Assembly: GCF_024710765.1 (NCBI RefSeq)
Contig: NZ_JANJUE010000227.1
Location: 1 to 37,432, forward strand
Length of the DNA stretch: 37,432 bases
DNA from: Pseudoxanthomonas sp.
GTDB taxonomy: Bacteria; Pseudomonadota; Gammaproteobacteria; Xanthomonadales; Xanthomonadaceae
Reading direction: 5' to 3'
This document shows positions 1 to 37,432 of the stretch, piece after piece (positions within the stretch are counted from its first letter, which is position 1; the number at the start of each line of letters is the position of its first letter). The translations under genes and the position numbers were made by a program. Under the pieces are notes generated by a model. That model was not told the DNA's origin. It searched no databases and saw only the letters and a list, made by a program, of their open reading frames with translations.

Positions 1-1
1 G

Positions 2-1273
2 ACCGCGGATCCGCCGACCCAGCGCGAGATCGCCGAGCGCCTGGGATTGACCGAGGCCAGCCGTTTCGTCAGTTCCTTCGACCGCCCCAACATCCGCTAC
101 ACGGTCACCCAGAAGGACAATGCCAAGCGGCAGTTGCGCGACTTCCTCCAGACCCACAAGGGCGAGGCCGGCATCGTCTATTGCCTATCGCGCAAGCGGG
201 TGGAGCAGTTCGCCGACTACCTGCTGGAACAGGGCTTCAACGCGCTGTCCTACCACGCCGGCCTGGACGCCGAGGTGCGCGCGCACCACCAGCGTCGTTT
301 TCTGCGCGAGGAAGGCATCGTGATGGTGGCGACGATTGCCTTCGGGATGGGCATCGACAAACCCGACGTCCGCTTCGTCGCCCATGTGGATCTACCCAAG
401 TCGCTGGAAGGCTACTACCAGGAAACCGGCCGCGCCGGTCGTGACGGCGAGGCCGCCGACGCATGGCTGTCCTACGGCCTGGGCGATGTCGTGCTGCTGA
501 AGCAGATGATCGAACAGTCCGAGGCCGGCGAGGAACGCAAGCGGTTGGAACGGCGGAAGCTGGACCAGCTGCTGGGCTACTGCGAATCCATGCAGTGCCG
601 CCGGCAGGTGTTGCTCGCCAGCTTCGGCGAGACCTATCCCCAGGAATGCGGCAACTGCGACAACTGCCTGCACCCGGCCGCCACCTGGGATGCCACCGAG
701 GCCGCGCAGAAGGCCTTGAGCTGCGTGTACCGCAGCGGCCAGCGCTTCGGCGTGAACCATATCATCGACGTCCTGCGCGGCAGCGAGAGCGAGAAGATCC
801 GCCAGTGCGGGCACGACCGCCTCACCACCTACGGCATCGGCCGGGACCTGGACGCCGGCGGCTGGCGCAGCGTGTTCCGGCAGCTGGTGTCTTCGGGCCT
901 GCTGGAAGTCGACGCGGAGGGCTATGGCAGCCTGCGCCTGACCGAGGCCAGCCGGGCCGTGCTGCGGGGCGAGCGCCGGCTGCTGCTGCGCAAGGAGGCC
1001 CCGCCCCGTGAACGCGAGCGCTCGCCGCGCACCGGCGTGGTGGTGTCGCCCTCCGACCAGCCCCTGTTTGGCGCCTTGCGCGATCTGCGCGCCCAGTTGG
1101 CCAAACAGCAGAACGTCCCGGCCTACGTGATCTTCCACGACAGCACCCTGCGCAACATCGCCGAACACCGCCCGGGCACCCTGGACGAACTGGCCCAGGT
1201 CGGCGGCATCGGCGGCACCAAGCTGGCCCGTTATGGCGAACAGGTGCTGGAAGCGATCCGCGCGGCAGGTTGA
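2..1273 (+). CDS. recQ: ATP-dependent DNA helicase RecQ (5' truncated by window edge)
   Basis: 3'-to-5' superfamily 2 DNA helicase of recombination and replication repair. The frame is open to the window edge, so about 180 N-terminal residues of a roughly 600-residue protein (first RecA lobe with Walker A and DEAH box) lie outside; 423 residues are visible. The fragment opens with the end of lobe 1, reaching SSFDRPNIRY. The second lobe follows with GIVYCLSRKRVE, then AFGMGIDKPDVR, and the arginine-finger motif VI QETGRAGRDG. The RecQ zinc-binding site is next, with four cysteines in YCESMQC and CGNCDNC, then the RQC winged helix. A C-terminal HRDC domain ends at LARYGEQVLEAIRAAG. All RecQ-specific parts expected in this portion are present and intact. 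It stops at TGA 1271-1273. Its operon partners upstream are not visible. Confidence 0.96.
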   Translation, partial: TADPPTQREIAERLGLTEASRFVSSFDRPNIRYTVTQKDNAKRQLRDFLQTHKGEAGIVYCLSRKRVEQFADYLLEQGFNALSYHAGLDAEVRAHHQRRFLREEGIVMVATIAFGMGIDKPDVRFVAHVDLPKSLEGYYQETGRAGRDGEAADAWLSYGLGDVVLLKQMIEQSEAGEERKRLERRKLDQLLGYCESMQCRRQVLLASFGETYPQECGNCDNCLHPAATWDATEAAQKALSCVYRSGQRFGVNHIIDVLRGSESEKIRQCGHDRLTTYGIGRDLDAGGWRSVFRQLVSSGLLEVDAEGYGSLRLTEASRAVLRGERRLLLRKEAPPRERERSPRTGVVVSPSDQPLFGALRDLRAQLAKQQNVPAYVIFHDSTLRNIAEHRPGTLDELAQVGGIGGTKLARYGEQVLEAIRAAG

Positions 1274-1294
1274 AGCGGAAAGCTCTGACAAAAT

Positions 1295-1320
1295 GCGGCC
1301 GCAGGAACCCCTGCGACCGC
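1295..1320 (+). terminator. possible recQ terminator hairpin (no U tract)
   Basis: About 20 nt after the recQ stop, GCGG-C-CGCAGG pairs with CCTGCG-A-CCGC around an AACC loop. This gives 10 base pairs with one internal mismatch. No run of T follows, so it is a weak candidate for intrinsic termination and could instead be a 3'-end stabilising hairpin. Confidence 0.35.
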
Positions 1321-1577
1321 GATGAGAGAGCACAGCGATGTTGTAGTTGTTATGCGGGGAACCGGCCGGCGAACAACGAGGGGATCCACCGGCGCGGTCC
1401 AGCGGCAGCATCATCCCCCGTCCAGACGGGAGCCGGCGACGCCATCAAGTCATCATGACCTTTGTCCTAACCGGAAAGTTCTCGGCGCAAGCCAGCCTGG
1501 GTTCAAGCTGCGGCTGCTAGCGTCTGGCGACTGGCGCACGGATCGCGCGAGAATCCCGCATCCCGACCGAGGCCCAC
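1321..1577. other. intergenic region with no convincing gene
   Basis: The 304-base gap between recQ and the next gene holds the hairpin at 1295-1320 and then about 250 bases without a reading frame that looks coding. Overlapping frames here have arginine/proline-rich shadow compositions. The stretch around 1340-1375 (GATGTTGTAGTTGTTATG) is less GC-rich than its surroundings. A small RNA or a long 5' UTR for the gene at 1578 is possible but not supported by anything specific. Confidence 0.4.
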
Positions 1578-2051
1578 ATGAAGGCAATCGCACCGCTGCT
1601 GCTGAGTCTGCTGGCCTCCGGCGGTGCCTTCGCCCAGTCGGCGGAATCCTTGGACCTGACCCTGCCCCGCCCGGCCCTCTATGGATCCGATCCCCCCGGA
1701 ACCTATTACGGCGACACCAGTGGACGCCCGGCCCGCGCGCTGCGTCCAGCCCCGGTGGCCCGCAACGCCTGCGGTACGCCGGTCGACGAGGACGACGGCA
1801 AGGTCGATGTCTCCGGCAGCGTCGCCACCGGCATCGGCTACACCAAGGGATATGGCAGCAGCCACTGGAACGCCGCCAACATCAACCTGTGCAAGTCGTA
1901 CAACAACGACGAAGGCGAATCGCGCGCGTTCAACCTCAACATCGGCGTGAGCCGGTATGACGGTCCCGGTTTCCACGGCTACCGCCGCCTGCCTGGCGAT
2001 GTCGGCCCGCCGCCTCCCCGCGGTTTCGGCGGTTCGCCAATGCGTCCCTGA
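1578..2051 (+). CDS. small secreted protein of unknown function
   Basis: 157 residues, unrecognised. The N-terminus is a clear Sec signal peptide (MKAIAPLLLSLLASGGAFAQ, cleavage likely after AFA), so the product should be periplasmic or secreted. The mature part has an N-terminal proline- and glycine-rich stretch, two cysteines (in NACGTP and NLCKSY) that could form a disulfide, and a central segment with alternating polar/aromatic residues (VATGIGYTKGYGSSHWNAAN, then FNLNIGVSRY) suggestive of beta strands. The C-terminus is low complexity (GPPPPRGFGGSP). The ATG has a GAGG Shine-Dalgarno five bases upstream. It looks like a stand-alone gene, closed by the hairpin at 2067-2090. I infer that the coding frame is real from the signal peptide, ribosome site and terminator together. 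Confidence 0.75.
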   Translation: MKAIAPLLLSLLASGGAFAQSAESLDLTLPRPALYGSDPPGTYYGDTSGRPARALRPAPVARNACGTPVDEDDGKVDVSGSVATGIGYTKGYGSSHWNAANINLCKSYNNDEGESRAFNLNIGVSRYDGPGFHGYRRLPGDVGPPPPRGFGGSPMRP

Positions 2052-2066
2052 CGCAGGACGAAGCAG

Positions 2067-2096
2067 AAGAGGCGCCGGATGGCGCCTCTTTCGTCT
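2067..2096. terminator. terminator between convergent genes
   Basis: AAGAGGCGCC-GGAT-GGCGCCTCTT is a perfect 10-bp stem with a tetraloop, followed by TCGTCT. It lies 15 bases after the stop of the gene ending at 2051 and 25 bases after the end of the convergent GST gene on the other strand. Because the arms carry AA/TT at the base, it could serve both directions, better on the plus strand. Confidence 0.75.
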
Positions 2097-2114
2097 CCGG
2101 GCACCGGAAACCGC

Positions 2115-2738
2115 TCAGGGCACCCCGTTGGCGCCGTGGCGCCGGAAACCCGGGCGTTCCTCGAGCCGGTGCAGATAGGCCGCCACGGCGGGAAGCTGCG
2201 GATGCGCCATGGGTGTCATCCGCCAGCGGTTCACCGACAGGCCGAGCACGATGTCGGCCAGGCTGAAAGCCGCACCGGTCGCGTAGGCGCCCGTTTTCGC
2301 GAGTTGATCGTCGAGGAGGCGCATCCGCTGGTTCCATTCCCGCTCGCTGGCTTCGATCTGCGCCGTATCAGTGTGGTCGGCACTCTGCCTTACCCGTGCC
2401 ATGAACACGTAGCGCCAGGCGTTGTTGAGTTCCGTGGCCTGCCAGTCCATCCATTGCTCGACCCGTGCGCGTGCGGCCGGCTCCGCCGGCAACAGATCGG
2501 TGCGCCCCTGGCGTGCCGCCAGATAGCGGCAGATGGTATTCGACTCCCACAACACCAGATCGCCGTCCCGGATCACCGGTACCAGCGCATTGGGATTCAA
2601 TGCCAGGAATGCGGGTTCCCGGGTCGAACGGTGGCCACTCCCCCACTCCTCCAGCGTGTACGGCAGTGCGAGTTCATCGCATAGCCAGAGCACCTTGCGG
2701 ACGTTGATGGAGGTGGATTTTCCGAGGATCTTCAGCAT
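2115..2738 (-). CDS. glutathione S-transferase family protein
   Basis: Cytosolic GST-fold protein of 207 residues. The N-terminal thioredoxin-like domain starts MLKILGKSTSINVRKVLW, with a serine-rich active-site region. It includes the cis-proline segment NPNALVPVI and the glutathione gamma-glutamyl binding motif WESNTICRYL. An all-helical C-terminal domain follows, with AFSLADIVLG, the usual N-capping and Asp-containing core helix. The substrate is not predictable; roles in thiol conjugation or dehalogenation are typical of the family. I chose the ATG at 2738 because GSTs of this type begin with M-L-K-I. A GTG at 2777 would add 13 residues and has an AAGG upstream, so the longer form is possible. 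It is a single gene converging on the small secreted gene and diverging from the methyltransferase. Confidence 0.9.
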   Translation of the reverse strand: MLKILGKSTSINVRKVLWLCDELALPYTLEEWGSGHRSTREPAFLALNPNALVPVIRDGDLVLWESNTICRYLAARQGRTDLLPAEPAARARVEQWMDWQATELNNAWRYVFMARVRQSADHTDTAQIEASEREWNQRMRLLDDQLAKTGAYATGAAFSLADIVLGLSVNRWRMTPMAHPQLPAVAAYLHRLEERPGFRRHGANGVP

Positions 2739-2908
2739 GCGGTGGTTCTTGAACCAGGACGGCCCATCAATGGGCACGTTACCTTAGCGCCCCGCGGCGC
2801 GGGCCGCACCCCGCTTCACACGCCTTCCCGCAGGAGAAAATCTGATTAGAATCACTTTGCCCATGACCGCGTGGGCCAGGGGAACCATCCGGCGCGCCAC
2901 AGGACACA

Positions 2909-3607
2909 ATGCCCGAACATTCACAGACGCCCTACAGCGAAAACTGGTTCGACCACAACATCCCGCACTGGCAGCAATGGCTGGGCGGGTTCCGGGATCG
3001 GGCCGGCGTTCGCGCGCTGGAGATTGGCAGCTTCGAGGGCCGCTCCACATTATGGCTTTGCCAGAACATCCTCACCGGTACCGATGCGCATATCGACTGC
3101 GTGGATCTGTTCGCGCCGGATCCCGTCTATGGCGACTATCACGCCCGGTTCCGCCAGAACACCGCGGCCTACGCCACCCGGATTACCGAACATCCCGGTT
3201 ACAGTTTCGATTCGTTGCGCCGCATCCGTGGCGAGTTCGATCTGATCTACATCGACGGCTGGCACTCGGCCTTCGGCGCGCTCGCCGACGGCGTGATGAC
3301 CTGGCCGTTGCTCAAGGTGGGCGGCGTGATGATCTTCGATGACTACCTGTGGGTACCGCCGAAGCAGGGAGCCCCGCGGCGCCCGAACATGCTGGCCCGG
3401 AACTGGGCCAAATTGCGCGGACGCGACTGGCGCCGCGAAGCGCTCGAACGCCAGATCGCGATCGCGCCCACGGAAAGCCCCAAGCTCGGCGTCGACGGAC
3501 TGCTGGCCACGCTGGCGGGACATTACGAACTGCTGGGTGTCACCAACCAGTTGGCGATCCGCAAGACCCATGGCTTTACCCAGGGCCAGGTGGGTTACGA
3601 CACCTGA
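2909..3607 (+). CDS. class I SAM-dependent methyltransferase (Methyltransf_24 type)
   Basis: 232-residue soluble protein. The SAM-binding glycine motif is RALEIGSFEGRST (about residues 35-47). Acidic motif II is DCVDLFAPDP. The later strand FDLIYIDGWHS (about 110-120) and GGVMIFDDYLW (about 138-148) are the signature of O-methyltransferase-like Methyltransf_24/MDMT proteins, in which the Asp residues coordinate metal or substrate. The substrate is unknown; relatives act on catechols, sugars or secondary metabolites and are often found near cell-surface sugar genes, but no such context exists here. The start has an AGGACA Shine-Dalgarno 3-8 bases upstream. It is monocistronic, ended by the strong terminator at 3636-3664. 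Confidence 0.88.
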   Translation: MPEHSQTPYSENWFDHNIPHWQQWLGGFRDRAGVRALEIGSFEGRSTLWLCQNILTGTDAHIDCVDLFAPDPVYGDYHARFRQNTAAYATRITEHPGYSFDSLRRIRGEFDLIYIDGWHSAFGALADGVMTWPLLKVGGVMIFDDYLWVPPKQGAPRRPNMLARNWAKLRGRDWRREALERQIAIAPTESPKLGVDGLLATLAGHYELLGVTNQLAIRKTHGFTQGQVGYDT

Positions 3608-3635
3608 CAGCCGTGGCGATGCCATCGCCCAAATG

Positions 3636-3664
3636 AAAAGGCCCGGCGACAAGCCGGGCTTTTT
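3636..3664 (+). terminator. strong rho-independent terminator
   Basis: AAAAG, then stem GCCCGGC, loop GACAA, stem GCCGGGC and TTTTT. A 7-bp GC stem is flanked by A and T tracts, so it may also act on the opposite strand. It lies about 30 bases after the methyltransferase stop. Confidence 0.93.
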
Positions 3665-3790
3665 CGTTCGGCGCACCCGCCTCCTGCGGACGCTGCGGTT
3701 GTCATCCTGCCTTCCTGAATCCGTTTGACATCCGTTTCACGGACCCGCTCGCACGCTCGATTTCCATCCAACGATGCTGCTGAGTCCGCC

Positions 3791-4867
3791 ATGGAAATGC
3801 ACTTCATCGAACGGCCGTTCCCCTCGTTGTTCCTGCGCGCCGCACTCGCGGTGCTCGCCGCCACGACCTCTTTCGCCGGCCAGGCCGCGCACCTGGAGTA
3901 CGTGACCAAGGTCGGCGGCACCATCACCGACGTCACGCCGCAGCGCATCCTGTTTTTCGTGATCGAAGACGGACGGCCGCTGTTGAAGGTCTACAACCGC
4001 GCGACCGGAAGCCTGCGCGTGGTCCCGGATCCGACCGGCCATACGCCGGGCTACGAGAAGCTGACCGCGCGTGGCGCGGTGTACGGCATCACGGAAGACG
4101 ATGAAACCTCGGTGTACGAATGGAACGGCGGCGCGGCACCCATCTGGAACGATGGAACCCCACGCGGCATGCGTGTCAGTCCGAACAACAAGCGTTATGT
4201 CATCTGGCCGACCTGGCGCCCGGGACGCTACCTGAACCTGCGCGACGTGATGCTCTACAAGGACACCCTGGTAGGCAACGGTCGTGTCGCCGATCTGGCC
4301 GACGTCGGCGATGGTGGCGAAGTCGTGTACACCGAGGGACCCGCGCCCTACAACGTGTTCCGCTACCGCGCCGGGCAATCCGTGCAGTTGACCCACGATT
4401 TGACCTATTCGAATTTCAATCCGCTGACCGACGGCATCAACATCGTCTACCGCAAGCAGGTTGCGGATACGGCTTCGCGGATCGTCATGTACAACGACAA
4501 CCTCGGCGAAGTCACCTTGCGCGATGCCAGTGGTGATTTCTTCACACCGCGGGTCGACTACTTCCCGAGCAATGGCTGGGTTGGCTTTACCCGCTTGAAT
4601 ACCGTCGAAGGCCAGACCGTCCGGCAGGTATGGCTGCGTTCGCCCCAGGGCCAGCTGACCGCCGTCTCCCCTGCGGGCGAGGATGCATCGATCAACGCGA
4701 TGTGGGGCGGGCAGGCGATGTTCGTCAGCAAGGGCTATCTCTACCTGGGCCGGCCCGGCGCCGCGCCCGAGCTGGTCTCACCTTTCGCCGAAGGTACAGG
4801 CAGCGCCTGGCTGCAAGGCAGCTGGTACGTTTATTTCGGCGGTGGCCTGTATCGGGTGGTGTTGTAG
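3791..4867 (+). CDS. secreted protein with probable beta-propeller fold, function unknown
   Basis: 358 residues. An N-terminal export signal (hydrophobic LFLRAALAVLAATTSFAGQAA, cleavage likely near AGQAA) predicts a periplasmic or extracellular protein. The mature chain is built of short strand-turn-strand units with recurring W/Y-rich blades, for example LYLGRPGAAPELV and SWYVYFGGGLYRVVL. This resembles the TolB/WD40-like propellers used for binding rather than catalysis. No catalytic motif is evident. I chose the ATG at 3791, because the signal peptide begins right after it. The frame is open upstream to 3725 but that part is Arg/Ser-rich and unlike coding sequence. There is no good Shine-Dalgarno. 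TTGACA at 3725-3730 may be a -35 box but no matching -10 is seen. It stands alone with no operon partner. Confidence 0.82.
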   Translation: MEMHFIERPFPSLFLRAALAVLAATTSFAGQAAHLEYVTKVGGTITDVTPQRILFFVIEDGRPLLKVYNRATGSLRVVPDPTGHTPGYEKLTARGAVYGITEDDETSVYEWNGGAAPIWNDGTPRGMRVSPNNKRYVIWPTWRPGRYLNLRDVMLYKDTLVGNGRVADLADVGDGGEVVYTEGPAPYNVFRYRAGQSVQLTHDLTYSNFNPLTDGINIVYRKQVADTASRIVMYNDNLGEVTLRDASGDFFTPRVDYFPSNGWVGFTRLNTVEGQTVRQVWLRSPQGQLTAVSPAGEDASINAMWGGQAMFVSKGYLYLGRPGAAPELVSPFAEGTGSAWLQGSWYVYFGGGLYRVVL

Positions 4868-5019
4868 CGCCGCCACTCGAGGATGGGCAGATAGTTCGGT
4901 GCGGCGGTGCCCGGAATGGCCCGCTCCCGCTTCGACCGGCAGGGGGCCGATGGCTGCCCGCGTTCCATCCGTGAGGCGGCATCGGGTCATCGCCTCTCCC
5001 GCGCCGGACTCCACCGAAC

Positions 5020-5346
5020 TCACCGAACTGTTTTTTCCTGCCAGGGCTCGCCCTTCTCGTCGCGATGCCACTGGCGCCATCCGTGGCAATAAGCCGATTG
5101 GATGTAAGGGCCACGGAGAATCCTGGCGTCCTCCCGGGAAGCCAGATCCTCGCCCATCAGATAGATCGCATGTGACCACGGCTGGACCTGCTCATGGGTG
5201 AGCATGGCCAGCCGTGCGTCCACGAGATCAGCGGCTTCCTCGACAGTACCCGCACGCACGAGAAAACAGGTGTCGGGGCCATTGGGCCCACCCGTCACCG
5301 GGTCCGCGCAATCATTCCCCCAGCGGATGACTTCGAAAATTTGCAT
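5020..5346 (-). CDS. small protein of unknown function
   Basis: 108 residues, starting MQIFEVIRWGNDCADPVTGG. It has no signal peptide or membrane segment. The composition is typical of a folded cytosolic protein, rich in aromatic residues, with a TCFLVRAGTVEEAADLVDARL segment resembling a strand-helix unit and a conserved-looking tryptophan-rich end (GWRQWHRDEKGEPW). I do not recognise a named family. Such short ORFs of this type occur as hypothetical proteins in Xanthomonads, but that is recollection and not checked. It is transcribed towards the propeller gene; the 152 bases between them show no terminator. The 157 bases between it and the tRNA gene hold nothing recognisable. Confidence 0.72.
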   Translation of the reverse strand: MQIFEVIRWGNDCADPVTGGPNGPDTCFLVRAGTVEEAADLVDARLAMLTHEQVQPWSHAIYLMGEDLASREDARILRGPYIQSAYCHGWRQWHRDEKGEPWQEKTVR

Positions 5347-5503
5347 ACCACCTGGCGTGGAAGTTCATTCTGCAAGGACGATAACCCAGTTCGTCCCGGG
5401 CTTCCCGGGGAAGACAGGGGTGCCGGAACGCCGGACATGGTGAGCGAGCCGGCACGACGCATATCGGCAACGCTTCTGGCAGGGAATCCCTGGCAGCTTC
5501 AAA

Positions 5504-5579
5504 TGGTGGGCCGTGAAGGATTCGAACCTTCGACCAAAAGATTAAAAGTCTTCTGCTCTACCGACTGAGCTAACGGCCC
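5504..5579 (-). tRNA. tRNA-Lys (anticodon UUU)
   Basis: The complete 76-nt cloverleaf reads on the minus strand with acceptor GGGCCGT pairing to ACGGCCC, discriminator A and an encoded CCA. The D arm is GCTC-AGTCGGTA-GAGC. The anticodon loop CTTTTAA has TTT at 5544-5546. The T arm is GAAGG-TTCGAAT-CCTTC. It closely matches the E. coli tRNA-Lys pattern. It lies 66 bases downstream of queC on the same strand. Lysine tRNA is not a queuosine substrate, so the neighbourhood with queC/queE is not functionally explained. Confidence 0.98.
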
Positions 5580-5645
5580 ATGCACCCGGCATTGCGCCGG
5601 GGTGCGAATTCTAACCCAGCTTGGGGGCAGCTGAAAAATCCGGGT

Positions 5646-6311
5646 TCAAGCGTAACGGGTCGGGTCCGCCACGCCGGCGTCGGCGAAGCCCTGTGCACGC
5701 AGGCGGCAGGCGTCGCAGTGGCCGCAGGCACGGCCCTGTTCGTCGGCCTGGTAGCAGGACACGGTCTCGGCGAAATCCACGCCCAGGCGGATGCCTTCGC
5801 GAACGATGGCGTCCTTCCCCATCGACATCAGCGGGGCATGGATCCGCAGGCCCGCGCCTTCCACCCCGGCCTTGGTAGCCAGGTTGGCGAGCTTCTCGAA
5901 CGCGTCGATGAATTCCGGCCGGCAATCCGGATAACCGGAGTAGTCGACGGCATTGACCCCGCAGAAGATGTCGGCCGCGCCCAGTACCTCGGCCCACCCC
6001 AGCGCCACCGACAGCATGATGGTGTTGCGGGCCGGCACGTAGGTGACCGGAATGCCACCGCCGCCGGCTTCGGGTACGTCGATGTCATCGGTCAGGGCGG
6101 AGCCACCGATGCTGCGCAGGTCCACGTGTACGGTCTTGTGGGCGACCACGCCCAGCGATCGGGCGACACGGTCGGCCGCTTCCAGTTCCGAGGTATGGCG
6201 CTGGCCGTAGCGCACGCTCAATGCATGCACCACGTATCCCTGTTCACGGGCGATGGCGACGACGACGGCGGAATCCATGCCACCGGAGAGAAGGACGACG
6301 GCTTTTTTCAT
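5646..6311 (-). CDS. queC: 7-cyano-7-deazaguanine (preQ0) synthase QueC
   Basis: Converts 7-carboxy-7-deazaguanine to preQ0 using ammonia and two ATP, in the queuosine pathway. 221 residues, the normal length. It begins [16 protein letters not shown] with the PP-loop ATP-binding motif SGGMDS, followed by [11 protein letters not shown]. It ends with the zinc-binding cysteine cluster C-x-(8-10)-C-GH-C-DA-C (residues in [20 protein letters not shown]). The ATG at 6311 is fixed by family homology. Unusually, the start codon is directly preceded by a tract of nine GATTCCC heptads (mRNA sense) with no Shine-Dalgarno. The frame also stays open upstream to an ATG at 6425, which would add 38 residues made of heptapeptide repeats; I consider that spurious. 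It is probably cotranscribed with queE. Confidence 0.96.
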
Positions 6312-6312
6312 G

Positions 6313-6380
6313 GGGAATCGGGAATCGGGAATCGGGAATCGGGAATCGGGAATCGGGAATCGGGAATCGGGAATCGGGAA
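6313..6380. repeat. tandem heptad repeat, nine GGGAATC units
   Basis: Nine perfect, uninterrupted copies of GGGAATC (6313-6375) plus a partial copy GGGAA (6376-6380). In queC mRNA sense the unit is GATTCCC and the last unit ends one base from the AUG. Perfect tandem heptads are prone to slipped-strand copy-number change. Related heptads form the arms of the elements at 16540-16630 and 17164-17289. Confidence 0.97.
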
Positions 6381-6391
6381 ACAGCTTCCGG

Positions 6392-6412
6392 CTTTCGCGC
6401 CCTTCGCGAAAG
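6392..6412. other. hairpin between queE and queC
   Basis: CTTTCGCG-CCCTT-CGCGAAAG gives an 8-bp stem with a five-base loop, in the 154-base gap between queE and the queC start, next to the heptad tract. There is no adjacent T run on the minus strand, so it is more likely a structural element of the mRNA or of the repeat than an intrinsic terminator. Confidence 0.5.
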
Positions 6413-6465
6413 GACCGCGAGGCATTCATGCGTGGACGTGACCGCGGCGAGGCGTCCGCCTGCCG

Positions 6466-7140
6466 CTACCGCCCCGGCTCGTCATTCCAGAGCAGCTTGT
6501 GCAGTTGCATCTGGAAACGCACTGGCAACCGGTCCTCGACGATCCAGTCGGCCAACTGGCGCGGTTCGAGTTCGGATTTGGATGGCGAGAACAGCACGTC
6601 GCAACGCCCGGCCAGGCCGTGCTCGGCCACCATTCCGCGCGCCCACTCGTAGTCCGCGCGGCCGCAGATGACGAACTTCACCTGATCCCGCGGGGTCAGC
6701 AGCGGCAGATTCTCCAGCCGGTTGCGCGCCATCTCGCGGGATCCCGGTGTCTTCAGGTCGACCACCCGCGAGACACGCGGGTCCACTTCGGCGATATCCA
6801 GCGCGCCCGAGGTCTCCAGCGAAACGTCGTAGCCGGCGTCGCACAGGCGCCGCAGCAGGATCAGGCAGCGCTTCTGCGACAGCGGTTCACCGCCGGTCAC
6901 GCAGACATGGCGGACGCCGTGGCGGGCGACCTCGGCCAGGATGGCGTCGATATCCCACCACTCGCCGCCATAGAACGCGTATTCGGTGTCGCAGTACTGG
7001 CAGCGCAGCGGACAGCCGGTCAGGCGCACGAACACCGTGGGCCAGCCGGCCGCATTGGCTTCGCCCTGCAGGGACAGGAAGATCTCCGTCAGCTTCAGGC
7101 GTTCCTGGGCGACGGGCTCGGACGTGGGGACAGCGTTCAT
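6466..7140 (-). CDS. queE: 7-carboxy-7-deazaguanine synthase QueE (radical SAM)
   Basis: Radical SAM enzyme converting 6-carboxy-tetrahydropterin to 7-carboxy-7-deazaguanine, the step before QueC. 224 residues. The N-terminus ends in FLSLQGEANAAGWPTVFVRL. The 4Fe-4S motif CxxxCxxC is CPLRCQYC, followed by DTEYAF. The SAM-binding segment GGEP is in VTGGEPLSQ. ETSGALDI and DLKTPGS are the family's substrate and Mg2+ regions. The C-terminus (RFQMQLHKLLW) is the usual conserved ending. The start ATG at 7140 is standard. It lies upstream of queC, separated by the hairpin and heptads. QueD and QueF are not in the window. Confidence 0.96.
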   Translation of the reverse strand: MNAVPTSEPVAQERLKLTEIFLSLQGEANAAGWPTVFVRLTGCPLRCQYCDTEYAFYGGEWWDIDAILAEVARHGVRHVCVTGGEPLSQKRCLILLRRLCDAGYDVSLETSGALDIAEVDPRVSRVVDLKTPGSREMARNRLENLPLLTPRDQVKFVICGRADYEWARGMVAEHGLAGRCDVLFSPSKSELEPRQLADWIVEDRLPVRFQMQLHKLLWNDEPGR

Positions 7141-7204
7141 GGCGGCACATTATCGCCTGCCGACGTGATGGCCGTCGGGCGATTCCGGGAGGGGTTCAGC
7201 GAAA

Positions 7205-7235
7205 GGGCGGGCTTGGCGGCGGGCACCGCCCGCCC
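7205..7235 (-). terminator. candidate hairpin between cpoB and queE
   Basis: GGGCGGGC pairs perfectly with GCCCGCCC across a 15-base loop, in the 134-base gap after cpoB. On the minus strand the 3' arm is followed by TTTCGC, only a short T run. It may attenuate read-through from the tol-pal operon into queE/queC. Confidence 0.4.
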
Positions 7236-7274
7236 GGGCCGTGGCCGGACCGCCGGGGCCGTGCCCCGGATGGT

Positions 7275-8090
7275 TCAGCGCAGCCGGCCGAGTTGGATGG
7301 CTTTCAGGCGGTCATCGGCCGTGCGGGCCACATCGCTGCCCGGATAGCGGTTGACCACGTCGGCCAGGGTCCGTTCGGCCGCGTCGACCTTGCCGAGGCC
7401 GTACTCGCACAGGCCCAGCTTGAGCAGCGAGCCGGGCGCCTTGTCGTGGGTCGGATAGCGGTCCATCAGCGCGCGGAACTGCTCCGCGGCCAGGGCGTAG
7501 TTCTGGGTGACGTAGTAGCTTTCTCCCAGCCAGTACAGCGCATTCGGCGCATACACACCGCTGGGGTAGGCCTGCAGGAAGGCGGTGAACAACTGCGCCG
7601 AACCGACGTAGTCGCCGGACTTCAGCTTGTCGAATGCCTGGTTGTAGGCGGTGCGCTCGTCCCCCGCCTGCGCCAGGGAGCCCGGGTCGCCATGCACGGA
7701 CGGCGCCGGTTCGACGACTTTCGTCGCCGCCGACGGCGGCGTTGCCGGAAGCGCCGGGGTGCCAGCCGGTGCGGTGACCGGTGGGATGCCGCCGCCTTCC
7801 ATGCGGTTCAGCCGGCCGTCCAGATCCAGGTACTGGTCACGGTTGCGCTGCTGCTGTTCCTGCAGATCGTGCTGGAGCTTTTCCAGCTGCGCGCGCAGTT
7901 CGCGGATTTCGCCTTCCTGCTGGCTCAGCCGGTTCAGCAGGTCCATGTTGGCCTGCGAATTGTTGGCTTTGGCCTCCAGGGCGCTGACGCGGTCCGCCAG
8001 GCTCTGGCGCTGCGCCCAGGCTGGAGCGGCGGCCACCAGGGCCGCCGCCGTGACCAGCAGGAAACGCTTGCCGATCGACATCGCGCTCAT
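7275..8090 (-). CDS. cpoB: cell division coordinator CpoB (YbgF), periplasmic TPR protein
   Basis: Periplasmic protein that couples Tol-Pal outer-membrane constriction to septal peptidoglycan synthesis through TolA and PBP1B. 271 residues. It has a signal peptide (KRFLLVTAAALVAAAPAWAQ). A coiled-coil trimerisation segment follows (LADRVSALEAKANNSQANM through about residue 100, Gln/Glu/Leu-rich heptads). Then comes a Pro/Ala linker, and at the C-terminus three TPR units (YNQAFDKLKSGDYVGSA, ALYWLGESYYVTQNYALAAE and LLKLGLCEYGLGKVDAAE). It starts 3 bases after the pal stop, so translation is likely coupled. A second ATG three codons in is an alternative start. It ends the tol-pal operon. Confidence 0.95.
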   Translation of the reverse strand: MSAMSIGKRFLLVTAAALVAAAPAWAQRQSLADRVSALEAKANNSQANMDLLNRLSQQEGEIRELRAQLEKLQHDLQEQQQRNRDQYLDLDGRLNRMEGGGIPPVTAPAGTPALPATPPSAATKVVEPAPSVHGDPGSLAQAGDERTAYNQAFDKLKSGDYVGSAQLFTAFLQAYPSGVYAPNALYWLGESYYVTQNYALAAEQFRALMDRYPTHDKAPGSLLKLGLCEYGLGKVDAAERTLADVVNRYPGSDVARTADDRLKAIQLGRLR

Positions 8091-8093
8091 CGC

Positions 8094-8609
8094 TTACTTC
8101 GCGGTGTAGACGATCTCGACGCGACGGTTCTGCGCCCAGCAAGACTCGTTGGACTCGGTGCAGATCGGACGCTCTTCACCGTAGCTCACCACGCTCAGCT
8201 GGCTGCCGGAACCGCCATTGGCCTGCAGCGCGGACGATACGGCGTTACCGCGGCGCTCGCCCAAGCCCTGGTTGTAGGCGCGGCTGCCGCGCTCGTCGGC
8301 ATGGCCTTCCAGGGTGATGCGCGAGGACGGGCGGTCACGCAGGTACTTGGCGTGGCAACCCATGATCGCCTGGAATTCGGGCTTCAGCGAATCCTGGTCC
8401 AGGTCGAAGTAGACCACGCGCTGGCGCAGGCAGGCGTCGGTGTCCAGGTCGTTCGGGCCATAGACGCCGGACGTGGTGGGTTCGGGCTGGGTGGTCGGCG
8501 CGGTGGTGGTGGTATCGGTCGGCGGGGTCTCCTTGACCGCCTTCTTGCAACCGGCCAGCACGGCCACGGACATCAGGGACAGCATCAAAACACGGGCAGT
8601 CTTGTTCAT
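8094..8609 (-). CDS. pal: peptidoglycan-associated outer-membrane lipoprotein Pal
   Basis: Outer-membrane lipoprotein that binds peptidoglycan and the TolB propeller. 171 residues. The lipoprotein signal MNKTARVLMLSLMSVAVLAGC has lipobox LAGC with the lipidated Cys at residue 21. A Thr/Pro linker leads to the OmpA-like peptidoglycan-binding domain, with VVYFDLDQDSL, ITLEGHADERGSRAYNQGLG and NRRVEIVY. Asp and Arg of the GHADERG loop and NRRVE segment bind diaminopimelate. I chose the ATG at 8609 over the one six bases upstream because AAGGA then lies at proper spacing; for the upstream ATG the Shine-Dalgarno would touch the codon. Two extra cysteines (CTESNESC) near the C-terminus may form a disulfide. 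Confidence 0.96.
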   Translation of the reverse strand: MNKTARVLMLSLMSVAVLAGCKKAVKETPPTDTTTTAPTTQPEPTTSGVYGPNDLDTDACLRQRVVYFDLDQDSLKPEFQAIMGCHAKYLRDRPSSRITLEGHADERGSRAYNQGLGERRGNAVSSALQANGGSGSQLSVVSYGEERPICTESNESCWAQNRRVEIVYTAK

Positions 8610-8661
8610 CGTCATTCCTTCGGCTTCTCGCAGGGATGGGGGTAAAACCGTAGACGTCATC

Positions 8662-9981
8662 TTAACGCTTTGCACGGTACGGAGACCATGCCGGCTCGCG
8701 TACGTCGCCATCGGCCAGCACCAGCCGCTGGCGGACCCGGCCGTCGGCGGAGACCGCATACAGTACGCCTCTTCCCCCTTCGCGGGCGGCATAGAGGACC
8801 ATGCTGGCATTGGGTGCAAAGCTCGGGGACTCGTCCAGCGAGCCCGGCGACAGGGTCGACCAGCGCGGCGAACCCAGGCTGCGATCCATCAGCGCGATGC
8901 GGTAGGTGTTGCCGCTGCCCTGCGCGACCGCAATTTTCTTGCCGTCGTAGGAGATCTTGGGCGAGGCGTTGTAGCTGCCTTCAAACGTAACCCGGCTCGC
9001 GGATCCGCCGCTGGCCGGCACCTGGTAGATCTGCGGGCGACCGCCGCGGTCCGAGGTGAAGTAGAGGGTGGCGCCGTCCGGGCTCCAGACCGGCTCGGTG
9101 TCGATGCTGGACTGGTTGGTCAACTGGCGCAGTTGCCGACTGGCGATGTCCATCACGTAGATTTCCGGGTTGCCGCTGCGCGACAGGGTCAGCGCCAGGC
9201 GACCGCCGTCGGGCGAGAACGAGGGCGAACCATTGATGCCGCGGAAGCCTGAGACCTTCTGGCGCGCGCCGGTGGTGATGTCCTGGATGAAGATGGCCGA
9301 GTTGCCGCCTTCATAGCTCACATATGCCAGGCGGCGGCCGTCCGGACTCCAGGACGGCGACAGCAGCGGCTCGGAGGACCGCACCACGGTCTGCGGATTG
9401 AAACCGTCCGAGTCGGCGATCATCAGCGCGTACCTGGCGCCCTTGCCAGCGCCGCTGGCGGTGACGTAGGCGATCCGGGTCCAGAACGCGCCCGGAATGC
9501 CCAGGATCTTCTCGTAGATGGCATCGGCCATCTGGTGGGCGACGTCGCGCATGGCGTTGGCGCGCGCCGTCATCGCCAGCCCGAGCAGGCGCTCCTGCTT
9601 GGCGACGTCGAACAGTTCGTATTCCACCCGGTAGCCACCGTCGCCGGCGTCCACCACGCGTCCCACGACGAGGTAGTTCTGCTTGAGCGCGCGCCAGGTC
9701 GGGTACTGGATTTCACCGCCCCGGGTCGGGCGCTCGACGATGCTGGCCTCCGGCAAGGTCCGGAATGAGCCGGAGCGCTCCAGGTCCGCACGCACTACGC
9801 CCGCGACGTCGGTCTGCGGTGCGCCGGCGGAACCCTGGTAGGGCATCGGCACGACGGTGATGGGCAAGGCCGAGGCGTTGCCGCCGATGATGTCGATGTC
9901 CAGGCCGCGCTCCTGGGCGGCAGCGGCGAACGACAGCAGCAGGAGGGTCAGGGCGGAAAGCCAGCGTGGCAACATTTTCAT
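8662..9981 (-). CDS. tolB: Tol-Pal system periplasmic protein TolB
   Basis: Periplasmic propeller that cycles between Pal and TolA. 439 residues. The signal peptide MKMLPRWLSALTLLLLSFAAAAQ is followed by the short TolA-binding N-terminal strand and an alpha/beta domain (ITVVPMPYQG, VVRADLERSG, FDVAKQERLLG). The C-terminal six-bladed propeller has repeated WSPDG motifs (SWSPDGRRLAYVS, SFSPDGGRLALT, VWSPDGATLYFTSDRGG). It ends at TAA 8662. The start at 9981 is chosen because the signal peptide begins there; the 23 codons further upstream do not resemble coding sequence. No strong Shine-Dalgarno is visible. Confidence 0.97.
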   Translation of the reverse strand: MKMLPRWLSALTLLLLSFAAAAQERGLDIDIIGGNASALPITVVPMPYQGSAGAPQTDVAGVVRADLERSGSFRTLPEASIVERPTRGGEIQYPTWRALKQNYLVVGRVVDAGDGGYRVEYELFDVAKQERLLGLAMTARANAMRDVAHQMADAIYEKILGIPGAFWTRIAYVTASGAGKGARYALMIADSDGFNPQTVVRSSEPLLSPSWSPDGRRLAYVSYEGGNSAIFIQDITTGARQKVSGFRGINGSPSFSPDGGRLALTLSRSGNPEIYVMDIASRQLRQLTNQSSIDTEPVWSPDGATLYFTSDRGGRPQIYQVPASGGSASRVTFEGSYNASPKISYDGKKIAVAQGSGNTYRIALMDRSLGSPRWSTLSPGSLDESPSFAPNASMVLYAAREGGRGVLYAVSADGRVRQRLVLADGDVREPAWSPYRAKR

Positions 9982-10053
9982 GGCAGGTCGGGGATTCTCG
10001 GTCTGTCTGAACGGGAAGGGATACCAGCTTGCGCGTGAACGTTTTCGCAATCA

Positions 10054-10069
10054 TGAACGAAGCCGTTCA
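10054..10069 (-). other. small stem-loop in the tolA-tolB spacer
   Basis: TGAACG-AAGC-CGTTCA is a 6-bp stem with a four-base loop in the 102-base tolA-tolB gap, just after the tolA stop. No T run follows. It may be an mRNA processing or stability structure inside the operon. Confidence 0.35.
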
Positions 10070-10083
10070 GGTCCGCGATTCTG

Positions 10084-11094
10084 TCAGCGTTCCTGCGCTT
10101 CGAATGTGAAAAACAAGGTCCGCGAGAACACGCTTTCAAAACCCCGGTAGGGCAATGGTTGCGCCAGCAGGACCGCGGCTTCGATCGACCGCCGTCCCGC
10201 CTCGTCGTAAGGGCAACTGGAATCGACCTTGGCGTCGATGACTTCGCCGCCCGGCAACTGGCGGATGGTGATACGGCAACGCTGGCCCAGCGGCACGGTA
10301 TCGGGTCGGTTCCACTTGTCGCTCACGGCGCGCTGGATCGCCGCCGCGTACTGGGCGGTCAAGTCGTTGCTGGTGCCGCCCTGCCCCGGTTGGCCGCTGG
10401 CCCGGCTGGTGGCCGGGGTGGCCGCACTTGCGGTCGCGGCGGCGCGCTGGGACTGCACGTTCTGCAACTGGCGCAGCTTCTGTTCGGCCATCTGCGCCTC
10501 GCGCGCGGCCTGTTCCCGGCGACGGCGGAGATCGGCCAGCTTCTTGTCGCGCTCGGCCTCTTCCTGCTGCTTGGCCAGCCGCTGCTTGCGCTCCGCTTCC
10601 TGCTGGCGCTCGCGCTCGGTCAGGTCGATTTGCTCCTGGCGACGCTTTTCTTCCTGCTCCTCCAGCGCCTTCTGCTGGGAAATGGCCAACCGGCTGGCGG
10701 CGTCCTGATCCTCGGTATCCGGCACCGGGATGCGCTCCTGGGCCTGTTGCTGCGGCGCCACCGGCGAATCCTGCGGACGCGGCTCGGGCAGCGGTTGCGG
10801 TGGCGGCACCGTCTCTTCCTCGGCGGTTTCCTCGATCGGCGTCGGCATCGGCTCCGGCTTGGGCGCATTCTCCATCGCGCGCTGGGCGGCACGGATGTCG
10901 GCGCTGGAGATTTCCAGCGAGGCTTCGATCACCGGCGAACCGGCGGCCGCCTCGAAGTTGTGCGAGGGCGACCAGAGGTAGGCCGCCAGGAACAGCAGCG
11001 CGATCAGTACATGCACACCGATCGCCAGTGCGATCGGAACGGCGAGATCGTCCTGGTCGGGCCGATGCCGGGGCGGGAGCGCGTCAGCGTGCAT
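10084..11094 (-). CDS. tolA: cell envelope integrity protein TolA
   Basis: Inner-membrane-anchored periplasm-spanning protein driven by TolQR. 336 residues. There is a short cytoplasmic N-terminus, then one transmembrane helix (VPIALAIGVHVLIALLFLAAYLW). A proline-rich section precedes a long charged helix (EEQEEKRRQEQIDLTERERQ, EAERKQRLAKQQEEAERDKK) and a Gly/Ser/Ala linker. The C-terminal globular domain (AAAIQRAVSDKWNRP, CRITIRQLPGGEVIDAKVDS) carries two cysteines as usual. The chosen ATG at 11094 overlaps the tolR stop by 11 bases and has GGGTGG upstream; an in-frame GTG at 11100 would add two residues. The overlap indicates coupled translation. Confidence 0.95.
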   Translation of the reverse strand: MHADALPPRHRPDQDDLAVPIALAIGVHVLIALLFLAAYLWSPSHNFEAAAGSPVIEASLEISSADIRAAQRAMENAPKPEPMPTPIEETAEEETVPPPQPLPEPRPQDSPVAPQQQAQERIPVPDTEDQDAASRLAISQQKALEEQEEKRRQEQIDLTERERQQEAERKQRLAKQQEEAERDKKLADLRRRREQAAREAQMAEQKLRQLQNVQSQRAAATASAATPATSRASGQPGQGGTSNDLTAQYAAAIQRAVSDKWNRPDTVPLGQRCRITIRQLPGGEVIDAKVDSSCPYDEAGRRSIEAAVLLAQPLPYRGFESVFSRTLFFTFEAQER

Positions 11095-11524
11095 TGCCAC
11101 CCGGCTGGCTCATCAGGCCGACTTTCTTCACCCCGGCCTGCTGCAGCATCACCATCGTGTCCATGACGCGCTGGTAATCCGAGGCGCCCGGCGCGGCGAC
11201 GAACACCGGCGCCTCCGGGTTCTGGCTGACGAAGGCCTTCAGCTTGGCGGCCAGGGTCGGGCCATCCAAACGCTCCGGCTTGCCGCTTTCCAGGGTCAGC
11301 GTGTAGGCGCCATCGGCGCCGACACTGACGATGATCGGATCCTTCTTGCTCTCGACCGAACGGGCGTTCGATTTCGGCAGATCCACGTCCACGCTGAGGG
11401 TCAACAATGGAGCGGTCACCATGAAGATGATGAGCAGCACCAGCATCACGTCGATGTACGGCACGACGTTGATTTCGGATTTGAGCTTGCGGCGCTTGCG
11501 CACGCGGGAAATGGCGGCGGTCAT
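11084..11524 (-). CDS. tolR: Tol-Pal system proton channel subunit TolR (ExbD family)
   Basis: 146 residues. The single N-terminal transmembrane helix contains the protonatable aspartate in PYIDVMLVLLIIFMVTAPL, the hallmark of TolR/ExbD stators. The periplasmic domain has the LDLPKS-like VDVDLPKS segment and an ExbD/TolR fold, ending QQAGVKKVGLM. With TolQ it uses the proton gradient to move TolA. It starts 12 bases after the tolQ stop and overlaps tolA. Confidence 0.96.
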   Translation of the reverse strand: MTAAISRVRKRRKLKSEINVVPYIDVMLVLLIIFMVTAPLLTLSVDVDLPKSNARSVESKKDPIIVSVGADGAYTLTLESGKPERLDGPTLAAKLKAFVSQNPEAPVFVAAPGASDYQRVMDTMVMLQQAGVKKVGLMSQPGGNAR

Positions 11525-11536
11525 GGTGGACTCCGC

Positions 11537-12304
11537 TTATTCGTCGCCCGAGGACTGGCGCTGCAGGATCGAGCTGAACTCCTCGGCGAAGGTTTCATAC
11601 CGCACCGAGATGCGCTCGACCCGGGTGGTGAAGCGGTTGTAGGCCCACACCGCCGGAATTGCCACGAACAGGCCGATGGCGGTGGCGAACAGGGCTTCGG
11701 AGATACCTGGTGCGACCGAGGCGATGCCGGCCTGTTCGCCGCTGTTGAGCATGTCGTGCATGGTGACCATGATGCCGAACACGGTGCCGACCAGGCCGAC
11801 ATAGGGCGCGGTCGAGCCGATGTTGGCCAGCAGTTCCAGATTCCTTTCCAGCTGATCGACTTCGCGCGCATAGGTCGCGCGCATCGCGCGCTGGGCACCC
11901 TCCAGCTGGGCGCGCGGGTCCAGCTTGCGCTTGTCGCGCAGGCGGGCGAATTCGCGGAAACCGGCCTCGAAAATGGCCTCCAGGCCACTCACCACCCGGT
12001 TGCGATCGGCAGCACTGGCGTACAGCTTGCTCAGCTCGGCGCCGGACCAGAAGCGGCTCTCGAAGTCGTCCGCGTCGCGGTTGGCGGCCTTGAACACGCG
12101 CGCCTTGCGGAAAATGATGATCCAGCTGATCAGCGAGCCGACCAGCAGCAGCACCACGATCAGCTTGACCGGCAGACTGGCCTTGAGCATCAGCTCCAGG
12201 TAGTTGATGCCGCTGTGGGCGGTGGCGGCGGTCGCCTGTACGGCGGCGGCGGCGGTGTCCTCGGGCAGGGCTTCGACCACGGCGGCCAGGAGCGGTGCGA
12301 TCAT
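11537..12304 (-). CDS. tolQ: Tol-Pal system motor subunit TolQ (MotA/ExbB family)
   Basis: Inner-membrane pentameric stator subunit, 255 residues with three transmembrane segments: LPVKLIVVLLLVGSLISWII near residue 45-65, then NIGSTAPYVGLVGTVFGIM, and ATAIGLFVAIPAVWAYNRF. The second and third contain the conserved Thr/Pro-rich lining of the proton path (GLVGTVFGI, AIPAVWAYN). The N-terminus has an additional acidic/Ala-rich stretch before TM1, longer than in E. coli TolQ (about 230 residues). The start ATG at 12304 follows 27 bases after the ybgC stop. Confidence 0.96.
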   Translation of the reverse strand: MIAPLLAAVVEALPEDTAAAAVQATAATAHSGINYLELMLKASLPVKLIVVLLLVGSLISWIIIFRKARVFKAANRDADDFESRFWSGAELSKLYASAADRNRVVSGLEAIFEAGFREFARLRDKRKLDPRAQLEGAQRAMRATYAREVDQLERNLELLANIGSTAPYVGLVGTVFGIMVTMHDMLNSGEQAGIASVAPGISEALFATAIGLFVAIPAVWAYNRFTTRVERISVRYETFAEEFSSILQRQSSGDE

Positions 12305-12331
12305 CCGGTATTCCTCGATGTTTCGGATTGG

Positions 12332-12778
12332 TCAGTTCGGTGTTTCGAACAGCTTGAATTCTTCGTACAACGCATCGGGCAGCGGTTTGGGTCTGAATCC
12401 CGCAGCGCCCAGCGCCGCCACCTTCACCTCCGCCGTGAGCAGGACCTCCTCGCCGCGCAGGATGCGCTGGGCGAAGACGACGCTGGCCCGCTTGCACTGG
12501 CGCAACGCCAGTTCCACCCGCAGCAGGTCGTCCAGGCGCGCCGGTTTCAGGAAATCCAGCGTCATCGCGCGGACCGCGAAGACCAGATCATGGTCCCCGC
12601 GCAGCCGTTCCTGACTGTGGCCGCGCGCACGCAGCCATTCCGTCCGCGCGCGTTCCAGGAACGCCACGTACTGCGCGTGGTAGACCACGCCGCCAGCGTC
12701 GGTATCTTCCCAATAGACGCGTGTCGGCCAACTGAATAGCCGGGAAACCGCGTCATTGGTCTGCGATTGGGCGCTCAA
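12332..12778 (-). CDS. ybgC: Tol-Pal-associated acyl-CoA thioesterase YbgC
   Basis: Hotdog-fold thioesterase of the 4-hydroxybenzoyl-CoA thioesterase group, acting on short acyl-CoA/ACP and placed at the head of tol operons. 148 residues. The active-site block VYWEDTDAGGVVYHAQYVAFLERARTEWLR is nearly the E. coli YbgC pattern, with catalytic Asp in EDTDAGG. The following strands (FLKPARLDDLLRVE and CKRASVVFAQRIL) complete the hotdog. It lies 42 bases after ruvB, so it may share a transcript with it. Confidence 0.95.
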   Translation of the reverse strand: MSAQSQTNDAVSRLFSWPTRVYWEDTDAGGVVYHAQYVAFLERARTEWLRARGHSQERLRGDHDLVFAVRAMTLDFLKPARLDDLLRVELALRQCKRASVVFAQRILRGEEVLLTAEVKVAALGAAGFRPKPLPDALYEEFKLFETPN

Positions 12779-12820
12779 GGGCAGGCGGCTCCGGAAAGAA
12801 CGGGGGATCGGGCCATCGGG

Positions 12821-13861
12821 TCAGAACAGCGCTTCGCTGCCGGCGCCGCCCTGTTCCTGCTCCCGGCGCGGCTTGAGCCCGAGATGGCGGTAGGCCTTGG
12901 AGGTGGCCATGCGGCCACGCGCGGTGCGGATCAGGTAGCCCTGCTGGATCAGGTACGGCTCGATGACATCCTCCAGGGTGCCGCGTTCCTCGGACAGCGC
13001 GGCGGCCAGCGACTCCACGCCCACCGGCCCGCCATCGAAACTGTCGATGATGGTCCGCAGCATGCGCCGATCCAGCTCGTCGAAGCCCTCCGGGTCGACC
13101 TTCAGCATCTGCATGGCGGCGTCGGCGACCATGCGATCGATATGGCCGGTGGCACGCACCTGGGCATAGTCGCGGACCCGCCGCAGCAGCCGGTTGGCGA
13201 TGCGCGGGGTGCCGCGCGAGCGTCGCGCGATCTCCGCCGCGCCCTCCGGCTCGCAGGGAATGTCCAGGATGCGGGCGGAGCGGCGCACGATGCTGGTCAG
13301 CTCCTCGGTGCTGTAGAACTCCAGCCGCTGGACGATGCCGAAGCGATCCCGCAGCGGCGCGGTCAGCAGGCCGGCGCGGGTGGTCGCGCCCACCAGGGTG
13401 AACGGCGGCAGATCCAGCTTGATCGAGCGCGCCGCGGGGCCCTCGCCGATCATGATGTCGATCTGGAAATCCTCCATGGCCGGGTACAGCACTTCCTCGA
13501 CCACCGGCGACAGGCGATGGATTTCATCCACGAACAACACGTCGTGCGGCTGCAGGTTGGTCAGCAGCGCGGCCAGGTCGCCGGCCTTCTCGATGACCGG
13601 CCCCGAGGTCACCCGCATGTTGACGCCCAGTTCGTTGGCGATGACGTGGCTCAGGGTGGTCTTGCCCAGACCGGGCGGCCCGAAGATGAGGACGTGATCC
13701 AGCGCCTCGCCGCGCCCCTTGGCCGCCTGGATGTAGATATCCAGTTGTTCCCGCACCGGCTTCTGGCCGAGATATTCGTCCAGCCGCTTGGGCCGGATGC
13801 TGGCCTCGATGGCTTCGTCTTCCCGGGTCGCGCCGGAGGCGATGATGCGGTCTTCGGTCAT
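12821..13861 (-). CDS. ruvB: Holliday junction branch migration ATPase RuvB
   Basis: Hexameric AAA+ motor that drives branch migration with RuvA. 346 residues. It opens [15 protein letters not shown]. Walker A is GPPGLGKTT and Walker B is LFVDEIHRL. Sensor 1 is in [12 protein letters not shown], and sensor 2 is the arginine in [19 protein letters not shown]-terminal winged helix ends [14 protein letters not shown] chose the ATG at 13861; six more codons upstream to 13879 are open but not family-like. It is separated from ruvA by kup, and a terminator lies just upstream, so it probably has its own promoter. Confidence 0.97.
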
Positions 13862-13888
13862 GCCGCCATTATGGGGCAAACCGCCATG

Positions 13889-13924
13889 GAAAAAGGGCCG
13901 GAGGCTGATGCCGCCCGGCCCCTT
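13889..13924 (-). terminator. kup terminator
   Basis: On the minus strand AAGGGG-CCGG pairs with CCGG-CCC-TTTTT through a 13-base loop, a 7-bp GC stem with GT/AT extension and a terminal T run. It lies about 30 bases after the kup stop and upstream of the ruvB start. This argues that ruvB is transcribed separately from kup. Confidence 0.8.
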
Positions 13925-13951
13925 CGGACATGCCCGCGCGCCGGCCGCGGC

Positions 13952-15889
13952 TCAGATCTCCACCTGCGCGCCCAGTTCGACCAGGCGGTTGCCCGGAATG
14001 CGGAAGAACCCGGTCGCCGGCGCCGCGTTGCGGTGCATGACCGCGAACAGCTTGTCGCGCCAGACTGGCATGCCGCGGTGGGCGGTGGCGACGATGCTCT
14101 CGCGGCTGGCGAAATAGGTCGTCTCCATCGGATCGAAATAGATGCCGCCGCGATCGCAGGAGCGCATCAGCGCCTGCGGCACGTCCGGCGTCTCCATGAA
14201 GCCGAACTTGACGATCACCCGGTAGAACTCGTCGCCGATGGATTCGATCTTCAGGCGCTTTTCCATCGGTGCGAACGGCACCGGCAAAGTTTCCACGGTC
14301 AGGAACACGTTGCGCTCGTGCAGCACCTTGTTGTGCTTGAGGTTGTGCAGCAGCGCATGCGGGACCATGCCGGTCTGCGCGGTCAGGAACACCGCCGTGC
14401 CCGGCACCCGCACCGGCGGCGCCAGCATCAGGCCGGGCAGGAAGGTATCCAGCTGGATGCCTTCCTTGCGGATTTCCGCGCTGAGCAGTTCGCGGCCGCG
14501 GCGCCAGGTGCGCAGCAGGGTGAACACCACGATGCCCAGCACCACCGGGAACCAGGCCCCCTGGAAGAACTTGGCGCCGTTGGCGAACACGAAGCCCACG
14601 TCGACCACGAAGAACACCACGCACAGCGCGATGACCACGCCGCTGCCCTTCGGCCACAGCGCGCGCGCGACCAGCGCCAGCAGCAGGGTGTCGATCAGCA
14701 TGGTCGCCGACACCGAGATGCCGTAGGCGGCGGCCAGGCGGGTGGAATCCTGGAACATCAGCACCACGGCCAGGACCGCCACCATCAGGATCCAGTTGAT
14801 CCCGGGGATGTAGATCTGGCCGATGGTGTCGTGCGAGGTGTGCTTGATCTGCATGCGCGGGATGTAGCCCAGCTGCATGGCCTGGCGCGCCACCGAGAAC
14901 GCGCCGGTGATGACCGCCTGCGAGGCGATCACCGCCGCCAGGGTGGCCATCACGATCATTGGGTACAGCGCCCAGCGCGGCACCGCCTCGTAGAACGGAT
15001 TCACCACCGCCGCCGGATGTTCCAGCACGAACGCACCCTGCCCCAGGTAGTTCAGGAACAGGCACGGCAGCACCAAGATGTACCAGGCATAGCGGATCGG
15101 CTTGATGCCGAAATGGCCCATGTCCGCATACAGCGCCTCGCCGCCGGTCACCGCCAGCACCACCACGCCCAGGATCAGGACCGACTGCCAGCCGTGCTGG
15201 GCGAAGAAGCGCGCGCCCCACAGCGGGTTGAGCGCCTTCAGCACCTCCGGTGCGTCGACGATGTTGGCAATGCCGATGGCGCCGATGGACAGGAACCAGA
15301 TCATCATGATCGGGCCGAACACCCGCCCGACTTTCTGGGTGCCGAACCGCTGCACCATGAACACCGATAGCAGGATGACGATGGTGATCGGCACGATGAA
15401 GTGGGTCAGCCGGGGCGCCGCCACGCCCAGGCCCTCGACAGCGCCGAGCACGGTGATGGCGGGCGTGATGACGCCATCGCCGAAGAACAGCGAGGCGCCG
15501 AAGATGCCGAGGATGCCGACCACGTAGGCGGTCCGCGAGCCCTTCTTGAGGGTGCGCTGGGTCAGCGCCATCAGCGCCATGATGCCGCCCTCGCCCTCGT
15601 TGTCGGCGCGCATGATGATGGAGACGTACTTCACCGTCACCACGATCATCATCGCCCAGAACACCAGCGACAGGATGCCCAGCACGGTGTCGTGGTTGGC
15701 CTGCAGGTGGAAATGTTCGGAGAACGCTTCCTTCAGCGTGTACAGCGGGCTGGTGCCGATGTCGCCGAACACCACGCCGGCGGCGGCGATGACCAGGCCG
15801 GGCAGGCCCTGCGGCGTGCCGTGCGAATGGCCGTGGCCGTGGCCGCCTGAGGACGAAGCGGCCGAAGGGGAGGAAGCGGATGCGGACAT
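13952..15889 (-). CDS. kup: low-affinity potassium uptake protein Kup
   Basis: Proton-coupled potassium importer of the KUP/HAK/KT family in the inner membrane. 645 residues, with about twelve transmembrane helices followed by a cytoplasmic C-terminal domain. Diagnostic segments are [19 protein letters not shown] in TM1, [44 protein letters not shown] and YLGQGAFVL. The N-terminus before TM1 is unusually rich in Ser/Ala and then His/Gly ([10 protein letters not shown]). That could bind metal or simply be a variable tail. I chose the ATG at 15889; the 39 codons open upstream look noncoding. It lies between ruvA and ruvB on the same strand. Confidence 0.97.
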
Positions 15890-15938
15890 GGCGGGATGCA
15901 GGCTAGCGCGCGTGAAGTGAGGAAAGGCTCTAAACAGT

Positions 15939-16523
15939 TCAGCGCAGGGCCGACTGCAGTGCCTTGCGGATGATGGTGGCCGCGTCGTCGCCGCTGCCGG
16001 TCGCATCGCGGGCCATGCGGGCGGCCTCGGCCGGCTTGTAGCCGAGCTGTTGCAAGGCGATGGTGGCCTCGGATTGCGGATCCACCGGCAGGCTGGCGCT
16101 CATGCCGCCGCCGCCGCCCAGATCGGCGGCGCGATCCCGCAGTTCCACCACGATGCGCTCGGCGGTCTTCTTGCCGATGCCGGGGATGCGGGTCAGCGCG
16201 GTCACGTCGCTGGCCTGCACCATCCGCGCGAACTCGTCGACGCTGACCCCGGACAGCACGGCCAGCGCGATCTTGGCGCCAATGCCGCTGACTTTCTGCA
16301 CGTCGCGGAACAGGCGGCGCTCGCCCTCGCGCAGGAAGCCATACAGCGAGACGCTGTCTTCCTTCTGCGCGTAGTGGGTGAACAGGGTGACCTCCCGGCC
16401 GATGTCGGGCAGGTCGTAGAAGGTGCTCATCGGCGCCTCCAGTTCATAGCCCACTCCGCCCACATCTATGATCAGCCACGGGGGCTGCTTGTGCGAAAGG
16501 ATGCCGCGCAGTCGTCCGATCAT
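15939..16523 (-). CDS. ruvA: Holliday junction branch migration complex subunit RuvA
   Basis: Tetrameric junction-binding protein that loads RuvB. 194 residues. Domain I, beginning MIGRLRGIL, has the OB fold. Domain II has two helix-hairpin-helix motifs ([13 protein letters not shown] and [21 protein letters not shown]). A flexible linker containing GGGGG precedes domain III ([20 protein letters not shown], the RuvB-binding UBA-like fold). The ATG has GGAGG at good spacing. The heptad-repeat element at 16540-16630 lies directly upstream of this Shine-Dalgarno. Confidence 0.96.
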
Positions 16524-16539
16524 TTGGCCCTCCGGGCAC

Positions 16540-16630
16540 GGGATTGGGGATTCGGGATTGGGGATTGGCGACATGCGGACTTCCGCCGCGTCGCGCCGTT
16601 GCGAATCCCCAATCCCCAATCCCGAATCCC
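16540..16630. repeat. heptad-repeat inverted element in the ruvC-ruvA spacer
   Basis: Two 33-bp arms (16540-16572 and 16598-16630) are imperfect reverse complements with about four mismatches. Each arm is built of heptads of the form GGGATTG or GGGATTC. The 25-base core between them holds its own short dyad (GCGGA-CT-TCCGC). The full element could form a long stem. It fills the whole gap between the ruvC stop and the ruvA ribosome site. Confidence 0.92.
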
Positions 16631-16635
16631 GGACA

Positions 16636-17157
16636 TCATTTGCGACTCCACGCCTGGCGGGCGTTGACGCCCAGGCGGTTGGCGGTGGCGCGCACGTGCG
16701 CATGGGTGATGGCCACGGCCAGCGCGTCGGCGGCGTCGGCCTGCAGCTTGCCGTGCAGGCCGAGCATGATCCCGACCATGTGCTGGATCTGGTGCTTTTC
16801 CGCGCTGCCCTTGCCGACCACGGCCAGCTTCACTTCCTTGGCGGCGTATTCGTGCACCGGCAGATCACGCAGCACCACCGCGCAGATCGCCGCACCGCGC
16901 GCCTGGCCCAGCTTGAGCGCCGAATCGGGGTTGCGGGCCATGAAGACCTTCTCGATGGCGACCTCGTCCGGCCGCCAGGTCTCTATGATTTCGGCCAGGC
17001 CGGTCAGCAGGCACTTGAGCCGCTGCGGAAAATCCTCGGCGCCCAGCAGCACCAACGGCGCATGGTGCACATGCGTCGTCCGCCCGGCGCCGTCCACGTC
17101 GATGATGCCGACGCCGGTGCGCTGCGAACCCGGATCGATGCCGAGGATGCGGGTCAT
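16636..17157 (-). CDS. ruvC: crossover junction endodeoxyribonuclease RuvC
   Basis: Dimeric Holliday-junction resolvase, 173 residues. The RNase-H-like fold begins [16 protein letters not shown] with the first catalytic Asp in GIDPG. The second acidic residue is in VAIEKVF. The C-terminal acidic pair is in [14 protein letters not shown]. The junction-binding loop region around [30 protein letters not shown] is normal. The ATG at 17157 has no good Shine-Dalgarno. It is preceded at six bases by the second heptad-repeat element, a parallel to queC. It lies between yebC and ruvA as in many proteobacteria. Confidence 0.96.
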
Positions 17158-17163
17158 TCTGGG

Positions 17164-17289
17164 CGGGAATCGAGAATGGAGAATGGGGAATCGAAAGAGC
17201 GAAAGCGGATTCCTACAACGGAATCTTGCTCGGCCGGGGTCGGGAAGAGGACTGGCTGACGATTCTCCATTCCCGATTCCCGATTCCCG
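17164..17289. repeat. heptad-repeat inverted element in the yebC-ruvC spacer
   Basis: 30-bp arms at 17164-17193 and 17260-17289 match as imperfect reverse complements (about five mismatches). Each arm is made of GGGAATC/GAGAATG-type heptads. The core of about 66 bases has no obvious coding content. The element runs from 6 bases after the yebC stop region to 6 bases before the ruvC ATG. Confidence 0.9.
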
Positions 17290-17295
17290 ACGCGG

Positions 17296-18027
17296 TTACG
17301 CATATGCATCCGCGCCAAGCTCGGCATTGGAGTAGACGTTCTGCACGTCGTCCAGGTCTTCGAGCATGTCGAGCAGTTTGACGACCTGCCTGGCGGTGTC
17401 GCCCTGCACGGCGATGTCGTTGTCGGCGCGGAAGGTCACTTCGGCCTGGTCGGCGGAAAGACCGGCCGCGTCCATGGCGTCCTTGACCGCCTGGAAGCTG
17501 TCCGGTGCGGTGATGACATCGATGGAGCCGTCATCGGCATACACCACCACGTCGTCCGCGCCGGCGTCGATGGCCGCCTCGGTGATCTTCTCCTCGTCCG
17601 CGCCGGGCGCGTAGCTGAGCACGCCCAGGCGCTTGAACATGAACGCGACCGAGCCTTCGGTTCCCATGTTGCCGCCGCATTTGCTGAACGCATGGCGGAC
17701 ATCGGCCACGGTGCGCACGCGGTTGTCGGTGAGGCAGTCGACGATCACAGCGACGCCGCCGGGCGCGTAGCCCTCGTAGCGCACTTCCTCGTAGACCACG
17801 CCTTCCAGTTCACCGGTGGCTTTCTTGACCGCGCGCTCGATCACGTCCTTGGACATGTTGGCGGCCAGGCCCTTGTCCATCGCCACCCGCAGGCGCGGAT
17901 TGTTGTTGGGATCGCCCCCGCCCGCCCTCGCGGCCACGCCGATTTCACGGATGATCTTGGTGAAGATCTTGCCGCGCTTGGCGTCGCTGGCGTTCTTGCG
18001 GGCTTCGATCGAGGGTCCTCTACCCAT
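17296..18027 (-). CDS. yebC: YebC/TACO1 family protein
   Basis: 243 residues. The signature N-terminus [29 protein letters not shown] is followed by [15 protein letters not shown] and a Glu/Asp-rich central domain ([41 protein letters not shown]). The family was long annotated as transcriptional regulators; more recent work on YebC/TACO1 points to a role in translation, helping ribosomes through polyproline stretches. Which applies here cannot be read from the sequence. It is first in the block with ruvC. The start has GGAAG a few bases upstream. Confidence 0.96.
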
Positions 18028-18065
18028 GGGTCTTCCGGAACAAGGCTGCTGACGGGGCCGCGATT

Positions 18066-18788
18066 CTACTCCATCGTGCCGGCCCGGCCGTTACCCGTCC
18101 GGGTTCCACGGCTTGTTCCGGGAGCGTCGGCGGCGCCGGTTTCACGCGCTTGCGGATGGGTGAAGCGGCCATGCCGCAGGAAACAGGCCGCCTGATGGGC
18201 GGCTTCGGCGGAGAACACCAGTCCGGTGTGGCTGGCGGCGACGATGCAGTGATCGCTCAACCCCGGCAACCGGGTTTCCTCCACCGACACGGTGCCGTCG
18301 GAATCCCCCTCGAACCTCGCCAGCAGGCGGCCGAATCCGCGCGCGACATTGCCGGCGACCACGCCCACCTGCGCCGTTCCTTCCCAGGGCGCGCAGCCGG
18401 ACAGCAGAAGGGGGCCGCTGCGGCCGAGCGCATGCACGCTCCACGGATGACTGGCGAGATTGCGCGCGGTGAGGCTGCCGCGCAGCGGCGATCCCAGGCA
18501 GACGACCCGCGCCACCGGCAGTTCCGGCGCCTGTCTCAGGGTTTCCAGGGCCACGATGCCGCCCAGGCTGTGTCCGACCAGGCTGGTCGGTCCGCCGCCG
18601 GCGCGCAGGTGGGCCATCAATCGCGGAATCGCGGCCTCGGGGCCACCGAACACGCTGTCATAGCCGAACACTTCGGCATCGAATCCCTCCGCGCGCAGCC
18701 GCCAGGCCAGCGGGGCCACCCAGGAACGGGCGTTCCAGATGCCATGCAGGATGAGGACGCGGGGGCGGAGTGGAGGGGAAGGCGCCAT
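18066..18788 (-). CDS. alpha/beta hydrolase
   Basis: 240-residue serine hydrolase of unknown substrate. The first strand and oxyanion region are [13 protein letters not shown]. The nucleophile elbow is VGHSLGG with Ser74. The probable acid is Asp162 or Asp164 in EGDSDGTVS, and the probable base is His187 in AASHTGLV. The [10 protein letters not shown] segment and a final Gly/Thr/Arg-rich tail recall esterases or triacylglycerol-lipase-like proteins with a PGAP1-like LGSPLRG loop. There is no signal peptide, so it should be cytosolic. I chose the ATG at 18788 because the coding character starts there. It lies 61 bases after the GNAT gene and probably shares its transcript. Confidence 0.85.
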
Positions 18789-18849
18789 GGCCCCAGTCTG
18801 GCCGAATCGGGCGCGGCAATCCAACCCGCGGGACTGGCGTATCCGCGGT

Positions 18850-19371
18850 TCAGCGCGCGGCACCGCGCCGCAGGATGAATTCGTGATCGCGCACGCGACC
18901 GACCGGGAACTCGTAGTCGCCCACCTTCTCGAAACCATAACGGCCATAGAAGCGCTGGGCGCCGAAGTTCTGCGACCACACGCCAATCCACAGCGTGCGC
19001 GGGCCGGCGCGTTCCAGCCAGGCCAGCGCGGTGTCGCACAGGCGCGCGCCCCAGCCGCCGTTCTGGTGGCTGGCCAGCACGTACAGCCGCTTCAGTTCGC
19101 CGTCGCCGGCGGCGACCTGCGGATGCGGCAGCCCGCAGGGGCCGGCCGCGGCATGGCCCACGGCCACGCCATCGGCTTCCAGCAGCCACACCGCATAGTC
19201 GGGGTGGGCCAGGACGATGCGTTGCTTGTCCACCGCGTAGGCGTCCGCGAGGAACGCCTGCAGATCCCCGGCCGGATACAGATGGCCGAAGGTTTCGGTG
19301 AACGTGCGCGCGGCCAGGTCCGAAAGCACCTCGGCATCGGCCGGCGTGGCGCGGCGGATGTGCACGCTCAC
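18850..19371 (-). CDS. GNAT family N-acetyltransferase
   Basis: 173 residues. The fold is recognisable from the start VHIRRATPADAEVLSDLAARTF through the core strand GELKRLYVLASHQNGGWGARLCDTALAWLE. There the Q-x-x-G-x-A type acetyl-CoA pyrophosphate loop appears as QNGGWGARL. The following strand is LWIGVWSQNFGAQRFYGRYGFEKVGDYEF, a typical GNAT ending with N-x-x-A-x-x-F-Y. The substrate is unknown; it resembles RimI/PhnO-like or diamine/aminoglycoside-type acetyltransferases only at the level of the fold. Its ATG overlaps the stop of the upstream acidic-tail gene by 4 bases (ATGA), so the two are translationally coupled. Confidence 0.9.
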   Translation of the reverse strand: MSVHIRRATPADAEVLSDLAARTFTETFGHLYPAGDLQAFLADAYAVDKQRIVLAHPDYAVWLLEADGVAVGHAAAGPCGLPHPQVAAGDGELKRLYVLASHQNGGWGARLCDTALAWLERAGPRTLWIGVWSQNFGAQRFYGRYGFEKVGDYEFPVGRVRDHEFILRRGAAR

Positions 19372-19646
19372 TCTTCCTCGTCGTCCTCGTCCGCCTCTTC
19401 CTCGTCGGCGTCCTCGTCCTCTTCGCCCTCTTCCTCGTCTTCGTACTCGTAGTCGTCCTCGCCGAAGTCCTCGCCGTCCCAGCGCCCTTCGCCGTCCGGC
19501 ACGAAGGTCAGCGCCATCGCGGCGGGCGAGGTGCCGATCCGCACCACCCAGCCACCGAACACGCGCGCGCGCTCGGTCATCAGGCCGGCGTTGGTTCCTT
19601 CATTGCCCAGTTTTTCCCACTGCAGCGCGAACGCAAACTCGGTCAT
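19368..19646 (-). CDS. small protein with strongly acidic C-terminal tail
   Basis: 92 residues, unrecognised. The first two thirds (MTEFAFALQWEKLGNEGTNA to AAMALTFVPDGEGRW) look like a small beta-rich domain. The last third is almost pure Asp/Glu with a few Tyr, encoded by near-repetitive GAG/GAC codons (CTCCTCGTC-like triplets on the plus strand). It overlaps the GNAT gene by 4 bases (ATGA), which supports a real coding frame and an operon. Acidic tails often mimic DNA or bind basic proteins or metal ions; nothing in the sequence decides between these. The tract may be length-variable through slippage. Confidence 0.7.
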   Translation of the reverse strand: MTEFAFALQWEKLGNEGTNAGLMTERARVFGGWVVRIGTSPAAMALTFVPDGEGRWDGEDFGEDDYEYEDEEEGEEDEDADEEEADEDDEEE

Positions 19647-19661
19647 GCCAATACTCCGTAA

Positions 19662-19707
19662 GAAAGAAAAACCCCTGGCGGGGAATCCGGCGGTGATTGC
19701 CGCCGGA
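19662..19707 (-). terminator. aspS terminator region
   Basis: On the minus strand a perfect 8-bp stem (TCCGGCGG with CCGCCGGA, loop of six) is followed by a second short hairpin, CCCC-GCCA-GGGG. That is directly followed by TTTTTCTTTC. The T run supports intrinsic termination of aspS before the small acidic-tail gene. Confidence 0.75.
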
Positions 19708-19763
19708 CGATTTAAAAAAGGATGCGCAGCCCCCGGCCCCGGAACGCGGAGCCGGGCGGCGGA

Positions 19764-21524
19764 TCACTGCGCCTTGGGCGCGACCGGCCGCACCTGGATG
19801 TGCAGTTCGGCCAGCTGCTCGTCGGGAATCGGCGACGGCGCGCCGGTCATCAGGCACTGCGCGGTGGTGGTCTTGGGGAACGGAATCACGTCGCGGATCG
19901 ATTCGGTGCCCGCCATCAGCGCGGCGATGCGATCGATGCCGAAGGCGATGCCGCCGTGCGGCGGCGCGCCGAACTTCAGCGCGTCCAGCAGGAAGCCGAA
20001 CTTGGCCTCCGCCTCCTCCGCACCGATGCCCAGCAGTTCGAACACCGCGCTCTGCATGTCCGGACGATGGATGCGGATCGAACCGCCGCCGATCTCGTTG
20101 CCGTTGAGCACCATGTCATAGCCACGCGACACCGCGGTCTTGGCGTTGGCGCGCAGGTCGGCGATGTCGTCCACGGCCGGTGCGGTGAACGGATGGTGCA
20201 GGGCGACATAGCGCTGCGCCTCCTCGTCCCATTCGAACATCGGGAAGTCGGTGACCCACAGCGGACGCCAGCCCTCGGCGACGCGGCCGAAGTCCCGGCC
20301 GGCCTTCAGCCGCAGCGCGCCCATGAAGTCGGACACCTTGTTGTAGCCACCGGCGCCGAAGAACACGATGTCGCCGTGGCCGGCGCCGACGTGCGCGACC
20401 AGTGCCGCGAAAGCGTCCTCGCCGAAGAACTTCTGGATCGGCGAACTGACTTCGCCGTTGTCGGCGATCTTGATGTAGGCCAGGCCCTTGGCGCCGTACT
20501 TGGCGGCATGCGCGGCGTACTCGTCGATCTGCTTGCGCGACAGGCTGGCGCCACCGGGGATGCGCAGCGCGGCGACGCGGCCGTCCGGATCGGCGGCGGC
20601 GTCCGCGAACACGGCGAACTCGCTGCCCTTGACCAGCCCGGCGACGTCGACCAGTTCCAGATCGATGCGCAGGTCCGGCTTGTCCGAGCCGTAGCGGCGC
20701 ATCGCCTCGGCCCAGGTCATGCGCGGGAAGGGATCGGCCAGATCGACGGACATCACTTCCTTGAAGATGTCGCGGATCATGCCTTCCACGGTGTCCTGCA
20801 CGTCGCGCTCGCGCACGAAAGCGAATTCCATGTCCAGCTGGGTGAATTCCAGCTGGCGGTCAGCGCGCAGTGCCTCGTCGCGGAAGCAGCGCGCGATCTG
20901 GTAGTAGCGGTCGAAGCCGGCCACCATCAGGATCTGCTTGAACAGCTGCGGCGACTGCGGCAGCGCGTAGAACTCGCCCGGATGCAGGCGCGCCGGCACC
21001 AGGAAGTCGCGCGCGCCTTCCGGCGTGGCCTTGGTCAGGATCGGGGTTTCGATGTCCTGGAAACCGCGCGCATCCAGCCAGCGACGCAGCGCCTGCACCA
21101 GCCGGATGCGGGTGCGCTGCATGCGCTGCATCTCCGGACGACGCAGATCCAGGTAACGGTACTTCAGGCGGATGTCCTCGCCGGCGTTCTCATGGGCATG
21201 GAACGGCAGCGGTTGCGCCTTGTTGAGCACGCTGATGCGGGTGGCGACGATCTCCACCTTGCCGGTCGGAATCTTCTCGTTGACGCTGTGGCGCGCGCGC
21301 ACCACGCCTTCCACCTGCAGCACGTCCTCGTAGCCCAGATCCGCGGCCACGGCGAACACGTCGGCGTTGTCCGGCTCCACCGTCACCTGCACGATGCCTT
21401 CGTGGTCGCGCAGGTCGATGAAGCACACGCCACCGAGGTTGCGGGCAACGTCGGTCCAGCCGCACAGGGTGACGGTCTGGCCGATCATGGCCTCGTTGAT
21501 GAGGCCGCAATAATGGGTACGCAT
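19764..21524 (-). CDS. aspS: aspartate--tRNA ligase
   Basis: Class IIb aminoacyl-tRNA synthetase, 586 residues, the usual bacterial length. The N-terminal OB-fold anticodon-binding domain is seen in [26 protein letters not shown]. Class II motif 2 is [23 protein letters not shown], motif 3 is [16 protein letters not shown], and the bacterial GAD insertion lies between them ([15 protein letters not shown] and following). The ATG at 21524 has a GGAG at five bases. Whether it charges only tRNA-Asp or also tRNA-Asn cannot be told here. tRNA-Asp is one of the queuosine-modified tRNAs, but I see no deeper link to queE/queC. Confidence 0.97.
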
Positions 21525-21665
21525 GGGGGCTCCGCGAGTTGCATCCGGCGAGTGCCGGAAAGCCGCATAGTCTAACCCGTACGGGCTTCCCCCACCCCGC
21601 CGCCGGGGCCTTCCCAAGCCCTCCCCCGGGAGGATTAAGCTTGCCGCTCCCGACGGGAGACCACC
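21525..21665. promoter_or_regulatory. divergent promoter region of aspS and the DUF3011 gene
   Basis: 141 bases between two divergent starts, holding the ribosome site GGGAGA for the plus-strand gene and GGAG for aspS. Both transcripts must begin here. No clear -10/-35 pair is recognisable. A GC-rich palindromic stretch (CCCCGCCGCCGGGG, CTCCCCCGGGAGG) lies at about 21595-21635. Confidence 0.5.
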
Positions 21666-22616
21666 ATGAACAAGGCTTTGATGAAGTTGCTGTGCGCACT
21701 CTTCCTGGCCTTGCCGGCCAGCCTTGCCCTGGCCCAGGCCCAGACCCGGGCCTACGCCCCGGAAAACCTGCGGACCCTGACCGTGGCCGAGCAGACCCGG
21801 GTCATCGGCCTGGAGTACAGCGAGCAATCACGCGGTCGCCGCATCCCGGACGACCAGCTGCGTTTCTACCTGGACCAGGTGCGCCTGTCGGGCTGGCCTT
21901 TCAGCCGCATCAAGCGGGACATCGCCACCTCGCTGGGCGGCGGCGGCGGTGGCTGGAATCCGGATCCGGCGCCGGGGCGCACCGTGCGCTGCGAGAGCCA
22001 GGACCAGCGCGAGCGCACCTGCCAGACCGGTTTCGCCAACCGCGCCCGGCTGTCCCGCCAACTGTCCAGCGGCGCCTGCGTCGAGGGCCAGTCCTGGCAG
22101 CAGCAGCCCGGGGTGATCCGGGTCCGCAACGGCTGCCGGGGCGAGTTTACGGAAACCACGCAGGGCTGGGGCAACGGCGGCGGCAATGCCGGCTACACGG
22201 TGACGTGTTCCAGCGAGGACGCCCGCTACCGCACCTGCGCCTGGGACGATCGCCGTGGCCGGCCGGTGGTGGTGCAGAACCTCTCCAAGGCCCGCTGCCA
22301 GGAGGGCGGCAACTGGGGCCACCAGCGCAACGCCATCTGGGTGAACCATGGTTGCCGCGCGCGTTTCGGCGTGGCCGGCGGCGGCGGCGGCGACTGGGGC
22401 GGTGGCAATCCCGGTTATGGCGTGCAGTGCACCAGCAAGCCGGGAGATCCGCGGCTCAACTGGTGCCGCTGGGATGGCCGCCAAGGGCGCCCGCGGCTGC
22501 AACAGGAATACTCGCAGCGGGTGTGCGGCGCGGAAGGACGCGGCTGGGGCTATGACGCCAATCGCCAGGAAATCTGGGTACGCGGCGGCTGCAACGCGCG
22601 CTTCGGCGCGCGCTAG
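21666..22616 (+). CDS. secreted protein with three DUF3011-type repeats
   Basis: 316 residues. It has a Sec signal peptide ([24 protein letters not shown]) and then a charged helical segment. Three cysteine-containing modules of about 60 residues follow, separated by Gly-rich linkers ([30 protein letters not shown]). Each module has the pattern V-x-C-x-S, an RxCxW/T element, a second Cys in AxC, and ends I-W/R-V-x-x-G-C-x-A-x-F. Examples are [26 protein letters not shown] and [16 protein letters not shown]3011 is known mainly from Xanthomonads and other proteobacteria; its function is undetermined. Paired cysteines suggest disulfides in the periplasm. The Shine-Dalgarno GGGAGA is well placed. 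Confidence 0.9.
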
Positions 22617-22634
22617 GCGAGCGGTTCCAGGCCA

Positions 22635-22655
22635 GGGGCGGGAAGGTTCCGCCCC
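22635..22655. terminator. hairpin between convergent genes
   Basis: GGGGCGG pairs with CCGCCCC around the loop GAAGGTT in the 48-base convergent gap between the DUF3011 gene and the FmdB gene. The stem is strong but has no T run, so it is a likely shared but imperfect terminator. Confidence 0.5.
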
Positions 22656-22664
22656 CGGTCGGGC

Positions 22665-22973
22665 TCAGCTGGCGGAAGACGGGCTCGCCGGCTTGGCTTC
22701 GGTCTTGGCGGGCGTCGCGCTGTCTGCGGAGGATGAAGCGCCGGTCCCGCCGGAGCCGCCGCCCTCGGCCAGGTTGCGCTTCTTGTCGCCGTCCTTCTTG
22801 AAATCCGTTTCGTACCAGCCACCGCCGGCCAGGCGGAAGGCGGGTGCGGTCAGCTGGCGCTTGACCGCCGGCCGGCCGCAGGACGGGCAGGCATCGGGAT
22901 CCGGGTCGGACAGCTTCTGCAGTCGGTCAAAGGCGTGGCCGCATTCGGCGCACTCGAAGGCATAGATCGGCAT
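22665..22973 (-). CDS. FmdB-family zinc ribbon protein
   Basis: 102 residues. It starts MPIYAFECAECGHAFDRLQK, followed by CPSCG, giving a CxxC...CxxC zinc ribbon (Cys 8, 11, 29, 32). This is the classic CxxC_CxxC_SSSS family, putative regulators of unclear target. The second half is low complexity (Ser/Gly/Ala/Thr, ending PASPSSAS), longer than in minimal family members, preceded by GGGWYETDFKKDGDKK. In many proteobacteria this gene sits next to aspS; here it lies on the same strand about 1.1 kb upstream of aspS, separated by the oppositely oriented DUF3011 gene. Confidence 0.9.
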   Translation of the reverse strand: MPIYAFECAECGHAFDRLQKLSDPDPDACPSCGRPAVKRQLTAPAFRLAGGGWYETDFKKDGDKKRNLAEGGGSGGTGASSSADSATPAKTEAKPASPSSAS

Positions 22974-23056
22974 GACGGAAACGCGGTAGGGAAAACGCAG
23001 GCCCCTATTCTGGGGCTTGGCGCCGGGGATTCAACGGTCGGGGACCGGCCTCGTCC

Positions 23057-23950
23057 TCAGGCGATGAACCGCGCCGCCGCCGCCCCGACCTGCCGCAGCA
23101 CCTGATCGCGGGCGTCCGCGTCGACCTTCGCGCCCTGCAGATAGCTGGTCAACAGCCACGGCGCCCGCCCGCGATCCGGCCAGACGATGGCGATGTCATT
23201 GGTGGTGTCCTGCCCGTTGCTGCCGGTCTTGTCGCCGACCTTCCAGCCGGCCGGCAGCCCGGCGCGCAGGCGACGGTCACCGGTGCGGTTGTCGACCAGC
23301 CAACCGGCCAGGCGCTGGCGGGAGTCGGTGCCAAGCACCTCGCCCAGGAGCAGCTGGCGCAAGGTCCCGGCCATCGCTTCGGGGGTGGTGGTGTCGCGCG
23401 GATCATCGGGATGGAAGCGGTTGACGTCCGGTTCGTCGCGGTCGTTGCGGGTCACCGCGTCACCGCTGGCGCGCAGGAACGCGGTGACGCCGGCGGGGCC
23501 TCCCACCAGCGGCAGCAGCAGGTTGGCGGCCGGGTTGTCGCTCCAGATCATCGTCGCCTGGCACAGCTCCTCCACGCTCAGGTGGCCGCCGACGTGCTTT
23601 TCGGTCACCGGCGCGTGCGGAATCATGTCCTCGCGGCGGATCGGCACGCGCCGGTCCAGGGTCAACCCACCGTGCTCGACCCGCCGCAACACCGCCGCCG
23701 CCAGCGGAAACTTGAACGTACTGCACATCGGGAAGCGCTCGCCCATGCGGCGCCCCCACTGCCGCCCATTGGCGGTGTCGACCAGGCACACCCCGAGGCG
23801 CCCGCCGCTGCCACGCTCCAGCGCCCCGAGGGTCTCGGCGAAACCGGCGTCGGCGCTGCCGATGGTCTCCTCGCCGGCGAGCACGCACGCGGCAGGCAGG
23901 ACGGCGAAGGCGGAGGCGGTCATCCGCAGGAACTGGCGGCGGACAATCAT
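23057..23950 (-). CDS. class A beta-lactamase with Tat signal (L2-like)
   Basis: Periplasmic serine beta-lactamase, 297 residues. The N-terminus MIVRRQFLRMTASAFAVLPA has a twin-arginine motif (RRQFLR), so Tat export is likely. Catalytic motifs are complete: S77-T-F-K80 (Ambler 70-73), S137-D-N139 (SDN loop), E173-P-D-V-N177 (omega-loop Glu166 and Asn170), and K241-T-G (Ambler 234). Cys76 precedes the nucleophile as in L2 and carbapenemases, but no Cys is at the 238 position, so the carbapenemase disulfide is absent. Ser follows KTG at 237. It resembles the L2 cephalosporinases of Stenotrophomonas; the spectrum cannot be stated. It is divergent from an AmpR-like regulator with a 100-base intergenic region. 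The start is fixed by the Tat motif; an upstream open frame to 24025 is spurious. Confidence 0.93.
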   Translation of the reverse strand: MIVRRQFLRMTASAFAVLPAACVLAGEETIGSADAGFAETLGALERGSGGRLGVCLVDTANGRQWGRRMGERFPMCSTFKFPLAAAVLRRVEHGGLTLDRRVPIRREDMIPHAPVTEKHVGGHLSVEELCQATMIWSDNPAANLLLPLVGGPAGVTAFLRASGDAVTRNDRDEPDVNRFHPDDPRDTTTPEAMAGTLRQLLLGEVLGTDSRQRLAGWLVDNRTGDRRLRAGLPAGWKVGDKTGSNGQDTTNDIAIVWPDRGRAPWLLTSYLQGAKVDADARDQVLRQVGAAAARFIA

Positions 23951-24050
23951 CGGGTGGCTTCCTGTGAGAAAACCTGATTGTTCCCGCGTTGACCGGGGGC
24001 CACCAGCGAGGTTATTCAATGCCATCCATTAGCCAGCCTCATGACGCCTC
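23951..24050. promoter_or_regulatory. divergent control region of beta-lactamase and AmpR-type gene
   Basis: A 100-base region is shared by two divergent genes, as in ampC-ampR pairs where AmpR binds between them. An AATG-CCATC-CATT dyad lies at 24018-24030, and a T-N11-A pattern lies at 24016-24028; these are candidate LysR-type sites but the two centres do not coincide. The beta-lactamase has AGGAA about ten bases before its ATG. The regulator has no good Shine-Dalgarno and may be leaderless or weakly translated. Confidence 0.6.
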
Positions 24051-24923
24051 ATGCTCAGGCCCCAATTGCCGCTCAACGCGCTGCGCGCCTTCGAGGCCGC
24101 GGCGCGCCACCAGAACCTGACCCGCGCGGCCGATGAGCTGTGCGTCAGCCAGGCCGCGCTGAGCCATCAGATCAAGGCGCTGGAGGAGCGGCTGGGCACC
24201 GTCCTGTTCCAGCGCCTGCCCCGCGGGGTGGCGTTGACCGACGAAGGCGCGGCGCTGCTGCCGGTGCTGAGCGAGGCGTTCGACCGCATCGGCCTGAGCC
24301 TGGACCGGCTGGCCGGCGGCGATGCCCGCGAGGTGCTGACGGTCGGCGTGGTCGGCACCTTCGCCATCGGCTGGCTGCTGCCGCGGCTGCCGGCGTTCGC
24401 GGCCACCCACCCGGACATCGAACTGCGCGTGTCCACCCACAACAATCGCGCCGATCTGGCCGGCGAGGGCCTGGACATGGCGATCCGCTTTGGCGATGGC
24501 GATTGGCCGGGCGAAGTCTGCACCCCGCTGTGGGCGACCCCGTTCGCGCCGGTGTGCGCGCCCGCGCTGGCCGAGGCGTTGCGGCAACCGCGCGATCTCG
24601 CTCACGTGCCGCTGCTGCGTTCGTTCCGCGCCGACGAATGGCCGCGCTGGCTGGCCGCGGCCGGCCTCACCGGCCTGCAGGCGCGCGGGCCGCAGTTCGA
24701 CTCGTCACTCACCCTCGCCGGCGCGGTCTCGCGCGGCGCGGGCGTGGCGTTGCTGCCGCTGGCGATGTTCGAACACGAACTCGCGGCCGGCCGCCTGCTG
24801 CAACCCTTCGCGCAGACGCTGGATCTCGGCCGCTACTGGCTGACCCGGCTGCGTTCGCGACGCGAGTCCGAGGCGGCCGGCCGGCTGCGCCTGTGGCTGC
24901 AGGCCGAAGGAGACGCGGGCTAG
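24051..24923 (+). CDS. ampR: LysR-type transcriptional regulator, AmpR-like
   Basis: 290 residues. The N-terminal winged helix-turn-helix is LNALRAFEAAARHQNLTRAADELCVSQAALSHQIKALEERLG (about residues 8-49). The effector-binding domain shows the AmpR signature VGVVGTFAIGWLLPRLPAF, and STHNNRADLAGEGLDMAIRFG. Its position divergent from a class A beta-lactamase matches the known induction circuit. In that circuit AmpR represses with UDP-MurNAc-pentapeptide and activates with anhydromuropeptides from cell-wall damage. That mechanism is inferred from the family. Its stop TAG shares the tetranucleotide CTAG (24920-24923) with the stop of the convergent antiporter gene. Confidence 0.88.
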   Translation: MLRPQLPLNALRAFEAAARHQNLTRAADELCVSQAALSHQIKALEERLGTVLFQRLPRGVALTDEGAALLPVLSEAFDRIGLSLDRLAGGDAREVLTVGVVGTFAIGWLLPRLPAFAATHPDIELRVSTHNNRADLAGEGLDMAIRFGDGDWPGEVCTPLWATPFAPVCAPALAEALRQPRDLAHVPLLRSFRADEWPRWLAAAGLTGLQARGPQFDSSLTLAGAVSRGAGVALLPLAMFEHELAAGRLLQPFAQTLDLGRYWLTRLRSRRESEAAGRLRLWLQAEGDAG

Positions 24924-26185
24924 ACCGGCCGCGTGCCGGCATCCGCGTCGGTGACGTGGGCGGCGCCATCCGCGTCCGCCGACGCCTGCGCCAATGCGAC
25001 TGCGCCGGTGGTTGCCGGCGGCGCCATTTCCGGAGGCAGCGTTTCCGGCGCCGCCATCGGATCCACGTCGAAGGGCGTGCGGAACACCAGCGAAGGCAGC
25101 AGCGTGGTCAGCGCCGCATACAGCAGCAGCGCGCCGAACAGGGCATCGGGAATGTGGAAGCGCTCGCGCAGGATGCCGGCCAGCACCAGGGTGAAGATCA
25201 GGGTCGGGGTGAGCGCCAGCGACACCCGCAGGCTGCTGCGCATGTCCTCTCCGAACATCAGCCGCCGCTGTACCCAGATCACGCCGATGCGCAACGGCAG
25301 GATCGCCAGCGTGATCAGCAGGCCCAGGCCCAGCGCCTCCCAGCTGAGCGCGCCCGCCGGCACCTTGGTGCCGACATTGAAGAAATAGAACGGCACGAAG
25401 AAGGTCGCGAACAGGCGCACGGCATGCAGGTTCTCGTCGGAGGCCAGGCGCGGCATCTTCTGCCGCAGCAGCCGCGCGATCAGGCCGGCGACGAACGCGC
25501 CCACCAGGTAATAGACGCCCAGCTTGTAGGTGGTGAAGGCCGCGATCAGGCCCACCATCACCAGCAGCGAGAACTCGGATCCTGGCGCGTGCGGCGCGAC
25601 CCAGCGGCCCAATGCGATGAACAGCAGGGGCAGACCGACCAGCAGCGCGATCAGGATGCTGGACGAGATGGCCATCTTCATCGGCTGGTCTGCCTGCAGC
25701 ACCAGGAACAGCGCCGCCAGCGCGAGCAGTTCGCCAGCGATAGCCTTGTTGGTGACCCAGAAGCGTTCCTGTTCGTCCAGCCCCAGCCGGCCCAGCGTGT
25801 CGATGATGAAACCGGTCGACGGCGTCAGCAGCGCCAGCGCCAGCAGTCCCGCCGCCTGCCAGGACAGGCCACCGTAGCGCCACGCCAGCCAGCCGGCGCC
25901 GAACAGGGTCGCGCTGCGGATCAGCAGATGCGACAGCAAGGGCCAGAACCCTCGCCGCAGCGCGCGCAGATCCACTTCCAGGCCGGCGAACAGGAACAGC
26001 GAGGAAATGCCGAGCGTGGCCAGCAGCGCGACCACGCCATCGTGGGAACGTTCGCCCAGCCAGAGCATCGCCGCGATGCCCAGCACCAGGCAGGTCAGCG
26101 GCGCCGGCAGCTTGAATCGCTGCAAGGCGCGCGGGATCACCAGCAGGCCGAAGATCAACGCCAGATAGATCAGTTCCTGGTTCAT
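24920..26185 (-). CDS. CPA2-family cation:proton antiporter (KefB/NhaS-like)
   Basis: 421 residues in the inner membrane, about twelve transmembrane helices. It includes the CPA2 core segments LFLFAGLEVDLRAL (TM3-4), LALLTPSTGFIIDTLG, and the discontinuous-helix region LVGAFVAGLIARLL. TKAIAGELLALA and PFYFFNVGTKVP match the KefB/GerN-type Na+/H+ or K+/H+ exchangers. There is no TrkA-N domain at the C-terminus, only a low-complexity Ala/Pro/Asp tail (from about residue 375), so it lacks the KefB/C regulatory domain and is likely constitutive. The stop codon shares CTAG with ampR. It is encoded 21 bases downstream of the ABC-F gene on the same strand. Confidence 0.9.
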   Translation of the reverse strand: MNQELIYLALIFGLLVIPRALQRFKLPAPLTCLVLGIAAMLWLGERSHDGVVALLATLGISSLFLFAGLEVDLRALRRGFWPLLSHLLIRSATLFGAGWLAWRYGGLSWQAAGLLALALLTPSTGFIIDTLGRLGLDEQERFWVTNKAIAGELLALAALFLVLQADQPMKMAISSSILIALLVGLPLLFIALGRWVAPHAPGSEFSLLVMVGLIAAFTTYKLGVYYLVGAFVAGLIARLLRQKMPRLASDENLHAVRLFATFFVPFYFFNVGTKVPAGALSWEALGLGLLITLAILPLRIGVIWVQRRLMFGEDMRSSLRVSLALTPTLIFTLVLAGILRERFHIPDALFGALLLYAALTTLLPSLVFRTPFDVDPMAAPETLPPEMAPPATTGAVALAQASADADGAAHVTDADAGTRPV

Positions 26186-26206
26186 GCCTTGCCCCTGTGC
26201 GCCCGA

Positions 26207-28180
26207 TCAACCCGCTTCGTACAACGCCGACCAGGCCTGCTCGGCCTGTTCCAGTTCCTGTTGCAGGCGGGTCCGTTGCTGTCCCAGTTCGGCCGCGCGC
26301 GCGGTGTCGGCATAGCTGCGCGGATCCGCCATTTCCGCATCGACCGCCGCCAGTTGCTCTTCGAGTTCGGTCATGCGCGCTTCGGCCTGGGCCAGCTTGT
26401 GCGGATTCGGCGGCTTGCGCGCCGGCGCCGGCTTGGGCGGCGGCGTGGGCGCGGCTTCGGCCATGCGGGTCTTGGGGCCCTGCGCGGCCGGACGCGTGCG
26501 CAGCCAGGCCGCGTATTCGTCCAGATCGCCGGCGAAGGGTTCCACCTGGCCGTCGGCCACCCGCCAGAAGGTGTCGCAGACCAGGCCGATCAGATGGCGG
26601 TCATGCGAGACCATCACGATGGCGCCGTCGAAATCGCTGAGCGCCTCGGCCAGCGCCTCGCGCATTTCCAGATCCAGGTGGTTGGTCGGTTCGTCGAGCA
26701 GCAGCACGTTGGGTTGCTGCCAGGCGATCAATGACAGCGCCAGCCGCGCGCGCTCACCGCCGGAGAAACCGTCCACCGACTCGAACGCGCGATCACCGGG
26801 GAAATTCCATTTGCCGAGGAAATCGCGGAACGACTGGGTCGATGCGTCGGGCGACAGTTCGCGGAAGTGATCGATCGGCGACTGGCCCTCGTGCAGCGAT
26901 TCCACCGTGTGCTGGGCGAAGTAGCCGATGCGCAGATCCGGATGCGCGCTGCGCTCGCCGGCCACCAGCGGCAGCTCGCCCACCAGGGTCTTCACCAGGG
27001 TCGACTTGCCGGCGCCGTTGGGGCCCAGCAGGCCGATGCGATCGCCCGCCTCGAGACCGAAGCCCACGTCATGCAGGATGATCGTCGCGCCGCTCCCCGC
27101 AGGCGGCATCGCTCCCCCCCCCGCCCGCGGGGGAGGGTTGGGGTGGGGGCCACTCTCCGGAGCCTTGCTCCCATCCGCCCTGCGGGACCCTTCCCCCGCG
27201 GGCGGGGGAAGCGGATAACCGGCTTCGCCGTGGTTGATGCGGATCAGCGAATGCGGCAGGCGGTTGGGCTGGGCGAATTCGATGCGGAACTCGCGTTCCA
27301 TCCGCACCGCCTCGGTGCCAGCCAGCTTGGCCAGCCGCTTCATCCGGCTCTGCGCCTGCCGCGCCTTGCTGGCCTTGGCCTTGAAGCGATCGATGAACGA
27401 TTGCAGGTGCGCGCGTTCGGCCTGTTCCTTCTCGAACGCGATCTGCTGCTGGCGCAGTTGTTCGGCGCGCTGGCGCTCGAAATCGGTGTAGCCGCCGGTA
27501 TACAGCTTCGCGCCGCCGCCATGCAGGTGCAGGGTATGGGTGGCGACGTTGTCGAGGAATTCGCGATCGTGCGAGATCAGCAGCAGCGTGCCCGGATACT
27601 TCAGCAGCCACTGCTCCAGCCACAGCACTGCGTCCAGATCCAGGTGGTTGGTGGGTTCGTCCAGCAGCAGCAGGTCACTGGGCATCATCAGCGCGCGCGC
27701 CAGGTTCAGGCGCACCCGCCAGCCGCCGGAGAACGCGGACACCGCACGCTGGTGGGTATCGGCGGGAAAGCCCAGGCCATGCAGCAGCTTGCCCGCGCGG
27801 GCGGTGGCGTCGTAACCACCGACTTCCTCCAGCCGGATGTGCGCGGCGGCCACCGCTTCCCAGTCCTCTGCGGCCAGCGCGTCGGCTTCGGCCTTCAGCG
27901 CGGCGGCGACCTCGGTATCGCCGCCCAGCACGAAGTCGATGGCCGGGTCCGGCAGCGACGGGGTCTCCTGGGCCACGCTGGCGATGCGCACCTTGCCGGG
28001 CAGATCGACGTCGCCCTTGTCGGCTTCCAGTTCGCCGCGGATGGCCGCGAACAGGCTGGACTTGCCGGTGCCGTTGCGGCCGACCACGCCGACGCGGTAA
28101 CCCGCGTGCAGGGCCAGGTCGACATTGGACAGGAGCAGGCGCTCGCCGCGCCGGAGAGCGAAATTACGCAGGGAAATCAC
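26207..28180 (-). CDS. yheS: ABC-F ATPase (YheS-like) with in-frame palindromic insertion
   Basis: Soluble ribosome-associated ATPase with two ABC domains. 657 residues; E. coli YheS is 637. The first domain has Walker A GRNGTGKSS (34-42), signature FSGGW (150-154), and Walker B LLLDEPTNHLDLD (171-183). The ABC-F linker carries charged helices (QLRQQQIAFEKEQAERAHLQ, FKAKASKARQAQSRMKRL, 241-285). The second domain has Walker A GPNGAGKST (386-394), FSGGERARL (472-480) and LLLDEPTNHLDLE (493-505). A C-terminal coiled coil spans 592-650 (AQAEARMTELEEQL). Between RINHGEAGY (322) and ATIILHD (365) about 40 proline-rich residues (PPPAGEGSRR, PHPNPPPRAGGGA) interrupt what is normally a short junction. 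They derive from a GC palindromic element (27111-27212). The core motifs are intact, so the protein may still work. Confidence 0.93.
   Translation of the reverse strand: MISLRNFALRRGERLLLSNVDLALHAGYRVGVVGRNGTGKSSLFAAIRGELEADKGDVDLPGKVRIASVAQETPSLPDPAIDFVLGGDTEVAAALKAEADALAAEDWEAVAAAHIRLEEVGGYDATARAGKLLHGLGFPADTHQRAVSAFSGGWRVRLNLARALMMPSDLLLLDEPTNHLDLDAVLWLEQWLLKYPGTLLLISHDREFLDNVATHTLHLHGGGAKLYTGGYTDFERQRAEQLRQQQIAFEKEQAERAHLQSFIDRFKAKASKARQAQSRMKRLAKLAGTEAVRMEREFRIEFAQPNRLPHSLIRINHGEAGYPLPPPAGEGSRRADGSKAPESGPHPNPPPRAGGGAMPPAGSGATIILHDVGFGLEAGDRIGLLGPNGAGKSTLVKTLVGELPLVAGERSAHPDLRIGYFAQHTVESLHEGQSPIDHFRELSPDASTQSFRDFLGKWNFPGDRAFESVDGFSGGERARLALSLIAWQQPNVLLLDEPTNHLDLEMREALAEALSDFDGAIVMVSHDRHLIGLVCDTFWRVADGQVEPFAGDLDEYAAWLRTRPAAQGPKTRMAEAAPTPPPKPAPARKPPNPHKLAQAEARMTELEEQLAAVDAEMADPRSYADTARAAELGQQRTRLQQELEQAEQAWSALYEAG
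27111..27212. mobile_element. GC-rich palindromic element inserted in the ABC-F gene
   Basis: Left arm 27111-27137 (runs of C, CCGCCCGCGG, GGGAGGG) and right arm 27188-27212 (CCCTTCCCCCGCGGGCGGGG) are near-perfect reverse complements over about 20 bases. The sequence between is about 50 bases. The whole inserts about 34 codons without a stop or frameshift, so the reading frame of the host gene survives. The peptide produced (residues 324-357) is Pro/Gly/Arg-rich and unrelated to the ABC fold. Confidence 0.82.
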
Positions 28181-28323
28181 GATGAAAAAGTCCGTTGCCG
28201 GAAACCGGGCAGGCTTCCCGAAGGAGCGGTGCCGGGTCTCACATTTGTTAAAAATTCATTGACGCAGGTGCCGCCAGCGGTTATCACGACCTTCGGATCG
28301 CACCGACGGGCATAAGCACATAA

Positions 28324-28376
28324 GCAGAAGTTCTGCGACGCGATTCTACTCGTTAACGAATAATTGACGTTATGTT
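28324..28376. promoter_or_regulatory. AT-rich control region with two dyads upstream of the TonB receptor
   Basis: Between the divergent ABC-F start (28180) and the receptor start (28470). GCAGAA-G-TTCTGC at 28324-28336 is a perfect 13-base palindrome. TAACG-N9-CGTTA at 28354-28372 is a second dyad around AATAATTGA. The region is conspicuously AT-rich for this genome. It is the natural place for the receptor's promoter and operators (for example a metal- or ligand-responsive repressor), though no consensus is recognised and no -10/-35 pair could be fixed. The rest of the 289-base gap shows only a repeated CATAAGCA motif near 28312-28326. Confidence 0.55.
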
Positions 28377-28469
28377 GTGGTGCAGCATGCCTCCGGGCGT
28401 GCCGCCGCTGCCTCGCCAGCGACCGCTGCATCACGGCCGTTACATCCCGTTCCGAGCACTGGAGTACCC

Positions 28470-30851
<2,382 letters not shown>

Positions 30852-30852
30852 G

Positions 30853-30866
30853 CGCGTGATCACGCG
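30853..30866. other. palindrome just after the receptor stop
   Basis: CGCGTGATCACGCG is a perfect 14-base palindrome that begins two bases after the TonB receptor stop. There is no T run, so it is not a standard intrinsic terminator; it may limit 3' decay or be a coincidence of GC content. Confidence 0.4.
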
Positions 30867-30951
30867 TCCCGGGCGTTGTCGCGGGCTTGCCTCCTGATGG
30901 CCGTTTGAACCGTCTCGGACTGTTGAACGTGCTTGCCCAAGGTGCGGAAAG

Positions 30952-31080
30952 GCAAATCCCCCTCGGTCCCCCTTTTTCAAAGGGGGAGGAAGAAGCAGGT
31001 CTCTGGATCACGAAAGGCACCGAACGCTCGTAGCCCCCTTTGCAAAAGGGGGCGGGCGCCGAAGGCGACGGGGGATTTGC
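30952..31080. mobile_element. MITE-like element, copy 1
   Basis: 129 bases, bounded by perfect 11-base inverted termini GCAAATCCCCC and GGGGGATTTGC. Inside each end lies a further palindrome (CCCCC-TTTTTCAAA-GGGGG at the left, CCCCC-TTTGCAAAA-GGGGG at the right). The centre is variable. There is no coding capacity and no transposase. It sits in the gap after the TonB receptor. Confidence 0.88.
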
Positions 31081-31095
31081 GCTTGGTGCTGAAAA

Positions 31096-31223
31096 GCAAA
31101 TCCCCCTCGGTCCCCCTTTTTCAAAGGGGGAGGAAAAAGCGGGCCCCTGGATCAGGAGGGGCATCGACGCTGGTAGCCCCCTTTGCAAAAGGGGGCGGGC
31201 GCCGAAGGCGACGGGGGATTTGC
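31096..31223. mobile_element. MITE-like element, copy 2
   Basis: 128 bases with the same termini and internal palindromes as copy 1, and a centre that agrees over roughly three quarters of its positions. It follows copy 1 after a 15-base spacer (GCTTGGTGCTGAAAA), in the same orientation. The remaining 142 bases to the next gene hold no recognisable promoter. Confidence 0.88.
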
Positions 31224-31365
31224 TTTCCGCCGCCCGTCCGTCGGCACCGGCTCGCCCGGGCGGCACCCCGGTGTAGGATGAACGCGCCGCTCAGTTTTCC
31301 GTTTGCCGCAGCGGCGCCGCATCGGCGAAACTCGACCTCCTTTCCCCTGGAAAACGCGAGCCTCG

Positions 31366-33057
31366 ATGCATCATGACACCGACCTGATCAACATCGTCGC
31401 CATTGGCCTCGCCCTCGCCTTCGTCCTCGGCGCGGTGGCCAATCGGTTGCGGCTGTCTCCGTTGGTCGGGTATCTGGTGGCGGGCATCTGCGTCGGGCCT
31501 TTCAGCCCGGGCTTCGTGGGCGACCAGGAACTGGCCAAGCAGCTCGCCGAAATCGGCGTGATGCTGCTGATGTTCGGGGTTGGCCTGCACTTCTCGCTGA
31601 AGGACCTCATGGAGGTCAAGTGGATCGCCATCCCCGGCGCGCTGGTGCAGATCAGCGCCGCCACCCTGCTCGGTTGGGGCCTGGCGGCATTGATGGGATG
31701 GCCCACGCTGTACGGCATCGTCTTCGGGTTCTCGCTGGCGACCGCCAGCACCGTGGTGCTGCTGCGGGCGATGGAGGAACGGCGCCTGCTGGACACCTCG
31801 CGCGGGCGCATCGCGGTCGGCTGGCTGATCGTCGAGGACCTGGCCTGCGTCCTGGCCCTGGTGATGATGCCGGTGATCGGCGGCCTGGCAGGCCAGCAGG
31901 GCGAGACCGGCGGCCTCAGCGCCGGCGCGATCATCGCCAGCCTGGGCTGGACCCTGCTGAAGCTGGCGCTGTTCGTCACCGTGATGCTGGTGGTGGGGCG
32001 GCGGGTCATCCCGTGGATCCTGGAACGTACCGCCAGCACCGGTTCGCGCGAACTGTTCACCCTGTCGGTGCTGGCCATCGCGCTGGGCGTGGCGTTCGGC
32101 TCGGCGACCCTGTTCGGCGTGTCCTACGCGCTGGGTGCGTTCTTCGCCGGCATGTTGCTCAACGAATCCGAACTGAGCCACAAGGCGGCCAACGATTCGC
32201 TGCCGCTGCGCGATGCCTTCGCGGTGCTGTTCTTCGTCTCGGTCGGCATGCTGTTCGACCCGAACATCCTGGTCGAGCATCCGTTCGAGGTGCTGGGCAC
32301 CGCTTTCATCATCCTGTTCGGCAAGTCGGCCGCCGCCTACCTGATCGTGCGCGCGTTCGGCCATCCCAATGCCACCGCGCTGACCATTTCAGCCAGCCTG
32401 GCCCAGATCGGCGAGTTCGCCTTCATCATCGCCGGCCTCGGCATGGACCTGAAGATCCTGCCCAAGGAAGGCCATGATCTGGTGCTGGCCGGCGCGCTGA
32501 TCTCGATCATGCTCAATCCGCTGATCTTCGGCCTGCTGGATCGCTGGCAGGCGCGCCAGGATGCCGCCGCGCCGAAGGAAGCCGAGCCGGAACCACCACC
32601 GGGTCCGTCCCTGGACGTGCAGGACCACGCCATCATCATCGGCTACGGCCGGGTGGGCAGTTCGCTGGCGCACGTGCTGCACGAGCGTGGCGTGCCGCTG
32701 ATCGTCATCGACGACAACGGCGAGCACGTCGAGCGCGCGCACGCGGCGGGCATCCCTGCCATCCGCGGCAGCGCCGCCGCCGACAAGGTGCTGGCGGAGG
32801 CACATCCGGAGAAAGCCAAGATCGCGGTGCTGGCCATCCCGCAACCGCTGGAGGCCGGCGAGGCCATCGCCAAGCTGCGCGCGATCAATCCGGGCCTGAC
32901 CCTGCTGGCGCGCGCGCACAGCGACGCCGAAGTGCGCCACCTGCTGGAACACGGCGCCGACGGCGCGGTGCTGGCCGAACGCGAACTGGCCTTCTCGCTG
33001 GCGGAAATGGTGATGGCCACGCCGCCCTACCGCGCGCTGCGCGCGACGACCGGCTGA
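31366..33057 (+). CDS. ybaL: YbaL-type CPA2 cation:proton antiporter with TrkA-N domain
   Basis: 563 residues (E. coli YbaL 558). The N-terminus MHHDTDLINIVAIGLALAF is close to that of YbaL. The hydrophobic part has twelve or so helices, with LSPLVGYLVAGICVGPFSPGF, LLMFGVGLHFSLKDLMEVK, FSLATASTVVLLRAMEE and GWLIVEDLACVLALVMMPV. The C-terminal TrkA-N (RCK) Rossmann domain begins at about residue 421 with IIIGYGRVGSS (GxGxxG-type at 426-432), followed by VIDDNGEHVERA and ending LAEMVMA. Nucleotide or glutathione control of K+ efflux is known for the KefB/C relatives; for YbaL the ligand is less clear. The ATG at 31366 is family-consistent. It converges on the EAL gene with a 6-base gap. Confidence 0.93.
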   Translation: MHHDTDLINIVAIGLALAFVLGAVANRLRLSPLVGYLVAGICVGPFSPGFVGDQELAKQLAEIGVMLLMFGVGLHFSLKDLMEVKWIAIPGALVQISAATLLGWGLAALMGWPTLYGIVFGFSLATASTVVLLRAMEERRLLDTSRGRIAVGWLIVEDLACVLALVMMPVIGGLAGQQGETGGLSAGAIIASLGWTLLKLALFVTVMLVVGRRVIPWILERTASTGSRELFTLSVLAIALGVAFGSATLFGVSYALGAFFAGMLLNESELSHKAANDSLPLRDAFAVLFFVSVGMLFDPNILVEHPFEVLGTAFIILFGKSAAAYLIVRAFGHPNATALTISASLAQIGEFAFIIAGLGMDLKILPKEGHDLVLAGALISIMLNPLIFGLLDRWQARQDAAAPKEAEPEPPPGPSLDVQDHAIIIGYGRVGSSLAHVLHERGVPLIVIDDNGEHVERAHAAGIPAIRGSAAADKVLAEAHPEKAKIAVLAIPQPLEAGEAIAKLRAINPGLTLLARAHSDAEVRHLLEHGADGAVLAERELAFSLAEMVMATPPYRALRATTG

Positions 33058-33067
33058 GCCGGCTCAG
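33054..33067. other. palindrome containing both stops of convergent genes
   Basis: CTGAGCC-GGCTCAG is a perfect 14-base palindrome. It holds the TGA stop of the antiporter (33055-33057) on the plus strand and the TGA stop of the EAL gene (33064-33066) on the minus strand, mirrored. No separate terminator exists between them. Confidence 0.85.
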
Positions 33068-35349
33068 GGCGCGTACTGCAGTTCGCGGGGCAGCGCCTCG
33101 GCGAGTATTTCGGACAACGGCCGGGGCGGCGCGTACAGGTCGCCCTGTACCCAGTCCACGTGCAGTTCCCGCAGGCAGTCGGCGGTGATGTCGTCTTCGA
33201 CGAATTCGGCCACCGTCTCGGCGCCGAACACGCCGGCCACCGCCACCGTCGCCTGCACCAGGGCGTGATCGCTGCCGCGCTGGGCGACGTTGCGTATGAA
33301 CGAGCCGTCGATCTTGATCACGTCGGCCGGAAGTTCCTTCAGCCGCGCGAAGCTCTGCATGCCGGTGCCGAAGTCGTCGATGGCGATCTGGCAGCCGCGC
33401 GCGCGCAGGTCGCGCAGCAGCCGGCTCGCCGCCGAAGTGCTGGAGATGGCGGCGGACTCGGTGACCTCGAAGCACAGCGCCGACAGCGGCAGCGGCGAGT
33501 CCGCCAGCAGGGTCCTCAGTTCCACCTGGAAACTCATCGACGCCAGGCTCTGGCCGGTGAGGTTGATGGCGATGCGCTCGCAGTACGGCAGCGCTTCCGG
33601 ATACTTCCGCAGCAGCCGGAACAGCGCCTTGATCACCGCCAGGTCCAGTTCCGCGCCGCGGCCGGCCGCCTCGATTGGACGCATGAAGCGCGCGGGCGGA
33701 ATCAGCCGGCCGTCCTCGTCGCGCAGCCGGCACAGGACTTCGCCGGAAATCGTCAGCGCCGGCTCGGCCGCGTGTTCCAGCCGGCGGATGGCTTGGAAGT
33801 GCAGCACCAGCCGCTCGTTGCGCAGGCAGGCCAGCGCGGTCGCCGCATCCTGCAACTGCTGGCGGTGCGCGTGGCGCAGGCGGCCATCGTCGATATCGCT
33901 GTAGCGCGGGCGCACTTCGCCGTGCTGGCGCGCATCGAAGGCCAGGTGCGAGGCATTCAGCAGGGCGGTGTCCACCACGTCGGCGAGGGGTTCGCTACCG
34001 GCTTCCGGCAACGAAGCCACCCCCAGGTACGGCAGCAACCGCACCGGCTGGCCGTCGGCGACGAACTCGGCATGTTCCACCCGGACGATCAGCCGTTCCC
34101 ACACGTCATCGTCGGCATCTTTCGCCGGAATCAGCGCGAACTGGCCGGTGCCCAGCACGTACACGTCGGCCAGATCCGACAGGCGCGCGGCCATGCTGCC
34201 GACCACCGCGGCCTGCATGTCCAGGCCATAACCGGTCACCAGCGAGTCGCTCTTGTCCAGCAGCAGGAACCCCAGCTCGCGCCGGCCCGGAGGAGCCACC
34301 GCCATCCGCCGGCGCAACGCGCGCAGGTTGGGCAGACCGGTGAGGGTGTCGCGCTGGATCTCCTCGGCCAGCCGGCGCGAAAGCTCGCGCCTGTCCCGGC
34401 TGATCACCCACAGGTACAGCATCGCCAGCAGCAGGATGTTCACTTCCGCAGCCAGGTGCAGCAGGTTGAACAGGCCCAGCACGGTATTGCCGTAGGCCGC
34501 ACTCTCGGACACCGCCAGCACCAGGCAGAACAGCGCCGCCGACAGCGCCAGCATGGAACGCCGCGGCGGCAGCCGCAACACGAACCAGGCCAACACCACG
34601 AACAGGGCGAAGCGGTAGTCCATCAACACCACCGCCGGCCGGTCCGCCAGGCCGCCGCGCACCACCTGCGAGGCCCACAGGCTCAGGCCCAGGCCGGCGA
34701 TCAGCGCCAGCGGCCAGGCCCAGCCCGCGGCACGCCCGCCGCGGAACGATTGCCGGCCTTCGCGCCAGGCCACCACCAGCGGCAGCGTGATCACCGCCAC
34801 CCCGAACTGCTTGGCGAAGAACATCTGGAACGCCGCGCTCAGCGCTTCGGAAGGCGGCGCGATCACCGCCATGGTGCCGCCCAGCAGCGCGCAGCCGGCC
34901 GGATAGACCAGCAACCCATACAGCGCCAGGCGACTCAGGCCATGCCGGTCCAGGCGCCCGTGCGATTCCGGTCCACCGGCCCAGCGCGCGCACGCCAGGG
35001 TCCAGGCGACCAGCAGCACCCACATCAACGCGCCCCACACCAGCGGGGCGATCTGGCCCGGTTCCATCGACCATTGCCGCGCCGCCCAACCCAGCGCGGT
35101 GATGCCCAGGGTGGCGAGCACCACCCGGCGATCCGGTTCCAGCAGCGCCAGCGCCAGCAGCAGGCCGGCATGCAGATGGATCAGCGACGCCTCGGCGGTG
35201 CCGCCGAAGAAGTCGATGCGGTAACCGATGGCCACCTGCTGGGCGAGCACGCACAGCAGCCCCCACAGGAGGATCTTGCCGGTCCGGCTTCGCCACCATC
35301 CTGTCGCTGGCTGTGGGCTCACTGGCTTCCCTGGTGGAGGGACGCACAT
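33064..35349 (-). CDS. membrane-anchored EAL-domain phosphodiesterase with degenerate GGDEF
   Basis: 761 residues. About eight to ten N-terminal transmembrane helices (residues 25-315, e.g. ILLWGLLCVLAQQVAIGY, LIHLHAGLLLALALL, FALFVVLAWFVLRL) form a sensor region resembling a MASE1-type domain, not assigned. A GGDEF domain follows (TLTGLPNLRALRRRM, 335-349) whose active site is GTGQF (400-404), so cyclase activity should be lost. The EAL domain (500-755) reads EVL at 537-539 instead of EAL but keeps the metal and c-di-GMP ligands: E537, N596, E628, D658-D659 (IDDFGTG), K679, E711/E715 and Q735. It is therefore probably an active c-di-GMP phosphodiesterase. It converges on ybaL. The ATG at 35349 gives a short Pro-rich N-terminus before TM1. 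Its upstream region contains the clpB palindrome. Confidence 0.92.
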   Translation of the reverse strand: MCVPPPGKPVSPQPATGWWRSRTGKILLWGLLCVLAQQVAIGYRIDFFGGTAEASLIHLHAGLLLALALLEPDRRVVLATLGITALGWAARQWSMEPGQIAPLVWGALMWVLLVAWTLACARWAGGPESHGRLDRHGLSRLALYGLLVYPAGCALLGGTMAVIAPPSEALSAAFQMFFAKQFGVAVITLPLVVAWREGRQSFRGGRAAGWAWPLALIAGLGLSLWASQVVRGGLADRPAVVLMDYRFALFVVLAWFVLRLPPRRSMLALSAALFCLVLAVSESAAYGNTVLGLFNLLHLAAEVNILLLAMLYLWVISRDRRELSRRLAEEIQRDTLTGLPNLRALRRRMAVAPPGRRELGFLLLDKSDSLVTGYGLDMQAAVVGSMAARLSDLADVYVLGTGQFALIPAKDADDDVWERLIVRVEHAEFVADGQPVRLLPYLGVASLPEAGSEPLADVVDTALLNASHLAFDARQHGEVRPRYSDIDDGRLRHAHRQQLQDAATALACLRNERLVLHFQAIRRLEHAAEPALTISGEVLCRLRDEDGRLIPPARFMRPIEAAGRGAELDLAVIKALFRLLRKYPEALPYCERIAINLTGQSLASMSFQVELRTLLADSPLPLSALCFEVTESAAISSTSAASRLLRDLRARGCQIAIDDFGTGMQSFARLKELPADVIKIDGSFIRNVAQRGSDHALVQATVAVAGVFGAETVAEFVEDDITADCLRELHVDWVQGDLYAPPRPLSEILAEALPRELQYAP

Positions 35350-35409
35350 CGGGCACGTCCACTACCTCGGGAACGCAATCGGGCCCCGGAACCGGACACG
35401 ACGGCAGGC

Positions 35410-35441
35410 CCGGTCACGGGGAATGCATTCCCCGTGACCGG
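35410..35441. other. perfect 32-bp palindrome after clpB
   Basis: Arms of 16 bases (CCGGTCACGGGGAATG and its reverse complement) meet with no spacer. The palindrome starts 12 bases after the clpB stop, in the 103-base gap before the EAL gene. In clpB mRNA it would be a very stable hairpin, but it is followed by GGCCTGCCG rather than a T run, so classic intrinsic termination is unlikely. It could act as a terminator without a U tract, an mRNA stabiliser, or a protein-binding site. Confidence 0.95.
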
Positions 35442-35452
35442 CTCGTCCGGCC

Positions 35453-37432
<1,980 letters not shown>

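Follow-up and report, generated by a model that had tools for sequence, protein, structure and literature searches.

The GATTCCC heptad array before queC of Pseudoxanthomonas sp. is probably an unstable untranslated leader rather than an on/off switch

Judged by its sequence, the perfect heptad array directly before queC in Pseudoxanthomonas sp. is a member of the published GGGAATC repeat class of xanthomonads, lying in the place which this class favours. An unstable untranslated leader seems to fit it better than an on/off switch. On balance, the array is probably a 5'UTR that has grown between a promoter and the queC AUG, drifts in length by slippage, and has at most graded effects on expression. 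The evidence comes from the locus itself, from the queC leaders of related species, and from arrays at other gene starts and stops throughout the family.

The array before queC and its counterparts in relatives

The window, meaning the whole analysed stretch of 37,432 nucleotides, carries the heptad array in the gap between queE and queC (Table 1). The initial annotation had described perfect GGGAATC heptads reaching to one base from the queC ATG, and both the sequence and TRF confirm this. The run has an uninterrupted period of 7 over 9.71 units, namely (GGGAATC)9 at 6313-6375 followed by GGGAA (TRF score 136, 100% matches). On the minus strand, a single C (position 6312) stands between the last unit and the ATG. 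A chance origin was rejected, considering the perfect run and a reversed-pattern control with 0 matches in the same genome. An Rfam scan of 5300-7300 gave only a tRNA at its gathering score, besides two plastid families with weak matches below theirs. queC is followed directly, on its own strand, by a tRNA-Lys (TTT) at 5504-5579, and by eye this tRNA is also found behind several other queC loci of the genus.

Table 1. Features of the window, numbered from its first nucleotide
Feature	Position	Strand	Remarks
queC, 7-cyano-7-deazaguanine synthase	5646..6311	-	ATG 6311-6309; NCBIfam TIGR00364, 202 bits, cut-off 150
Heptad array (GGGAATC)9GGGAA (+ strand reading)	6313..6380	-	TTCCC(GATTCCC)9 in queC mRNA sense; putative queC 5'UTR
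Conserved block just upstream of the array	6381..6399	-	15/18 gap-free aligned columns invariant in three species
Candidate -10 hexamer GAAGCT	6383..6388	-	GATGCT in two sister species; 2 nt upstream of the array; predicted +1 near 6376, array 5' end
Alternative in-frame ATG	6423..6425	-	No in-frame ATG counterpart in two sister species
queE, upstream of queC, same strand	6466..7140	-	TIGR04349, 366 bits, cut-off 300
Heptad tract, leader of the MIGRLRG... frame (ATG 16523)	16540..16568	-	GGAGG between tract and ATG
Inverted partner tract, directly behind the ruvC stop codon	16604..16630	+	
Degenerate heptads, ruvC leader (ruvC ATG at 17157)	17167..17191	-	Same family as the queC array
Inverted partner tract, at the other end of the gap that precedes ruvC	17260..17290	+	

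GGGAATC and GGGNATC heptad repeats that form quadruplexes are known from Xanthomonas (Rehm et al. 2015, PMC4692102). Arrays of this class have at least two tandem units, at least one of them GGGAATC, and the queC array has 9.7 perfect ones. Its G-rich strand is the template strand of the gene, and its 10 GGG tracts exceed the four intact tracts that make an array quadruplex-capable by sequence. As is typical of the class, arrays are dispersed through the genome and vary in unit number: there are eight with at least two exact GGGAATC units, of which the queC array is the longest and the other seven have 2-3 units. Looser rules gave 186 patterns in Xcc, against these eight exact arrays, and four units was the most common size, fewer than at queC (PMC4692102). 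A word search of the main text of that study had 0 matches for queC, and none of the papers searched joined phase variation, queC and a tandem repeat. In our genus sample, 12 of the 38 genomes hold GGGAATC arrays of at least four units.

The window itself contains further, degenerate tracts of this kind, two of them in gene leaders and each with an inverted partner. One leader belongs to ruvC and the other to the frame starting MIGRLRG, which we take to be ruvA. Elsewhere in the window, 30941-31223 holds a 144-bp direct repeat in two copies (91% matches), rich in CCCCCTTT...AAAGGGGG stretches.

The genus sample consisted of one genome per species, and a complete or almost complete queC was obtained from 37 of the 38. 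GATTCCC arrays stand before queC in three of the 37 leaders, with 9 units in the window, 7 in a second species (G016) and 110, in a scaffolded sequence, in P. beigongshangi REN9 (G001); the other 34 have none. Besides the window itself, G016 and G001 are the best queC matches, at 97% and 95% identity. A different heptad, GAATCAC, was found by eye at the position of the array in five other leaders of the genus. Among the best 80 of 395 queC relatives, taken from named genomes, a perfect run of period 7 exceeds 2.4 units in four leaders, where it reaches 4.6 to over 18, and no other period from 4 to 10 rises above 2.8 units. In a member of another genus (G063), TACGCT is followed by 10 GATTCCC units and then, without a gap, by a GTG start of queC; a two-unit inverted partner lies behind what looks like the queE stop. 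From these sequences, the queE-queC gap seems to have gained heptads more than once. One relative, titled Bacillus subtilis (L029, JAHREJ010000020.1), has a Stenotrophomonas-like queC leader and a queC 84% identical to that of the window, and is a mislabelled or mixed assembly.

The REN9 sequence needs care. At positions 1730-2503 of L009 (a record identical with G001:C8), an array of 110 exact GATTCCC units continues into queC, whose start codon reads ATT instead of ATG (CATG to GATT). The canonical start may have been lost here, or the sequence may be an assembly product. In the trpF leader of this strain (L150), 98 units precede an intact ATG. The REN9 contig is designated a scaffold, and two other REN strains from the same laboratory were assembled with SOAPdenovo. 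We do not take 110 and 98 units as real array lengths, since both may be assembly products. The tract had been described in the initial annotation as prone to slippage. Its perfection stands, and so do length differences between close species (9, 7 and the scaffolded 110) of the kind which slippage predicts; slippage itself is what we infer from them.

Arrays at gene boundaries and the TAnGCT motif

The queC array is not an isolated case. In 30 of 297 family genomes, C-sense arrays of at least three units end 0-6 nt before an ATG, at 58 places in all. From these, 57 were taken (one near a contig end was left out), which gave 56 distinct frames. Coding-like frames of at least 100 aa make up 47 of the 56, although one or more of them (L196) seem to be spurious. 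Among 19 of these genes, chosen rather than randomly drawn, 16 reached an NCBIfam cut-off: trpF, ung, trmD, mnmG, dtd, tsaB, gmk, lysS, recR, fmt, ruvC, rimK, xth, a tatD type, thiL and folB. Two more, kdpD and a truC/rluA type, matched below the cut-off, and one had no match. In this non-random choice of 18 family-matched genes together with queC, many of the products act on tRNA, namely those of queC, trmD, mnmG, tsaB, dtd, fmt, lysS and the truC/rluA-type synthase gene.

Contingency loci are usually linked to surface or adaptive genes, even if this is not strictly defining. The arrays described here stand before housekeeping genes. The proposal of a switch specific to queC is not supported: the array belongs to a genome- and family-wide class, one member of which abuts queC as others abut trpF, ung, trmD, mnmG, tsaB, dtd, lysS, recR and further genes. 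Rehm et al. (2015, PMC4692102) likewise argue against phase variation for this class.

Orientation at gene starts is biased. G-sense arrays before an ATG are nominally more frequent, with 87 places in 39 genomes against the 58 C-sense places, but this count is confounded because GGGAATG differs from the unit by one base, and coding frames were compared instead. Of 15 sampled G-sense cases, 14 have frames of at most 80 aa and one has an open 339-aa frame beginning in the repeats. For 63 nt of repeat, the predicted fold is -4.9 kcal/mol in the C-sense and -18.4 kcal/mol, with quadruplexes, in the G-sense. The C-rich orientation of the RNA thus seems to be tolerated before start codons because G-rich RNA would form quadruplexes, while a C-rich leader would fold only weakly. 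Arrays are also found at gene ends: of 15 further regions (L262-L276) whose arrays have at least four units, 10 have the C-sense 3' end of the array at a distance of 0-17 nt from a convergent gene's stop codon.

A -10-like hexamer, TAnGCT, is followed after 3-9 nt by two or more C-sense units at 108 places in 43 of the 297 family genomes, and reads into the G-rich orientation at one place in one genome. This association with C-sense arrays is a new observation of the present analysis; no -10 motif bordering the arrays is mentioned in the available part of Rehm et al. (2015, PMC4692102). The hexamer ends 2-11 nt upstream of 19 of the 45 start-linked arrays, with 0/45 in each of four windows further upstream. 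It precedes 4 of 30 stop-linked arrays (Fisher p = 0.01), a comparison that is no independent test, as the idea and the first count came from the same start-linked loci. The start-linked set was obtained from the 56 frames by removing 9 that were short or not coding-like and 2 without flank, 8 duplicates having been removed earlier. The stop-linked set comprises 30 arrays of the TCA type among the matches listed, minus 9 that were not coding-like and 1 without flank, plus 10 stop-codon arrays. Both counts depend on where the array is taken to begin: they hold for the stricter boundary, and a looser one that swallows the hexamer gives 15/47 and 2/31. Related patterns gave 21/45 against 6/30 for TAnnnT (p = 0.027), 30/45 against 13/30 for NAnGCT (p = 0.058, which does not separate starts from stops), and 28/45 against 7/30 for [TG]AnGCT (p = 0.0011, a class chosen after the GAAGCT of the window had been seen). 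All these counts run across related, non-independent genomes, and their significance is overstated.

Of 30 loci, 17 have a spacer of 6 nt between the hexamer and the first full unit, and another five have one of 5 nt. With spacers mostly of 5-6 nt, the usual transcription start (+1) would fall at about the first repeat.

A doubtful alternative is that the arrays are selfish or passive. Hexamer and array would then be one spreading unit that settles with its tail at the edges of genes, at start or stop codons; the hexamer would be its head and not a promoter, and the array would have no role for queC. Such an element would account for the hexamer before some stop-codon arrays, and for 14 of 30 loci taken from the 108 TAnGCT places, at which no recognisable gene begins downstream of the array (no frame in 8, a frame judged antisense by eye in 6); TAnGCT may indeed be partly a fixed head of a repeat element. 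Arrays can also occur as inverted pairs within an intergenic gap, both here and in Rehm et al. (2015, PMC4692102). However, start-linked arrays have the motif more often than stop-linked ones do, and it is present in leaders of the genus that have no array at all.

Array-less leaders of two genes bear this out. For trpF (L282-L311), 29 of 30 loci returned from the 38 genomes could be parsed, and five of them bear GATTCCC arrays. Among the remaining 24, nine contain TAnGCT, compared with a mean of 1.0 and a maximum of 6 in 1000 shuffles of single bases within 20-nt blocks. Nine of 33 array-less queC leaders, a number that includes the five GAATCAC leaders, contain it as well (same shuffle, mean 1.6, maximum 6). 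Since TAnGCT occurs in these leaders without any array, we favour it as a promoter element. In trpF, it lies 29-46 nt upstream of the ATG in eight leaders and 7 nt upstream in one. Another 6-nt motif, TACCCT, occurs in 10 of the 24 array-less trpF leaders, always at a distance of exactly 6 nt from the expected ATG, and in nine of them just behind a TGA that may end the upstream gene. Such a layout has been linked to leaderless genes (PMC3160421), and from it the trpF mRNA of these ten is probably leaderless. In one trpF leader (L304, from G036), about five units, by eye, of a pyrimidine-rich heptad, CCGCCTT, lie between TACGCT and the ATG.

Initiation at queC and the effect of unit number

The hexamer of the window, GAAGCT, does not fit TAnGCT, and a sigma-70 consensus scan found no promoter at queC. 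The conserved block in which it lies, taken together with the partial repeat unit, is nevertheless invariant in 20 of 23 gap-free aligned columns across three species; elsewhere in the leader, 22 of 62 such columns are invariant.

That queC has no Shine-Dalgarno sequence, as stated in the initial annotation, holds: the best anti-Shine-Dalgarno duplex energy at positions -22 to -4 is 0 kcal/mol. The part of the claim that made the array responsible does not. In the genus, 35 queC leaders have an ATG; the energy is no better than -3.3 kcal/mol in 34 of them, the sole exception being G008 with -5.9 kcal/mol, and 21 have no duplex at all. As 33 of the same 35 carry no GATTCCC array, the missing Shine-Dalgarno is not caused by the array, and loss through its insertion was rejected.

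We picture an array that is transcribed but not translated. RNA polymerase would start at a putative promoter in the queE-queC gap, suggested by the conserved block and the -10-like hexamer, and the transcript would begin at about the first repeat. GAUUCCC units would then run to one base before the queC AUG, where ribosomes would initiate without a Shine-Dalgarno, as they presumably do at most array-less queC leaders. Units would be gained and lost by slippage, as the lengths in different species suggest. A change in copy number would alter the length of the leader, with at most a graded effect on queC, and no reading frame would depend on it.

A stronger version, in which unit number acts as a rheostat for queC and its variation is selected, appears improbable. 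Its model is hmw1A of Haemophilus influenzae, where more 7-bp repeats lower expression via the upstream promoter P2 (PMC8262952). The two loci are alike in having tandem heptads of changing number between a promoter (a putative one at queC) and the gene start, and by analogy with hmw1A such an arrangement can give graded control. The array lengths at queC, 7, 9 and the long array, differ between species, which would also fit. Yet hmw1A, unlike queC, encodes a surface adhesin, its graded expression is known from experiment and its unit number differs among isolates (PMC8262952). In addition, arrays stand before many housekeeping genes, those named sharing no theme of surface variation, and no regulatory role of the heptads could be identified by Rehm et al. 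(2015, PMC4692102).

Translation from an upstream start through the array, broken whenever the unit number changes, would make queC an on/off contingency locus, which we regard as very unlikely. The initial annotation had proposed this for ATG 6425, and the ATG is indeed in frame with queC (a 259-aa ORF, 114 nt upstream), and 7 is not a multiple of 3. A frame switch from this ATG is nonetheless unlikely on sequence grounds: the codon has no in-frame ATG counterpart in the two array-bearing sister species, G016 and G001, it lies upstream of the putative transcription start, and queC relatives align from the downstream Met. Upstream of the array, G016 offers an in-frame TTG at 84 nt, and G001 offers GTG, GTG and TTG at 834-876 nt. 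With its queC ATG reading ATT, G001 possibly starts queC upstream of the array, if its sequence is right, but as said this may be an assembly product. G063, too, has an open frame of 426 nt upstream of queC, with an ATG 345 nt away.

Heptads near start codons are also known from Beggiatoaceae, where the commonest distance from the end of a set of TAACTGA direct repeats to the start codon is 1 nt, and a Shine-Dalgarno is present in about 10% of the intergenic regions concerned (MacGregor 2015, PMC4679880). They resemble the GATTCCC arrays in lying few nt from start codons, in the rarity of Shine-Dalgarno sequences, and in the mixed, partly essential functions of the genes. TAACTGA differs in having stop codons in all frames and one G per heptad, hence no G-tracts, and no promoter linkage is described for it in the available part of that study (PMC4679880). 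That the queC array is a binding site for a translational regulator or for S1 or cold-shock proteins, as proposed for the TAACTGA sets, whose position is equivalent, is the least probable of the readings, since the queC unit is GATTCCC and not TAACTGA, 34 of the 37 queC leaders of the genus do without the array, and candidate proteins are named for TAACTGA, in the part of the literature available, and none for GATTCCC.

A possible class of repeat leaders

More tentatively than for queC itself, and as a possibility short of a probable one, we suggest that the GATTCCC arrays of Xanthomonadaceae form a distinct class of mRNA leaders on many conserved genes, several of them for tRNA modification or DNA repair. 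Such a leader would combine a TAnGCT promoter, an array that extends from +1, and an AUG without Shine-Dalgarno. The class may have arisen repeatedly, by heptads inserted and grown between the transcription start and the AUG of leaderless or short-leadered genes. It would place a quadruplex-capable template at the transcription start, with a length that drifts and may tune expression.

If the arrays span the distance from transcription start to AUG, the orientation bias would be explained simply, C-rich RNA being tolerated there and G-rich RNA not. If true, housekeeping genes would here offer a natural example of translation that starts without a Shine-Dalgarno on leaders built of repeats and varying in length. 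The role of the heptads and their biased placement, which was left open by Rehm et al. (2015, PMC4692102), would become testable should this layout be true.
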